Of a stretch of DNA of 43,985 nt, positions 1 to 43,985 are shown one piece after another. Below the pieces are notes generated by a model. The model did not search any database. It worked only from the letters and a program-made list of their open reading frames with translations, and was not told where the DNA came from. The translations under genes and the position numbers were made by a program. How positions within the stretch are numbered: the first letter of the stretch is position 1; every line of letters begins with the position of its first letter. This stretch comes from a virus. The DNA lies in IMG/VR virus record IMGVR_UViG_3300032086_001355, positions 1-43,985 of that record; one strand, given 5' to 3'.

Positions 1-91
1 CACGGGCCGTCCGCGTGCGACTTTACGGCACGCGCTGATGAGGAGAAAATCATGGAAAATCGCAAAACGGTAACACCCACGCAGGTGAGTG
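1..91. repeat. terminal duplication, left copy
   Basis: These 91 bases are identical to the last 91 bases of the window. The copy starts inside stem III of a hammerhead ribozyme motif (complete at 43880-43937) and runs into the first small gene. A duplication that begins and ends at points without biological meaning is best read as assembly overlap of a circular or circularly permuted molecule. It is unlikely to be the true direct terminal repeat of the virion DNA, which in T7-like phages is normally longer and lies outside genes. Confidence 0.95.
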
Positions 92-213
92 AAATCACCG
101 AAACGATCACGCTCGAAACGCGCACGGCGCAGGTGATCGACTTCCCGCGTGCCGACCTCGAATGGCTCGACATCGCAACCCGCTCGGTACAGGCGTACGA
201 GGTGCTGGCGTGA
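52..213 (+). CDS. early small protein, 53 aa, unknown function
   Basis: ATG at 52 follows the ribosome binding site GAGGAG, which is itself the 3' end of a hammerhead core (CTGATGAGGA, 36-45). The product is a 53-residue soluble protein beginning MENRKTVTPT and ending AYEVLA, with alternating charged and Thr-rich segments and no membrane helix or known motif. The next gene starts at 210 inside the stop codon. Its first 13 codons reappear at 43946-43985 because of the terminal duplication. I do not recognise a family. Its place in the early region suggests a host-takeover or anti-defence role, which is inference only. Confidence 0.75.
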   Translation: MENRKTVTPTQVSEITETITLETRTAQVIDFPRADLEWLDIATRSVQAYEVLA

Positions 214-434
214 GGCGCGTGCATACGGTGAAGCTGCCGCACGGGTTCCGCATCGAATGCGTGACCAACACGAATCGCAGGACGCGCACGGCGCACCTGA
301 CGGCTCACGTGTACGAGGGCAGTGACCGGGTCAAATCGCGGTACACGAGCATGGACAATCCGGCCACGTGCGGGGCGCTGATCGACTTCCGCGCAAGCTG
401 GCTGGACACTGTCGCCCGTGAGGTGCTGGCGTGA
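210..434 (+). CDS. early small protein, 74 aa, unknown function
   Basis: I choose the GTG at 210 because it overlaps the preceding TGA (GTGA) and has GAGGTG seven bases upstream; an in-frame ATG at 162 would overlap the previous gene by 52 bases. The product (start VRRVHTVKLP, end VAREVLA) is basic at the N-terminus, with short beta-like stretches and two cysteines. Its last codons and stop lie in GAGGTGCTGGCGTGA, exactly as in the preceding gene, so both gene ends carry the same ribosome-binding and coupling cassette. Family unknown. Confidence 0.75.
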   Translation: MRRVHTVKLPHGFRIECVTNTNRRTRTAHLTAHVYEGSDRVKSRYTSMDNPATCGALIDFRASWLDTVAREVLA

Positions 435-787
435 AGGTGTTCAAATTCGATCCCGCGACTGGTCGCAGGGGCGAGCAAATCGACACGCGCAAGTGCATCG
501 ACTGGACCTCGGAGTACCTGCCCGTGGACTTCGAGCCACGCGGGTTCGGGACCGACGCGGAAGTGACGGTTCATCACGACGCAGGCGTGGGCATCGGTGA
601 GGATTCGTACAGCTATCGCTACCCGGATACGTGGATATGCTTCTGCTCGGGCGAATGGCACATGGGCGTGAATGACGACGGCACGCCAGAACGTCGCTGG
701 GTCTGGACGATCCTGCCTCCCGCGCCTGCTGATCCACGGCAGATCGACTACCCGCACGATAGCGACATCGACACCCGGTACACGTGA
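431..787 (+). CDS. early protein, 118 aa, unknown function
   Basis: Starts with GTG at 431 inside the stop of the upstream gene, with GAGGTG upstream in the duplicated cassette. The protein is rich in Trp, Asp, Tyr and Pro, has no membrane segment, and its C-terminal third is strongly acidic (DYPHDSDIDTRYT). It ends with TGA at 785-787, and those bases are followed at once by the CCGAAAC of a hammerhead ribozyme, so there is no spare intergenic sequence. No family recognised. Confidence 0.8.
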   Translation: MKVFKFDPATGRRGEQIDTRKCIDWTSEYLPVDFEPRGFGTDAEVTVHHDAGVGIGEDSYSYRYPDTWICFCSGEWHMGVNDDGTPERRWVWTILPPAPADPRQIDYPHDSDIDTRYT

Positions 788-841
788 CCGAAACCTGCTC
801 CGGCAGGTCCGCATGCGACGATACGGCATGCGCTGATGAGG
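788..841 (+). ncRNA. hammerhead ribozyme, type II, copy 2
   Basis: The conserved core is present: CC-GAAA (788-793), stem III ACCTGC/GCAGGT (793-798 with 803-808) closed by a TCCG loop of the UNCG class, cleavage triplet GTC ending at 809, stem I CGCATGC/GCATGCG (810-816 with 826-832) with loop GACGATACG, then CTGATGA (833-839) and GG. Stem II is open and limited to two G-C pairs (788-789 with 840-841). Cleavage is predicted between 809 and 810. The motif starts directly after the upstream TGA and its final GAGGA serves as ribosome binding site for the ATG at 849. The motif is directly visible; activity is not shown. Confidence 0.85.
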
Positions 842-848
842 AAATGAC

Positions 849-974
849 ATGGAAAACAATCTCGCGAACATCGCAAACACGCAGACAATCGCGGCAGTCT
901 GGTTCTGCCTCGTGTTCCTGCTTCCCGCGTACGTAGCACTGCTCCGGTTCATCTGGAAGGCAGGCCGCAAGTGA
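849..974 (+). CDS. early single-pass membrane protein, 41 aa
   Basis: ATG at 849 lies eight bases behind the GAGGA end of the hammerhead core; an ATG at 844 gives no sensible product. The 41-residue protein has a polar N-terminus (MENNLANIANTQ), one hydrophobic helix at about residues 13-35 (Trp, Phe, Leu, Val, Pro) and a basic tail (WKAGRK), which favours N-out/C-in topology in the inner membrane. Small single-span proteins of this kind are common in phage early regions. Function unknown. The following gene overlaps its stop. Confidence 0.7.
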   Translation: MENNLANIANTQTIAAVWFCLVFLLPAYVALLRFIWKAGRK

Positions 975-1234
975 GGGCCGCTGTCGTACCCGTGCAGCTG
1001 GAGTACAACGACCGTGGGGATACGATCACGGTATCCGCGTGGCAGCTGCTGCAATGGAAGCATGCGCTCCGGCTCGAAGCCAAGGGCATGACGATGTCAC
1101 GTGGACGCAAGGTGTCGACGCACCTGCGCCGCCTGATGAACCTGAAACGCAACACGCCTGTATCGTACCTGAGTGAGTGGGTCGAGGGCGCACTGGATGC
1201 CGTCAACACGGCAATGGGAGTGGAAAATGGATAG
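971..1234 (+). CDS. early basic protein, 87 aa, unknown function
   Basis: GTG at 971 overlaps the stop of the upstream membrane protein. The N-terminal 25 residues look like a beta strand pair followed by a helix (SAWQLLQWKHALRLEAKG). The middle is very basic (MSRGRKVSTHLRRLMNLKR) and could bind nucleic acid; that is inference from charge only. It overlaps the next gene by eight bases. No family recognised. Confidence 0.72.
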   Translation: MRAAVVPVQLEYNDRGDTITVSAWQLLQWKHALRLEAKGMTMSRGRKVSTHLRRLMNLKRNTPVSYLSEWVEGALDAVNTAMGVENG

Positions 1235-1658
1235 GAAATACTTCGACGATTGCATGTGCAACTACTCGGACGTGTACGATGGCGACAAGCCGCTGATGAT
1301 CGTGTCAGAGGGCAAGTCGACGCTCGCATACGAGACACTCGTGATGATGGCCGAGCGTAGCAACCTCTGGGTTGAGCTTGCCATGCTCCGGTGCGAGGAC
1401 GGTCTGCTCCACGAGCATGCCTTCATCGGGCGGCGCAACATCGTACCGGGCGAGACTAACCCGGCACGTGCAGGTCTGGACCTCGTGTTCGACTGCAAGG
1501 AAGGCCAGATCAGTCGCTCGCGCCTGCAATACGAGCTTGGGCAGCTGCTTGGGTACCCGCTCGATGACGTGCTGGACTTCATCGCGAGCAAGGTAGCACG
1601 TGAGTGCCCGTGCGACTGCTGCGGTGGACCATACGTGAGCGAGGAGATCACCGGGTAG
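1227..1658 (+). CDS. early protein, 143 aa, with C-terminal Cys cluster
   Basis: ATG at 1227 is preceded by GGGAG (1216-1220) and overlaps the end of the upstream gene; the same frame is open further upstream but codes no better start. The protein has a mixed alpha/beta look and a C-terminal cysteine group (CPCDCC, about residues 128-133) that could bind a metal. The stop at 1656-1658 is followed two bases later by a G-tract hairpin repeat and then a hammerhead. Function not recognised. Confidence 0.75.
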   Translation: MDRKYFDDCMCNYSDVYDGDKPLMIVSEGKSTLAYETLVMMAERSNLWVELAMLRCEDGLLHEHAFIGRRNIVPGETNPARAGLDLVFDCKEGQISRSRLQYELGQLLGYPLDDVLDFIASKVARECPCDCCGGPYVSEEITG

Positions 1659-1660
1659 CA

Positions 1661-1677
1661 GGGGGGGCCAACCCCAG
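1661..1677 (+). repeat. G7-CCAA-C4 hairpin repeat, copy 1
   Basis: Seven G, CCAA, four C, then AG, lying two bases after a stop codon and eleven bases before a hammerhead motif. The G and C tracts can form a four-pair hairpin with GGGCCAA in the loop. Six further copies occur at other gene ends. There is no T-tract, so it is not a standard intrinsic terminator. Confidence 0.85.
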
Positions 1678-1687
1678 CACGACGTTA

Positions 1688-1745
1688 CCGAAACGCCGCT
1701 TCCACAGGGCGTACGTGCATGACGATACGATGCACGCTGATGAGG
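1688..1745 (+). ncRNA. hammerhead ribozyme, type II, copy 3 (GUA cleavage site)
   Basis: Core elements: CC-GAAA (1688-1693); stem III ACGCC, bulged G, CT, loop TCCAC, AG, GGCGT (1693-1712); cleavage triplet GTA ending at 1713; stem I CGTGCAT/ATGCACG (1714-1720 with 1730-1736) with the same GACGATACG loop as copy 2; CTGATGA (1737-1743) and GG. Stem II has two G-C pairs. GTA fits the NUH rule, although GUC is commoner. The downstream ATG at 1756 uses GAGGAGAG, the end of the motif, as its ribosome binding site. Confidence 0.85.
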
Positions 1746-1755
1746 AGAGTACACG

Positions 1756-1998
1756 ATGGGCATACGCCTGACGATGGAGTACTTCGCGGACACGTGGAGT
1801 ACCGACGAGTCGACCACCCGCACGGCCAAGCACACGATCAAGGCTGGCGAGGTGACGTACCTGCACAAGGTGGTCGCGCACTACGCATGGGACAGCATGA
1901 ACTACTGCGTCCTGAGCATAGGCGACAAGGTCGACAGCTACTGGGTGCGTGACGGTGAGTCACGTGAATGGAAATGGACGGGAGATGCTGATGTTTAG
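1756..1998 (+). CDS. early protein, 80 aa, unknown function
   Basis: ATG at 1756 is the first start after the hammerhead, with GAGGAG at 1742-1747. The product has an alternating pattern typical of a small beta-rich domain (KAGEVTYLHKVVAHYAWD, then SIGDKVDSYWV) and an acidic, Trp-containing end. No membrane helix, no known motif. The next gene begins eight bases before its stop. Confidence 0.75.
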   Translation: MGIRLTMEYFADTWSTDESTTRTAKHTIKAGEVTYLHKVVAHYAWDSMNYCVLSIGDKVDSYWVRDGESREWKWTGDADV

Positions 1999-2608
1999 CA
2001 CGGATCAGTCACGCATACAGGCGTGGTGTAAGAATCCCGACAAGTTCCTGCGAGTGGGCACGATGGTGCTACTCTCGATCCGCATGCAGTGGGTCGGAGT
2101 GGGCAATCAGATGGCCGACGTGCAGGTACACGGGAGCAAGTCGAAGTGCCTGTGGGGTTTCAAGCAGGCGGGCTACGTGTACCTGCGAGACAATCGCAAG
2201 GCACTGTACGCTGCGACGAGGGACGCACGGGCAGGACGGATCAGCACTGCTGACCTGATGCGTGAGTTCCTGAAGGTGCCGGGACTGGGGCTGCCGAAAG
2301 CAGGCTTCCTCGTGCAGCTACTGACGGGCAAGTCAGGCTGCCTCGACATGCACAACGTCGAGCGGTTCGGGCTGGACGTGAGCGTCTGGAATGTGCGGAC
2401 GTACAAGGACACGGCCAAGCAGATGCGTGAGATTGACGACAAGATCGCAGTCTACCTCGCGCTGATCGAGGCATGTGGCGGGAGTGAGAAATTGTGGGAC
2501 GACTGGTGCGAGCATGTGAATGACCGTGTCGGTACCTTCGAGGGTGCCGAGGACGTATCACGCAGGCACTACATCTATCTGTTAGACATACCGGGAGAAC
2601 AAGCATGA
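1991..2608 (+). CDS. helix-hairpin-helix (HhH-GPD-like) protein, 205 aa
   Basis: Of two close ATGs (1985, 1991) the second is better spaced from GGGAG at 1979-1983. Around residues 94-130 the sequence reads LKVPGLGLPKAGFLVQLL, then GCLDMHNVERFG. That is the pattern of HhH-GPD proteins of the Nth/MutY DNA glycosylase superfamily: hairpin P-G-x-G, then D-x-H-x-x-R. The remainder is helical. A DNA-binding or base-excision-like role in the infected cell is likely, but the catalytic Lys of bifunctional glycosylases is not evident. Nucleotide-level overlap with both neighbours indicates translation coupling. Confidence 0.75.
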   Translation: MFSTDQSRIQAWCKNPDKFLRVGTMVLLSIRMQWVGVGNQMADVQVHGSKSKCLWGFKQAGYVYLRDNRKALYAATRDARAGRISTADLMREFLKVPGLGLPKAGFLVQLLTGKSGCLDMHNVERFGLDVSVWNVRTYKDTAKQMREIDDKIAVYLALIEACGGSEKLWDDWCEHVNDRVGTFEGAEDVSRRHYIYLLDIPGEQA

Positions 2609-2949
2609 ACATCATCAAGTTGCAGGTCACGCAGGAAGGGTACGAGGTGGGTGAGTACGGTGAGCTGGAGTGCGAGCCGAAGTCCATCAAGGTGACGGTC
2701 ATCCGACTGATCCGTGCGGTCACACAGCAGGGACTCGGTGACATCAAGCGCGAGTCCGAGGCACGCTTCGGTGACTCGAAGGGCAACATCAAGGGACGGG
2801 TCACGATGACCGTCATCGCAGACGACGCAGCACTCGGTCGCCTGTACAAGCTGGTTCACTGGTACCAGAATGACTTCCGTCTTGGGCCTGACGTGCAGGT
2901 ACTGAGCATCGAGGACCTTGGAGACACAATCGTAGGAGTAGTAGCATGA
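2605..2949 (+). CDS. early protein, 114 aa, unknown function
   Basis: ATG at 2605 overlaps the upstream TGA (ATGA), with GGGAG at 2590-2594. The N-terminal half is strand-rich (NIIKLQVTQEGYEVGEYGE, SIKVTVIRLIRAV) and the C-terminal half helical (LGRLYKLVHWYQNDF). The C-terminus is hydrophobic (DTIVGVVA) but not a membrane segment. Family unknown; it is coupled to the next gene by another ATGA overlap. Confidence 0.75.
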   Translation: MNIIKLQVTQEGYEVGEYGELECEPKSIKVTVIRLIRAVTQQGLGDIKRESEARFGDSKGNIKGRVTMTVIADDAALGRLYKLVHWYQNDFRLGPDVQVLSIEDLGDTIVGVVA

Positions 2950-3146
2950 GGATCACAAAGACAACACACATCAACCGCGCAACGGGGCAGGTCGCTGGGT
3001 ACTACGGCGAGGACACAGGCTGGCTGCCCATTGGCATACTGCAACCGGAGGTAACGAATCATGTGCCCGAGCAACCGAAAAGCAAGTGGGTCAGGCACCT
3101 CGAAGAACGAGGGCGCAAGGCCGCCGCGAGTCGGGCGAACGCCTGA
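2946..3146 (+). CDS. early protein, 66 aa, unknown function
   Basis: ATG at 2946 overlaps the previous stop, with GTAGGAG upstream at 2932-2938. The N-terminal 40 residues are beta-like (HINRATGQVAGYYGEDTG); the C-terminus is a strongly basic helix (KSKWVRHLEERGRKAAAS). No motif recognised. It is followed by a 62-base gap holding only the ribosome binding site AAGGAG of the next gene. Confidence 0.7.
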   Translation: MRITKTTHINRATGQVAGYYGEDTGWLPIGILQPEVTNHVPEQPKSKWVRHLEERGRKAAASRANA

Positions 3147-3208
3147 CATCCTGAGAAAATCTGGTCCGATGAGGGACCGCACGAAATACACACGTAAGGA
3201 GAAACACC

Positions 3209-3592
3209 ATGAGCAACTATGACGACGTGACAAACAAGATGGGCGACCTTGAGTACGCAATCAACGACCTCGGCAGCACCACGCTTGATGATGTGGCCGA
3301 CAGGATCAGCGAGATCAGCGGCATCTTCGACAGTCTCGAACGTGAGGTGAACTACCTCGACGATGACTTCCGTGAGCTTGAGGAGTACCGCGAGCTGGGT
3401 GACATCACTGAGGTGCAGGAGATGTGCGAGAAGGCCGAGGCTAAGGACCCGGACGAGCTGGCCAACCTGAAGGAAGCACACGAGAACCAGAGGCTCGTGA
3501 TCCACGCACTGCTGACCAAGCTGCGCGAGGTGCAGGGTGCAGTGACCGAGGATGAAATCATGCGGGTCATCACGACTGCGGGCAAGGTGTAG
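3209..3592 (+). CDS. acidic coiled-coil early protein, 127 aa
   Basis: ATG at 3209 has AAGGAGAAA at 3196-3204. The protein is very acidic and helical throughout, with heptad-like spacing of Leu, Ile and Val (DDVADRISEISGIFDSLE; LTKLREVQGAVTEDEI), so a coiled coil is probable. Acidic helical proteins of this size in early regions sometimes mimic DNA or bind host factors, but nothing here identifies a partner. Followed after one base by a GTG start. Confidence 0.75.
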   Translation: MSNYDDVTNKMGDLEYAINDLGSTTLDDVADRISEISGIFDSLEREVNYLDDDFRELEEYRELGDITEVQEMCEKAEAKDPDELANLKEAHENQRLVIHALLTKLREVQGAVTEDEIMRVITTAGKV

Positions 3593-3593
3593 C

Positions 3594-3692
3594 GTGCCTG
3601 ATGCAGTGCTGATTCCGGTGGTCACGTGGGGGCTGGCCTTATGGCTGGCCCTCTACGTGGTGGAAATCGTATGGAAATGGTGGCAAAAATGA
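3594..3692 (+). CDS. tiny membrane protein, 32 aa
   Basis: GTG at 3594 opens a 32-residue frame made almost entirely of one hydrophobic segment (about residues 5-27, rich in Val, Leu, Ala and Trp) with a basic Trp-rich end (KWWQK). It ends with TGA overlapping the ATG of the next gene (ATGA). The upstream ribosome binding site is weak (AAGGTG, inside the previous gene), so coupled translation is likely. Function unknown. Confidence 0.55.
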   Translation: MPDAVLIPVVTWGLALWLALYVVEIVWKWWQK

Positions 3693-3910
3693 GACACATG
3701 ATGGAGTGCCCCAACTGCGGGGAGATTGAGCTGCCCTCACCTGATGGTGGTGAGTGCGGAGCGTGCGGGATACCCGCTTACTTTCACGTGAAGGAGAAGG
3801 ACATTGGATACTGGCACTGGATGTATCATCACGATTGGTGTGTGCCTGATGCTTGGATCGTGCGTACCTGCTTCGGATTCATCCGTCGAGTGGGCATACT
3901 CCGAGCCTAA
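3689..3910 (+). CDS. zinc-ribbon protein, 73 aa
   Basis: I prefer ATG 3689, which overlaps the previous TGA and follows GGTGG; in-frame ATGs at 3671 and 3677 are alternatives. Residues 7-10 (CPNC) and about 24-27 (CGAC) form two CxxC knuckles of a zinc ribbon. The C-terminal half is aromatic and histidine-rich (GYWHWMYHHDW). Its last 107 bases are shared with a second frame (3804-4001). Exact function unknown. Confidence 0.65.
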   Translation: MRHMMECPNCGEIELPSPDGGECGACGIPAYFHVKEKDIGYWHWMYHHDWCVPDAWIVRTCFGFIRRVGILRA

Positions 3911-4001
3911 AGTCAAGCGCCACCTGCCCACGATATGCAGGCCCTTGTACAACGACGGCACCGATGCGTGGATCGAGTGCATGGGAGTAGGATACAAATG
4001 A
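3804..4001 (+). CDS. probable small lipoprotein, 65 aa, TTG start, overlapping frame
   Basis: A TTG at 3804 sits seven bases behind a perfect AAGGAG (3791-3796) inside the zinc-ribbon gene, in another frame. The first 20 residues are hydrophobic and end in the lipobox LGSC, predicting cleavage before Cys20 and lipid attachment. The mature part has three more cysteines. Its TGA overlaps the ATG of the next gene (ATGA), as at other real junctions here. Against it: no positive charge before the hydrophobic core, and the TTG start. Phage lipoproteins often act in superinfection exclusion; that role is only inferred. Confidence 0.6.
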   Translation: MDTGTGCIITIGVCLMLGSCVPASDSSVEWAYSEPKVKRHLPTICRPLYNDGTDAWIECMGVGYK

Positions 4002-4351
4002 TTAGGAATATCAGGGAGTTAGCAGCACACATTGGCATCGAGCCAGTCAGCTTCGAGAACTTCGAGGATGGTGGACTGGCACGACGCATCGAGCGTGCCG
4101 TGTACAGGTACACCGAATGCGGGTGCTGTTTCGACAGCGACGAGGATGGTGTGGTCGTGGCCGGGTACGCTGAGGGTGCTGACGCTGAGTGTCAGGACTA
4201 TCGGTTGAACTACCCGTTCACCGAGGGTGAGTGGGACACGGCACTCGCATGTGCTGACGCAGATGGATGCGAGATGTGGCACGAGTGGAACGACGACGAC
4301 GGCCAGCCTGACGAGGCGCAGGAGTGGCATGACTTTGACCCGGACTGTTAG
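3998..4351 (+). CDS. acidic Cys-rich early protein, 117 aa
   Basis: ATG at 3998 overlaps the previous TGA and has GGGAGTAGGA upstream. The N-terminal 35 residues are helical with ordinary charge; from residue 40 the protein is extremely acidic with five cysteines (ECGCC; ECQDY; CADADGCEMW) and ends in an Asp/Glu-rich tail. It could bind metal or mimic nucleic acid, both speculative. No family recognised. Confidence 0.7.
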   Translation: MIRNIRELAAHIGIEPVSFENFEDGGLARRIERAVYRYTECGCCFDSDEDGVVVAGYAEGADAECQDYRLNYPFTEGEWDTALACADADGCEMWHEWNDDDGQPDEAQEWHDFDPDC

Positions 4352-4360
4352 GAGACAGAC

Positions 4361-4594
4361 ATGAACTACGAGGATAAGGTAGCACGACTGGACGAGCTGA
4401 CTGACCTGCTCACGGATCACGAGCTGGCAATCGACGCAATCCAGAGCGAGATCGAGGACCTTGAGTACGAGATCGAGCAGGACAACGAGTCAGAATGGGG
4501 TGACGTGTACCCCGACGACGTGATGGCCGACGATGACAGGCAACGTGCGGCTGACATGAACGCAACACTGAGAGACATTGGAGGTGGACGATGA
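4361..4594 (+). CDS. acidic helical early protein, 77 aa
   Basis: ATG at 4361 follows TAGGAGACAG. The first 45 residues form a continuous acidic helix with heptad periodicity (LDELTDLLTDHELAIDAI), likely a coiled coil; the C-terminus is basic only in its last residues (RDIGGGR). The next gene starts at 4591 inside its last codons. Function unknown. Confidence 0.7.
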   Translation: MNYEDKVARLDELTDLLTDHELAIDAIQSEIEDLEYEIEQDNESEWGDVYPDDVMADDDRQRAADMNATLRDIGGGR

Positions 4595-4791
4595 GTACCA
4601 AGACAGTGAAGATCATCCCGAGCTGGCGGGCATGGCTGCCCATGATGCTGTTGTGTGTGGAGAACGACGACCTCAGCCTCACCAGTAGGCGCGAGCTGCA
4701 CGAGGAGTTCGCTCGCATGGCAGAGGCAGCCGACAAGTTCAACGAGCTACAGCGGGCCAATCAGGCAGCCGTAGACGTGGTCACGGGGTGA
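4591..4791 (+). CDS. early protein, 66 aa, unknown function
   Basis: ATG at 4591 overlaps the upstream TGA, with GGAGGTGG at 4580-4587 as a strong ribosome binding site. The N-terminus is basic and hydrophobic (KTVKIIPSWRAWLPMMLL); the rest is helical (RELHEEFARMAEAADKF). The hydrophobic stretch is too short for a confident membrane helix. No family recognised. Confidence 0.7.
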   Translation: MSTKTVKIIPSWRAWLPMMLLCVENDDLSLTSRRELHEEFARMAEAADKFNELQRANQAAVDVVTG

Positions 4792-4994
4792 GCAAGCCCA
4801 AGGTGGGGGACACAGTCCGGTGTCTCCCATCCGACTTCGGGCCTGAGCTTGTGCATATCTGCACGGTGACGGACCTGCTGGACACGCAGTTCACCTGCAC
4901 CTATGAGGTGGCACGTGCTGATGGTGGGTGGGTCGAGCATACCCTGTTCAGGTTCTACAAGGACGAGGACACAACGTGGGAGAAGCAGAAATAG
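4788..4994 (+). CDS. early protein, 68 aa, SH3-like beta pattern
   Basis: GTG at 4788 overlaps the previous stop (GTGA). The sequence KVGDTVRCLPSD, HICTVTDLL, FTCTYEVA, HTLFRFYKDED has the strand and turn spacing of a small KOW/SH3-like barrel, an impression rather than an assignment. The stop (4992-4994) is followed after one base by the second G7 hairpin repeat and then by the spacer before the RNA polymerase gene. Confidence 0.7.
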   Translation: MSKPKVGDTVRCLPSDFGPELVHICTVTDLLDTQFTCTYEVARADGGWVEHTLFRFYKDEDTTWEKQK

Positions 4995-4995
4995 A

Positions 4996-5014
4996 GGGGG
5001 GGCCAACCCCAGAA
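4996..5014 (+). repeat. G7-CCAA-C4 hairpin repeat, copy 2
   Basis: Seven G, CCAA, four C, AGAA, beginning two bases after a stop codon and lying between the last early gene and the AT-rich leader of the RNA polymerase gene. It matches copies at 1661, 8048 and 9957. Confidence 0.85.
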
Positions 5015-5032
5015 GGCCAGATACCAGTAAAG

Positions 5033-5087
5033 GGTAACTGTAAGTACACTTTAAGTAACTAATAGTTCAACGATAAGGAACTGATAG
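5033..5087 (+). promoter_or_regulatory. AT-rich leader of the RNA polymerase gene
   Basis: This 55-base AT-rich stretch contrasts with the GC-rich surroundings. It holds GTAACTGTAAGTACAC (5033-5048) and CTAATAGT (5059-5066), both recurring in the leader after the large terminase gene (41884-41907) with a shorter gap. I infer a promoter or regulatory element. No consensus -35/-10 pair can be assigned with confidence. A weak ribosome binding site (AAGGAA, 5075-5080) precedes the ATG at 5088. Confidence 0.45.
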
Positions 5088-7508
5088 ATGACTGAACGTC
5101 AAGAGATGAGAGAATTAACCCAGTTAGATGAAGGTGTTAGAAGGTATCACCGTGAGGTTAGCAAGCAGGGTGCCGGAGAGACTACTGCTGGACTGGGTCT
5201 TGTGTATGTAGGGATGAAGGCATTGATCCCTGCCATCGAAGGGAACATTGCCCGCCTTGAGGAGGGAGGCAACGGCAACCTGCCATCGCAGGTACCACTG
5301 GCCTATCAGTACATGGTAGGCATGAAGGCAGATGCCATCGCATACATCGCAAGCAAGGTGGTGGTGTCGGCATCCGTGAACCGAGGCAAGCTGACCCGTA
5401 CCGCAATGCAGATTGCGAACCTGATCGAGGAGGACTACAGGTTCGAGGAACTGGAGCAGGCTGAACCTGCGCTGGCCAACAGCATGAGCAAGAAGGCGCA
5501 ACGCTGGAGCAGTAGCGGGGCACGTCGTCGCATCATGCGCAAGGCGGCACAGGTGGCAGGCATAGCCACGATGGGCTGGACTGAGGCTGAGAAACTGAAG
5601 CTGGGTGTCAAGCTGGTCGAGTTGTACATCGAGACAACGGGGCTGGCGCAGCTGGTCGAGACACAAGAGGGCAAGATGACCTTCAAGTTGATCGAGATGA
5701 CTGAGCTGGCAGCCGAGCGTCTGGCCTCACGACACGCAAGCCTTGAAGGTGAGCGTCCAGTGAACAAGCCGATGATCGCGCCGCCTAAACCGTGGACCTC
5801 ACCGATCTCGGGTGGGTACCTGACACCACGCATGAAGACTGACTTGGTGCGTGGCGTAGGGCAGGCCACACGTGACGAGGTGTTCAGCTGTGACATGCCG
5901 GAGGTGTACGCCGCAGTCAACAGGGTGCAGGCTACACCTTGGCGCATCAACGTGGGTGTACTCGACACCATGCAGGCAGTGTTCGACGAGGGTGGTACTC
6001 TCGGTGGCCTGCCGCAGGCTGACGACATGGCACTGCCCGAGCGGCCCGAGAGTATCGACCGCAAGTGCAGTCCTGATGACATGCCCGAGGACATGTGTGC
6101 CACGTTCAACGAGTGGAAGCAGGCAGCACGTGAGGTGCATGAGTTCAACGGTCAGCTTAAGAGCAAGCGACTGGCACTCATCACCAAGCTGAACATGGCA
6201 CAGGACGTGCGAGATGAGGAGTCGATCTGGTTCCCGCACTCGCTGGACTTCCGTGGCCGTGTGTACTCCATGACGACCGAGCTGTCACCGCAGGGTGATG
6301 ACATTGCCAAGAGCCTGATTGAATTCGGCAACGGCAAGGCACTCGGTGAGACTGGTGGTTACTGGCTGGCTGTACATATCGCCAACCTGTTCGGTGTCGA
6401 CAAGGTATCGTTCGATGACCGGGTGGAGTGGACGGTGACGCAGTCGGACAAGCTGGTCGAGTCTGCGATGAACCCGCTCGATGGCGACAGGTTCTGGGCC
6501 AAGGCCGATGACCCGTGGTGTGCGCTGGCCGCATGCTTCGAGTGGGCTGGCTTCCAGATCGAGGGTGATGACTACGTGTCTCACCTGCCCATCGCAATGG
6601 ACGGGTCATGCTCTGGCATCCAGCACTTCAGTGCCATGCTGAGGGATGCGGAGGGTGGACGTGCTGTCAACCTGACCAACCTCGACCAGCCCTCGGACAT
6701 CTACACTGAGGTGTTGTACGTGGTGCAGGATATGTTGGCAGAAAATTCTGACCCGCTTGCTAAGGTGTGGATGGACAAGGTGGATCGCAAGATCGTCAAG
6801 CGTCCGTGCATGACCTTCGCGTACTCGGTGACGAGCGTCGGGATCAGGGATCAGATCGCCAGTGAGATGCGCAAGCAGACTGACGGTCAGTACCTGCCGG
6901 GGCATGAGAACTGGCAGGCTGCCATGTTCCTCGCACCCATCGTCGAGGCTGCCATCAGGCAGGTGGTCAAGCGTGCAGCTGAGGCTATGGACTGGCTCAA
7001 GCTGGCGGCCAAGGCACTCACCGCCGAGGAGATACCTACATCTTGGGTGACTCCACTGGGATTCCCGGTAGTCCAGCCGTACCGCAAGGCCAAGGGTCAG
7101 CTGTTCAAGGTCTGGTTCCAAGGCCAGCGCATCAGGCTGACGCTGAGGGTGGAGAGCAGGACCATCGACGGACGCAAGCAAGCGTCGAGTGTGGCACCCA
7201 ACTTCGTACACTCACTGGATGCTACCCATCTGATGATGGTGGTGAACAGGTTGTACGACGAGGGCATCACACCCAACACGGCCATGATCCATGACTCGTT
7301 CGGAGTCCATGCCTGTGACGTGGATGAGCTGCACTACGTGATACGTGATGAGTTCATCAAGCTGTACTCGGAGGACATCCTCACCCGTACCTACCAGTCA
7401 ACACTGCTGGCACTGCCGGGTGACAAGTGGCCTGACCTGCCGACACCACCGGAAGCGGGCGACCTGAACCTTGAGGAGGTGCGTGATGCCGACTTCTTCT
7501 TCGCCTAA
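5088..7508 (+). CDS. single-subunit DNA-directed RNA polymerase (T7 gp1-like)
   Basis: T7-family RNA polymerase that transcribes the phage middle and late genes. At 806 residues it is shorter than T7's 883. Motif A is DGSCSGIQHFSAMLRD with catalytic Asp505; motif B is KRPCMTFAYS with Lys571 and Tyr579, the same spacing as T7 Lys631/Tyr639; motif C is HDSFG with catalytic Asp736. The specificity-loop region lies between PYRKAKGQ and APNFVHS and differs fully from T7, so its promoter will differ. The protein ends in DADFFFA, matching the conserved aromatic foot. It is the first large gene after the early block. Confidence 0.98.
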   Translation: MTERQEMRELTQLDEGVRRYHREVSKQGAGETTAGLGLVYVGMKALIPAIEGNIARLEEGGNGNLPSQVPLAYQYMVGMKADAIAYIASKVVVSASVNRGKLTRTAMQIANLIEEDYRFEELEQAEPALANSMSKKAQRWSSSGARRRIMRKAAQVAGIATMGWTEAEKLKLGVKLVELYIETTGLAQLVETQEGKMTFKLIEMTELAAERLASRHASLEGERPVNKPMIAPPKPWTSPISGGYLTPRMKTDLVRGVGQATRDEVFSCDMPEVYAAVNRVQATPWRINVGVLDTMQAVFDEGGTLGGLPQADDMALPERPESIDRKCSPDDMPEDMCATFNEWKQAAREVHEFNGQLKSKRLALITKLNMAQDVRDEESIWFPHSLDFRGRVYSMTTELSPQGDDIAKSLIEFGNGKALGETGGYWLAVHIANLFGVDKVSFDDRVEWTVTQSDKLVESAMNPLDGDRFWAKADDPWCALAACFEWAGFQIEGDDYVSHLPIAMDGSCSGIQHFSAMLRDAEGGRAVNLTNLDQPSDIYTEVLYVVQDMLAENSDPLAKVWMDKVDRKIVKRPCMTFAYSVTSVGIRDQIASEMRKQTDGQYLPGHENWQAAMFLAPIVEAAIRQVVKRAAEAMDWLKLAAKALTAEEIPTSWVTPLGFPVVQPYRKAKGQLFKVWFQGQRIRLTLRVESRTIDGRKQASSVAPNFVHSLDATHLMMVVNRLYDEGITPNTAMIHDSFGVHACDVDELHYVIRDEFIKLYSEDILTRTYQSTLLALPGDKWPDLPTPPEAGDLNLEEVRDADFFFA

Positions 7509-7668
7509 GCGACCACTGGTACCAACGTACCGCATCGAACGCCAGCTGATTGCGGAGCATAACCTCCGCATGATGCGGGCACACTCAACCTACGAGGGGC
7601 AGCCGATCTGTCCCGACTGTTACAAACCACACACTGATGGAGAACTATCATGCGCAACGAAACGATGA
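7486..7668 (+). CDS. small protein, 60 aa, with a CxxC pair
   Basis: ATG at 7486 lies inside the last codons of the RNA polymerase gene, preceded by TTGAGGAGG (7471-7479), the strongest ribosome binding site in the area. The N-terminus is Ser/Pro-rich and basic; the C-terminal half has CPDC and a later Cys, a possible single-zinc site. It overlaps the next gene by 19 bases. No family recognised. Confidence 0.65.
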   Translation: MPTSSSPKRPLVPTYRIERQLIAEHNLRMMRAHSTYEGQPICPDCYKPHTDGELSCATKR

Positions 7669-7823
7669 ACACCAAGAACACCTACCGTACCGACTGCATG
7701 CGTCGGGTCAAGGGCGAGGACGGCAAGCTGTCCGTCAAGCGTTGGGTTGAGGACCGTGCTGTGTCCGCTACCCTCACCACGCACGAGGGGGGTGTCTTCT
7801 ACAAGGGGGCACGCATCGCGTGA
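7650..7823 (+). CDS. small basic protein, 57 aa, unknown function
   Basis: ATG at 7650 is preceded by GGAGAA (7640-7645). The product (MRNETMNTKNTYRTD..., ending YKGARIA) is basic, strand-rich in its C-terminal half and has one Cys. The stop overlaps the next GTG start. Similar very small proteins sit behind the RNA polymerase gene in many T7-like phages, where they are mostly uncharacterised. Confidence 0.6.
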   Translation: MRNETMNTKNTYRTDCMRRVKGEDGKLSVKRWVEDRAVSATLTTHEGGVFYKGARIA

Positions 7824-7963
7824 GGAGGTGGCAGGTGTACGTGTGGACCACGTCGGGTGCAGGGTGGGCAGTCATAGCCTACCTTGCCGACAGCGTGGAA
7901 GCTGGACTGGCTGCCGTCCTGTGCCTTGGGATGGCGGCAGTCTGGAATGAGTTCGTTGACTGA
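7820..7963 (+). CDS. small membrane protein, 47 aa
   Basis: GTG at 7820 overlaps the preceding TGA; the ribosome binding signal must lie inside the upstream gene, so coupled translation is likely. After a basic N-terminus (MRRWQVYVW) there are one long or two short hydrophobic segments (about residues 14-41), rich in Ala, Val and Leu. It probably sits in the inner membrane. Function unknown. Confidence 0.55.
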   Translation: MRRWQVYVWTTSGAGWAVIAYLADSVEAGLAAVLCLGMAAVWNEFVD

Positions 7964-8156
7964 CCTCACGTGGCTCAATGTGTACAACGCATGCACGGCG
8001 CGGATGCAGGAGGGCACGTGGCAGCCCCATGCACCATTCGATTTGAAGGGGGGGCCAACCCCAGAACAGAGGAAACGGAATGAACAGAGACAAGATGATA
8101 GGCATGGCAGCCACTCACCCGGCAGCCATGAGACAGGCAATGTACAAGGTGATTGA
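7947..8156 (+). CDS. small protein, 69 aa, read through a hairpin repeat
   Basis: ATG at 7947 overlaps the end of the preceding gene. The first 35 residues look like an ordinary small protein (MSSLTDLTWLNVYNACTA). The frame then runs through the G7 repeat, which encodes GGPTPE, and continues 77 bases into the next gene in another frame with low-complexity polar residues. The original stop was probably lost when the repeat arose, or the tail is not meaningful. The ribosome binding site is weak. Confidence 0.45.
   Translation: MSSLTDLTWLNVYNACTARMQEGTWQPHAPFDLKGGPTPEQRKRNEQRQDDRHGSHSPGSHETGNVQGD
8048..8066 (+). repeat. G7-CCAA-C4 hairpin repeat, copy 3
   Basis: Seven G, CCAA, four C, AGAA, at the 3' part of the frame starting at 7947 and 14 bases before the ATG at 8080. 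Identical in its core to copies 1 and 2. Confidence 0.85.
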
Positions 8157-8352
8157 CCGGACGCAGGACAGACCCGAGGTGCAGGTGCAAGCCATTGCGA
8201 TGGCGCTCGTAGCTACATGCGAGGCACTGGACATCGACATCAAGGACCTGCTCAACACGGTGGAGATAATGAAGAACGACCTCGACGGTGCGTTCACGTC
8301 CACCTTCACTGCGCTTCGAGCGTACGCACGCAACGAGATCGGAGGGAGATAA
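8080..8352 (+). CDS. helical protein, 90 aa, unknown function
   Basis: ATG at 8080 follows AGAGGAAACGGA. The protein is almost all helix (MYKVIDRTQDRPEVQVQA; CEALDIDIKDLLNTVE), soluble and neutral. Its stop overlaps the next start (TAATG). It lies in the block leading to the single-stranded DNA binding protein, so a replication-time role is plausible, but no family is recognised. Confidence 0.75.
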   Translation: MNRDKMIGMAATHPAAMRQAMYKVIDRTQDRPEVQVQAIAMALVATCEALDIDIKDLLNTVEIMKNDLDGAFTSTFTALRAYARNEIGGR

Positions 8353-8492
8353 TGACCACACTTGAGAGAGCAAAGCATGAGTACGCTGAGACAGGTACGA
8401 TATGCACGGACACTTACATGGCCCTGAACAATGAGGGTTTCAACGCCGACATCGTGTTGGCACAACTCGCAGGAGAGATCGACAATGGCTAA
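8352..8492 (+). CDS. small protein, 46 aa, unknown function
   Basis: ATG at 8352 overlaps the previous TAA, with GGAGGGAG at 8341-8348. The protein is acidic and helical (MTTLERAKHEYAETG; ADIVLAQLAGEIDNG) and overlaps the SSB gene start by eight bases. This tight coupling suggests co-expression with SSB. No motif recognised. Confidence 0.65.
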   Translation: MTTLERAKHEYAETGTICTDTYMALNNEGFNADIVLAQLAGEIDNG

Positions 8493-9123
8493 ACGTAGCT
8501 ACCCCAAAATCACCACACCTCGTGGTGTCCTTGTGTACCCACACTTGGTTGAGCCTGACACGAAGTTCGTAAAGCCAGACGGCGAGTACCACACGAAGTT
8601 CGCATTGCAGGCAGACAGTGAGGAAGCAGCAGTCCTCACGAACAAGCTCGATGAGATCATGGAAGCGTACATCGAGGAGAACCCGGACGAGTTGAACGCA
8701 GCCAAGCTGAAGAAGGCGCTGCGTGCTGACCTGTACGAGGAGGAAGTGGATGACGAGGGCGAGGAGACTGGCCGCATCATCTTCAAGTTCAAGCTGAAGG
8801 CCAAGGTCGTGACGAAGAACAAGTCATGGGACCAGAAACCTCGGCTGTTCGACGGCAACGCGCAGCCTGTGACGGGCGACGTGAACCCGTGGACTGGGAC
8901 GGAGGCGAAGATCAGCGCCGAGGTGTTCCCCTACTACATGGAAACGACCAAGTCTTTCGGTCTGTCACTCAGGTGTCAGGCAGTACAGATTCTGAAGCTC
9001 GTGTCCGGTGGTGGTGCATCAGCTGATGACTTCGGGTTCGGCGCGGAGGAGGATGCGTTCGTATCTGAGGCCAGTGCTGAAGGGTTCACGCCTGAGTCGG
9101 ATGAGGATGGCGAAGAATTCTAA
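8485..9123 (+). CDS. single-stranded DNA-binding protein (T7 gp2.5-like)
   Basis: ATG at 8485 follows AGGAGAG. The 212-residue protein (T7 gp2.5 has 232) has an OB-fold-like core with basic and aromatic strands (IIFKFKLKAKVVTKN; NPWTGTEAKISAEVFPYY). Its strongly acidic C-terminal tail ends in Phe (SDEDGEEF). That acidic tail with terminal Phe is the hallmark of gp2.5-type proteins and contacts DNA polymerase and helicase. It coats single-stranded DNA in replication and recombination. Neighbours are the resolvase and lysozyme genes, the T7 2.5-3-3.5 order. Confidence 0.88.
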   Translation: MAKRSYPKITTPRGVLVYPHLVEPDTKFVKPDGEYHTKFALQADSEEAAVLTNKLDEIMEAYIEENPDELNAAKLKKALRADLYEEEVDDEGEETGRIIFKFKLKAKVVTKNKSWDQKPRLFDGNAQPVTGDVNPWTGTEAKISAEVFPYYMETTKSFGLSLRCQAVQILKLVSGGGASADDFGFGAEEDAFVSEASAEGFTPESDEDGEEF

Positions 9124-9532
9124 CGTGACGTGGAGGGGTAAGCAGTCTTTCGAGATTGTCTTACCCTTCCCACCCACACCTGCCTCACGACCACGTGTCA
9201 CCAAGTGGGGTGCGTACTACGGCAAGACATACAAGGCGTACCGTGAACTCGCGGAACAGGCAATACCGGAGTCACGTCAGCCCGTGCTAACAGGCGCACT
9301 CAAGGCCACGATTGAATTCGTGTGTCACAAACCGAAGACAACGAAACGTACAGTACCGTTGGGCGACATCGACAACCACTGCAAGGCAGTACTCGATGCG
9401 ATCACGGGTAAGAAACCCAACTTCAAGATGTACTGGGTGGACGACGACCAGATCACAGAGCTGTACGCATTGAAACGCTGGCCCTCACCGGGTGAGCAAC
9501 CACACACAAGGATCAAAGTTGAGACAATATGA
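9107..9532 (+). CDS. RusA-like Holliday junction resolvase
   Basis: The 141-residue product has the RusA-family arrangement: an N-terminal P-F-P-P-T-P-x-x-R-P-R-V segment, then GDIDNHCKAVLDAI with Asp87, Asp89 and Asp97, and VDDDQI with Asp113 as further candidate metal ligand. RusA enzymes cut four-way DNA junctions as dimers. It occupies the slot of T7 endonuclease I (gp3), which also resolves junctions but is unrelated, so this is a functional replacement. The start is uncertain: ATG 9107 is chosen, while ATG 9101 and GTG 9125 are alternatives. It overlaps the SSB and amidase genes. Confidence 0.85.
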   Translation: MAKNSNVTWRGKQSFEIVLPFPPTPASRPRVTKWGAYYGKTYKAYRELAEQAIPESRQPVLTGALKATIEFVCHKPKTTKRTVPLGDIDNHCKAVLDAITGKKPNFKMYWVDDDQITELYALKRWPSPGEQPHTRIKVETI

Positions 9533-9978
9533 ACTGGAAGAAGCTGAAGGCAGTGGACTACATCGTGATCCATTGTTCAGCAACGAAGGAAGACCAGAAC
9601 TTCACAGTCGAGGACATACGGAGGTGGCACAGACAGAAAGGATGGATGGATGTCGGCTACCACTTCGTGATAACTCGGGACGGGGAAGTACAGAAGGGTC
9701 GACCTCACGATGTTCCCGGCGCACACGTGCGTGGTTTCAACCACATCAGCCTCGGCATCTGCTTGGTTGGTGGGGTGGAATCTGACGGGAAGACACCCGA
9801 GAGTAACTACACTGCCTTTCAATGGAAGGCACTCGAATCATTGGTCAAGGACCTGCGCAACCTATACCCGGACGCTACTGTGCTGGGACACAGGGACATG
9901 CCCAATGTAAACAAGGCGTGCCCGTCATTCGATGTTCTGGAATGGTGGAGCAAAGTGGGGGGCCAACCCCAGAACTGA
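9529..9978 (+). CDS. N-acetylmuramoyl-L-alanine amidase (T7 lysozyme, gp3.5-like)
   Basis: The 149-residue protein matches T7 lysozyme in length (151). Zinc ligands are His15 (VIHCSAT), His121 and Cys131 (GHRDMPNVNKACPSFD); Tyr44 (GYHF) and Lys129 correspond to the catalytic Tyr and Lys. It cleaves the amide between MurNAc and L-Ala in peptidoglycan and, as in T7, may bind and inhibit the phage RNA polymerase; the second role is known for the family, not shown here. ATG overlaps the previous stop. The last six residues (GGQPQN) are encoded by the hairpin repeat at 9957. Confidence 0.95.
   Translation: MNWKKLKAVDYIVIHCSATKEDQNFTVEDIRRWHRQKGWMDVGYHFVITRDGEVQKGRPHDVPGAHVRGFNHISLGICLVGGVESDGKTPESNYTAFQWKALESLVKDLRNLYPDATVLGHRDMPNVNKACPSFDVLEWWSKVGGQPQN
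9957..9974 (+). repeat. G6-CCAA-C4 hairpin repeat, copy 4
   Basis: Six G, CCAA, four C, AGAA. It differs from the other copies by one G and lies inside the 3' end of the lysozyme gene, supplying its last codons and running up to the stop codon. The tract length therefore sets the reading frame of the C-terminus. Confidence 0.85.
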
Positions 9979-10003
9979 TGAAACATTTCTTGAGGAGAGA
10001 AAC

Positions 10004-10315
10004 ATGAGTAACACAGCAAGACAACTGCAAGCACTGGACCTGTACGCTGAGTACGCAATCCTTCGGGACTACCTGCTCACGCAGACACGGTACGTGACAC
10101 AGTCCGAGATCACTCACGTGACTGGCCTGTCAGGTGTGAAGACCCGACAGATTTGTAACGCTTACCCGTGCCTCGCTATTGGTACGACCGAGGGTTACAA
10201 GCTGGCACGCTACGCCTCGAAGGCAGAGGTACAGCATGCCGCATCAACCCTGATGAACCGCAGCATCAAGATGTTGCAACGTGCGCAAGCACTGTCCGGG
10301 TTGCTGGCGCGATGA
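10004..10315 (+). CDS. helix-turn-helix-like protein, 103 aa
   Basis: ATG at 10004 has TGAGGAGAG at 9991-9999. Residues about 30-55 (YVTQSEITHVTGLSGVKTRQ) have the turn and spacing of a winged or plain helix-turn-helix, with flanking helices and a basic C-terminus. Probably DNA-binding, either regulatory or an accessory to the adjacent primase-helicase. The exact family is not recognised. The stop overlaps the next ATG. Confidence 0.65.
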   Translation: MSNTARQLQALDLYAEYAILRDYLLTQTRYVTQSEITHVTGLSGVKTRQICNAYPCLAIGTTEGYKLARYASKAEVQHAASTLMNRSIKMLQRAQALSGLLAR

Positions 10316-10461
10316 GGTCGGCGTTCTTGGGTGCTGTATTGGCTAACCCCACGCACCCACTCGTCCCCGCAATCAAGCGGGCCATGAAGCAGAAGCAGAA
10401 AGCATACGGTGGATGGACCACCAACGCGAGAGGAGTGTCACGTGGGAAACGCAGTCGCTAA
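10312..10461 (+). CDS. small basic protein, 49 aa
   Basis: ATG at 10312 overlaps the upstream TGA. The product is very basic (KRAMKQKQKAYGGW; RGVSRGKRSR) with a short hydrophobic N-terminus, which would suit nucleic-acid or ribosome contact. It overlaps the primase-helicase start by 20 bases and may be needed for coupling. Family unknown. Confidence 0.55.
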   Translation: MRSAFLGAVLANPTHPLVPAIKRAMKQKQKAYGGWTTNARGVSRGKRSR

Positions 10462-12073
10462 AGAACCTTGCCCTAAGTGCAGGGAGAACGGTGGTGACGA
10501 CAGCGGGGACAACCTCGCACGTTACGACGACGGAGGAGCGTACTGCTTTGCGTGTGGACACACGGAGCATGCGGAGGGTAGCACATCAGCTGCCCCTCGC
10601 AGTGCCCCGTCCAAGGCAAAGAGTCTGGTCGAGTTCGAGATCAGGCCGCTACTCAAACGCAAGATCAACGAGGAGACATGCAAGCATTTCAAGTACGGCA
10701 TTGGCGAGGTCAAGGGCGTACCAGTACACGTCGCGAACTACTGCGACAGCAACGGTAAGGTCGTAGCGCAGAAGATACGCGATGCGAAGAAGAACTTCAT
10801 GTTCGCAGGTGAGCCGAAGAAGGCCGAGCTATTCGGTCAGCATCTCTGGCGTGACGGTGGCCGCATGGTTGTCATCACGGAGGGAGAGATCGACGCACTC
10901 ACAGTGAGCATGTTGCAGAACAACAAGTGGCCTGTGGTCAGCGTGCCCAACGGTGCGCAGGGTGCGGCCAAGAGTGTAGCGAAGGCAAGCGAGTGGTTGG
11001 AATCGTTCGACAAGGTGATCTTCATGTTCGACATGGATGAGCCGGGTCGTACAGCTGCGAGCGAGTGTGCTGCCATGCTGTCACCGGGCAAGGCATTCAT
11101 TGCCAGCCTGCCACTGAAGGATGCGAACGAGTGCATGCTACAGGGCAAGGGCAAGGATGTGATTGATGCCATGTGGAACGCGAAGGCGTACCGCCCGGAT
11201 GGTGTCATCGACATCAGCGACGTGACTGACAAGGCATGTCAGGACATAGAGGTTGGCAGACCGTGGCCTTGGGCTTCCCTGACTGAGCGTACGTATGGCC
11301 GCCGCATCGGTGAACTGTACGGGTTCGGTGGAGGCACAGGCTGCGGTAAGTCGACGGTGTTCAAGCAGATCGCGAAGCACATCATCGAGACAGAGAACCT
11401 GCCCGTTGGACTCATCATGCTTGAAGAACCACCGAGCATGACGGCGAAGACGATAGCAGGCATGATGATGGGCAAGCGTGTGCATGTGCCCAACGTGGAG
11501 TACGACAGGCAGGAGCTACGAGATACCTTGGAGTCATTGGGTGGACGTGTGTTCTTGTACGATCACTTCGGCTCGATGTCGTTCGATGTCATCAAGCAGA
11601 AGATCAGGTACATGGTACGTGCGCTGGGTGTGAAGGACATCTTCCTTGACCACCTGACTGCACTGGCCGCAGCTATCGACACGGATGAACGCAAGGCTAT
11701 CGACGCAATCATGGCCGAGCTGTCCTCCCTGTGTCAGGAGCTGGAGTGTACCATCTACTACGTGTCGCACCTGACCACACCCGAGGGCAAGGCGCACGAG
11801 GAAGGCGGGCGTGTCTTGGAGAAACAGTTCCGAGGCTCACGTTCCATTGCCTACTGGTCGCACTTCCTGTTCGGGATCGAGAGGGACAAGCAAGATGAAG
11901 AAGGAGTTACAGTGTTCCGTGTGCTTAAGGACCGTTACACAGGTGACGCAGCGGGGTTGCGGTTTGGACTACGGTACGACACCGCAACGGGGGTGCTTGA
12001 AGAATGTCCGATACCTGAGGGCAAGTCTGGCAAAGCACACGGATTCGATGTGGAATTGGATGGAGAGTATTGA
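10442..12073 (+). CDS. DNA primase-helicase (T7 gp4-like)
   Basis: GTG at 10442 follows GAGAGGAG. The 543 residues carry, in order: an N-terminal zinc finger (CPKC near residue 10, CFAC near residue 35); a TOPRIM primase domain (TEGEID near 145, FMFDMDEPG near 195); and a RecA-like helicase with Walker A GGGTGCGKST near 300, Walker B IFLDH near 400, and the H4-type FRGSRSIAYW. It unwinds the fork and makes primers. T7 gp4 has 566 residues. No internal short-form start was sought in detail. Confidence 0.96.
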   Translation: MGNAVAKEPCPKCRENGGDDSGDNLARYDDGGAYCFACGHTEHAEGSTSAAPRSAPSKAKSLVEFEIRPLLKRKINEETCKHFKYGIGEVKGVPVHVANYCDSNGKVVAQKIRDAKKNFMFAGEPKKAELFGQHLWRDGGRMVVITEGEIDALTVSMLQNNKWPVVSVPNGAQGAAKSVAKASEWLESFDKVIFMFDMDEPGRTAASECAAMLSPGKAFIASLPLKDANECMLQGKGKDVIDAMWNAKAYRPDGVIDISDVTDKACQDIEVGRPWPWASLTERTYGRRIGELYGFGGGTGCGKSTVFKQIAKHIIETENLPVGLIMLEEPPSMTAKTIAGMMMGKRVHVPNVEYDRQELRDTLESLGGRVFLYDHFGSMSFDVIKQKIRYMVRALGVKDIFLDHLTALAAAIDTDERKAIDAIMAELSSLCQELECTIYYVSHLTTPEGKAHEEGGRVLEKQFRGSRSIAYWSHFLFGIERDKQDEEGVTVFRVLKDRYTGDAAGLRFGLRYDTATGVLEECPIPEGKSGKAHGFDVELDGEY

Positions 12074-12255
12074 TGAACGAGACAGTGATTAAGATACTGC
12101 AAGACAAGATCGAGGCGAAGCAGAACAGCCTCGCGTACCACCAACAGGAGGCGAAGGACTACCGTGCGTTGGTACGTGCCGAGAACGCGCAGGTCAAACA
12201 GCTGAAGCAAGAGATTGCTGACATGCAGGAGGTACTCAACGATGCTGCCGACTGA
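12073..12255 (+). CDS. small coiled-coil protein, 60 aa
   Basis: ATG at 12073 overlaps the upstream stop (TGATG), with TGGAGAG upstream. The whole protein is one amphipathic helix with heptads (IKILQDKIEAKQNSLAYHQQ; VKQLKQEIADMQEVL), so a coiled-coil dimer is likely. It overlaps the next gene by 14 bases. Function unknown. Confidence 0.7.
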   Translation: MNETVIKILQDKIEAKQNSLAYHQQEAKDYRALVRAENAQVKQLKQEIADMQEVLNDAAD

Positions 12256-12538
12256 CGCGAAGGCACGTAAAGGCATCCCGATATACTCGGGGTGCATTGC
12301 CTACTTCCCCCTCGCACTGGCCGCAGTGGCCAAGCTGTCGAAGAAGGGGAACGACCAACACAATCCCGGCAAGCCCCTTCATTGGGACAGGGCAAAGTCA
12401 GGCGATGAACTTGATGCGCTGATGCGTCACGTCATCGACGGGGATTGGGATGCCGTAGCTTGGCGTGCCCTTGCCCACTTGCAGAAGGAACTGGAGAATG
12501 CAGACCAAGACGCAGTCGCTAATCGAAGCGACAACTAA
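12242..12538 (+). CDS. dATP/dGTP diphosphohydrolase-like protein (DUF5664 family)
   Basis: ATG at 12242 lies behind CAGGAGGTA (12226-12234). The 98-residue sequence carries the family landmarks RKGIPIYSG, YFPLALAAVAKLSKKGNDQH, KPLHWDRAKS and DALMRHVIDG, then the helix VAWRALAHLQKEL. Related all-helical MazG-type phage enzymes hydrolyse dNTPs to dNMP plus pyrophosphate and shape the nucleotide pool. In 2-aminoadenine phages a relative (MazZ) works with PurZ, but I see no purZ-like gene here. Placement next to the replication genes fits a nucleotide role. Confidence 0.8.
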   Translation: MLPTDAKARKGIPIYSGCIAYFPLALAAVAKLSKKGNDQHNPGKPLHWDRAKSGDELDALMRHVIDGDWDAVAWRALAHLQKELENADQDAVANRSDN

Positions 12539-12713
12539 CATCGGCGTAGGGTTCATCGTATCCGTGGGTGTGTGGCAGATACTTGCTACATACTACGGGT
12601 ACGACATGCCCTTGTCACGCAACTTGGAGATCACCACGATCTTCACGTTCGTGTCCATAGCACGGAGCTACATGTTCCGACGTTGGTTCAACTGGTTACA
12701 CCGAGGGAAGTAG
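12498..12713 (+). CDS. two-helix membrane protein (DUF7220-like), 71 aa
   Basis: ATG at 12498 overlaps the previous gene, with CTGGAG upstream. The pattern SLIEATTNIGVGF, a first membrane helix (about 16-34), a polar loop with RNLEI, a second helix (about 50-62) and a basic RSYMFRRWF end matches a phage membrane family often found among replication genes. Function unknown. The DNA polymerase ATG follows one base after its stop. Confidence 0.7.
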   Translation: MQTKTQSLIEATTNIGVGFIVSVGVWQILATYYGYDMPLSRNLEITTIFTFVSIARSYMFRRWFNWLHRGK

Positions 12714-12714
12714 C

Positions 12715-14727
12715 ATGAGAGTATTCGACATTGAGTCAGACGGACTCTTGCAGGGACAGACGGATGACGACCAAGTCATCACGAAGTTACACTGCATCAA
12801 CGGAATAGACCGCCGCACAGGTCGCGAGTTACGCTTCACTGACCACGAGTTCTATCAGGACCTCGATGGTAACTACACGTCCACCCGCACACCACGTGAC
12901 GGTGACCTGCAAGCAGGCATCGAGTGGCTGCGGGGTGACGAAACTGGTGGGCACAACATCATTGGCTATGACATCCCGGCGATCATGTACCTGTACCCTG
13001 ACGCTGACCTGAACCCTGTTGGGTTCGACAGTCAGGTACTCGGCAAGTTAGCCGTGCCCAACCTGAAGGACCACGACTTCGCGAACATCCGCAAGGGTAA
13101 GTTCGACAAGTCATTCCGTGCCGGGGCGAACACGCTCAAGTCATGGGGCATACGAGTAGGCAAGCACCTGAAGGCCGACTTCGATCCCAAGAACTACGGG
13201 CACACTTGGAAGACGATGCCGTTCACGCAGGAGATGGACGAGTACTGCATGGATGACGTGCGTACCAACGTGGACGTGATCGAGTTCCAAGAGAAACGAC
13301 TGGCTGACTGCCCCATCGCAGTACAGCTGGAGCTTGAGACTGCCGAGATCATCAAGTGGCAGGAGCGGGTAGGCATACGATTCAACACAGAGGCCGCAGA
13401 AGAACTGGCTCGCGAGCTGTACTCCAAGCAGCACGAGCTGGAACTCAAGGCCAGAGAGAGCTTCGCGCCCTTCTACAAGAAGGACGGCAAGCGTAAGGTC
13501 CCAGCGAAACCTCATCGTCGCTTCAAGGTTGACCAACGCGGTGCTGTCACACGAAAGGTGAAGGGCGCGGAGCAGCGGGGGTGGTGGTGTACGACTGTCG
13601 GTGAGCATCAGCCCATCGTCATGGTCGAGTTCAACCCCGGCTCACGTGTGCAGATCGAGAACAGGCTGAGGTGGAAGTACGACTGGGAACCCACTGAGCT
13701 GACGAAGGAAGGACGGGCGAAGATCGACGAGGAAACTCTCGGCTCGCTACCATTCCCCGAGACGCAGACCATCTCGGAATACATGACGGTGCAGAAGCGC
13801 CTGTCTCAACTGGCCGAGGGATCACAAGCGTGGCTCAAGGCTGTCAAGAAGAACGGGAGGATATATGGCCGTGTGGATCAACTTGGTACGGGGACCGGGC
13901 GCATGTCGCACTTCGGTCCTAATCTTGCTCAGGTTCCTAAGTCTGGTAAGCCTTATGGTCACGAGTGTCGCGGTCTGTTTATTGCTGATCCCGACCGTGT
14001 CATTGTGGGTTGTGACGCGGATGCTCTCGAACTACGTATCCTCGCCCATTTCCTTGCCCGCTTCGACGGGGGCGCTTACGTACAGACGGTACTCGATGGC
14101 AATAAAGAAGATGGGACGGACATGCACTCGCGCAATCGGGACGCTGTCGGCCTACTGCAACGAGACACTGCGAAGACGTGGTTCTATGCGTTCATCTACG
14201 GCGCTGCGGACTTCAAGCTGGGGACCGTCGTCATGTCCGAATGGGATGCCGACAAGCTCATCAAGTTCTACAAGGCGTTCCCACCCGGACAGCGCAGGCG
14301 TAGCAAGATCGTCGCAATCGGTAAGCGATCCCGCTCACGCCTCATGTCCTCACTACCTGCCTTCAAACGACTTGTCGACACAGTGCATGCTGCCGCCGAA
14401 CGGGGCTATCTGCATGGACTCGACAAGCGGCAGGTGCCAGTACGGGCGAAGCACTCTGCCCTTAACTTCCTCTGCCAAGGAGCAGGGGCACTCGTGATGA
14501 AGAAGGCACTGGTCATCATGTTCCAGAAGTACAGACAGGAGAAGTTGGATGTGCGTCCACTACTTAACGTACATGACGAGGTGCAGCACAGCACCCCAAG
14601 GGAGGAAGCAGAAGATGTTGGACGGATTGCAGCACAGGCGATCACCGAGGCAGGAGAATTCTTCGGACTTAGATGTCCACTTGCCGGGGACTATGCGGTC
14701 GGACTATCTTGGAACGAAACCCATTAG
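12715..14727 (+). CDS. DNA polymerase (T7 gp5-like, family A)
   Basis: Replicative polymerase of 670 residues (T7 gp5 has 704). The N-terminal 3'-5' exonuclease carries Exo I DIESDG (Asp5, Glu7) and a later YCMDDV segment resembling Exo III. The polymerase domain has RMSHFGPNLAQVP, motif A CDADALELR with catalytic Asp434, motif B RDTAKTWFYAFIYGA, and motif C VHDE with catalytic Asp621. The thumb region should bind host thioredoxin if the T7 model holds; that is not readable from sequence alone. ATG at 12715. Confidence 0.97.
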   Translation: MRVFDIESDGLLQGQTDDDQVITKLHCINGIDRRTGRELRFTDHEFYQDLDGNYTSTRTPRDGDLQAGIEWLRGDETGGHNIIGYDIPAIMYLYPDADLNPVGFDSQVLGKLAVPNLKDHDFANIRKGKFDKSFRAGANTLKSWGIRVGKHLKADFDPKNYGHTWKTMPFTQEMDEYCMDDVRTNVDVIEFQEKRLADCPIAVQLELETAEIIKWQERVGIRFNTEAAEELARELYSKQHELELKARESFAPFYKKDGKRKVPAKPHRRFKVDQRGAVTRKVKGAEQRGWWCTTVGEHQPIVMVEFNPGSRVQIENRLRWKYDWEPTELTKEGRAKIDEETLGSLPFPETQTISEYMTVQKRLSQLAEGSQAWLKAVKKNGRIYGRVDQLGTGTGRMSHFGPNLAQVPKSGKPYGHECRGLFIADPDRVIVGCDADALELRILAHFLARFDGGAYVQTVLDGNKEDGTDMHSRNRDAVGLLQRDTAKTWFYAFIYGAADFKLGTVVMSEWDADKLIKFYKAFPPGQRRRSKIVAIGKRSRSRLMSSLPAFKRLVDTVHAAAERGYLHGLDKRQVPVRAKHSALNFLCQGAGALVMKKALVIMFQKYRQEKLDVRPLLNVHDEVQHSTPREEAEDVGRIAAQAITEAGEFFGLRCPLAGDYAVGLSWNETH

Positions 14728-14746
14728 GTATCAGGGGATCGGCGGG

Positions 14747-15229
14747 ATGCAGACCAAGGACCCGGTCGAGAGACGTGAGTACTACACGTGGAACAACGCG
14801 ATCAAGCGTCTCTCGTACGGTATCGCAGGGAGCAGGAAGGCATACGATGCGCTCAACAAACAGGACCGCATTGATGTACGGACGGTGGCCAAGCAGCTGC
14901 ACGAGCTGGGCAAGGACATACCCACGGCTGTCGAAGCAGAGAAGACCAACAAGCAGGGGTTCGTGTACGTCATCACCAACAAGTCGGCGTTCCCCGGATT
15001 CGTGAAGATAGGCCGAGCGTTCAACCCGGAGTCACGGCTCAGGGGGTACCAGACAGGGTGCCCCTTCCGTGGCTACAGGCTGGCACATGCGGTGTACTTC
15101 CACGACTGTCATCAGGCAGAGCTTGAGATACACGCAAGGCTTGACCGCTTGCGCATGCGAGGCGAGTGGTTCAAGGTCACGAGTGACGAAGCAAGTCACG
15201 AAATCAACCAACTAAGAGAGGTCCTATAA
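14747..15229 (+). CDS. GIY-YIG-like nuclease domain protein (T5orf172/MUG113 type)
   Basis: The C-terminal half has the T5orf172/MUG113 signature: GFVYVITN, VKIGRAFNPESRL, AELEIHARL and GEWFKV. These parallel the Tyr, Arg, Glu and His of the GIY-YIG nuclease fold. The N-terminal 60 residues (YYTWNNAIKRLSYG) are a separate helical part. It sits between DNA polymerase and exonuclease, a common landing site for homing-type insertions, but no split gene is seen. ATG 14747 is 20 bases behind the polymerase stop; ATG 14693, overlapping the polymerase gene, is an alternative. Confidence 0.75.
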   Translation: MQTKDPVERREYYTWNNAIKRLSYGIAGSRKAYDALNKQDRIDVRTVAKQLHELGKDIPTAVEAEKTNKQGFVYVITNKSAFPGFVKIGRAFNPESRLRGYQTGCPFRGYRLAHAVYFHDCHQAELEIHARLDRLRMRGEWFKVTSDEASHEINQLREVL

Positions 15230-15654
15230 TGTGGGCGAAAATCATAGCAACACTCACGGGTCAGACCGTCGAGGCTGTGCTGAACTATCAGACAGCGAAG
15301 CGTACCCTGAAAGCGAACATCGAACTGGAACGACTCAAGGGCAAGGCAGAGTACGAGAGGGCCAAGAGCCAGCGGGCCAGCGAGAGCGAGGGGTACGACC
15401 ACCAGTGGGAGATGGAGAGCCTCAAGAACTCGGGATGGAAAGACGAGTGGGTGCTGGTTGTATTGTCTATCCCAATGGTTCTGTCCTTTATTCCGGTCAC
15501 TGTCGAATACGTGAACCGGGGATTTGCTGTGCTGGAGTCAACCCCAGTATGGTACCGTGTCGTAGTTGCGAGTGTCTATCTCGCCACTTTCGGCCTGAGA
15601 CTATGGCGACGTGACGTGAGCAAGGGCACCAACCTGATCGAGCAGATCAAATGA
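15229..15654 (+). CDS. membrane protein, possible holin (GTA 3-TM holin-like), 141 aa
   Basis: ATG at 15229 overlaps the preceding TAA. A long charged helical N-terminus (residues 1-70, rich in Lys, Glu and Arg) is followed by hydrophobic segments at about 74-95 and 106-126, with STPVWYRVVV between, and a short basic tail. The layout resembles 3-TM holins known from gene transfer agents and phages. A second holin candidate lies at 38220. The assignment is tentative; it could instead be a membrane anchor with no lysis role. Confidence 0.6.
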   Translation: MWAKIIATLTGQTVEAVLNYQTAKRTLKANIELERLKGKAEYERAKSQRASESEGYDHQWEMESLKNSGWKDEWVLVVLSIPMVLSFIPVTVEYVNRGFAVLESTPVWYRVVVASVYLATFGLRLWRRDVSKGTNLIEQIK

Positions 15655-15833
15655 AGACGTGGCTATGCGATGACCGGAACGACAACTCCGTGTTCATCAG
15701 GGCAGCCAGCTGGGACGAGGCACAGGACATGTGCTTCGGTTCCGGCCTGCGTCTGGTTGGCGAACACGTACCCCTAACCGAGGAGCAGGCACGCGCCCCG
15801 CTCTGGCTTACCGAAGGAGAGACATTGCAATGA
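15651..15833 (+). CDS. small acidic protein, 60 aa, unknown function
   Basis: ATG at 15651 overlaps the previous TGA. The pattern MKTWLCDDRNDNSVFIRAAS, WDEAQDMCFGSGLRLVGEH is a strand-strand-helix arrangement seen in small phage proteins of unknown role. The C-terminus ends in EGETLQ and overlaps the exonuclease start (ATGA). Confidence 0.65.
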   Translation: MKTWLCDDRNDNSVFIRAASWDEAQDMCFGSGLRLVGEHVPLTEEQARAPLWLTEGETLQ

Positions 15834-16612
15834 GTAAGACAATCCTACTTGACGCTGACATCGTGGCGTACAAGGTAGCGTGCATCAACCAGAAGGACTA
15901 CGACTTCGGGGACACTGGCAGTGCCCGTGTGCTTGAGCATGACAAGTGCCTTGCGCAGACCGAGGAGTTGATCGCGGAGTACTGCGAGAGGACTGGCGCT
16001 TCACGTGCCGTGGTCTGCCTGTCTGACCCGAAGAACAACTTCAGGAAGGAACTGGATGCCACCTACAAGGCCAACCGCAAGGGTGTGGAGAAACCCGAGA
16101 TGCTACAGTGGGTGAAGGACTACCTCGCTCACGAGTATCCCACCTTCATCCGGCCATTTCTGGAAGCTGACGACTGCATGGGCATACTGGCCCTGCGCCC
16201 GAGACTCTTGGGTAGTCGATATGCTGGCGACGAGGTCATCATGGTGTCCGAGGACAAGGACATGCGGACGGTACCGGGCAAGCTGTACAACCCCAACCAG
16301 TACCAGCTTGGAGTCATCGACATCAGCGTCGAGGATGCCAACAGGTTCCACATGTACCAGACTATCTGCGGCGACCCGACTGACGGGTACCCCGGAGTCA
16401 AGGGAGTCGGCCCCAAGTCTGACTTCGTGACCTACCTCATGGAGGACGCAGAGCCTGATGAGTTCTGGGATGTCGTACTCGAAGCCTATGCCTCGAAGGG
16501 GCAGAACGAGGACGACGCTATCCTTCAGGCACGGCTGGCTCACATCCTCTGGGATACCAGCTACAACTTCAAGACAAAGGGCATTCGCCTTTGGCAGCCG
16601 TACTGGCTGTAA
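15830..16612 (+). CDS. 5'-3' exonuclease (T7 gp6-like, FEN family)
   Basis: ATG at 15830 follows GAAGGAGAG. The 260 residues show the FEN/5'-nuclease arrangement: LLDADIVAYK near the N-terminus, FRKELDATYKANRKG in the arch region, EADDCMGILA, SEDKDMRTVPG, then GDPTDGYPGVKGVGPKS as the helix-3-turn-helix DNA-binding motif. The acidic residues of these motifs bind two metal ions. In T7 the enzyme degrades host DNA, removes primers and supports recombination. It is the last gene before the structured RNA and terminator. Confidence 0.93.
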   Translation: MSKTILLDADIVAYKVACINQKDYDFGDTGSARVLEHDKCLAQTEELIAEYCERTGASRAVVCLSDPKNNFRKELDATYKANRKGVEKPEMLQWVKDYLAHEYPTFIRPFLEADDCMGILALRPRLLGSRYAGDEVIMVSEDKDMRTVPGKLYNPNQYQLGVIDISVEDANRFHMYQTICGDPTDGYPGVKGVGPKSDFVTYLMEDAEPDEFWDVVLEAYASKGQNEDDAILQARLAHILWDTSYNFKTKGIRLWQPYWL

Positions 16613-16619
16613 CGAACAA

Positions 16620-16687
16620 GTAGGCAGTCGGATAACAGGGAGGCAGGCACTCCGGGTACCACGCTCGGACAGTGCCTCCCGGCCTAC
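16620..16687 (+). other. highly structured intergenic RNA element
   Basis: The outer stem GTAGGC (16620-16625) pairs with GCCTAC (16682-16687). Inside, GGGA (16638-16641) pairs with TCCC (16677-16680) and GGCACT (16646-16651) with AGTGCC (16671-16676). An inner CCG/CGG can close the loop. The element sits eight bases behind the exonuclease stop and directly before the terminator, so it forms the 3' end of the middle transcript. It may protect that end or be a processing site; role inferred. Confidence 0.6.
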
Positions 16688-16697
16688 ATGTGCCTCA

Positions 16698-16739
16698 CCC
16701 ACCCCACGTCGATGCGTGGCTCTGGGTGGGGCTTTTTTT
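16698..16739 (+). terminator. rho-independent terminator after the DNA-metabolism genes
   Basis: The stem CCCACC-CCACG pairs with CGTGG and GGTGGG, with loop TCGATG and a small internal loop (CTCTG), and is followed by GC and seven T. It is a typical bacterial intrinsic terminator separating exonuclease from the structural genes. Confidence 0.85.
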
Positions 16740-16744
16740 CGCAC

Positions 16745-16780
16745 GTAAGTCATTGATTTAGAGGGGGGGCCACCCCCAGA
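16745..16780 (+). promoter_or_regulatory. GTAAGTCATTGATT plus G7 hairpin element, copy 5 (possible phage promoter)
   Basis: GTAAGTCATTGATT (16745-16758) is followed by TAGA, seven G, CCA and CCCCCAGA. The same 14-mer with the same following repeat occurs at 41827-41862 and nowhere else I could see. Both lie directly before a transcription unit: here the structural genes, there the terminal leader. An AT-containing 17-base block followed by a G-rich start is the general shape of T7-type promoters, so I infer a phage promoter. The hairpin arm here is CCACCCCC instead of CCAACCCC, still pairing with the G tract. Confidence 0.45.
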
Positions 16781-16820
16781 AGGCACGCCCCCTCTAACTG
16801 TAACCCCCCGGAGAACGCGA

Positions 16821-16997
16821 ATGCGTGCAATACCCACAGATTCCGAGAGTTTACTTGCCCAGCTGGAAGAACAATACCCCCCTCGTTGCCGTCGTCCTGA
16901 TGAATCAGAGCGCGATCACGAGAGGTACGCTGGAAAGGTTGACCTCATCACCGAGATACGCTCCCGACTGGACCGTATGCCATCCACCACATATTAG
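16821..16997 (+). CDS. conserved T7-like small protein, 58 aa, upstream of the portal block
   Basis: ATG at 16821 follows CCGGAGAA. The sequence (LLAQLEEQYPPRC, RPDESERDHERYAGKVDLI) has the layout of a short helical protein found before the portal gene in many Autographiviridae phages. Its function is unknown; a minor virion or assembly role is inferred from place. The frame includes a CTGATGA that is not part of a ribozyme. Confidence 0.65.
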   Translation: MRAIPTDSESLLAQLEEQYPPRCRRPDESERDHERYAGKVDLITEIRSRLDRMPSTTY

Positions 16998-17006
16998 GAG
17001 ATGCTC

Positions 17007-17276
17007 ATGTGCAAAGCACCTAAGCCTCCGAAACCGAAAGACCCCAAGAAACCTCAGTTCCTGCGTAACAGGTACCTCGATGAGTTCATTGGTGGTCGTG
17101 GTGTAGACTCAATACGCACAGGACGTTCGTCACTGCGCATCCCAATGGGCGAAGCTGCCACAGGTGGCCGACAGATTGGCGAGAGCCTCGTCGACAACTC
17201 CCCATCCCCAGTTCCCCGTCCGAATCCTACCGGACCACGTCGACCCAGACGCAGGGACAACACACACGAACGATAA
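17007..17276 (+). CDS. probable tail assembly/virion protein (T7 gp7.3-like), 89 aa
   Basis: ATG at 17007 follows TTAGGAG at 16994-17000; ATG 17001 is too close. The protein starts MCKAPKPPKPKDPKK, is Pro/Lys/Arg-rich and has a GRSSLRIPMG segment typical of small basic virion proteins encoded just before the portal gene in T7-like phages. T7 gp7.3 (99 residues) is needed for tail assembly and adsorption. The assignment rests on position and composition. Confidence 0.55.
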   Translation: MCKAPKPPKPKDPKKPQFLRNRYLDEFIGGRGVDSIRTGRSSLRIPMGEAATGGRQIGESLVDNSPSPVPRPNPTGPRRPRRRDNTHER

Positions 17277-17285
17277 GGACACATC

Positions 17286-18794
17286 ATGGCTACTGCGAAG
17301 GAACGGTTCACTACCCTGAACTCGAAGCGTGACCAAGTACTACAGCGTGGTCGTGATTGTGCGGACATCACCATCCCGGCACTCATGCCGCCCGAAGGTG
17401 CTGACGAGAACACGTCCCTGTCCACCCCATATCAGAGCCTCGGCTCACGTGGCGTGAACAACCTCACGTCCAAGCTCAGGCTCGCCCTGTTCCCACCCGG
17501 CAACCCGTTCTTCCGCTTCCAGATTGAGCCGGAGACACTGGCGTTGATCGGCGGTGAGGACCCAGAGGCTGCCGAAGCTATCGAAGCTGCCATGCAGCAG
17601 CTTGAGAACGACGCACTGCGCCTGCTTGAAGGTGGCACCGACTCGGTGATCCTTCATTCGGCCATCAAACAACTCGTGGTGACAGGCAACGTCCTGCTCC
17701 ACATGCCTAAGAGCGAGGAGTCTCGCATCTTCAGGCTACAGAACTACGTTGTGGTACGTGACGCATCAGGCAACTGGTACGAGATCGTAACACAAGAGAA
17801 AGTCTCTAAGTACACACTGCCCGACGACGCAAAGGGATTGCTCGTTGAAGCAGAGAACGATGGCGACGAGGATGTCACCATATACACACACGTCCGCAAG
17901 GAAGGCAACAAGGCTGTGTGGTACCAAGAGATAGACGAGAAGGAAATCCCCGGCTCTCAGGGCCGTACGTCCTACGACAACTCCCCGTTCATCCCGCTCA
18001 GGTGGGCTGCGTTGGAGAACGAGAACTATGGTCGTGGTCACTGCGAGGAATACCTCGGTGATCTGCGCTCACTCGAAGACCTGTCGAAGGACCTCGTGTC
18101 TTTCTCAGCTGCTGCCGCCAAGGTTATCTTCCTTGACCGCCCCAACTCCACGACTGACCTCGAAGCACTGCAAGATGCAGAGTCGGGTGAGTTTGTTGAG
18201 GGCAACATCGAAGACATCGGCGTACTCCAGCTGAATAAGTTCCACGATTTCCAAGTCGCCAAAGCACAGATCGACGATCTGTCACTCAGACTGTCCCACG
18301 CATTCCTGCTGACCACGGGCACCGTCCGTAACGCGGAACGTGTGACCGCCGAAGAAATTCGGATGCAGGCACAGGAACTCGAAGACGTACTGGGTGGTGT
18401 CTACACCGTCCTTGCCGCTGAACTACAACACAAGGTGGTTCGCAGGCTCATCGAGCGCCTGAAATCCCAAGGACGGTTCCCTACTCTGCCGTCAGGTGCA
18501 GTGAACCCGGTCATCGTGACTGGATTCGAGGCACTCGGACGTGGCCACGAGCTGAACAAACTCCGTCAGTACTTTGCTGATGGTGTTGGTATGTTCGGTG
18601 AAGCATTCATGGCTGAGTTTGACCCAGCAGCAGTAGCAGACAGATTGTCAACACATCACAACGTCGACGTTCAAGCACTTCGCAAGACCGACGAAATGAA
18701 AGAGGCCGAAACCCAGCAGCAGCAGACAGCTATGGTAGCTGACAAAGCGGTTGGACCCGTAGCCGGAGCAATGGCTAAGGGCATGGTCGAATAA
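17286..18794 (+). CDS. portal (head-tail connector) protein, T7 gp8-like
   Basis: 502 residues (T7 gp8 has 536). Landmarks: RDCADITIPALMPPEG, the TPYQSLGSRGVNNLTSKL segment, FPPGNPFFRF, and RNAERVTAEEIRMQAQELE near the C-terminal third, all typical of podovirus portals. Twelve copies form the ring through which DNA enters and leaves and on which the scaffold and tail assemble. It starts with ATG at 17286 behind AAGGAC. The C-terminus is Gln-rich. Confidence 0.96.
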   Translation: MATAKERFTTLNSKRDQVLQRGRDCADITIPALMPPEGADENTSLSTPYQSLGSRGVNNLTSKLRLALFPPGNPFFRFQIEPETLALIGGEDPEAAEAIEAAMQQLENDALRLLEGGTDSVILHSAIKQLVVTGNVLLHMPKSEESRIFRLQNYVVVRDASGNWYEIVTQEKVSKYTLPDDAKGLLVEAENDGDEDVTIYTHVRKEGNKAVWYQEIDEKEIPGSQGRTSYDNSPFIPLRWAALENENYGRGHCEEYLGDLRSLEDLSKDLVSFSAAAAKVIFLDRPNSTTDLEALQDAESGEFVEGNIEDIGVLQLNKFHDFQVAKAQIDDLSLRLSHAFLLTTGTVRNAERVTAEEIRMQAQELEDVLGGVYTVLAAELQHKVVRRLIERLKSQGRFPTLPSGAVNPVIVTGFEALGRGHELNKLRQYFADGVGMFGEAFMAEFDPAAVADRLSTHHNVDVQALRKTDEMKEAETQQQQTAMVADKAVGPVAGAMAKGMVE

Positions 18795-18812
18795 CACAAC
18801 GAGGAGAGTAAA

Positions 18813-19115
18813 ATGTCAGAAGGCACCAAACGCGAGTACCGCATCTCATCTGAAGATGCCGCTCGCCCGAAAGCGGACCTCAATTCTGAGCCGCACTACT
18901 TTGCACAGGGCCTCAAGCCCAAGGCACGGCACGCAGTAGGCACCACGTACGTCGACAACAAGGACGGATCGTGTACCAAGAACGTCGAGTACAATGACGG
19001 CGTTGTCGTCAGCATTTCAGTCCACCCGGAGAACCCGGATTGTGTGGCTGCGCTGGCGGCCCAAGCTACGGCCAAGACCCGTACCCCAACGAAGCCGAAA
19101 AGCTCGAAGGAGTAA
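18813..19115 (+). CDS. small protein between portal and scaffold, 100 aa
   Basis: ATG at 18813 follows CGAGGAGAG. The protein has a central strand-rich domain (VGTTYVDNKDGSCTKNVEYN, VVSISVHPENPD) and a basic Thr/Lys-rich tail (TKPKSSKE). No membrane segment. T7 has no direct counterpart at this point; several related phages have unnamed proteins here. A minor head role is possible but unproven. Confidence 0.7.
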   Translation: MSEGTKREYRISSEDAARPKADLNSEPHYFAQGLKPKARHAVGTTYVDNKDGSCTKNVEYNDGVVVSISVHPENPDCVAALAAQATAKTRTPTKPKSSKE

Positions 19116-19118
19116 CCC

Positions 19119-19916
19119 ATGACTGATGCAATCATCCCTAACGGTGGTGGTGTCCCGTCTGACGGTTCGCCTGAAGGCCACAATGAGGCAATGCTGAAGA
19201 TGTCGGAACCTGAAGGCGCGGCTCCCGCTGCGGAACCTGAAGGCGACGTACCAGCACGGCCCGATAATGTTCCAGAAAAATTCTGGGACGCTACAAAAGG
19301 TACAGTCAACACCGAGGCACTGCTCAAGGCACAGGCTGACGCTGAAGCTGCACTCCGACGCGCACAGAATGGCGAACCGGAAGATAAACCAGAAGGTGAA
19401 CCGGAAGCTGCACCTGAAGCACAGGTCAATGTCGTCGAGAATGCGTCCGCTGAGTTTGCCGAGAAGGGTGAACTGTCGGATGGCACGTTCGAGGCGCTTG
19501 AGAAGGTCGGCCTATCCCGTGACATGGTCAATGAGTACATTGCTGGCCAGACTGCAATCATCACGCAGCTGGACAACGCAGCGTTCGAGCCGTTCAACGG
19601 TGAGGACGGGTACAAAGAGGCTATCAACTGGGCAGCTGACAACCTGACCGACGAGGAGAAGCAGGCACTGAACGTGCAGCTCACCTCGAATCAGGCTGGC
19701 ATCGTATCCCAAGGTGCAAAAGCACTGGCAAAAATCTACGCCGAGAACATCGACGTGGAACCAAGCACGATTCGCGGCAACTCCAACGGAGCAACCGCAG
19801 GTGGTGTCTACAATTCGTCACGTGAAATGATGAAGGACATGGCATCATCCAAGTACAAGACCGACTCGGCGTTTCGCCGGGAAGTGCAGGAGAAATTGGC
19901 ACGGTCTAACATATAA
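19119..19916 (+). CDS. scaffolding (capsid assembly) protein, T7 gp9-like
   Basis: 265 residues (T7 gp9 has 307), very acidic and rich in Glu, Pro and Ala in the N-terminal half (EPEDKPEGEPEAAPEAQ), helical in the second half. It ends with a basic stretch (FRREVQEKLARSNI) that would contact the capsid protein. Scaffolds of this kind direct procapsid assembly and then leave. Position between portal and capsid confirms the role. ATG at 19119. Confidence 0.9.
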   Translation: MTDAIIPNGGGVPSDGSPEGHNEAMLKMSEPEGAAPAAEPEGDVPARPDNVPEKFWDATKGTVNTEALLKAQADAEAALRRAQNGEPEDKPEGEPEAAPEAQVNVVENASAEFAEKGELSDGTFEALEKVGLSRDMVNEYIAGQTAIITQLDNAAFEPFNGEDGYKEAINWAADNLTDEEKQALNVQLTSNQAGIVSQGAKALAKIYAENIDVEPSTIRGNSNGATAGGVYNSSREMMKDMASSKYKTDSAFRREVQEKLARSNI

Positions 19917-20132
19917 GTCCCTCCGTCCGTGTGTCCTCTCCTCCACACAGACACAAAGTCCTGTCCCTGCAATGGGGGCAGGCACCTCATTCCACCGCAG
20001 GTTGGCCAACGTGCGGTATAACTCCCCGTTTCAAGCTACGTCGAAGACTCCGGTGCTGTCGGACAATCTGCGTATTGTTAGCCATGAAGCGATTCACCCT
20101 CCCTTTAACCCCCCATCCAAGGAATTCTCCTA
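19917..20132 (+). other. structured leader of the capsid gene
   Basis: No convincing gene. Three hairpins are visible: GTGTG/CACAC around 19930-19947; an 8-pair stem at 19960-19982 (CCTGTCCC with GGGGCAGG, one G-T pair); and CCGCA/TGCGG at 19995-20016, whose interior holds the perfect palindrome GTTGGCCAAC. The last 40 bases are unstructured and end in AAGGAATTCTCC before the ATG at 20133. A short ATG frame (20083-20142) overlaps the capsid start but codes only 19 residues. The leader may carry a phage promoter or stabilise the abundant capsid mRNA. Confidence 0.6.
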
Positions 20133-21077
20133 ATGGCTAACGCAACACCTTCACGTCTTGGTCAAGTCCAAGGCGCAGGCGACACTCGCGCCATGTTTGA
20201 GAAGGTCTTCGCAGGTGAGGTTCTGACCGCGTTCGAGACGAACACGATTCTGAAACCTTTGACCGAGCATAAGACCATCGCAAGCGGCAAGTCTGCCTCC
20301 TTCCCGGCTATCTACAAAGCATCTGCTGCCTACCACACGGCAGGCACCGAGCTTACGGGTACCGCCATCCAGCACAACGAAGTCACCATCTCGGTTGACG
20401 ACCAGTTGATCGCTGATACCTTCATCGCCAACATTGATGAAGCTATGAACCACTACGACGTACGCTCGCCGTACAGCTCTGAGCTTGGCCTCGCCCTCGC
20501 TCTGTTCTACGACAAGAACGTCGCTCGTAACATCGCCCGTGCTGCACGCGGCAACGCCCTGTTCTCTGCCGATACTGGTGGAACGCAGATCACTGATGCT
20601 GACTCTAACACGTCCGCTACTTCGCTGGCTGGTTCCATCTGGACCGCGAAGCAGACGATGGAAGAAGCTGATGTACCTGTCGAAGCTGTACCTGTTCAGG
20701 CTGTTGTTAAGCCCGCACAGTGGTACCTGCTTGCTCAGGAAAGCACGCTCGTTCTGAACCGTGACGTTGACGGCGACGGATCGTACTCGAAGGGTTCCTT
20801 CAGCATGATCGGTGGCGTAAACGTATCGCGTTCTAACGCTCTCCCGTTCGTCGACAGCTCTGCTGACCAGACGATCCCGTCCGCGTACCGCCTGAACATG
20901 TCGACCACGACTGGTCTGGTATTCGTCAGCCGCGCCGCCGCAACTGTACAGTTGATTGGCATGGCGACTGAAGAAATCTATGACGGTCGCCGTCAGGGCA
21001 CGTTGATGCTTGGCAAGATGGCCGTAGGTCATGGCCCGCTCATCAACAAGGCTGCGGTAGAAATCATCACGGCGTAA
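20133..21077 (+). CDS. major capsid protein, T7 gp10A-like
   Basis: 314 residues (T7 gp10A has 345) with the HK97-type fold expected for this family. Recognisable segments are RAMFEKVFAGEVLTAFE, LTEHKTIASGKSASFPAI, SVDDQLIADTFIANIDEA and RQGTLMLGKMAVGHGPL. It forms the icosahedral shell. No obvious slippery site with a long extension is present, so a 10B-type frameshift product is not supported. A UUCG-loop terminator lies behind it, as T-phi does in T7. Confidence 0.97.
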   Translation: MANATPSRLGQVQGAGDTRAMFEKVFAGEVLTAFETNTILKPLTEHKTIASGKSASFPAIYKASAAYHTAGTELTGTAIQHNEVTISVDDQLIADTFIANIDEAMNHYDVRSPYSSELGLALALFYDKNVARNIARAARGNALFSADTGGTQITDADSNTSATSLAGSIWTAKQTMEEADVPVEAVPVQAVVKPAQWYLLAQESTLVLNRDVDGDGSYSKGSFSMIGGVNVSRSNALPFVDSSADQTIPSAYRLNMSTTTGLVFVSRAAATVQLIGMATEEIYDGRRQGTLMLGKMAVGHGPLINKAAVEIITA

Positions 21078-21096
21078 GCTGGGTGATAACCCTTTC

Positions 21097-21118
21097 GGTT
21101 CCCCCTTCGGGGGGAATC
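21097..21118 (+). terminator. UUCG-loop terminator hairpin after the capsid gene
   Basis: The stem GGTTCCCCC/GGGGGAATC (with one G-T pair) is closed by a TTCG tetraloop, followed by the T-rich TTCACTTCTTT. Its position 20 bases after the capsid stop is the same as the T7 late terminator. It should reduce read-through into tail genes. Confidence 0.75.
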
Positions 21119-21143
21119 TTCACTTCTTTATGGAGCTATTATC

Positions 21144-21347
21144 ATGGCACTTCCAGTTGATACTGCTGTTGAAACAGCAATCGCTACCGTAGAGCAAGCA
21201 CTTGTCGATGACCTGACGGTCGTCGGCGCTCGTGAAGCTATTGGTGAGTGGAGGCGTGTCCTTCAGTTCATCGAGTCGCTTGGCGGCGCGGGTTACACTG
21301 CACTGACGCAGCGTGACTACGCATCTGATGACTTGTTCTCAGCCTAA
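21144..21347 (+). CDS. small protein between capsid and tail tube genes, 67 aa
   Basis: ATG at 21144 follows ATGGAGC. The protein is helical and acidic (TAVETAIATVEQALVDDLTV; EAIGEWRRVLQFIESLGG) and ends DDLFSA. It is enclosed between two terminators, so it is a separate transcription segment whose product level may be tuned apart from capsid and tail. Related phages have unnamed proteins here; function unknown. Confidence 0.75.
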   Translation: MALPVDTAVETAIATVEQALVDDLTVVGAREAIGEWRRVLQFIESLGGAGYTALTQRDYASDDLFSA

Positions 21348-21356
21348 ACTATCCCC

Positions 21357-21387
21357 GGAGCAGACCGCAATGTCTGCTCCATTTTTT
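21357..21387 (+). terminator. rho-independent terminator
   Basis: A perfect nine-pair stem GGAGCAGAC/GTCTGCTCC with loop CGCAAT is followed by ATTTTTT. It lies nine bases behind the stop of the 67-residue gene and before the tail tube genes. Confidence 0.9.
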
Positions 21388-21401
21388 CATAGGACACTGA
21401 T

Positions 21402-22010
21402 ATGACTACCCCAACAGTAGCACAAACGAAGCTCGATGCGGTCAACCTGATGCTCGCTTCGATTGGTCAGTCTCCCGTCAACACGCTCTCCGGCACCCTG
21501 CCTAAAGATGTCAACAAGGCTGTTGTTGCCTTGGACAGTGCGTTGCGTGAGGTGCTGACACAGGGTTGGAGCTTCAACTCTGACCGAGAATACGAGATGA
21601 CCCCGGACGGCACAGGCCGGATCGCGGTACCCTCGAACGCAGTACAGATAGACCCGTCATACGGGCAGGACTTCGTGCCACGGTACGACAGCAACGCCCC
21701 GGCAGGTATGTTCCTGTACGACAGGGAGAAGCAGAGCTTCAATGAGATCACAGGCGACGTGAAGGTCGACATCGTGTGGCTCTACGAGTTCGAGCAGATT
21801 CCCCAGCACGCACGCCAGTACGTTGCCACGAAGGCAGCCCGGAAGTTCCAGTCCGGTATCATGGCATCAGCTGTGCTACACCAATTCACCCGCGACGATG
21901 AGTCGGAGGCGTACTCTACCTTCAGGCGCACGGAGTCACGACAGAAGCGTTACAATCTGAACGCTAACTCTATCGCCCTTCATCGGCATCGCAATCCTAC
22001 CCGGAGATAA
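21402..22010 (+). CDS. tail tubular protein A (T7 gp11-like)
   Basis: 202 residues (T7 gp11 has 196). The N-terminus (KLDAVNLMLASIGQSPVNTL) and the ALREVLTQGWSFNSDREYE segment are characteristic of the adaptor or gatekeeper ring joining portal and nozzle. The C-terminus is basic. ATG at 21402 behind ATAGGACAC. The gp12-like gene follows after two bases, so both are co-translated. Confidence 0.95.
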   Translation: MTTPTVAQTKLDAVNLMLASIGQSPVNTLSGTLPKDVNKAVVALDSALREVLTQGWSFNSDREYEMTPDGTGRIAVPSNAVQIDPSYGQDFVPRYDSNAPAGMFLYDREKQSFNEITGDVKVDIVWLYEFEQIPQHARQYVATKAARKFQSGIMASAVLHQFTRDDESEAYSTFRRTESRQKRYNLNANSIALHRHRNPTRR

Positions 22011-22012
22011 TC

Positions 22013-24232
22013 ATGGCTGACGCTCTCGTCTCGCGGCACATACCCGCGCTTTACAATGGGGTATCCCAACAGAACCCCACCTTGCGCCAACCGTCGCAGG
22101 CCGAAGCTCAAGTCAACATGTATGGTACCGTTCAGGATGGGCTGCGTAAGCGTCCACCTTCTCAGCACCTTGCGCAGGTGACGACCGCCGACTGGAGTAC
22201 GGCGCACGTGCATACCATCAACCGCGACACGTCGGAACGGTACCTCGTGGTTGTCACAGACGGGGACCTCAAGGTCTTCGATGCTGACACTGGTGCCGAG
22301 AAGACGGTTGCCTTCCCTACGGGCAAGGGCTACCTGTCAATCGTCGGTGGTGGCAACGCTGAGGACTCCTTCGCGTTGGACTCTATCGCTGACTACTCGT
22401 TCATCACGAACAAGACGGTCGTCTGTGCAACCAAGACATCTCCGACCACAACCCCCACATTCTACAACAACTGGTACCAACCGGACACTTGGGGTCCGCG
22501 TCGAGCTGACCGTTACTACAACCCCAATGGGGCTGGTGCGCTCACTGGCACGGTCAACACATGGTCCGACCTACCGCACCCTGAAGATGCCGCACCGCCC
22601 AGCAATGGCGACCTGTACAAGGTTGTCGGCTACGACGAGGACAACTTCGGTGGCTACTACGTGCGCCGCTCAGGTGGCGTATGGGTCGAGACTTATGGTC
22701 CCGGTGCCAACCTGTCCTACGACGAGGACACCCTGCCGCACGCACTCGTACGCGAGAGTGACGGCACGTTCACCTTCACACCATTCAGCTACACGGCACG
22801 GCAATTTGGTGACGCGAACACAAACCCCCCGGCGACCTTCGACGGACGCACCATCAACGGTGTGTTCTACTGGAAGAACCGTCTGGGATTCATCACCGAC
22901 GAGAACGTGGTACTCAGCACAGCTGGTGACTACGGTAACTTCTGGCGTAACACCATGACCACACTGCTTGACAGTGACATCGTGGACGTTGCCCTCGCGA
23001 CCAACAAGGTTTCGATCCTGAAGTTTGCCATCCCGTTCAACGATACGATGATGCTGTTTGCGGACCAGAGCCAGTTCTCACTGAGCGTGCGTGACGTGCT
23101 TACACCCGTGTCTGTCTCCATTGATGAGGCTACCGGGTTCGAGATGGACGACACCGTCGCACCCGTACGAGTAGGCAGTGAGGTTTACTTTGTCTCGAAG
23201 GCTGGCTCTTGGTCCCGTATTCGCGAGTACTTCGTGAACGATCAGACTATGGCTACCGACGCGGCAGACATCACGGCTCACGTCCCCCGCTACGTCCCCA
23301 ACCAGATCATCAGCTTGGCTGGATCAGATGTTGAGGACGCACTGTTCTGCGTATCGCAGGCTACCGGGTACAAGAACCGCATCTATGTGTACAAGGTGTT
23401 CTGGTCTGGCGATCAGAAGGCTCAGTCGGCATGGAGCTACTGGGAACTTGACGCATCGGATGTGCTGCTCTCGGTCGACGTGATCGAGGACGAAGTATTT
23501 GCTTTGATTAAACGAAGTGACGCTACGTACCTTGAGAAGTTCGACCTCGATGTCAACGCTGAGACTCTCGCCCTTGGGTGGGACATTCTGCTGGACCGTC
23601 GTTATGAGGTACAGCCGGGTGACATGTCGTACTCGGTAGGTCTGAACGAGACAACGATCACACTGCCGTACGATCTTTCGGCTAACGTGCAGGGCAACTG
23701 GAAGGTTATCCTGACAGCTGGCACAGGTGATGTCGGTAAGCTGGTCGACCAGTCGGACTATACGTTCGAGGTCGTGGCTGGCAACAACGAGATCAGCGTG
23801 CCGGGTGACATCACAGGTGGCGCTCCCGTGGTGGGAGTAAACTACGAAGGCTACTACCAGTTGTCCGAGCAGTTCGTGTACACGTCCAGTGACGAAGCAG
23901 ACACAACCGGAAGGTTGAACTTGCGGACACTGACCGTGAACTACAAGGACTCAGGGTTCTTCCAAGTCGAGGTCTACCCATACGGGACAGACTTCACGGC
24001 TGACGTGGAGGACGTTGTTCCTGCTGCACTGGACGCATTCACTGGTCGTACGTTGGGCGAGGCACAGCTCGTATTGGGCGAAGCTGAGTTCGACACTGGT
24101 GTCTACCAGACGTACATCGACGGCAACAGTAGGGACGTTGTTATTGCACTTAAGAACCCGTCTCACCTTCAGTCGAAGTTCACCTCGGCAGAGTGGGAAG
24201 GGAAGTTCACAAAGAGAACGAGGAGTATTTAA
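22013..24232 (+). CDS. tail tubular protein B / nozzle (T7 gp12-like)
   Basis: 739 residues (T7 gp12 has 794). The N-terminus SRHIPALYNGVSQQNPTLRQ matches the family, as do RFGFIT-like segments (WKNRLGFITDENVVLS) and the many beta strands. It forms the six-fold nozzle at the distal tail. It ends in FTKRTRSI one base before the next ATG's region. ATG at 22013 behind CCGGAGA. Confidence 0.96.
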   Translation: MADALVSRHIPALYNGVSQQNPTLRQPSQAEAQVNMYGTVQDGLRKRPPSQHLAQVTTADWSTAHVHTINRDTSERYLVVVTDGDLKVFDADTGAEKTVAFPTGKGYLSIVGGGNAEDSFALDSIADYSFITNKTVVCATKTSPTTTPTFYNNWYQPDTWGPRRADRYYNPNGAGALTGTVNTWSDLPHPEDAAPPSNGDLYKVVGYDEDNFGGYYVRRSGGVWVETYGPGANLSYDEDTLPHALVRESDGTFTFTPFSYTARQFGDANTNPPATFDGRTINGVFYWKNRLGFITDENVVLSTAGDYGNFWRNTMTTLLDSDIVDVALATNKVSILKFAIPFNDTMMLFADQSQFSLSVRDVLTPVSVSIDEATGFEMDDTVAPVRVGSEVYFVSKAGSWSRIREYFVNDQTMATDAADITAHVPRYVPNQIISLAGSDVEDALFCVSQATGYKNRIYVYKVFWSGDQKAQSAWSYWELDASDVLLSVDVIEDEVFALIKRSDATYLEKFDLDVNAETLALGWDILLDRRYEVQPGDMSYSVGLNETTITLPYDLSANVQGNWKVILTAGTGDVGKLVDQSDYTFEVVAGNNEISVPGDITGGAPVVGVNYEGYYQLSEQFVYTSSDEADTTGRLNLRTLTVNYKDSGFFQVEVYPYGTDFTADVEDVVPAALDAFTGRTLGEAQLVLGEAEFDTGVYQTYIDGNSRDVVIALKNPSHLQSKFTSAEWEGKFTKRTRSI

Positions 24233-24233
24233 G

Positions 24234-24713
24234 ATGGAGAGATTCGAGATCAGGCCAGCATCACGGGTACACGCTACCCAGTTGGCACCTCGACTTCGTC
24301 CTTGTGACATCATGGAAATCCACAGGGCTTCGGGCCAAGAACCGCTCGAAGCTCTGTTGGAATCCCTGCGTGTCTCGGACGACGACATGTGCTGGACGGC
24401 ACTGTGGCAGGGACACCCTGTTGCAATGTTCGGCGCGAACGAACTGAACCCGGACGAACCGGGCGTAGCAGGCGGCATCTGGTTACTGGCCAGTGCTGGC
24501 ATCTACGAAAACAAACTCGACTTCATGCGGTGCTGCAAGAAATACCTTGCTGTCATGCACGAGAGGTACGAGTTCCTCACAAACTTTATTGATAAGGACA
24601 ACATTCCCACCCAGATGTGGCTACCTCGTCTCGGCTTTAAGCCCTGCCTTGAGGTTGCTGAGTTCGGGTATGGGAAGACCCCCTTCATTCAATACCTATC
24701 CAAAAGGAATTAG
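24234..24713 (+). CDS. internal virion protein gp13-like (DUF2833)
   Basis: 159 residues (T7 gp13 has 138). IRPASRVHATQLAPRLRPCD, EIHRASG, ALWQGHPVAMFG, GIWLLAS and FIDKDNIPTQMWLPRLGF follow the plan of gp13 proteins, which have an acetyltransferase-like shape. In T7 gp13 is needed for core assembly though not found in mature virions. ATG at 24234 lies one base behind the gp12-like stop, with GAGGAG upstream. Confidence 0.85.
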   Translation: MERFEIRPASRVHATQLAPRLRPCDIMEIHRASGQEPLEALLESLRVSDDDMCWTALWQGHPVAMFGANELNPDEPGVAGGIWLLASAGIYENKLDFMRCCKKYLAVMHERYEFLTNFIDKDNIPTQMWLPRLGFKPCLEVAEFGYGKTPFIQYLSKRN

Positions 24714-24716
24714 CCC

Positions 24717-25388
24717 ATGTGCGCTCCTCTACTCGCCGCCCTTCCCGCCTTTCTTGGCGGTACTGGTGCTGCCGCAGCTGGTGGTGCCGCAGCCGCAGGA
24801 ACTGTAGCTGCCGCTGGCACGACTGCCGCTGTCACCACAGGTATCACAGCGACTCAGGTGATGACTGCCCTGTCGTTGGTTGGTGCCGCAGCTTCGGTGT
24901 ACGGCCAGTCACAGACAGCCAAGGCTCAGGCCGAAGCTATCGGAGTACAGGCGAACAACGAGCGCAATGAAGCTAACGCCGCAGCCGAAGAAGAAATCGG
25001 TGAGCGCATCAAGGAGTCTCGCGAGAGACGTGCCCGTGCCCGCGTAGCAGCTGGTGAATCTGGTGCCCTTGGTGCCTCGTTCGCAGCATCCATCAACCAG
25101 TCCATTCAGGATCAGGGCATGGACGCAGCACTCGTAGCCAAGCAGGCTGCGTTCGCACAGCGTGGTATCGACGACCGAGCTAACACTGCACTCGCAGGCA
25201 TACGCTCACCGTCTGCCCTCGAAGCTGGCTTGCAGATCGCATCTGCTGGTGTCGAAGGATACCGGGCTGGTAAGGGTATCGACAAGCTCAGGACGGCAGA
25301 GACAAAGCGGATACCCCGTGACAACTCCATCCCCATAGGCTCGTCTACCACAGGCACGCTCCCCCAATACGGAACCGCTAACGCATAA
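24717..25388 (+). CDS. internal virion protein B (T7 gp14-like)
   Basis: 223 residues (T7 gp14 has 196). It starts MCAPLLAALPAFLGG, like the MCW start of T7 gp14, followed by Ala/Gly-rich hydrophobic stretches and then charged helices (ERNEANAAAEEEIGERIKE). gp14 is ejected and forms the outer-membrane part of the DNA-translocation channel. ATG at 24717 behind AAAAGGAA. Confidence 0.88.
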   Translation: MCAPLLAALPAFLGGTGAAAAGGAAAAGTVAAAGTTAAVTTGITATQVMTALSLVGAAASVYGQSQTAKAQAEAIGVQANNERNEANAAAEEEIGERIKESRERRARARVAAGESGALGASFAASINQSIQDQGMDAALVAKQAAFAQRGIDDRANTALAGIRSPSALEAGLQIASAGVEGYRAGKGIDKLRTAETKRIPRDNSIPIGSSTTGTLPQYGTANA

Positions 25389-25397
25389 GGAACCATC

Positions 25398-27059
25398 ATG
25401 GCTCGCGATTCAAGACAACGCAGTACCCGCAAGGACCAGCCCCTCAATGCTGGCCAGCGTCCGGTACAACTACGTGAGAGCCGTAGGTTCCTGACCTCAC
25501 AGGGCAACGATCAGGCCACACGCCAAGCTCGTGCCCTTCAGCAGGCGTTCGGCGTAGGTGCCGACCTCACGACTGAGATACTCAATCAGCGCAACGAGAA
25601 GGGCCGCTCAACGGCTGCCTTCGAGTCAGCTGCTGGTATGTCCCGTGACGCGGAGACTACCAACAAGGGCTACGCTGAGATGTGGGACGAGATCGAAGCC
25701 AAGAATGACCTCGCCCTGTTCGCCAAGGAGTTGCCTGAAGTTCTACGTGGCGCTGACTGGGAGAACCTTGGAGAGGATGAAGCTCAGGCTGTGATCGACG
25801 GTTACTACTCGGCACAGCTCAAGGGCATCAACCCTCAGTCTGTCTACGGACAGCAGGTATCCGAAGGTATCTTCGCACAGAACGCACAGCTGCTCGACAC
25901 GCACCGTAACTTCCAGTTGGAACGTGTACGGCAAGAGCAGAGGGTGATGATCTACAACGAAGCCAAGAACGGCTTAGAGATTGACGGTGTGGTCGACTAC
26001 GAGAAGATCGGTAAGCGTACCGGACTCGCGTTCGACGGTGCCGAGAAGGTCACGACCTACTGGGAGATGATCTTTGACCTCGCGATTGATGCGGGTGATG
26101 AGACGATCATCTCGAACGCACCCGAGCGGTTCCCTTCCGGCGACCCGACAGGTATCTCTGATCCCAACATGGCAGAGGACATCAACACTGCCATCTCCAA
26201 GGCACGTGCCGTCCGTGAAGGACGCGAGGCTGGCGTTGCTGCTGCCGCTAAGGCACAGCGAGAGGAACTGCGGAAGAACGGCAGGGCACACCTGACCGTC
26301 CAGCTACTCTCCGGCATCGACCCGACAGCCGACACGGTTGACCTCCTGCGCAACGGCATCATCCAAGCAGAGGATGCGACTGCCGCTGTCTCTGCGTGGC
26401 GTACAAGCCGCGACGATGCAGCACAGCATGGGTTCGACGCTCCCCGTGTCAACCAGCTCCAGACGCAGATCGCACTCAACCCCAGTCACCCTATGGTGTC
26501 CCCGCTGAACCTTCAGCAGGAGTGGGCCAAGGGCGCGTTCGGTCCTCCGCATTCCCCAGAAGCTAAGACGGCATACCGTCAGATGCTTGCTGACTTGGAA
26601 GGCTCGCAGGATCGCAAGCAACGGCTGGCCGCTGATCCACGCAAGAAGACGTGGGTCAACAGGTTCGATGAATCGTTCCCTGTCCCGTCCAACCAGTTCG
26701 GCTTCCCGGCTCCCGGCCCGCTGACTGAGCTACGCGCTGAGTACTCGGCCATGTTCGAGCTTGCCATACTGGAAGCAGGACCTGCCGACTACGCGAACGT
26801 CTACACCCAGTACGCCGAGATGTACAAGAAGGCTGAGGGTCTGACCAACGCGCAGGTGCAGTCACGCACGCCACAGGCTGTGTTCCGCAACGTACTGAAC
26901 GGTGCCTTTACGCCCGAGCAGGGTGCGGCTCACATGCGCCAGACTGGCATGACGGTGGAGCAGCTCATCAGCGCCAAGGCTGGCGGTGAACTTAAAGCTG
27001 AACCCGGCACACCAGAGTTTGAACAATACAGATTGCTGCTTGAGCAATTCGCTAATTAA
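25398..27059 (+). CDS. internal virion protein C (T7 gp15-like)
   Basis: 553 residues, clearly shorter than T7 gp15 (747). It is mostly helical with repeated short acidic helices, and has the VQLRESRRFLTSQ and LDTHRNFQLERVRQE segments expected of this family. It builds part of the core stack and, after ejection, the periplasmic part of the channel. ATG at 25398 follows TAAGGAACC. The identity rests partly on gene order between gp14- and gp16-like genes. Confidence 0.85.
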   Translation: MARDSRQRSTRKDQPLNAGQRPVQLRESRRFLTSQGNDQATRQARALQQAFGVGADLTTEILNQRNEKGRSTAAFESAAGMSRDAETTNKGYAEMWDEIEAKNDLALFAKELPEVLRGADWENLGEDEAQAVIDGYYSAQLKGINPQSVYGQQVSEGIFAQNAQLLDTHRNFQLERVRQEQRVMIYNEAKNGLEIDGVVDYEKIGKRTGLAFDGAEKVTTYWEMIFDLAIDAGDETIISNAPERFPSGDPTGISDPNMAEDINTAISKARAVREGREAGVAAAAKAQREELRKNGRAHLTVQLLSGIDPTADTVDLLRNGIIQAEDATAAVSAWRTSRDDAAQHGFDAPRVNQLQTQIALNPSHPMVSPLNLQQEWAKGAFGPPHSPEAKTAYRQMLADLEGSQDRKQRLAADPRKKTWVNRFDESFPVPSNQFGFPAPGPLTELRAEYSAMFELAILEAGPADYANVYTQYAEMYKKAEGLTNAQVQSRTPQAVFRNVLNGAFTPEQGAAHMRQTGMTVEQLISAKAGGELKAEPGTPEFEQYRLLLEQFAN

Positions 27060-27073
27060 CCCGAGGAATAGAC

Positions 27074-30000
27074 ATGTCTGATCCACTCACGAGAGAACAC
27101 GAGGCCGCCGAGGAAAGCATCCTTGAGCTGGAGCAACGTGCTATCGAGAAGCAGGCAGAGACAAGACGCAACGCACAAGATGAAATCTCCGTGATGGACC
27201 TTGAAGCGAAGCTCATGGATCAGACACCTCCTCCTCCCGACCTCGACCTTGAGGATGACGGGTGGGTCAACAACACGTGGGAAGTCACAGGCTCTGCCGT
27301 CGAACAGGCAGCCGAGCAGGTACTCCGTACAGCTGGCGACCTCACGTCGTTCGCTGAAGACTGGGGTGGTAAGATCGTCCTTGCTGATGATGACTTCATC
27401 AACGAAGAAGGCGAGACATCCGGCATCCCCATCCCGTTCACGACCAAGCGTCTGGACTGGATGAACAACGAGACATTCCAAGCTAAGGCAATTCAGTACG
27501 AGATCGCAACGGGCAAGCACCCGATGAACCTCTCGAACATTGACTTCCCTGACGTGGATCGTCCCGACTCGGCTATGGGTCAGATGACCTCCGGGTTCAT
27601 GCAGTGGGCCGTTGTGTTCGCCGCTACCCGCAAGGCTGGCATGGGCAACATCTCCGGCGCTATCGTGGCTGACTTCGCTGCGTTCGATCCTCACGAGGCA
27701 CGGCTGGCTGATCTGGCCCGCACGTGGGGCGAAGGCAACCCTGTCTTTGATAACGCATTCACGGAGTACATGTCCGCTGACCCGACCGACCCGGCACTCG
27801 AAGGTCGACTCAAGAACGCACTCGAAGGTGTCCTCATAGGTGGGGCCATCGAAGGTGCTGTCCGCTCCTTCAGGTGGCTGAGAAGCTACCGGGCGGCCAA
27901 GGCTGTCAGTGCTGAACGCAACCTTCAGGACGCGAAGGTACTCGAACCAGAGGCCGCACCCGTACCTGATTCAGGTGTGGATGAGACAGGCCGCGTTGTC
28001 GCCACTACGGTTGACGATGGATTCGAGACTACCGTGGCCAATCAGGCCAAGCTGGTCGACGACCTGACGAAGAACCTCGACGAGCGCAGGGCATCCGGTG
28101 CCGCTACGAAGACAGCTGAGAAGAAGCTGGGCGTAGAGACACGCCGCCTCGCCAAGCAACAGGCTGAACTGGAAGCTCGTGCTGCCAAGAAAGCTGAGGC
28201 TGACGCGGCTGCCAAGAAGACTGAGGTGGAAGACCAAGCTCGCGCTACCATCGAAGGCGAGAAGGTTGCCGAGACATTCCATGACGTTGCCCTCCGGCAG
28301 CTCAAGGCATCCCTCAACGCTGACCCTGCCAAGCTACGTGCAGTTCGTAACGCACTGGAGTCTGGCGACACACAGGGCGCTCAGGAGCTACTCGACTTCA
28401 ACCACACCACCGTCGATTGGGAAGGACTTGCCAAGCAGGTAGGTGAAGGTGAATCGGTAGACGAATTCGTGAAGATCATCAACTCGTTCTCGACAGTGTT
28501 CGAGCAGGAGATGAAGGACGCGAAGGGCTACCAGTCAGTAGCTGAGACTCTGGCACGTTCCGTTGGCACCACAGCTGACGACGTGCTGAAGCTGGGCCGT
28601 GACGTGAAGGGTGGTAAAGGACTGGCCGCACGTATGGCTGGTGCTGACACGATCCTCTATCAGTCGGTACAGGAACTCCGTCGACTGGCGGCGATTGCCA
28701 AGCACGGTTCTGAGAAGGAAATGATGGCATTGTTCCGTCAGATGGACCTGCACAGCACACTCCAAGCAACGATCCGTGGCTCGAAGGCAGAGATTGCCCG
28801 CGCTCTCCGGCAGATGCAACGAGTGTCCACAGCTCACATCGACGACTTCAAAGAGTTTGACGACCTGATGCGTGACGCTACCGGACTCGGCGGCGACCAA
28901 CGTAGGCACCTTGCACAGAAGATTGCCGACCTCAAGGACATGAACAAGATCAACCAGCTCACCCGTAAGACACGCTGGCAACGCGCACGTGACGTGTGGG
29001 TTGAGGTCTACATCAATGGCTTGCTGTCTGGTATCTCAACGCTGATGCTGAACAACGCATCGAACACCCTGAAGCTCATCGAAGGTATCACCGAGCGTTA
29101 CTTCGCCGCAGGACTGGGCGCTGTACGCAACGCTGGCCGACGCGCCCTCCGCAAGGAGTCTCTGGACCGCATCACATTCCGTGAGGCGAATGCGTACCTC
29201 TACGGCACCATGCAGGGACTTGACGCAGCACTCAGAATCCCGTTCGGGAAGCTGCTCAAAGGTGACTTCAAGGGCATCGAAGCAGAAGACTGGGGCGCTA
29301 CGTTCCGGGCTTTCGTGGATGAGAAACCAGTACTCGATACGCGCATGCGTGTGGATGCTGATACTCGCAAAGCTATATCAATGACAGACGATTCTACCCG
29401 GTCTATCGCTGACGCTGTCCGTACTCTGGACGCTTCTGGTGTGGACCTAAATGCCAAGGCTATCAACAGCTTGGGCAAACTTATTAGAATCCCCGGCAGG
29501 CTTATCCTCACATCGGATGAGTTCTTCAAGCAGATCACATACAACCAGCACCTCGCTTCCCGTGCCTACAAGGACGGTGATGCTATCGCCACGTCCCTCG
29601 GTAAGAAGGGCAAGAAGCGTGAAGCAATCATCGAGCGCACTCACAGGAACTACCGTGAGTTCCCGCCCGAGGACGTGAGGTTCGAGGCTATGGACCATGC
29701 CCGGTACCAGACGTTCCAGTCTGACCTGCCTAACGGTATTGCCCGCGACTTCGAGACGTTCATCAATCGTCATCCCATGATGAAGTTCGTCATTCCGTTC
29801 TATCGCACACCCGTGAACATCATCAAGCAGACGGTGTTCGAGCGTACCCCGTTGCCTTTCCTCAAGGCTCACAAGAGTGAGATTCTCCAACGGATCGCCA
29901 AGGGTGGACCTCAAGGTGACATCGCGTTAGCTCGCATGGCAACAGGCACAGCCTTCTTGGGTTGGTCTGCCAACATGGCACTGAGCGGAAAGATCACTGG

Positions 30001-30904
30001 TGGTGGCCTGTCTACTACCAACCTGCCCAACTCCGAAGCAATAGACGACATACCTCCGTACTCCTATCAGGGATCGGACGGTAGGTGGTACCAGTACAAC
30101 AGGCTCGAACCTATGGGCATGCTGCTGGGACTTGGCGCTGACTTGGCGCTTGCCGCTGAGTGGTGGGAAGGTGACGACGACGCTGACTTCTGGGAAGCTG
30201 CCTCTCTGGCGGCGACTGTTGTCACGACCAACGTCACTGACAAGACGTGGTTCAAAGGTGTAGCTGATCTGGTTGGCATGATCGAAGACCCGAAACGCTA
30301 TGGCCCACGATACCTGAATCGTCAGACCGCAACAATGATAACCCCGTTCAGCGCACTGCTGAGACGGATCAACACCGACCACGACGATCTCGCAAGAGAA
30401 GCGTGGACATGGATGGACAACTGGAAGGCATCGGTACCCGGATTCTCGGACGACCTGCCTGTACGATACGACATGCTCGGCCAACCCAAATACAAACGGG
30501 ACTACCTTGGGCCAGCATGGGCATCGCCAGTGGCAGCTGGTGTGGAACGAGATGACCCCGTTTACAAGGAGGTTGCTCGTCTTGCATTCGACTACCGTCC
30601 TCCTTCAAAGGACCTCTTTGGTGTCGGAGAGAACGTCGACAATGTCACGTACTCTGATGTCATGGGCCGGAAAGGCACCGTCCTCATCAACGGATCAACC
30701 CTGCATGAGCAGCTCGAAACTTCTATGAACTCCGGTTTGTACCTCGACATGCTCTCTGATACAGGCAAGGCCGACATGGTGAAGGGCATCATCTCAAGCT
30801 ACCTCCGGGCGGCCAAGATGGAATACCTGACCGACAACCCTGACTACTTCGACAACGTGAAGCAGCAGAAAGAAGCAGCTGCACGGCTGGTCCTGCAACC
30901 CTAA
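27074..30904 (+). CDS. internal virion protein D (T7 gp16-like), no transglycosylase domain
   Basis: 1276 residues (T7 gp16 has 1318), the largest gene. It is helical, with long Ala/Lys/Glu-rich coiled regions (residues 310-410) and a conserved central-to-C-terminal part (GLLSGISTLMLNNASNTLK; FVIPFYRTPVNIIKQT). Unlike T7 gp16, the N-terminus (MSDPLTREHEAAEESILELE) does not show the catalytic Glu and fold signature of a lytic transglycosylase. The cell-wall-opening enzyme must be elsewhere in the virion or absent. ATG at 27074 follows CGAGGAA. Confidence 0.92.
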   Translation: MSDPLTREHEAAEESILELEQRAIEKQAETRRNAQDEISVMDLEAKLMDQTPPPPDLDLEDDGWVNNTWEVTGSAVEQAAEQVLRTAGDLTSFAEDWGGKIVLADDDFINEEGETSGIPIPFTTKRLDWMNNETFQAKAIQYEIATGKHPMNLSNIDFPDVDRPDSAMGQMTSGFMQWAVVFAATRKAGMGNISGAIVADFAAFDPHEARLADLARTWGEGNPVFDNAFTEYMSADPTDPALEGRLKNALEGVLIGGAIEGAVRSFRWLRSYRAAKAVSAERNLQDAKVLEPEAAPVPDSGVDETGRVVATTVDDGFETTVANQAKLVDDLTKNLDERRASGAATKTAEKKLGVETRRLAKQQAELEARAAKKAEADAAAKKTEVEDQARATIEGEKVAETFHDVALRQLKASLNADPAKLRAVRNALESGDTQGAQELLDFNHTTVDWEGLAKQVGEGESVDEFVKIINSFSTVFEQEMKDAKGYQSVAETLARSVGTTADDVLKLGRDVKGGKGLAARMAGADTILYQSVQELRRLAAIAKHGSEKEMMALFRQMDLHSTLQATIRGSKAEIARALRQMQRVSTAHIDDFKEFDDLMRDATGLGGDQRRHLAQKIADLKDMNKINQLTRKTRWQRARDVWVEVYINGLLSGISTLMLNNASNTLKLIEGITERYFAAGLGAVRNAGRRALRKESLDRITFREANAYLYGTMQGLDAALRIPFGKLLKGDFKGIEAEDWGATFRAFVDEKPVLDTRMRVDADTRKAISMTDDSTRSIADAVRTLDASGVDLNAKAINSLGKLIRIPGRLILTSDEFFKQITYNQHLASRAYKDGDAIATSLGKKGKKREAIIERTHRNYREFPPEDVRFEAMDHARYQTFQSDLPNGIARDFETFINRHPMMKFVIPFYRTPVNIIKQTVFERTPLPFLKAHKSEILQRIAKGGPQGDIALARMATGTAFLGWSANMALSGKITGGGLSTTNLPNSEAIDDIPPYSYQGSDGRWYQYNRLEPMGMLLGLGADLALAAEWWEGDDDADFWEAASLAATVVTTNVTDKTWFKGVADLVGMIEDPKRYGPRYLNRQTATMITPFSALLRRINTDHDDLAREAWTWMDNWKASVPGFSDDLPVRYDMLGQPKYKRDYLGPAWASPVAAGVERDDPVYKEVARLAFDYRPPSKDLFGVGENVDNVTYSDVMGRKGTVLINGSTLHEQLETSMNSGLYLDMLSDTGKADMVKGIISSYLRAAKMEYLTDNPDYFDNVKQQKEAAARLVLQP

Positions 30905-30906
30905 CA

Positions 30907-30935
30907 GGTGCCCCTTCGGGGGCATCTCCCTTTTC
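30907..30935 (+). terminator. UUCG-loop terminator after the gp16-like gene
   Basis: The eight-pair stem GGTGCCCC/GGGGCATC (one G-T pair) with a TTCG loop is followed by TCCCTTTTCC. It begins three bases after the stop and separates core and fibre genes. Confidence 0.75.
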
Positions 30936-30950
30936 CTAATGGAGACGTAA

Positions 30951-33854
30951 ATGTCATTCGCATCGAAAGTACTGTACGAAGGTGATGGTGTCACCAAGTC
31001 GTATAACGTCCCCATGCCGTACATCTCAAGGGATCACGTCAACGTGTACCTTGATGAGGTGCTGCAACTCGCAACGATGCACTACACGTGGACGAACAGT
31101 TCAACTGTCAAGTTCGTCAATGCACCCGGCGACGGCAGTGCCATCCGTATTCAACGGTGGACCTCCCCGACCTCCACACTGGTAGACTTTGTCGATGGAT
31201 CAACGCTACGTGCGAATGATCTCGACACGGCATACCTCCACACATACTACCTGTCCCAAGAGTACTCTGACAGCTTCAACGAAGTTATCAATGAGGCACT
31301 GCTCGGGATCGGCACAGCTAACGGCATCGTAGAAGTTGAGAGTACCGCCATCATCACAGAGCTGGTTGCTCGCATGATTGATAGCGCGGCTGCCTCGACA
31401 CTGCAAGCCCGCATCGCTGACATCGACCTGAACGCAGAAGCTATCGTCACCCTCGGTGAATCCCTACAGGTCCAGCTCAACACGCTGGCTCAGGGTGTAG
31501 CTGCTGCTGTCTACATTCAGGCAACAGAACCTGTGCCCGGTGTCGGTGGTATCCCTAACCCGATACCTGAAGGCGCACGTTGGTACGACAGCGACGACAA
31601 CAACGCTGCGTACATCTACACGGCTGGCGTGTGGGTCGACATCAACGATCCCCGCATCGGCAACAACGCGGCTGCCATCTCGGTACTGCAAGTTGACACT
31701 GCGGATAACGCAGCTGCAATCGTGGCTGAATCTCTTGTCCGCTCTAACGCTGACTCGGCAACTGCCTCGACGCTCGCCCTCATCGGCGCGGAGAATGCTG
31801 GCGGCACTGCCTTCATCATCGACCTGACGACTGCCTATGTCGGACCAACTGAGTCACTGGGTTCACGCTTCACCACTCTGTCTGCGGCTACGGCTGCGGC
31901 ACAGGCTGACGCTGACACCAACGCGGCTGACATCATCACAGAGCAGACAGCACGCACCAACGCTGACTCGGCTATAGCGTCTGACGTTACGGCCCTTGAC
32001 GTTCGCGTCACGAGTGCTGAAGGTGACATCGTCGCCAACGCAGCGGCTCTCTCCACGCTACAGACGGACGTGTCTACCAATGCTGGTAACATCAGTTCCA
32101 ACGCATCGTCCATCACGACGTTGCAGACTGACGTGGACCTGCGCTCGCGTACGTACATGCAGGCTCTCGCCCCTACGGTTGACCTGAATGCTGGCGATCT
32201 GTGGATCGACTCGGACGACAACAAGCTCTACCGCTACAACGGTACGGTATGGGTAGAGGCTCAGGATGCTGCCATTGCTGGCAATGCTGCTGCCCTCTCG
32301 TCTCTGACGACGACGGTCAATACCAACGCAGGCAACATCACGGCCAACGCATCGGACATCTCTACGGTCCAGACGGACATCACCACGCTACAGGGTGACG
32401 TGACGACAGCTCAGGCTGACATCGTTACGAACGCCAACAGCATCGTGACGACTGACGGCAACGTAGCGTCCAACGCATCGGCCATCACAGGCGTACAGGC
32501 TACGCTGTCTAACCGGAATCGCATCTTCCATCAGGGCACCGTCCCGACTGCTGACAACGCAGGCGACCTCTGGATCGACACGAGTGACAACAACAACCTG
32601 CACATCTGGACGGGTACCTTATGGTCCCCCACAGATAACGCGGCTATGGCTGCCAACGCATCGGCAATCTCGACGCTTGACAGTACGGTCACATCGCAGG
32701 GTGGACTCATCACCGCCAACGCATCGGCTATCACGAACGTCGAAGCAAGTGTGGTCACAGTAGATGGCAGGGTTGACGCTTCCAACATCAACATAACTGC
32801 CAACGCATCGGCTATCACCAACGCAGAGACAGGCATCTCTGATCTCGAAGCACACTACGGCGTAACGCTGGACGTGGGTGGACGGGTCACTGGGTTCACG
32901 CAGCTCAACGACGGTTCCTCTGGTTCTTTCGTGATCGTTGCGGACAACTTCTCAGTTGTTGATCCTGTCACCTTCACGCCGAAGATATGGTGGGATGGTG
33001 TAGCTGAACTGCTTCAGATCGACGGCGACATGATTGTCACTGGTACGATCAACGGCCAGTCCATGATTAACGGCACCATCGGTTCGACACAGATCGGCAC
33101 CAACGCGATCAGCACCACGCACATCTCTGCTAACGCCGTGACGGCGAATGAGATACTGGCAGGCGCTATCACGGCTGACAAGATCAACGTCACGAACCTG
33201 AACGCTGTCAAGGCGAACACAGGCGCACTGACGGTGGACGGTACGCTGACTGTTGGTACCGCAGGCAAGATGATCTCCACAGGAGCAGGCTTCGAGACTG
33301 GCGCAGGATTCTTCTTGGGCTACGACACGAGTGCCTACAAGTTCTACGTGGGCAACAAGGCCAACGGCAACTACCTGTCATTCGACGGGACAGACCTGAC
33401 TGTATCCGGCATCATCAACGTGGGTACCTACTCCGCATCTGACGCAGTTCTTGTCAGTGCTGACACCGAGCGTTCTGCTGGTGGCACGTGGAATGGATCA
33501 TACTCGTGGTACACGCTGAAGACATTCACGACCGACAAGGCTGGCAGTGTCAAGATCAAGTTCGAGCAGAAGAAGAACACGACCTCGACAGCTTCGCCCT
33601 ACACCAACGCATCCATTCGCATCACTGTGAACGGTGTGCTGGAAGGGTACCACACGCTGACGACATCGACGTACGTTGCTCAATCCAGAACCATCACGGG
33701 TCTGAGTGAAGGTGACGTTATCGACATCGACGGCGCTCGCGGAACCTACTGGGGTCCGGGTGCTGAACCGTGGGATGTGATTCCATACGTCAGAAACGCT
33801 GACTTCTGTGCGGACATCGTCTTCACAGGTTCACCTGAAGTCACTTACAATTAA
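30951..33854 (+). CDS. tail fibre protein with T7 gp17-like N-terminal domain
   Basis: 967 residues (T7 gp17 has 553). Residues 1-150 match the T7 fibre anchor domain (FASKVLYEGDGVTKSYNVP; DGSTLRANDLDTAYLH), which docks to the tail. The middle contains repeated Asn/Ala/Thr coiled segments (INxNASAIS-like) and three modules with DLWIDSDDNKLYRYNG-type sequence, at about residues 203-230, 410-440 and 535-560. The C-terminal 200 residues form a beta-rich receptor-binding part. The mosaic middle suggests growth by duplication or exchange. ATG at 30951 behind TGGAGACG. Confidence 0.93.
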   Translation: MSFASKVLYEGDGVTKSYNVPMPYISRDHVNVYLDEVLQLATMHYTWTNSSTVKFVNAPGDGSAIRIQRWTSPTSTLVDFVDGSTLRANDLDTAYLHTYYLSQEYSDSFNEVINEALLGIGTANGIVEVESTAIITELVARMIDSAAASTLQARIADIDLNAEAIVTLGESLQVQLNTLAQGVAAAVYIQATEPVPGVGGIPNPIPEGARWYDSDDNNAAYIYTAGVWVDINDPRIGNNAAAISVLQVDTADNAAAIVAESLVRSNADSATASTLALIGAENAGGTAFIIDLTTAYVGPTESLGSRFTTLSAATAAAQADADTNAADIITEQTARTNADSAIASDVTALDVRVTSAEGDIVANAAALSTLQTDVSTNAGNISSNASSITTLQTDVDLRSRTYMQALAPTVDLNAGDLWIDSDDNKLYRYNGTVWVEAQDAAIAGNAAALSSLTTTVNTNAGNITANASDISTVQTDITTLQGDVTTAQADIVTNANSIVTTDGNVASNASAITGVQATLSNRNRIFHQGTVPTADNAGDLWIDTSDNNNLHIWTGTLWSPTDNAAMAANASAISTLDSTVTSQGGLITANASAITNVEASVVTVDGRVDASNINITANASAITNAETGISDLEAHYGVTLDVGGRVTGFTQLNDGSSGSFVIVADNFSVVDPVTFTPKIWWDGVAELLQIDGDMIVTGTINGQSMINGTIGSTQIGTNAISTTHISANAVTANEILAGAITADKINVTNLNAVKANTGALTVDGTLTVGTAGKMISTGAGFETGAGFFLGYDTSAYKFYVGNKANGNYLSFDGTDLTVSGIINVGTYSASDAVLVSADTERSAGGTWNGSYSWYTLKTFTTDKAGSVKIKFEQKKNTTSTASPYTNASIRITVNGVLEGYHTLTTSTYVAQSRTITGLSEGDVIDIDGARGTYWGPGAEPWDVIPYVRNADFCADIVFTGSPEVTYN

Positions 33855-33876
33855 CCACAACGAGGAGAGAAATCTC

Positions 33877-34059
33877 ATGCAACAGCAAGTCCAAGTACCA
33901 ACGATAGAGCAGCTCACTCAGGCTATCACTCAGCTGGCCCTTCAGCGTGCGAACGCAAAGGATCAGATCGAGCAGCTTGAGAGGCAGCTCCCAGTACTAC
34001 AAGCACAGCTCCAACTCCTGCAAGCTCAGGAGCAGGCTGAAGTTCCCGTCGAAGACTAA
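33877..34059 (+). CDS. small coiled-coil protein between fibre genes, 60 aa
   Basis: ATG at 33877 follows CGAGGAGAG. The protein is Gln-rich with continuous heptads (IEQLTQAITQLALQRANAK; LERQLPVLQAQLQLLQAQE), so it likely forms a coiled-coil bundle. Its position between two fibre genes suggests a fibre-associated or chaperone role. No family recognised. Confidence 0.75.
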   Translation: MQQQVQVPTIEQLTQAITQLALQRANAKDQIEQLERQLPVLQAQLQLLQAQEQAEVPVED

Positions 34060-34068
34060 GGAGTTCTC

Positions 34069-37000
34069 ATGTCATTCACCAACGCACAACTCGCCCAACA
34101 GATCGCTAACCTGATCGAGTATTGGGCTGCGTTCAATCAGGAGTACTCTGATTGGATAGGTGGTACCGTTGGTGGTGGCCCCAACTCTGACGGTGAATAC
34201 CCGCTGACCAACTGGGCAGGGGAGGAAACACTTCTCCCTTGTCCAGCCCTTCTTTCAGACAACGTGACGGGCTACGTCGCGACTGTCGCCGCAAGTGCAT
34301 CGGCTGCCTCCGATAGTGAGATAGCTGCTGCCTTGTCAGAAACAAATGCTGCCGCATCAGCAGTCACCGCAACGGCTCAGGCTGTGCTGGCTGACGCTGA
34401 CCGCGTTGCAGCTGAACTCGCAGAAACCGGAGCGACTGACGCTAAGGTAACTGCAATCGCACAGGCCGCCGCAGCTGTAGTATCCGCTGCCGCAGCACTG
34501 GCAAGTGAACAGGCTGCCGCCGCTTCTGAAGCTGCTGCTGCCATCTCCGAAACAAATGCTGCCGCCTCCGCTGCGGCTGCCGCTACGTTCGACCCGGCAC
34601 TGTTCGCTGAACTTTCGACTCCCAATGATTTCGCTGGGGATGTGAACATAGTTGGTGGACAGAGTTTATACGTGTGGGACGCTGGCGACACTGACAACAT
34701 ACGTGTCCGGCACGATGGTAACAACGCTATCATGCAGTTCACCAACACGTCGAACTTTGACATTGGCTCTGGCCTAACAGCACAGGTCCGCTGGTACGCT
34801 CCATTCTATTTGATGGACGGTAACTACTTCCGGTGGTGGGGTCCGAGTGCAAGCGGCTCTAAGGCTGTAACGGCCAGCCACAACGGAACCAACTTCGTAG
34901 TCACGACCAGCCTCACACAGACAGACGACTATCAGTTCCTTGGCTTCAATGGCAACCTCGATCTTCGAGATGGCATGGGGTTAAAGATTCGTGACGCAGG
35001 CGACACCGACTTGGTTGAGATGTCTCACGACGGCGTTGACTTCAACATGGTTGGTACGAACACCGCAGACATCAACGTCACCGGCATCACGTCGTTCAAC
35101 GTCCCGGCCCTCGCAGCTACCGGCGCTGTCACCGGCAGTAACCTCAACGTCGCCAACTGGGATACCGCATACGGTTGGGGCGACCATGCAGGTCTGTACT
35201 CGCTGGCCGCACATAACCACTCCGGTGTCTACGAACCAGTGGACGCTACGATTGTACGCACAGGTGACGCTGGGTATCTCAAGACAAACTGGGACACCGC
35301 ATACGGCTGGGGCGATCATGCTGGACTCTACGCTCCCATCTCGAACAACTTCGCGTTGACTACTGGTGACAACTTCACTGGTGTTGTGTACTTCACCAAC
35401 GCTAACGCGCTGCGTATCAACAACAACTCCAAGCTACTCGGACTGAACTTCGCAGCTACCCAGAACGTAGACCTACTCCGCGTGGCAACCAACGATACGA
35501 TTCAGGTAGGACAATCGTCCTTCGACCTGAACATTGCGTCCGCGACTATGACTGCTGCCGGAAGCATTGCTGCTGTCGGTGCGGTCACTGGCTCGAACCT
35601 GAACGTGTCCAACTGGGATACCGCGTTTGGCTGGGGTGACCATGCCGCACAGAACTATGCTGACAAGGATGTAGCAAACACGTATTCGGGAACATCATAC
35701 TTCTCTGCGTATGCAACCCTCGCAAACAATGTGCCTCTCTACGGCAACACCGGGGCTGGCTACAAAGTCATCGCAATGATGAACGCCAGTGACCAAGTGG
35801 TTCTCGGCGGCACATCTAACCTGACGATGATTAACGGCACGTCGCTGACGTTGAACCCGACCGTCATCAATTCGTATGCAAGCGCGATTCTTCAGGCACC
35901 AGCAAGTGCCTCAGTATCCAACCAGTACAACGTCACGACAAACGCTTACGACGTGGACATGCAGTACAGGATCGGTGGAACGCTCACTGCTCTGGTGCGC
36001 TGGGACTCAAGTGCCAACACGTTTCAGTGGATGGATCGTGCCCCCGGAACTGTCGTCGGCATGACGCTCAACTTGGAAGACTCGTCCCTCGCAGTAACAG
36101 GGGCAGTCACTGCTGCGACGTACAACGGCGCAACCATCCCGGCATACAACGTGTTCACTGGTGGTGGCCTTGTCACTCGTCATGGGTCTGGTTACATCTA
36201 CTCGAACTACTTCAATCAGTCGATTGCAAGTGGAACCTCCTCCACCCCAACGCACGTCCCTGTGTGTACCGGAAGTGACGGGTTCTACCGCTGGCAGACG
36301 TTGGCAAACTTCAAGCTCAACGTAGGCATCGACGCGAAGGCTCCACTGGCATCCCCGACCTTCACAGGTAACGTGACCGCCCCGCTTCTTTACGCTAATA
36401 CAGTTCAGACTCTTGGTGGAAACTATCTGATTATCAATGCTGGTGAGTCTCATGCGTACGCTACTGGTCAGACTGGTGAAGCTGTCTACCTGAACGCTGA
36501 AGGTGGCATACAGGTCAACTCGTCGCCCGACAACTGGGCAACTGGTTGGGCTACTCGTAAGACGGCAACGATCTGTGATACTGCTGGTGACTCAACGTTC
36601 CCCGGAGATGTAAATGCTTCTGGCTATTTCAGGACAAACGGCCCCGACACCAAACCCGCTGTTGGGTACTCGGCTCTGTCAGCGAACATGCTGCACATCG
36701 ACGGTAAGGAAGCGATTGACGGCAACGACGGGTACCTCCGTCTGAACCAGAACGTAGACTTCGCAAGTGGTGTTCACATTCCGAGTAACCTGCTGGTCTA
36801 CGGTCAGACGAACTCGCGTAACACCGTACCGACAACCCATGCAACGTACAGCCTTGGAAGCTCAGGCAGCTACTGGTCGAACGCCTACATCCAGAACATC
36901 CAACTTGGCAGCATAGACTGCACGATCTCTCGTGTGGCCGCCAGTAAGCCGGGTGTAGAAGGCAAGGCACTGTTCAAACACGCAGGTGCGTACACCTCAG

Positions 37001-37074
37001 GTGAGGTGACCTACTCGACAGCCGCACCTTCTGGTGGGTCCAGTGGTGACATCTGGTTCAAATACACAGCCTAA
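34069..37074 (+). CDS. second tail fibre protein, 1001 aa
   Basis: It has no T7 anchor domain. The N-terminal 60 residues (FTNAQLAQQIANLIEYWAAF) are followed by an Ala-rich helical stalk (about 65-180) and then beta-rich repeats. WDTAYGWGDHAGLY-type modules occur near residues 362, 406 and 514, a motif common in phage fibre shafts. The C-terminus ends GSSGDIWFKYTA. Probably the outer fibre attaching to the first one and carrying receptor specificity. ATG at 34069 behind TAAGGAG. Confidence 0.88.
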   Translation: MSFTNAQLAQQIANLIEYWAAFNQEYSDWIGGTVGGGPNSDGEYPLTNWAGEETLLPCPALLSDNVTGYVATVAASASAASDSEIAAALSETNAAASAVTATAQAVLADADRVAAELAETGATDAKVTAIAQAAAAVVSAAAALASEQAAAASEAAAAISETNAAASAAAAATFDPALFAELSTPNDFAGDVNIVGGQSLYVWDAGDTDNIRVRHDGNNAIMQFTNTSNFDIGSGLTAQVRWYAPFYLMDGNYFRWWGPSASGSKAVTASHNGTNFVVTTSLTQTDDYQFLGFNGNLDLRDGMGLKIRDAGDTDLVEMSHDGVDFNMVGTNTADINVTGITSFNVPALAATGAVTGSNLNVANWDTAYGWGDHAGLYSLAAHNHSGVYEPVDATIVRTGDAGYLKTNWDTAYGWGDHAGLYAPISNNFALTTGDNFTGVVYFTNANALRINNNSKLLGLNFAATQNVDLLRVATNDTIQVGQSSFDLNIASATMTAAGSIAAVGAVTGSNLNVSNWDTAFGWGDHAAQNYADKDVANTYSGTSYFSAYATLANNVPLYGNTGAGYKVIAMMNASDQVVLGGTSNLTMINGTSLTLNPTVINSYASAILQAPASASVSNQYNVTTNAYDVDMQYRIGGTLTALVRWDSSANTFQWMDRAPGTVVGMTLNLEDSSLAVTGAVTAATYNGATIPAYNVFTGGGLVTRHGSGYIYSNYFNQSIASGTSSTPTHVPVCTGSDGFYRWQTLANFKLNVGIDAKAPLASPTFTGNVTAPLLYANTVQTLGGNYLIINAGESHAYATGQTGEAVYLNAEGGIQVNSSPDNWATGWATRKTATICDTAGDSTFPGDVNASGYFRTNGPDTKPAVGYSALSANMLHIDGKEAIDGNDGYLRLNQNVDFASGVHIPSNLLVYGQTNSRNTVPTTHATYSLGSSGSYWSNAYIQNIQLGSIDCTISRVAASKPGVEGKALFKHAGAYTSGEVTYSTAAPSGGSSGDIWFKYTA

Positions 37075-37094
37075 CTTTCAAGGAGACTCCGGCT

Positions 37095-38045
37095 ATGCCA
37101 ATTCATATCAACGTAGCCGGGGTCTGGAAGGAAGTGACCAACGTCCACATCAACGTGGGCGGTGTATGGAAAGAGTGTACAGACGTGCCGATCAATGTCG
37201 GTGGGGTGTGGAAGACAGGCGTTCATTCGACTGGACCGTCCGTAAGCATCCTTGCTAATGGCGACTTCAATACCCGTTGGGAAGCTATCTGCTATGCGGG
37301 AATCCGCTTCCACTCCAACGGTGCTGAGTACGAGTACACCGCATCAGGTGGCGTAGGGTCCGCAGTCAACACATGGTTGACCTCTGGTTCCTCGTCCGAC
37401 GTATGGGTTGCCTTCACGCGAACCTCTGGTGCGTCCAGCTTTGTCGGTAAGACGAACGGTGTGCGCTACAATCTCGGTTCGATTCAGAACTTCTACGTAA
37501 CGCGAAACGTCATTGGTACAACGTCCATCACTGGCTACTTCACCATGTACGACGCGGCATCAGGCGGCAACACACTCGATACTTCGAGTTCAGCCTTCTG
37601 GTCCGCTGAGTACGATAGTAGTGGTGGTGGCTGTCCGCTCTGCTGCTTCACGCCTAACACACTCGTGACTATGGCAAGCGGCATCGACATGCGGATCGCA
37701 GACATACGTGACGGCGACAAGATCATGGGGCCGCAAGGTCCGGTCGATGTCGGTGAGGTTATCGTACGGCACGACCTGCCGATCTACACGCTCCACTTCG
37801 AGGACGGCAAGAGGCTTGAGCTTACCCCGGACCATCCGGTTCAGACTGCTCGTGGCCCTGCATCGTTGTCTCGCATGGACTACAAGGACATAGGCATCCC
37901 TGAAGAACTTCAGGTAGGTGATCTCGTGTTCACGTACGAAGGCAAGTTCACGCGGCTGGCAAAGATCACCAAGCTCCGCACTGAGCCTGTCGTCTACACA
38001 TTCTCTAACTCGCTGTTCTACGCGAACGGCATACTCGTTTACTAA
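37095..38045 (+). CDS. fibre-tip-like protein with C-terminal Hint (hedgehog/intein) domain
   Basis: 316 residues. The N-terminus has three copies of an INVGGVWKE-like unit (residues 4-39), a tip-protein feature, followed by a beta-rich domain. From Cys184 the sequence is a Hint domain: CFTPNTLVTMASG, MRIADIRDGDKIMG, LTPDHPVQT (Thr244, His247) and FYANGILVY at the very end. The His-Asn and following nucleophile needed for C-terminal cleavage or splicing are missing, so only N-terminal thioester chemistry at Cys184 seems possible. ATG at 37095. Confidence 0.85.
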   Translation: MPIHINVAGVWKEVTNVHINVGGVWKECTDVPINVGGVWKTGVHSTGPSVSILANGDFNTRWEAICYAGIRFHSNGAEYEYTASGGVGSAVNTWLTSGSSSDVWVAFTRTSGASSFVGKTNGVRYNLGSIQNFYVTRNVIGTTSITGYFTMYDAASGGNTLDTSSSAFWSAEYDSSGGGCPLCCFTPNTLVTMASGIDMRIADIRDGDKIMGPQGPVDVGEVIVRHDLPIYTLHFEDGKRLELTPDHPVQTARGPASLSRMDYKDIGIPEELQVGDLVFTYEGKFTRLAKITKLRTEPVVYTFSNSLFYANGILVY

Positions 38046-38056
38046 AGGAAAATATC

Positions 38057-38209
38057 ATGGAAGCACTTGCTATCGCAGTACCACTCGCCGCCTTCGCCGC
38101 ATTTATAGGTTATAAGGTTGGATACTCTAAAGGCGTAAAGGTCAATGCTCCGGTCCCAGCACCGAAACCCAAGACCCCTTACGATCCAGACCGTGATCTC
38201 AGAAAATAG
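38057..38209 (+). CDS. small membrane protein, 50 aa
   Basis: ATG at 38057 behind AAAGGAAAA. Residues 2-20 are hydrophobic (Leu, Ala, Ile, Val, Phe), followed by a basic and Pro-rich tail (KGVKVNAPVPAPKPK), so it is a single-span inner-membrane protein with a cytoplasmic or periplasmic tail. It sits directly before the holin. A lysis-related role (for example an accessory to holin or spanin) is possible but not shown. Confidence 0.65.
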   Translation: MEALAIAVPLAAFAAFIGYKVGYSKGVKVNAPVPAPKPKTPYDPDRDLRK

Positions 38210-38219
38210 GAATATCAAC

Positions 38220-38435
38220 ATGAACCAGTCAAAGGACATTCTCGCAGACGTAGCCGCTGCGGGGGCTGGCGTTACTGCCACATGGACGTGGGTCGCACAC
38301 GTTAATGATGTGTTGCAACTTGTCGCTACGGCAGTTGCTATCGTCGCTGGCGTGTACGCTATCAGGTGGCATAAGGTCAGGATTGACACTGCCGTTAAGA
38401 AGGAGAAAGACCGTGAGCAAGACAAGAGCAAGTGA
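38220..38435 (+). CDS. holin (T7 gp17.5-like, class II)
   Basis: 71 residues (T7 gp17.5 has 67). A polar N-terminus (MNQSKDILADVAAAG) is followed by two hydrophobic segments (about 13-29 and 33-49) and a highly charged tail (KKEKDREQDKSK). This is the class II holin plan, and the gene lies just before small terminase, as in T7. It would open the inner membrane so that the amidase reaches the cell wall. ATG at 38220; its 3' end overlaps the terminase start. Confidence 0.82.
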   Translation: MNQSKDILADVAAAGAGVTATWTWVAHVNDVLQLVATAVAIVAGVYAIRWHKVRIDTAVKKEKDREQDKSK

Positions 38436-38661
38436 GGACCTGTTGAATGAGCTACATGATCTACAGGCTCGCACACTACTCGCTGAAATCAAGCGCCTCG
38501 TCGCGGACGGAGAGCCAGTCCCTCCGGCCCTGTTCGCGCAGGCAAACAAGTTCCTCAAAGACAACGGCATCGACCGTGCGGTTGTTGCTGGCGATCCTAC
38601 TGATCTGCTGGCTGACGAGGTTCCCATCTTCGACAACATAGTCCAAGGAGACTTCAAATAA
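38413..38661 (+). CDS. terminase small subunit (T7 gp18-like)
   Basis: 82 residues (T7 gp18 has 89). GTG at 38413 follows AAGGAGAAA. The sequence EDLLNELHDLQARTLLAEIK, PVPPALFAQANKFLKDNGI is the typical helical small terminase of T7-like phages, which recognises concatemers and positions the large subunit. It overlaps the holin gene at its 5' end and the next gene at its stop. Confidence 0.88.
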   Translation: MSKTRASEDLLNELHDLQARTLLAEIKRLVADGEPVPPALFAQANKFLKDNGIDRAVVAGDPTDLLADEVPIFDNIVQGDFK

Positions 38662-38891
38662 TGTGTACCGCAAATTCCCAGAAGTACCTGCCGGACTTCC
38701 TCACCAGCACCGAGGGTCATACCAAAGATGACTCAGGCCCCACTGGTGGACCTATCCGCAAAGCCACTGAGGTTCCCCTCGGTGACGGTATGGCTGACGC
38801 AGCTAAGACTGCGATCCTGTCCAGACGTGAGCGGATCAGGCGTGCTGTTGAAGGTGACGGCGATCCCAACGCTCACATCAGGAGAGACTAA
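38661..38891 (+). CDS. small protein behind small terminase, 76 aa
   Basis: ATG at 38661 overlaps the preceding TAA, with AAGGAGAC upstream. It begins MCTANSQKYLPDFL, is Gly/Asp-rich in the middle and has a basic end (SRRERIRRAVEGDG). The Met-Cys start is shared with the 38891, 17007 and 24717 products. Function unknown; a minor virion protein is a reasonable guess from its late position. Confidence 0.7.
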   Translation: MCTANSQKYLPDFLTSTEGHTKDDSGPTGGPIRKATEVPLGDGMADAAKTAILSRRERIRRAVEGDGDPNAHIRRD

Positions 38892-39130
38892 TGTGTAAGG
38901 CACTCGTCAAGCGTATGAACGAGATACGCAGCAAGACCCTACACGGTCGCTTCGAGGACAAGGTCGAGCAGGACTACGGCATCCGTCCGTACGGCAACAA
39001 GATGGTCAACAAGGCAGCTGGCATCGACGACCCCAACATGTTCTACCAGCCCGGTGGACGTGGCTTCGTCGAAGCGCCTAAGCGCACAGCTCCTTCGCGA
39101 TCCATCCCGACGAACCGTACAGGAGGATAG
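38891..39130 (+). CDS. small basic protein, 79 aa
   Basis: ATG at 38891 overlaps the stop of the previous gene, with CAGGAGAG upstream. It begins MCKALVKRMNEIRSK, is basic, and is Gly/Pro-rich in the second half (YQPGGRGFVEAPKR). It looks like a small structural or DNA-binding virion protein. No family recognised. Confidence 0.7.
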   Translation: MCKALVKRMNEIRSKTLHGRFEDKVEQDYGIRPYGNKMVNKAAGIDDPNMFYQPGGRGFVEAPKRTAPSRSIPTNRTGG

Positions 39131-39131
39131 C

Positions 39132-39308
39132 ATGTACATCACGTTCGACTTCAAGTGCGGCACCTGTGGTGACGTGCAGTCTCGCTTCGTGAAACGCGAG
39201 GAGATCGACAAGCAGATGTGCGCTTGTCAAACCATAACCCCTATGACCCGGCTCCCGGCTGGCACAAGGACGACATTCAGGTACGCAGATACCAAACTCA
39301 AGGACTGA
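39132..39308 (+). CDS. zinc-ribbon protein, 58 aa
   Basis: ATG at 39132 follows CAGGAGGA. CGTC at residues 9-12 and CAC at about 30-32 form a short zinc ribbon like those of FmdB-type regulatory proteins. The rest is strand-rich and basic. Such small ribbons are common beside terminase genes in phages but their role is not known. Confidence 0.7.
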   Translation: MYITFDFKCGTCGDVQSRFVKREEIDKQMCACQTITPMTRLPAGTRTTFRYADTKLKD

Positions 39309-39311
39309 CCA

Positions 39312-39758
39312 ATGATACACTTACTCGCTTTACTACTGGCTCCCGCGTTGGAGTTTCCCCCTAACCACCCGGCTGTTGAAAATAGCTGGGAGCTTGCCTG
39401 TCAGTATAGCGAGTGCGGTGATCTCAAGCCGCCTATGGTTATCTTCAAGGACACGTGGCCTGCACTGGGCTACTACTACTTCGACACGAGTGTTGTCTTC
39501 ATCACAGAGGACTGCCTCGTGCCTGTGGCCGATAAGGTCAAGTGCATGGCTGTCGTCATCCACGAGATGACTCACTACATCGCTGACCACAACGAGGGTG
39601 TCCAAGAGAGCTGTCCGTCCGAAGAACGTGCGTGGGATGTCTACAATGCCTACGTCCTTGAGCAGAAGCGTTACGATTTGGTTCGAGAGAACTGGAAGGA
39701 GTCATACCCGAAATGCACAAAATCCCCGCAACTTTCGACATCCTCAGCCACACCATAA
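39312..39758 (+). CDS. exported HExxH zinc metallopeptidase, 148 aa
   Basis: ATG at 39312 lies just behind the zinc-ribbon stop. The first 15 residues (MIHLLALLLAPALEF) are a short signal-like hydrophobic stretch without a basic start. His84-Glu85-x-x-His88 (HEMTHYIADH) is a zincin site, and a Glu in EERAWDVYNAY about 17 residues later can be the third ligand. Five cysteines upstream would suit an oxidising compartment. It may act on the periplasm or cell wall; substrate unknown. It overlaps the next gene by 46 bases. Confidence 0.75.
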   Translation: MIHLLALLLAPALEFPPNHPAVENSWELACQYSECGDLKPPMVIFKDTWPALGYYYFDTSVVFITEDCLVPVADKVKCMAVVIHEMTHYIADHNEGVQESCPSEERAWDVYNAYVLEQKRYDLVRENWKESYPKCTKSPQLSTSSATP

Positions 39759-40009
39759 CGGTGAAGATGAGGGATGACCTGCTCGATGACTGTGAGTGTC
39801 ACGGGCGGTTCATCCCAAGCAAGAACCTGATCGAGCTACAGTCCGGTCAGGCGTTCAGCTTCACGCTCGCTACATTCTGGCATGAGGTGGCACACGCCAT
39901 CGCTACCCACATGAGCATGTGGGACCTGAACGACAACGAGGAACAGATCGACAAGATCGGACAGGGCATCGCCCAAGTCCTGCGTTCAAAGCGCGGGTCT
40001 GTTCAATAA
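39713..40009 (+). CDS. HExxH metallopeptidase-like protein, 98 aa
   Basis: ATG at 39713 lies inside the previous gene in another frame, behind AAGGAG (39697-39702). His57-Glu58-x-x-His61 (WHEVAHAIATH) is a zincin motif, preceded by strand-rich sequence and KNLIELQSGQ. The third ligand may be Glu or Asp in MWDLNDNEEQID. The small size and layout resemble minimal phage peptidases near ImmA/IrrE-type proteins, which cleave regulators inside the cell. No signal peptide, so it is likely cytoplasmic. Substrate unknown. Confidence 0.75.
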   Translation: MHKIPATFDILSHTITVKMRDDLLDDCECHGRFIPSKNLIELQSGQAFSFTLATFWHEVAHAIATHMSMWDLNDNEEQIDKIGQGIAQVLRSKRGSVQ

Positions 40010-40028
40010 CATTGAACGAGGAGAGAAG

Positions 40029-41774
40029 ATGAACACGTATCCCGTATGGGTGCAGACAGGTACCCACAAGAAGATGCACGACGACTTCAAGGTCTTCTTG
40101 TGGTGGCTCTGGAAGCAACTGGGACTACCCGACCCGACAGAAGCACAGTACGAGATCGCGGACTACCTTCAGTACGGCCCCAAGCGCCGGATCGTGATGG
40201 CGTTCCGTGGCGTAGGCAAGAGCTGGATCACAGCCGCCTTCGTCCTCTGGTGCCTCATGCGTAACCCGCAAGAGAAGATGATGGTGGTATCGGCCAGCGA
40301 GTACAAGGCTGCCGAGTTCTCCACGTTCACCAAGCAGCTCATCGAGACGCTCCCCCTGTTAAGCTGGCTACAAGCTCGCCCAAAGGACGGACAGCGTGAC
40401 TCGGTGCTTGCCTTCGACGTAGGACCCTCTACGCCCGCACAGGCTCCCTCAGTGCGAGCTGTGGGTGTTACCGGGCAGATGACTGGTGGTCGCGCCACGA
40501 AGGTGATCTTCGATGACATCGAGGTTCCCAACAACTCAGAGACTGAAGGCAAACGAGAGAAGCTGGACAACCGCGCCCGTGAAATGGGTGGTGCTATTCT
40601 GGTACCGGGCGGTGACTCCATTGGACTCGGCACTCCTCAGTCTACACAAACCATCTACAACGGGTTCAGTGAGCGCGGGTACAACCTGCGAGTCTGGCCT
40701 GCGAGGTATCCTGATGAAGAACAAATCCAAAAGTACCAAGGACGTTTGGCTCCCGGCATTCTTCGACGGCTCTCAGACGATAGTAGCTTGGTGGGACGAC
40801 CAGTCGATCCTGCTCGATTCCACGAAGAAGACTTGCTGGAGCGTGAAGCTGAGTATGGAAGAAGTGGATTCGCACTTCAGTTCATGCTCGACACCACACT
40901 CTCTGATGAGAATAGGTACCCGCTCAAACTGAGGGACCTGATCGTCATGGACGTGGACACCGAGCGTGCCCCTGCCCGTATCACGTGGGCAACCTCTGAG
41001 GCGCTCCCAGTGGACAACGTGGGACTCACAGGGGACAGGTACTACCTACCCATGAGCGTCTCCACGAAAGACGAGGACATGCTTCCCTACGAAGCCTCAG
41101 TCCTGTTCGTCGATCCCTCCGGGCGCGGCAAGGATGAGACTGCCTTCTGTGTGGCCAAGATGCTGCATGGACGGGTGTTCGTCAAACGCTGGGGCGGTTT
41201 CACAGGTAACGGTTACGACGAGGTCGTACTCGAAGCTCTGGCTACCATTGCCAAGAACGAGCAGGTGAACGAGGTGTGGACCGAGGACAACTTCGGTGAC
41301 GGCATGTTCAACGCCCTGTTCGCTCCTGTCCTGAACCGGATACATCCCTGTGGCCTTGACGGGTACCGGGTGTCCGGCCAGAAGGAAGCGAGGATGATCG
41401 ACAAGCTCGAACCTGTTATGAACAATCACAGGCTTGTCATTGATAAGTCCATCGTGGAACAACAGTTCAACAACCTGCCAGAAGACGCAGGAGAACGTGC
41501 CCGCTACTACAACCAGTTCTACCAGATGGCATTCGTCACACGTGACAGGGGTGCCCTCAAGCAGGACGATAGACTCGATGTCCTTGCAGAAGCTGTCGGT
41601 TACTTTACCTCGATGGTCGCCAGAGACACTGAGAGGGCCGCTGACAGGACTTCAGAGAAGCAGAAGGACAAGTCCCTTAAGGAGTTCATAAAGGCTGCCC
41701 AGCGTGGCCACACGAAGCGTGACCTGTATCCTGCACCCAAACGTAGGAAGGGTTCGTGGGCACGAAGGCGATAA
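40029..41774 (+). CDS. terminase large subunit (T7 gp19-like)
   Basis: 581 residues (T7 gp19 has 586). Walker A is FRGVGKSW (about residues 59-66), Walker B ATKVIFDDIE near 158, and the coupling region is GTPQSTQTIYN. The nuclease domain begins with VDPSGRGKDET near 358, and TEDNFGDGMF and DDRLDVLAEAV supply the other acidic residues. It powers DNA packaging and cuts concatemers. ATG at 40029 follows CGAGGAGAG. The C-terminus is basic (PAPKRRKGSWARRR), as expected for portal contact. Confidence 0.97.
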   Translation: MNTYPVWVQTGTHKKMHDDFKVFLWWLWKQLGLPDPTEAQYEIADYLQYGPKRRIVMAFRGVGKSWITAAFVLWCLMRNPQEKMMVVSASEYKAAEFSTFTKQLIETLPLLSWLQARPKDGQRDSVLAFDVGPSTPAQAPSVRAVGVTGQMTGGRATKVIFDDIEVPNNSETEGKREKLDNRAREMGGAILVPGGDSIGLGTPQSTQTIYNGFSERGYNLRVWPARYPDEEQIQKYQGRLAPGILRRLSDDSSLVGRPVDPARFHEEDLLEREAEYGRSGFALQFMLDTTLSDENRYPLKLRDLIVMDVDTERAPARITWATSEALPVDNVGLTGDRYYLPMSVSTKDEDMLPYEASVLFVDPSGRGKDETAFCVAKMLHGRVFVKRWGGFTGNGYDEVVLEALATIAKNEQVNEVWTEDNFGDGMFNALFAPVLNRIHPCGLDGYRVSGQKEARMIDKLEPVMNNHRLVIDKSIVEQQFNNLPEDAGERARYYNQFYQMAFVTRDRGALKQDDRLDVLAEAVGYFTSMVARDTERAADRTSEKQKDKSLKEFIKAAQRGHTKRDLYPAPKRRKGSWARRR

Positions 41775-41826
41775 CCTTCCTTTGGACACCTCAAACGCAG
41801 GCTACAGCCTTCCCTTCCAGTCAACT

Positions 41827-41862
41827 GTAAGTCATTGATTGGGAGGGGGGGCCACCCCCAGA
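41827..41862 (+). promoter_or_regulatory. GTAAGTCATTGATT plus G7 hairpin element, copy 6 (possible phage promoter)
   Basis: It repeats the element at 16745: the same 14-mer, then GGGA, seven G, CCA and CCCCCAGAG. It lies 52 bases behind the large terminase stop and before the AT-rich leader. The pairing of two otherwise unrelated loci over 14 plus about 20 bases, with only the two bases between them and the start of the hairpin differing, argues for a recognised signal. Confidence 0.45.
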
Positions 41863-41883
41863 GGGTCAGGATAGAACTATAAT

Positions 41884-41967
41884 GTAACTATAAGTATACT
41901 AATAGTAGACTAAGAGATAACTAAGAGGGGACTGTAAGGGTACTGGTAAGGGTTAATTACCCTTATT
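41884..41967 (+). promoter_or_regulatory. AT-rich leader with repeats, shared with the RNA polymerase leader
   Basis: GTAACTATAAGTATAC then TAATAGT (41884-41906) matches the RNA polymerase leader at 5033-5066 with 11 bases deleted. It is followed by two close copies of ACTAAGAG (41909-41916, 41920-41927) and by the inverted repeat AAGGGT/ACCCTT (41949-41963). A TATAAT occurs at 41878-41883 without a convincing -35. I read the stretch as a promoter or replication-related region; primary origins of T7-like phages are AT-rich and near promoters, but that is inference. Confidence 0.4.
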
Positions 41968-42034
41968 CATATCCTACTACCTCCTTAAAGGTACTGCTCA
42001 TTTCAGAGGAGACTCAGAGGAACAGGAGGCTATT

Positions 42035-42187
42035 ATGGCACATGATCCTCACTACCCGGCACTTCCTGCTGCCTTTGCGACCCGTGTGGAAACAGAGGAG
42101 ATGCACGAGTGCCTTATGGACCTGCACGATGACTTGAAGGACATCCTCGACAAACTTGAGGACATCAGAGAGTTACTCGCAGTGTGA
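42035..42187 (+). CDS. small acidic helical protein, 50 aa
   Basis: ATG at 42035 follows ACAGGAGGC. The N-terminal 18 residues are Pro/Ala-rich; the rest is an acidic amphipathic helix (MHECLMDLHDDLKDILDKLE) likely to form a coiled coil. It occupies the place of T7 gp19.2-19.5 at the right genome end. Function unknown. A hairpin TGGTG/CACCA follows its stop. Confidence 0.65.
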   Translation: MAHDPHYPALPAAFATRVETEEMHECLMDLHDDLKDILDKLEDIRELLAV

Positions 42188-42249
42188 TGGTGTGACACCA
42201 GAGGAGAGCCTCAAAGTTTTGCTATAGTTATCTGAACGGGGTTCATTAC

Positions 42250-42470
42250 GTGGACACGCCGCAGTGGCCCCCGTGCCTCCTTCCTATGCGCGTATCGCGG
42301 GGGGCCAGACCTGCCCGTTTCCCTGCCCGCGAACCTAATGCGCACCCGGCACGCGGCACCTGCCTGTACGCGGTTCGTTCATTATGAGGCACCCGGCAGG
42401 CACGGCACGTCGACGGGCAGGCACGGCACGCTATCCTATGCGGCACTCGCACCCGGCACCCGATATGTTT
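42250..42470. repeat. GC-rich degenerate repeat region (left part)
   Basis: Noncoding, GC-rich, built from variants of GGCACCC, GGCACGG and GGCAGGCACGGCACG, including ACCCGGCACGCGGCAC, AGGCACCCGGCAGGCACGG and GCAGGCACGGCACG. It is interrupted by a T-run and an AT island at 42468-42488. Together with the right part it sits between the last gene and the early region, where T7 carries its short-repeat arrays flanking the terminal repeat. Confidence 0.7.
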
Positions 42471-42501
42471 TTTTCGTATACATTATATGGCCGTCAAATT
42501 A

Positions 42502-42517
42502 GGGGGGGCCATTCCCA
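42502..42517 (+). repeat. G7 hairpin repeat, copy 7 (CCATTCCC variant)
   Basis: Seven G, CCA, TTCCC, AG. The arm differs from the other copies but still pairs with the G tract through G-T pairs, and the GGCCA at the centre is kept. It lies at the AT-rich junction between the two GC repeat arrays. Confidence 0.75.
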
Positions 42518-42522
42518 GTAGA

Positions 42523-42692
42523 CTACCAGTCGACGGCACGGCACCCGGCACGGCACCCGGCACGGCACCCGGCACGATAGCGGGCAGGGTGCTACCAGTC
42601 GACGGCACGGCACCCGGCAGGCAGGCAGGCAGGCACCCGGCAGGCACGGCAAGGGTGCCGGAAAGGGTGCGCAAGGGTGCCGGAAAGGGTGC
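42523..42692. repeat. tandem repeat arrays near the probable genome end
   Basis: Three layers are visible. The 12-mer GGCACGGCACCC is present three times and a half (42535-42576). A 28-base unit starting CTACCAGTCGACGG occurs at 42523-42550 and 42592-42619. GGCA is repeated five times around 42615-42635. Then AAGGGTGCCGGAAAGGGTGC occurs twice with period 22 (42651-42670, 42673-42692). The GGGTGC units are the reverse complement of the GCACCC units, so the single strand can fold into long hairpins. I infer a role like T7 SRL/SRR in concatemer processing. Confidence 0.8.
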
Positions 42693-43232
42693 CTGATAGC
42701 GGGATTATTGCGGGAATTCGGCCAGAATTCGGGCAGGGTGCCGATTATTTCCAAACTAAAATCACCCATAATTCAGTCACTTAGCAGCAATCGGCCATTT
42801 ATTTCCAGAAAAGGCTTGCAATAATCTGGCACGGCGCTAATCTGGGAACCGTCGACGGCCAGCGGATTCTTGGCCACCGGGTTACAAGCCGCACCGTCGA
42901 TCATCCCTGACCGGGAAATGAGCTTGCGGGAATGACCCGCTTCAGAACGGTCGCGAAGGGATACGGGAATATGCTCCAGCGCATTCGACTGGAAACACGG
43001 CACCCGCGAATTAAGCCGCCATCACGTGAGACTTGGGAAGTCGGGAAGCGTGCGAGTAAGTAGAAAATCCGCTGGGAAGTTGACAGTGTTCGCACGTGGA
43101 ATGATCTGGCCGACCGGGCGAAACATTGGAACCCACGTGTAACCCGCTCACATGGCACATGCGTGAGAATTCCGTGCCTGCCTTGATTGGATTCTGGCCG
43201 GAAGTGTACCGCGTCCGTGTTGCATGTGAGCG
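42693..43232. other. noncoding region between repeat arrays and early genes
   Basis: No convincing gene on the + strand. A nested hairpin is present at 42909-42952 (GACCG/CGGTC around GCGGG-AATGA-CCCGC), and GGCCA/TGGCC at about 42860-42877. A TTGACA hexamer stands at 43080-43085 without a good -10 at normal spacing. On the minus strand a 76-codon frame (42773-43003, GTG start) is open but lacks a clear ribosome binding site. By T7 analogy this should hold the true terminal repeat boundary and the host-type early promoters, neither of which I can pin down. Confidence 0.5.
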
Positions 43233-43287
43233 TAGTCGCGCACTGGATTGTATCGTGCGCCTGATGAGGCCCAGCAGGCCGAAACTA
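43233..43287 (+). ncRNA. hammerhead ribozyme, type III, copy 5
   Basis: Elements in order: TAGT (43233-43236), cleavage C43237, stem I GCGCAC/GTGCGC (43238-43243 with 43255-43260) with loop TGGATTGTATC, CTGATGA (43261-43267), stem II GGCC-CAGCA-GGCC (43268-43280), GAAA (43281-43284), and stem III ACTA (43284-43287) pairing with TAGT. All conserved core positions are met. Stem III is the open one and has only four pairs. It is the first of the five in transcription order, 21 bases before the ATG at 43309. Cleavage is predicted between 43237 and 43238. Confidence 0.85.
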
Positions 43288-43308
43288 ACTGAAAATTGGA
43301 GAAATACC

Positions 43309-43497
43309 ATGGCAAATCTCACGAATGAACAACGCAGCGCAATCCTGTCCGCACGTGCCAAGAATCGCAAGGCCGCGATTGCATTGCAGTCGGTCGAACT
43401 GGACGTGCCTAAGGCAGTCGCGGCTCACATGCGTGCAGTCGAGGATTGGGCAAACAAGGCGCTCGCACCCGCTGCGAAAGCCAAGAAAACCGCGTAA
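43309..43497 (+). CDS. first early protein, 62 aa, basic
   Basis: ATG at 43309 follows TTGGAGAAA, downstream of the type III hammerhead; the same frame is open upstream but runs through the ribozyme and is not credible as protein. The product starts MANLTNEQRSAILSARAK, is helical and basic, and ends in Lys/Ala-rich sequence (AAKAKKTA). It is the first gene behind the presumed early promoter region, the place of T7 gene 0.3, but shows no likeness to Ocr, which is acidic. Function unknown. Confidence 0.75.
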   Translation: MANLTNEQRSAILSARAKNRKAAIALQSVELDVPKAVAAHMRAVEDWANKALAPAAKAKKTA

Positions 43498-43504
43498 CAC
43501 GTGA

Positions 43505-43572
43505 CCGAAACGCGCACCCTGCACATGCGGGGTGTCGCGTCCGTGTCCCACGTATCGGGCACGCTGATGAGG
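43505..43572 (+). ncRNA. hammerhead ribozyme, type II, copy 4 (long stem III)
   Basis: CC-GAAA (43505-43510); stem III ACGCG/CGCGT continued by CACCC/GGGTG and a short inner stem, with one bulged T (43510-43540); cleavage triplet GTC ending at 43541; stem I CGTGTCC/GGGCACG (one G-T pair; 43542-43548 with 43557-43563); CTGATGA (43564-43570) and GG. Stem II has two G-C pairs. The loop of stem I (CACGTATC) differs from the other copies. GAGGATAGGA at its end serves the ATG at 43581. Confidence 0.82.
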
Positions 43573-43580
43573 ATAGGAAA

Positions 43581-43727
43581 ATGGCAAAATCGAATAGCAG
43601 TCACCGCGTGCAATCCCGCGCACGTTACGCCGCCGAAACACTGGCAGATACCCGCGCACGCTCGAACGTCGACTGGGTCGCGCTGCGTGCCGAAAATGAC
43701 CGTCGCGCCAAGCTGGCACGCTCGTGA
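43581..43727 (+). CDS. early basic protein, 48 aa
   Basis: ATG at 43581 follows GGATAGGA from the hammerhead end. The protein is very basic (HRVQSRARYAAETLADTRAR; ENDRRAKLARS) and helical, compatible with nucleic-acid binding. Its stop overlaps the next GTG start (GTGA). Function unknown. Confidence 0.7.
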   Translation: MAKSNSSHRVQSRARYAAETLADTRARSNVDWVALRAENDRRAKLARS

Positions 43728-43879
43728 GTCGTCGCCTGAATTGGGCCAACGCGGCCACGTCGCGACTGGCACGCAAGGCGGCTCGTACGCCGTCACGGAT
43801 ACCCGCGAAGGGTTCATACCTGCACGACCTCACGTGCGACATCGTGGCCAAGCGCAATGCGCGACTGGCCGCCAAGTGA
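43724..43879 (+). CDS. early basic protein, 51 aa
   Basis: GTG at 43724 overlaps the previous TGA. The 51-residue product (MSRRLNWANAATSRLARKA..., ending AKRNARLAAK) has many Arg and Lys and few acidic residues. It resembles its upstream neighbour in composition. The stop TGA (43877-43879) is followed at once by the CCGAAAC of the next hammerhead, as at 785-787. Function unknown. Confidence 0.65.
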   Translation: MSRRLNWANAATSRLARKAARTPSRIPAKGSYLHDLTCDIVAKRNARLAAK

Positions 43880-43937
43880 CCGAAACGGTGCCTACACGGG
43901 CCGTCCGCGTGCGACTTTACGGCACGCGCTGATGAGG
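43880..43937 (+). ncRNA. hammerhead ribozyme, type II, copy 1
   Basis: CC-GAAA (43880-43885); stem III ACGGT, bulged G, CC, loop TACAC, GG, GCCGT (43885-43904, one G-T pair); cleavage triplet GTC ending at 43905; stem I CGCGTGC/GCACGCG (43906-43912 with 43922-43928) with loop GACTTTACG; CTGATGA (43929-43935) and GG. Stem II has two G-C pairs. Stem III has exactly the bulge and loop plan of copy 3 with different bases. It serves the gene starting at 43946, identical to 52. The part from 43895 is duplicated at window position 1. Confidence 0.85.
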
Positions 43938-43985
43938 AGAAAATCATGGAAAATCGCAAAACGGTAACACCCACGCAGGTGAGTG
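43895..43985. repeat. terminal duplication, right copy
   Basis: Exact copy of bases 1-91; see the left copy. Joining the ends gives one continuous early region, with the ribozyme at 43880 complete and the gene starting at 43946 continuing as the one at 52. Confidence 0.95.
43946..43985 (+). CDS. 5' fragment of the 53-aa early gene (same as 52-213)
   Basis: ATG at 43946 and the first 13 codons are the same gene as at 52; it is cut by the window end. It should not be counted as a second gene. Confidence 0.8.
   Translation, partial: MENRKTVTPTQVS

Follow-up and report, generated by a model that had tools for sequence, protein, structure and literature searches.

The window, that is the whole stretch of DNA analysed here, is the record of a T7-like podophage, 43,985 bp long, whose ends overlap by 91 bp. 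The following genes are recognised in it:

5088..7508, + strand: T7-like single-subunit RNA polymerase (RNAP), 806 aa
8431-9123: Gp2.5-like SSB
9008-9532: RusA resolvase
9529-9978: amidase
10409-12073: primase/helicase
12715-14727: DNA polymerase
15731-16612: exonuclease
17286-18794: connector
20133-21077: major capsid
40029-41774: terminase large subunit

No integrase or MarR regulator was found among the proteins scanned, some small ORFs having been left out of that scan, and the Rfam and tRNA scans returned no matches. A leader repeat is located at 9-44, 807-842 and 1711-1746, with a copy at 43903-43938 in the end overlap. It contains a hairpin with two-sided changes in the stem (GCGTGC/GCACGC, GCATGC/GCATGC and CGTGCAT/ATGCACG), followed by a Shine-Dalgarno-like stretch, CTGATGAGGAGA; it has no Rfam match and is a putative conserved RNA structure preceding early genes. 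The region 42300-42700 is dense in GGCACGGCACCC tandem repeats and includes a repeated block, CTACCAGTCGACGGCACGGCACCCGGCA, adjoining position 42502. As the ends of the record look arbitrary, this region may lie close to the true end of the genome or to its packaging region.

The G-tract repeat and its conservation

A first-pass annotation of this DNA had reported a G-tract hairpin repeat at 1661, 4996, 8048, 9957, 16763, 41845 and 42502, and all seven copies lie exactly there. Their consensus is (A)GGGGGGGCCANYCCCAG(AA), and all seven are on the + strand, which is the coding strand. The central GGCCA is invariant as reported, the lack of a T-run is borne out, and the described tract of six or seven G needs only the detail that at 9957 it comprises six G, with T at 9956. 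The core GGGGGGCCANYCCCAG, allowing up to 2 mismatches, is found seven times versus 0.19 expected from dinucleotide shuffles, none of which contains seven. A longer pattern with up to 3 mismatches returns only the same seven copies from the whole window and no intermediate or decayed ones, so the repeat family has no decayed members. The repeat is also the top-scoring dispersed coding-strand repeat of the genome, 7/7 in gene direction, in the strict version of the dispersed-motif search; a loose 17-mer version was swamped by codon repeats.

The placement always at the 3' end of a gene, as first described, is loosely true, and an equally good description puts the copies upstream of the gene or gene block that follows. 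Those at 1661 and 4996 lie 1-3 nt past a stop codon and that at 16763 lies 14 nt past one, the copy at 9957 overlaps the final codons of the amidase gene, that at 41845 is about 70 nt past the terminase gene, that at 42502 lies within a non-coding stretch, and the placement of 8048 is ambiguous. Just upstream of 16763 and 41845 (window 16746-16763 and 41828-41845) there are 13 bases of extra identity, TAAGTCATTGATT, suggesting either recombination between these two sites or an extension specific to late-class promoters.

Conservation in related phages, which the first-pass annotation had proposed as a check, is found in the close relative IMGVR_UViG_3300031841_001583 (G001), whose RNAP is 97% identical and whose nucleotide identity is about 93% over long stretches. 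G001 has seven copies at the corresponding gene junctions and very nearly the same TAAGTCATTGATT extension, and the sequence outside the sites drifts between the two genomes while the core is conserved. Across the 14 sites, variation is confined to motif positions 1 (G/T/C), 11 (A/C/T) and 12 (C/T), with 2-10 and 13-17 the same throughout. When 2.9 million IMG/VR contigs were scanned for the motif, G001 alone had at least 3 copies; two contigs have two copies and the other hits are single.

The claim that the C/T-rich arm varies but keeps pairing with the G tract did not survive comparison of these 14 sites (9 distinct rows), as no pair shows a two-sided change. Two of the five stem pairs are missing from some rows, the innermost from 5/9 distinct rows and the outermost from 2/9, and single-site folding, as RNA or DNA, falls within about 1.8 sd of shuffles. 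The invariant A16 and G17 lie outside the stem, and the unpaired loop is invariant as well. The conservation is of sequence and not of structure. The repeat was rejected as an intrinsic terminator, lacking a U-run and having a hairpin not clearly above shuffles, and the sites up to 17500 are absent from a terminator-like scan. A hairpin promoter of the N4 vRNAP type is disfavoured, since the stem pairs are not kept across sites and DNA folding is not clearly above shuffles.

Shared junctions and the phage RNA polymerase

The sites were compared with those of several T7-like phages. LUZ100 (OP329100) has eight phage-specific promoters, five identified by ONT-cappable-seq and three recovered from the same data via their motif: phi1 is before the RNAP gene, phi2 and phi3 are after it, phi4 is after the amidase gene, phi5 is within the gene following phi4, phi6 is before the connector gene, phi7 is before the capsid gene and phi8 is after the terminase gene (PMC10134795). 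In the Rhizobium phage RHEph01 the top dispersed motif, ATTACCCCTCCCTTAAG, is found at 5019, 7790, 12116, 19686 and 40688, which by annotation respectively precede RNAP, follow it, lie at the lysozyme end, precede the connector and follow the terminase. BB8 has TGTG(G/A)GGTTGCACATAAGGATA-like sites at four of the same junctions (7053, 9746, 19065 and 40990). The sites of the window, each listed as the interval -19 to -1 of a predicted promoter, compare as follows:

1661..1679, + strand: predicted phage-RNAP promoter, +1 at 1680; early/middle region; syntenic copy in G001
4996..5014, + strand: predicted promoter upstream of the RNAP gene (ATG 5088), +1 at 5015; AT-rich stretch next; junction of LUZ100 phi1, RHEph01 5019 and BB8 7053
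8048..8066, + strand: predicted promoter between the RNAP and SSB genes, +1 at 8067; SD and ATG 8080 next; junction of LUZ100 phi2/phi3, RHEph01 7790 and BB8 9746
9956..9974, + strand: predicted promoter overlapping the amidase 3' end (9529-9978), T for the first G, +1 at 9975; junction of LUZ100 phi4 and RHEph01 12116
16763..16781, + strand: predicted promoter between the exonuclease (ends 16612) and head-tail connector (17286) genes, +1 at 16782; interval of LUZ100 phi6, RHEph01 19686 and BB8 19065
41845..41863, + strand: predicted promoter after the terminase large subunit gene (40029-41774), +1 at 41864; AT-rich stretch next; phiOR-like by position; junction of LUZ100 phi8, RHEph01 40688 and BB8 40990
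42502..42520, + strand: predicted promoter in the non-coding end region, +1 at 42521; phiOL/phiOR-like by position; syntenic copy in G001

Five sites (4996, 8048, 9957, 16763 and 41845) thus share five junctions with LUZ100 (phi1, phi2/3, phi4, phi6 and phi8) and with all five RHEph01 sites. The hypergeometric probability of five shared junctions is about 3.5e-5 for LUZ100 and 6e-6 for RHEph01, with about 55 junctions assumed, sites assigned to junctions by hand from annotation and relatives selected by the authors, a selection that applies also to the register statistics. When the repeat is slid without gaps along -12 to +2 of seven promoters, known or predicted, its best register is CCANYCCCAGAA followed by G, with a modest column-shuffle p of 0.018. 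In this register CCANYCCCAGAA aligns with the specificity-loop element plus melting region, -12 to -1, and ATTA (-16 to -13) has the G-tract as its counterpart. The core agrees with RHEph01 CCCCTCCCTTAA at C-12, C-11, C-7, C-6, C-5, A-2 and A-1, with Y at -8. In 14/14 sites the G-tract occupies -17 to -13, where the T7 consensus has its AT-rich element; the melting region (-4 to -1) is AGAA, AGCA, AGAG or AGTA, less AT-rich than that of T7. The predicted +1 is G in 4/7 window sites and C in three, so the predicted start could be 1-3 bases off.

No AT-type promoter family was found in the window. Other IMG/VR contigs, among them L048, L049, L057 and L068, have ATTA or AT-rich promoter-like motifs beside their RNAP genes. 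An intergenic search of S2B and jiawei, which have the two closest RNAP relatives, returned other motifs and no clear promoter motif of the G-tract type. The dispersed-motif search also gave candidate RNAP promoter families in L028 (BB8; 7053, 9746, 19065 and 40990) and L030 (Pasto; 11885, 22001 and 42183), and candidate families near RNAP in L044, L049, L051, L057, L068 and L076. A second motif, ATCCACYNNCGCA, is found in several T7-like phages, in five of them 5-8 nt past the end of the RNAP match. It occurs in LUZ100 (L026) at 378, 579, 3997, 6691, 11571 and 22152, in L034 at 4967, 12495 and 21416, in L077 at 5146, in L069 at 2005 and in L096 at 2229; the window has none. Two of the LUZ100 copies follow TTGACA inside the host promoters P1 and P2, and the reverse complement of the motif resembles TTGCGTCAATCCAT of Caulobacter phage S2B. 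A repressor operator is a possible reading of this motif.

The RNAP matches PHROG 414 (E 1.8e-235) and Pfam RNA_pol (7.6e-122), its best solved relative is T7 RNAP and its structure model has a pLDDT of 85.3; it is a T7-fold enzyme. Its identity to phage records is at most 41%, and a search for relatives in bacterial genomes found none. Residues 59-67 form the AT-rich recognition loop region and residues about 659-693 the specificity-loop hairpin. In the alignment the recognition loop is GGNGNLPSQVPLAY, devoid of basic residues and longer by four residues, in the place of GKAGRRHSA or similar in relatives using ATTA-type promoters; in the model it is unstructured between two helices, with the lowest pLDDT at residues 64-70. 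The basic pair is also missing from the loops of Syn5 (GTGAVDAAE; promoter with GGG) and BB8 (GHPSHRGLA; upstream half G-rich). Among 21 phages the AT content of upstream elements and the number of basic residues are weakly correlated (rho 0.45, p 0.04), the rows being related and not independent, and the L034 row being unreliable, as its motif is probably the separate ATCCACYNNCGCA element and not a promoter. The association between loop and upstream element is weak and at most suggestive. In the specificity loop, the residues that we take from the alignment to be the equivalents of T7 Arg746 and Asn748 are Leu and Lys, which would be in keeping with a changed specificity.

Candidate promoters of the phage RNA polymerase

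The seven repeats are very probably promoters of the phage's own T7-like RNAP with a divergent upstream element, in which a G run stands for the AT-rich half. Three features of this promoter class are found here: the phage has its own T7-like RNAP, several near-identical copies lie on the same strand at junctions before gene blocks, and the core is similar in one register to the specificity-loop element of other members, at the modest significance given above (p = 0.018). The evidence fits sites at which transcription units would start, not finish. The absence of the AT-rich element means that they are not T7-consensus promoters of the TAATACGACTCACTATAG type.

The first-pass annotation had offered several readings, of which the phage RNA polymerase as actor and a protein binding site agree with the evidence; a hairpin pause or terminator, an RNA processing site and a dispersing element fail because compensatory pairing and a U-run are lacking and the copies sit at the promoter junctions of relatives. 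A GGGG/CCCC hairpin in the RNA at the 3' ends of transcripts, whether it pauses or terminates transcription, stabilises the 3' end or marks a site of RNase processing, would suit the three sites at most 14 nt past stop codons, and a GC stem of 4-5 bp can fold in the RNA (-5.4 to -11.5 kcal/mol). It is nonetheless very unlikely, given the unpaired inner and outer positions, folding within about 1.8 sd of shuffles, invariant bases in the loop and beyond the stem, the lack of an Rfam match and the agreement of site positions with mapped LUZ100 promoters. We likewise give little credence to a G-tract/C-tract site read partly as an extruded DNA hairpin, in the manner of the N4 virion RNA polymerase, by a T7-type enzyme: some sites keep the full stem, but the broken pairs in several copies count against it. 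Equally doubtful is the corollary that such a site would be an intermediate between duplex- and hairpin-reading polymerases, on a path that Syn5 (GGGCACCC) would share.

An operator for another phage or host regulator could account for the imperfect dyad GGGG-N7-CCCC and the fixed sequence at gene junctions. All copies have the same orientation, however, their conservation is asymmetric (G6/A10, AG tail), none of the scanned proteins was recognised as a regulator and the genome would be left without a recognisable promoter set for its RNAP, so that we consider this reading hardly credible. A small mobile or dispersing repeat without function is the most improbable of all: the copies are near-identical and two share the additional 13 bases upstream, but the same seven positions are kept in G001, the core is conserved where the flanks drift, only one strand is used and the set is found nowhere else among the IMG/VR contigs scanned.

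Read as promoters, the sites would have +1 at the site start + 19, that is 19 bases after the first G. The specificity loop would read positions -12 to -5 (CCANYCCC) as a duplex element, melting would take place at -4 to -1 (mostly AGAA), and the diverged, insertion-bearing N-terminal loop of the RNAP would read the G-tract at -19 to -13, where T7, LUZ100 and RHEph01 have their AT-rich element. Host transcription would make the first RNAP, which would then amplify itself from site 4996 before its own gene, the remaining sites driving the replication, morphogenesis and genome-end blocks; RNAP binding, transcription start and self-activation at these sites are what we infer. A positive loop of the RNAP on its own gene has been proposed for LUZ100 (PMC10134795). 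Very AT-rich stretches (5004-5160 and 41848-42024) lie directly downstream of the predicted promoters 4996 and 41845, with 60-nt stretches that rank at the 99.9th percentile of genome AT content. The primary origin of T7 consists of a promoter followed by an AT-rich region, and by this likeness in layout the two sites may double as replication origins.

If true, this would be an RNAP-promoter pair with a G run for the AT-rich upstream half that most T7-type polymerases read, and one expected to be orthogonal to T7, T3 and SP6. The matching change in the recognition loop would open the evolution of promoter recognition to direct loop-swap tests. A rule for uncultured T7-like phages would also follow, the promoter being the dispersed motif that flanks the RNAP gene and recurs before the connector and after the terminase genes.

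Comparison with known phage promoters

A literature search, with most subscription journals outside its reach, found no promoter with a G7 upstream element. The T7 and T3 promoters (TAATACGACTCACTATAG and AATTAACCCTCACTAAAG) resemble the window sites in C at -7, A at -1 and a multi-copy layout with class II/III-like and end-proximal sites; unlike them, the window sites have a G-tract for the AT-rich -17 to -13 and no TATA-like melting region. The proven promoter of Syn5 RNAP is ATTGGGCACCCGTAA, with a GGG..CCC core (PMC3950665). It is similar in having a G-tract/C-tract core with a short A-rich region between it and +1, and a polymerase loop without the basic pair, but its G and C tracts are only 3 each, with other spacing, ATT upstream and a 15-bp unit, and its RNAP is only 27% identical to that of the window. 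The RHEph01 motif, at sites that are predicted only, has an ATTA upstream element, but shares the CC....CCC..AA core and has five copies at five same junctions. LUZ100 phi1-phi8 differ in an AATTA upstream element in place of the G-tract and at -9 to -1; they are alike in the CC-A core at -12 to -10, in C at -7, and in having several near-identical coding-strand copies at the same junctions, including one before the polymerase's own gene.

Follow-up and report, generated by a model that had tools for sequence, protein, structure and literature searches.

Why phages carry rows of hammerhead ribozymes has been an open question since 2011, and the locus described here raises it for an early region, the part of the genome where T7 makes use of the host RNase III. 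In T7, this enzyme cuts the early polycistronic transcript between genes and thereby generates hairpin-ended mRNAs; some of its sites flank gene 1, which encodes the RNA polymerase (RNAP). The window, i.e. the whole stretch of 43,985 nucleotides that was analysed, is a closed 43.9 kb T7-like phage contig with a 91-base terminal overlap (positions 1-91 equal 43895-43985), and the sequence of the relative L001 is continuous across its circular junction. The original prediction had placed several hammerheads in a T7-like early region of this contig and proposed that they process the early mRNA.

The T7-like setting was confirmed by the gene order, which runs from RNAP, a T7-type ssb, a RusA nuclease, amidase, primase/helicase, DNA polymerase and exonuclease to portal, capsid assembly, capsid, nozzle, internal and tail proteins and terL (40029-41774). 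The interval from terL to RNAP consists of a mostly non-coding leader of about 1 kb followed by small genes on the plus strand. It contains the following features, where the coordinates of HHR2-HHR5 include the 5' flank:

43233-43287, plus strand: HHR1, type III hammerhead preceding g1, in the early leader (descriptor; RF00008, 29.4 bits)
43309-43497, plus strand: g1, small early gene of 62 aa (MANLTNEQRSAILSARAKNRKAA...; homologues in relatives)
43499-43573, plus strand: HHR2, compact type II hammerhead preceding g2, 5' flank ACGU (descriptor; model R1, 51.2 bits)
43581-43727, plus strand: g2, 48 aa, overlapping the start of g3 (unit g2-g3; open frame)
43724-43879, plus strand: g3, 51 aa (open frame; homologue in L071, 51%)
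43874-43938, plus strand: HHR3, compact type II hammerhead preceding g4, 5' flank AAGU (RF02276, 32.3 bits; R1, 82.4 bits)
52-787, plus strand: unit of g4 (52-213), g5 (210-434) and g6 (431-787) (open frames)
782-842, plus strand: HHR4, compact type II hammerhead before g7 (descriptor; R1, 77.9 bits)
849-1658, plus strand: unit of g7 (849-974), g8 (971-1234) and g9 (1227-1658) (open frames)
1682-1746, plus strand: HHR5, compact type II hammerhead before g10 (descriptor; RF02276, 24.4 bits; R1, 76.7 bits)
1756-2608, plus strand: g10 (1756-1998) and g11 (1991-2608), opening the unit past the last hammerhead (open frames)
5088-7508, plus strand: phage T7-like RNAP, end of the early region (phrog_414, E = 1.8e-235; PF00940)

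The five hammerheads, one of type III and four of type II, are distinct, lie on the coding strand between terL and the RNAP gene and span about 2.4 kb around the circular junction. The three complete cores of the original prediction were thus found where it had located them, the two further copies it had suggested across the junction (HHR4 and HHR5) are real, and each hammerhead precedes a small early gene (g1, g2, g4, g7 and g10), as it had stated. All five combine the core elements CUGANGA, GAAA and NUH at a three-stem junction, with GUC as cleavage triplet in four copies and GUA in one. HHR1 has 6 bp in stem I, 4 bp in stem II and 3 bp in stem III, with cleavage predicted after C43237 (GUC), and its Shine-Dalgarno sequence (GGAG) is separate and located downstream. 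In HHR2-HHR5, stem I comprises 7 bp, stem II 2 bp and stem III 4-6 bp, and cleavage is predicted after C43541, C43905 (equal to position 11 in the terminal repeat), C809 and A1713 (GUA), respectively. These sites are the same five that had originally been proposed. The type II copies present AGGA ahead of the ATG at 43581 (HHR2), AGGAG ahead of that at 43946, equal to 52 (HHR3), AGGA ahead of that at 849 (HHR4) and AGGAG ahead of that at 1756 (HHR5). The UGA stop codon of g3 adjoins stem II of HHR3, and that of g6 (785-787) falls within the 5' linker of HHR4.

A strict descriptor found exactly these five hammerheads in the window and none in 60 dinucleotide shuffles, and CTGATGAG occurred nine times compared to 2.3 expected. 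An Rfam search, named as a check in the original prediction, matched HHR3 (RF02276, E = 1.9e-6 for the genome), HHR5 (RF02276, E = 2.3e-4) and HHR1 (RF00008) but missed HHR2 and HHR4, and all window copies scored below the gathering cut-offs of 37 for RF02276 and 48.5 for RF00008 (best scores, 32.3 and 29.4 bits). The hammerhead assignment is based on structure and covariation and not on an Rfam cut-off. Model R1, which was built from ten type II copies, recovered HHR2 from outside its seed (E = 3.3e-11), and scanning the window with it gave no further site beyond the known copies. Weak R1 matches of up to 9.7 bits, e.g. at 26954 (minus strand) and 4867, were rejected as noise, and Rfam matches to mir-1545, sR53 and isrG as chance hits far under the cut-off. 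An apparent sixth hammerhead at 2-41 is not a separate ribozyme but HHR3 again, because the 91-base terminal repeat passes through HHR3. RNAfold favored alternative pairings around HHR1 and partly around HHR2.

All five hammerheads are kept in L001 (about 94% nucleotide identity in this region), where stem I of HHR5 carries a compensatory change from A-U to C-G and HHR1 has a longer stem III and a GUA site. Other relatives are L134, L015 and L071, whose terL shares 85%, 69% and 67% amino-acid identity with that of the window, and L137 (RNAP, 62%; terL, about 76%). L134 has five type II hammerheads and L015 one type III followed by four type II copies, one with the core CTGACGA; L071 and L137 possess a type III hammerhead before the g1 homologue and then one and two type II copies, respectively. 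The g1 homologues (58% identity in L071, 64% in L137, 42% in L134 and 44% in L015) are each preceded by a hammerhead. Among the other early genes, g4 and g6 have homologues in L134 and L071, respectively, g8 and g9 in L134 (65-66%), g9 also in L071, and g11 in L134 (68%), where it likewise follows a hammerhead. The genes between the sites are partly shuffled across the relatives, and the ribozymes remain at gene starts. In the three stems of the ten type II copies, 97.9% of the pair cells were formed and 11 of 14 pairs showed double changes, with a covariation of 0.822 compared to 0.244 for shuffled and at most 0.113 for slid controls. Stem I was paired in 100% and stem III in 94% of the cells, while stem II is uninformative for covariation because of its invariant CC/GG. 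Comparative support for the type III copy HHR1 comes from its position and from L001, L071 and L137. Outside its training set, R1 also recovered a copy in L015 (1018-1083, 63 bits) and three in L134 (51, 44 and 28 bits); L015 reaches 48.7 bits with RF02276. In L270, CTGATGAGGACAGGAAAATG at 6798 is located ahead of the g1 homologue with a broken GAAA element (GGTAG) and looks like a decayed compact hammerhead that has retained its Shine-Dalgarno role.

The hammerheads bound the units g1, g2-g3, g4-g6, g7-g9 and g10 onwards, so that some early genes have no site of their own. Inside the units, e.g. g4-g6, start codons overlap with stop codons. Scanned for sigma-70 promoters and terminators, the early region gave no signal above shuffles; a single early transcript is assumed here, as no early host promoter was identified. 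Neither RNA ligase nor RtcB occurred among the scanned window proteins, a subset of the open reading frames. A GGGGGGGCCAACCCCAGAA-like repeat is present in seven intergenic copies on the plus strand (1661, 4996, 8048, 9957, 16763, 41845 and 42502), one immediately 5' of HHR5 and one 5' of RNAP. Its variants retain a GGGG...CCCC hairpin and are common to L001, and L137 has GGGGGTGACACCCCAGAAGG before RNAP; the repeat is a candidate for a phage-RNAP promoter or a 5' mRNA hairpin. Past terL, the non-coding stretch at 42534-42692 is composed of GC-rich short tandem repeats (CGGCACGGCACC... and GCAAGGGTGCCGGAAAGGGTGC), which possibly represent the terminal region of the packaged genome.

What, then, may the row of ribozymes do? 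From sequence comparison, we consider it probable that the early polycistronic mRNA is processed during its synthesis and that the five hammerheads are the sites at which this happens. Each would fold and cut itself once RNA polymerase has passed, releasing the units named above as separate mRNAs. Every downstream product would start with a 5'-OH and the stem I hairpin from its first nucleotide, and every upstream product of a type II copy would end in the stem III hairpin with a 2',3'-cyclic phosphate. In bacterial mRNA decay, some pathways require a 5' phosphate, and hairpins stop 3' exonucleases; ends made by hammerheads should hence stabilize the products against 5'-end-dependent decay and 3' exonucleases. 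As stop and start codons overlap within the units, translational coupling would be kept inside them and cut between them. We infer cleavage, product stabilization and early-transcript processing from these sequence features, and the processing would serve the phage as RNase III serves T7, presumably independently of that host enzyme.

Several observations favor processing. The five sites occupy gaps between coding units, all on the plus strand and none elsewhere in the genome; the stems covary strongly and held-out copies were recovered; and L001, L134, L015, L071 and L137 share the architecture despite differing sequence and gene order. Furthermore, a survey of 21 IMG/VR loci with a T7-like RNAP and more than 3 kb of upstream sequence yielded nine hammerheads in the 168 kb upstream of RNAP, compared to none in the 205 kb downstream and none on the opposite strand; the nine come from four loci, five from L001 and the others from L167, L177 and L203. 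There is also a precedent in clustered phage hammerheads that cleave in vitro and in E. coli (PMC3088659). Against processing stand the Rfam scores below cut-off, the RNAfold alternatives at HHR1 and HHR2, the promoter scan that left a single early transcript as an assumption, the large share of L001 in the nine-to-none count, and T7-like phages whose searched parts contain no recognizable early hammerheads. Processing of the early mRNA, as originally proposed, is the best explanation, but the idea itself is not new (Perreault et al. 2011, PMC3088659). The parallel to the five RNase III sites of T7 held as a functional analogy; it did not extend to the arrangement, as all five hammerheads lie upstream of RNAP (5088), no further site was detected next to or beyond this gene, and the relatives differ in number.

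Hammerheads are patchily distributed among T7-like phages. The cultured Caulobacter phage S2B (L126) has two early hammerheads, a type III copy (RF00008, 46.6 bits) and a type I copy with one extra base after the core. The former (44992-45033, minus strand) carries AAGGAGG in loop II and the ATG of gp065 in the 3' strand of stem III; in the latter (about 42542-42492, minus strand) an extra T follows CTGACGA. As S2B is cultured, cleavage-gated translation is testable there. The cultured T7-like Rhizobium phage RHEph01 (L291) has a type III hammerhead in its early leader (665-707), which is absent from the annotation of the record. In the parts searched of LUZ100, BB8, a Limnohabitans phage, Pasto, Lo5R7ANS and CRP-227, no hammerhead was detected; since several T7-like phages have no recognizable ones, early hammerheads appear dispensable in general. 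In Mesorhizobium phage Lo5R7ANS (L289), an early gene (9397-10050) is annotated as putative RtcB, the ligase for exactly hammerhead-type ends, yet the early region has no hammerhead match. In S2B, Mycobacterium phage jiawei (L131) and RHEph01, a boxA-like motif (TCTTTGACA..) directly precedes the leader hammerhead or the first early gene, which suggests antitermination of the early transcript. Querying annotated phages with the nucleotide sequence of the hammerhead region gave no match. The exact pattern of the compact form had 14 matches in 84,980 bacterial and archaeal genomes, and as none was a convincing ribozyme, no prophage relative was found. The arrangement conserved in several lineages, together with the related copies in cultured T7-like isolates, makes the processing idea directly testable.

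Two unusual points were absent from the original prediction, namely the fusion of the core to the Shine-Dalgarno sequence and a 5'-side candidate pseudoknot. All 18 compact type II copies (four each in the window, L001 and L015, one in L071 and five in L134) have the AUG at 15-19 nt, counted from the start of CUGANGA; their sole Shine-Dalgarno sequence at a usable distance is GAGGA or GAGGU, which core and stem II form. These copies count as four lineages, because L001 nearly repeats the window. For comparison, we used 85 other phage type II hammerheads from IMG/VR, picked by pattern alone: 69 have a separate Shine-Dalgarno sequence downstream, with the AUG at 22-58 nt, 12 have no clear start, and at most four have a weak overlapping Shine-Dalgarno sequence. 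The Shine-Dalgarno sequences of HHR1 and the L137 copies are also separate from the ribozyme. The four type II copies of the window double as translation starts, with A9-G10.1-G10.2 and the base after them serving as Shine-Dalgarno sequence. This fusion of a type II ribozyme to the start of the next gene looks new: the open-access literature that we searched yielded no hammerheads from T7-like phages and none joined to a Shine-Dalgarno sequence, and to our knowledge a self-cleaving core fused with a ribosome-binding site occurs only in engineered ribozyme switches. Combined with a relocated pseudoknot, it would be a natural counterpart of such switches.

The published type II consensus contains a pseudoknot that joins loop I to the 3' tail (Perreault et al. 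2011, PMC3088659). With a minimum of 4 bp to the tail past stem II, this contact was present in 57% of the 86 phage type II hammerheads used as controls (shuffled, 17%) but in only 7% of the compact copies (shuffled, 5%), and it was absent from those of the window. Instead, the compact copies share a 5' flank, CGU or AGU, directly before nACC, and their loop I begins with ACG or ACU. The variable pair between flank and loop I is C with G in nine and A with U in five copies, i.e. 14 of 14 with no exception (chance, 0.004 when the letters are shuffled inside each genome and 0.0005 when they are pooled); another of the three flank-loop I pairs is disrupted in a single L134 copy. The flank is kept even where it contains no stop codon (HHR2, HHR5, L015b and L071), and the outer relative L137 retains the 3'-tail contact (loop UGGU, tail ACCA). 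Pairing of loop I with the 5' flank thus seems to replace the 3'-tail pseudoknot. We regard this as a well-motivated hypothesis, as the pairing comprises 3-4 bp with one informative pair and was noticed post hoc. Pairing of loop I with ACGU or AAGU just 5' of stem II probably stabilizes the type II fold and would leave the tail free for the ribosome; likely, the contact shifted to the 5' side and so freed the 3' tail as translation start.

The previous gene's stop codon overlaps the 5' flank in HHR3 and HHR4. A more tentative reading would treat the compact type II hammerhead as one joint stop-ribozyme-start element: the contact moved to the 5' side lets stem II act as Shine-Dalgarno sequence, the ribosome ending the previous gene delays folding, and cleavage is timed by translation, with the start fully exposed only afterwards. 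Alternatively, the hammerheads might chiefly control translation of the next gene, in that the folded stem II hides the Shine-Dalgarno sequence and either self-cleavage or a ribosome that opens the 5' flank on completing the preceding gene decides on access. The fusion in all compact copies, compared to at most 4 of 85 others, and the overlapping stop codons agree with such gating, but stem II has merely 2 bp, and HHR1 and the L137 copies have separate Shine-Dalgarno sequences. In addition, thermodynamic folding showed little effect of cleavage on freeing the Shine-Dalgarno sequence, with only a small predicted change in accessibility. We consequently rank translational gating second, as rather unlikely to be the main role; it is also compatible with processing and does not exclude it.

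It is more doubtful still that the hammerheads are selfish or recombination-associated elements, spreading as hammerhead-gene cassettes because these mark gene boundaries open to exchange, and that the phage itself gains little from cleavage. The shuffled gene order between ribozymes that stay at gene starts and the patchy occurrence among T7-like phages would fit this, yet compensatory changes keep the stems in every lineage, the distance to the start codon is tightly fixed, and HHR1 still precedes the g1 homologue in L071 and L137. Chance or decayed look-alikes without activity are highly improbable despite Rfam scores under the cut-off and the 4 of 18 consensus-like candidates that proved inactive in an earlier study (Perreault et al., PMC3088659), given that shuffles contained none, that the stems covary, and that all five copies are kept in L001 and the architecture in L134, L071, L015 and L137.

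Processing of the early mRNA, the preferred reading, has a counterpart in known systems. Perreault et al. (2011, PMC3088659) described prophage hammerhead clusters that flank genes or gene blocks and proposed that they process long transcripts into operon- or gene-length mRNAs; for some of the clusters, they demonstrated cleavage both in E. coli and in vitro. Clustered phage hammerheads and the processing proposal are hence already known, and the reason for the association of bacterial hammerhead and twister ribozymes with genes was still called unknown more recently (Eckert et al. 2023, PMC10085705). Like those clusters, the window has several hammerheads on the same strand flanking genes; unlike them, these lie in a T7-like early region, where a type III copy in the leader precedes type II copies whose core is fused with the Shine-Dalgarno sequence of the next gene and whose loop I may pair with the 5' flank. 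The type II copies of the window resemble RF02276 in the core CUGAUGA, GAAA and NUH, in the loops closing stems I and III and in the open, short stem II, and depart from its consensus in scoring under the gathering cut-off and in having no pseudoknot between loop I and the 3' tail. HHphage of the haloviruses HF1 and HF2 is located 13 nt 5' of the start codon of an early-region gene, with a mapped 5' end near the cleavage site (PMC3088659). It is similar in that a hammerhead shortly precedes an early-region gene start in a lytic virus, and differs in being a single variant hammerhead of an archaeal virus, with no array and no fused Shine-Dalgarno sequence reported. Two unrelated IMG/VR contigs, L028 and L038, carry eight and seven type II hammerheads in gene rows, with near-repeated ribozyme sequences. 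These likewise lie in series directly past stop codons; they differ from the window copies in mostly having the 3'-tail pseudoknot, a separate Shine-Dalgarno sequence and the AUG 22-58 nt after the core. With T7 we draw a functional analogy only and claim no homology: there, a host protein enzyme cuts the transcript, whereas here the RNA would cleave itself, and all window sites precede RNAP. New compared to these systems are the T7-like early setting with its conserved leader-then-array architecture, the fusion with the ribosome-binding site and the 5'-side candidate pseudoknot.

Follow-up and report, generated by a model that had tools for sequence, protein, structure and literature searches.

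We found that type II hammerhead ribozymes (HHRs) lying between the early genes of an uncultured phage probably act as self-processing sites at which the early transcript is cut between cistrons, with the catalytic core of each doubling as the Shine-Dalgarno (SD) sequence of the gene downstream. The window, meaning the whole stretch of DNA analyzed here, is 43,985 nucleotides long and represents one virus record (IMGVR_UViG_3300032086_001355). Its ends share 91 nt (positions 1-91 are identical to 43895-43985), which makes the map either circular or terminally redundant.

Hammerhead ribozymes in the early region of a T7-like phage

By sequence comparison, the phage is assigned to the T7-like (Autographiviridae-type) group. 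Besides the two genes listed here, the window codes for primase-helicase, DNA polymerase, portal, capsid and nozzle proteins.

5088-7508: T7-like RNA polymerase gene
40029-41774: large terminase gene (TerL), about 50% identity to Autographiviridae terminases

Early genes of T7-like phages occupy the interval from TerL to the RNA polymerase gene, and in this interval we identified five hammerhead motifs, one of type III and four of type II. The intergenic space in the early-gene gaps is almost entirely ribozyme. A scan of the leader for sigma-70 promoters gave no match.

Other features of the window were recorded alongside. Roughly 1 kb after TerL (42200-43230) is dense in short GGCACCCGGCAC / CGGCACGGCACC repeats, is followed by the type III HHR, and is possibly a genome end or packaging region. 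The element GGGGGGGCCANNCCC occurs in six exact copies plus two with 1-2 mismatches, where about one would be expected (positions 1661, 4996, 8048, 9956, 16763, 41845 and 42502), with one copy just upstream of HHR copy C; it is common only to the window and its close relative L119, and a phage promoter or hairpin signal is a possible identity. An ORF between the DNA polymerase and downstream genes (14549-15229) contains a T5orf172/MUG113 (GIY-YIG-like) domain and possibly encodes a homing endonuclease.

Four type II copies with complete cores

The original prediction had counted four type II copies, and we recovered all of them, with copy A where it had been placed:

43880-43938 (+): type II HHR copy A (structural scan, pattern and Rfam)
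1-54 (+): partial copy A (3' part and start codon), terminal duplicate
788-842 (+): type II HHR copy B; predicted cut after 809; SD 839-842; start codon 849-851
785-787 (+): UGA stop before copy B, ending a 118-codon ORF (431-787)
1688-1746 (+): type II HHR copy C, with a GUA cleavage triplet; predicted cut after 1713; SD 1743-1747; start codon 1756-1758
43505-43573 (+): type II HHR copy D; predicted cut after 43541; SD 43570-43573; start codon 43581-43583
43495-43497 (+): UAA gene stop before copy D

The pattern CCGAAACN{10,30}GTHN{18,30}CTGATGAGGA gave four matches, all on the + strand, and none in 100 dinucleotide shuffles. A structural scan requiring pairing returned the same four copies only, and found none in 200 Markov-simulated windows. 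An Rfam profile search detected one type II copy (Hammerhead_II, RF02276; 43878-43945, 32.3 bits, E 0.0082); this score for copy A falls under the gathering score of 37, which is a curation threshold rather than a mechanistic requirement. The hammerhead core (C3U4G5A6N7G8A9, G12A13A14, A15.1-U16.1, G10.1-C11.1 and H17) is complete in 4/4 copies and in their relatives, with C at H17, or A in copy C. The type II topology is likewise present: stems I (7 bp) and III (5-7 bp) are closed by loops, and stem II (2 bp) is open. The proposed type II identity agrees with every sequence and covariation test available, at an Rfam score below the gathering threshold. The parts of copy A are arranged as follows:

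43877-43879 (+): UGA stop before copy A, touching stem II; ends an ORF of about 51 codons (about 43724-43879)
43880-43881 (+): C11.2-C11.1 (CC)
43882-43884 (+): G12A13A14
43885 to 43904 (+): stem III, from A15.1 to U16.1
43905 (+): H17 (C43905), with the predicted cut after it
43906-43912/43922-43928 (+): stem I, 7 bp
43929-43935 (+): core CUGAUGA
43936-43937 (+): right strand of stem II, GG (G10.1-G10.2)
43934-43939 (+): SD GAGGAG (G8, A9, G10.1, G10.2 plus AG)
43946-43948 (+): AUG of a 53-codon gene, which continues over the window ends as 52-213

The two G residues that had been claimed for stem II are indeed the right strand of this 2-bp helix, and the predicted cut would, as proposed, leave the upstream RNA ending in hairpin III and the downstream RNA starting with hairpin I. 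The described link to stop codons also holds: TGA directly precedes CC-GAAA in copies A (43877-43879) and B (785-787), and in copy D the string TGACCGAAAC begins 4 nt past the TAA at 43495-43497. Copy C carries TTACCGAAAC, and its upstream stop is 29 nt off. The distance from stop to HHR is 0 in A and B, 7 nt in D and 29 nt in C.

The core overlaps the Shine-Dalgarno sequence of the next gene

G8-A9-G10.1-G10.2, drawn from core and stem II, form GAGGA(G) with the bases that follow, and this is the sole SD of each of the four downstream genes. CTGATGAGGA had been predicted to supply the GAGGA site in every copy, and it does so in 4/4; the spacing of 8-11 nt given with that prediction was slightly too long, as the start codon lies 7-10 nt from the second G and 6-9 nt from the A of GAGGA (9-12 nt from G10.1). 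For the four genes, the duplex of the fused SD with the 16S tail has a calculated energy of -6.3 to -9.8 kcal/mol with a spacer of 6-8 nt, and in duplex energy and spacing the fused SDs equal or beat those of most of 21 other genes of the same phage. The best duplex of copy A, at -9.4 kcal/mol, uses AGGAG with a spacer of 6.

Both CUGA(U/C)GAGG and the AUG are invariant across 16 homologous HHRs. The small downstream proteins are homologous across four phages, and their alignments run from Met1 while gene order varies; Met1 alignments despite differing gene order indicate that the start codons are genuine and that the units behave like HHR-gene cassettes. These data support a dual role in which the core and stem II strand would double as the SD of the next gene.

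The type II hammerheads are conserved more strongly than their flanks

We compared the window with a near-identical relative (L119), whose RNA polymerase is 97% identical to that of the window. Within the type II HHRs, 251 nt in all, the two differ at 3 sites: two of these turn a stem I pair of copy C from A-U into C-G, a compensatory change, and the third lies in loop III. Adjacent coding sequence has diverged by 2.4-6.2%, and the leader by 10.6%. The type II HHRs diverge more slowly than their flanks. L119 and three more divergent phages (L046, L016 and L249) carry TerL, the type III leader HHR, and type II HHRs with the same SD fusion. Across 14 HHRs of this family, 97.3% of pair cells hold standard pairs and 10 pairs show two-sided changes, which occur in 47 cells compared with 15.1 in shuffles; slid-alignment controls were 23-45% paired. 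Since stem II is invariant in the window family, the case for its pairing comes from the established hammerhead fold and not from covariation. That the motifs are decayed relics without activity, as Rfam scores under the gathering thresholds might suggest, is scarcely credible given their complete cores, the compensatory change between close relatives, and a divergence slower than that of the flanks.

Through a cassette protein we found two more phages, L488 (4941-5596) and L489 (2998-3599), that have the same first gene as the window phage. The type II HHRs at the equivalent site there are canonical: stem II reads GU, a pseudoknot to the 3' tail (UGGU:ACCA) is present, and the SD, GGGAG, stands apart. 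Together with the window family, these two phages provide a natural comparison of fused and canonical design. Some of their HHRs have UU^ cleavage triplets. A BLAST search with the HHR region gave no match among 50,697 phage records, and neither did tblastn with one cassette protein against phage records; short HHR queries returned only chance-like matches of 19-27 nt, which we discarded.

A type III hammerhead in the leader

The first early gene is preceded by a hammerhead of the other type:

43227-43290 (+): type III HHR, leader of the first early gene; predicted cut after 43237; gene start 43309

Rfam reports Hammerhead_3 at 43230-43290 with 29.4 bits (gathering score 48.5). This HHR is followed by an ordinary, separate SD (GGAG), and a type III leader HHR is found at the equivalent site in L119, L016, L046, L249, L488 and L489. 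In L046 (- strand, about 3620-3690, equal to L492 7421-7461) its stem II is cut to about one pair, and GAUACCCC is the sequence between the core and GAAA in L046/L492. Of seven named Autographiviridae near the window TerL, none has a type II HHR; Caulobacter phage S2B (L486) alone has a type III motif, in its early region (44989-45033, - strand).

No computed support for strong hiding of the ribosome site

The original prediction held that folding hides the ribosome site and that cleavage may free it. Two to three SD bases do fall within stem II of the uncut ribozyme, but the nearest-neighbor model gives this 2-bp helix no net stability (about +0.8 kcal/mol in copies A, C and D), and the SD accessibility computed by nearest-neighbor folding is nearly equal before and after cutting. 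Nearest-neighbor energies thus do not support strong hiding of the SD through secondary structure, and a strong translational switch is not predicted. Occlusion of the SD could arise only through the tertiary fold. The SD includes G8 and A9, so a 30S subunit and the folded ribozyme could not share the RNA; the fold and 16S pairing, which both need G8, A9 and G10.1/G10.2, would be mutually exclusive.

The same calculations also suit a plainer reading, in which the HHRs process the transcript, the fixed core UGAUGAGG happens to work as an SD, and cleavage alters RNA ends or stability and not initiation. We give this reading a real, if minority, chance. It fits a core that itself includes GAG(G) and a crowded genome whose gaps are nearly all ribozyme. 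It sits less well with the overlap of the SD with G8 and A9, which makes ribosome binding and folding unlikely to be independent, and with the fact that fused HHRs seem to have lost the 3'-tail pseudoknot (see below), which suggests adaptation to a dual role.

A separate lineage (L019, L044 and L081) has its entire SD (GGAG) paired with CUCC in a 4-bp stem II, and in folding energies it is the best candidate for true SD hiding.

SD fusion recurs in a survey of phage type II hammerheads

We surveyed IMG/VR by three pattern scans with a structure filter, which yielded at least 287 type II HHR clusters. Among the matches listed, 114 of 261 clusters have the stop of an upstream ORF no more than 3 nt from C11.1, and by this sequence measure stop adjacency is general for phage type II HHRs. 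An ATG 7-14 nt past G10.1 occurs in 13/41 clusters with a GGA stem II compared with 15/207 others (p=7e-5 among the matches listed; p=0.018, also among the matches listed, with the window superfamily counted once). SD fusion is also seen in several further phage HHR lineages that seem unrelated to that of the window (L019/L044/L081, L037, L060 and L413, with L008/L034 weaker). L008/L045 counted as no more than a weak case of fusion, its AUG lying 0-3 nt from stem II. A scan of genome contigs gave nearly all chance pattern matches and one convincing HHR, that of L413.

Seven IMG/VR contigs (L185, L319, L140, L149, L050, L047 and L068) carry 5-10 serial type II HHRs, about one per gene gap, and in many of them the stop codon lies within stem II (for example TAG-GCC in L050).

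Loop I appears to pair over the stop codon

Loop I of canonical type II HHRs pairs with the 3' tail (Perreault et al. 2011; PMC3088659). Our survey agrees: among the matches listed, loop I of 259 canonical HHRs pairs with the 3' tail (z=16.4) and not with the 5' flank (z=-1.0), a pseudoknot that is common among type II HHRs and not universal. The 13 fused GGA HHRs among the matches listed show the opposite (5' flank z=3.1, 3' tail z=0.8). Permutation within the window family gave p=0.036 for pairing of loop I with the 5' flank, and no excess of pairing with the 3' tail (p=0.77).

43874-43877 (+): 5' strand (AAGU) of the proposed copy A pseudoknot, pairing with loop I ACUU at 43914-43917

In copies A and B the proposed pseudoknot includes the U of the UGA stop, which in A is its last paired base. 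Throughout the window family, [A/C]GU in the 5' flank pairs with AC[U/G] in loop I, with both A-U and C-G variants seen; longer versions occur in L037 (AGGCG:CGCCU) and L034 (AGCCA:UGGCU), and the 5'-flank pseudoknot was not seen in the fused lineages L019/L081 and L060. The helix is only 3-5 bp, the members are not independent, and its covariation may reflect few independent changes. With this caveat, there is moderate support for an apparent contact of loop I with the 5' flank, over the stop codon, in HHRs with a fused SD. This apparent relocation of the tertiary contact to the stop-codon side is new relative to the original prediction.

The position of the stop codon raises a further alternative, in which ribosomes that terminate at the adjacent stop or initiate at the SD keep the HHR unfolded; cleavage would then mark RNA that is not being translated and tie processing to the translation of neighboring genes. 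Frequent stop adjacency, the U shared by UGA and pseudoknot in A and B, and the overlap of SD and core would all suit such gating. We nonetheless consider it unlikely: HHRs of this kind can fold and cut fast (>1.2 per min for one type II example; PMC3088659), and stop adjacency may be mere compact packing, with the stops of C and D 7-29 nt away.

Discussion

We favor self-processing of the early transcript, with the core doubling as SD. Cleavage itself, its timing, and its effects on translation and stability are what we infer from the arrangement. Co-transcriptional cuts would split the early polycistron into short mRNAs, each cut falling between a stop and the next start. The upstream mRNA would end in UGA-CCGAAA-hairpin III-2',3'-cyclic phosphate, and the downstream mRNA would begin with 5'-OH-hairpin I-CUGAUGAGGAG-AUG, a leader of about 40 nt. 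A folding ribozyme and an incoming 30S subunit would compete for identical nucleotides. After the cut, only the 2-bp stem II and tertiary contacts would hold the halves, and irreversible separation would be expected, leaving the SD in a short, hairpin-capped leader. The pseudoknot may have shifted to the 5' flank, over the stop codon, so that the 3' tail stays free for the ribosome. A 5' hairpin or a bound ribosome can stabilize bacterial mRNA (PMC3997798). In other prophages, tandem HHRs have been shown to cut in vitro, and one set did so in E. coli; processing by phage HHR clusters into single-gene mRNAs was proposed in the same work (PMC3088659).

The predicted ends also suit RNA circularization or ligation, in which an RtcB-type ligase would join the 5'-OH and 2',3'-cyclic phosphate ends left by paired cuts, and several HHRs flank each gene or gene block. 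This is very improbable, as there is no ligase among the window proteins tested (a subset of ORFs), and circles or spliced products were undetected for other prophage HHRs (PMC3088659).

Extending the self-processing reading, we tentatively suggest that termination, self-cleavage and initiation might compete for one element of about 70 nt. The core would have been recruited as SD in several phage lineages, with the pseudoknot on the stop codon, and each early gene would be a minimal mRNA whose UTRs are both hammerhead halves. We hold this wider proposal to be possible, if doubtful.

The window copies share their core, the type II permutation and an open stem II of about 2 bp with the known type II HHRs of bacteria and phages (RF02276; PMC3088659), which are likewise clustered around single phage genes. 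They differ in that their core and stem II right strand form the SD, at the AUG spacing given above, and in that the apparent partner of loop I is the 5' flank, over the stop, and not the 3' tail. The text of PMC3088659, when searched within the open-access literature, mentions neither the ribosome nor Shine-Dalgarno. Engineered bacterial hammerhead and twister switches (PMC5052635) are likewise self-cleaving ribozymes containing an SD, in which cleavage can alter ribosome access. Those switches are designed and ligand-controlled, with the SD in a peripheral stem, whereas the window HHRs are natural, have the catalytic core itself in the SD, and have no evident ligand site. Type II HHRs, a short stem II, pseudoknots, clustering at phage genes and engineered SD-containing ribozymes were thus already known; the natural fusion of core and SD, with an apparently relocated pseudoknot, looks new against the open-access literature.

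In T7, RNase III makes intercistronic cuts in the early polycistron and leaves hairpins at the new ends. In the window phage, by contrast, the RNA itself is the predicted cutter, the ends would be 5'-OH and 2',3'-cyclic phosphate, and the cut element doubles as the ribosome binding site.

The arrangement described here offers a concrete, testable job for phage hammerheads. Because ribozyme, stop codon and ribosome binding site share their nucleotides, cleavage, ribosome binding and folding can be told apart with a single set of point mutants. Should the competition prove real, these elements would be a natural counterpart of a synthetic-biology switch and, in a T7-like phage, an RNA-only equivalent of RNase III processing.
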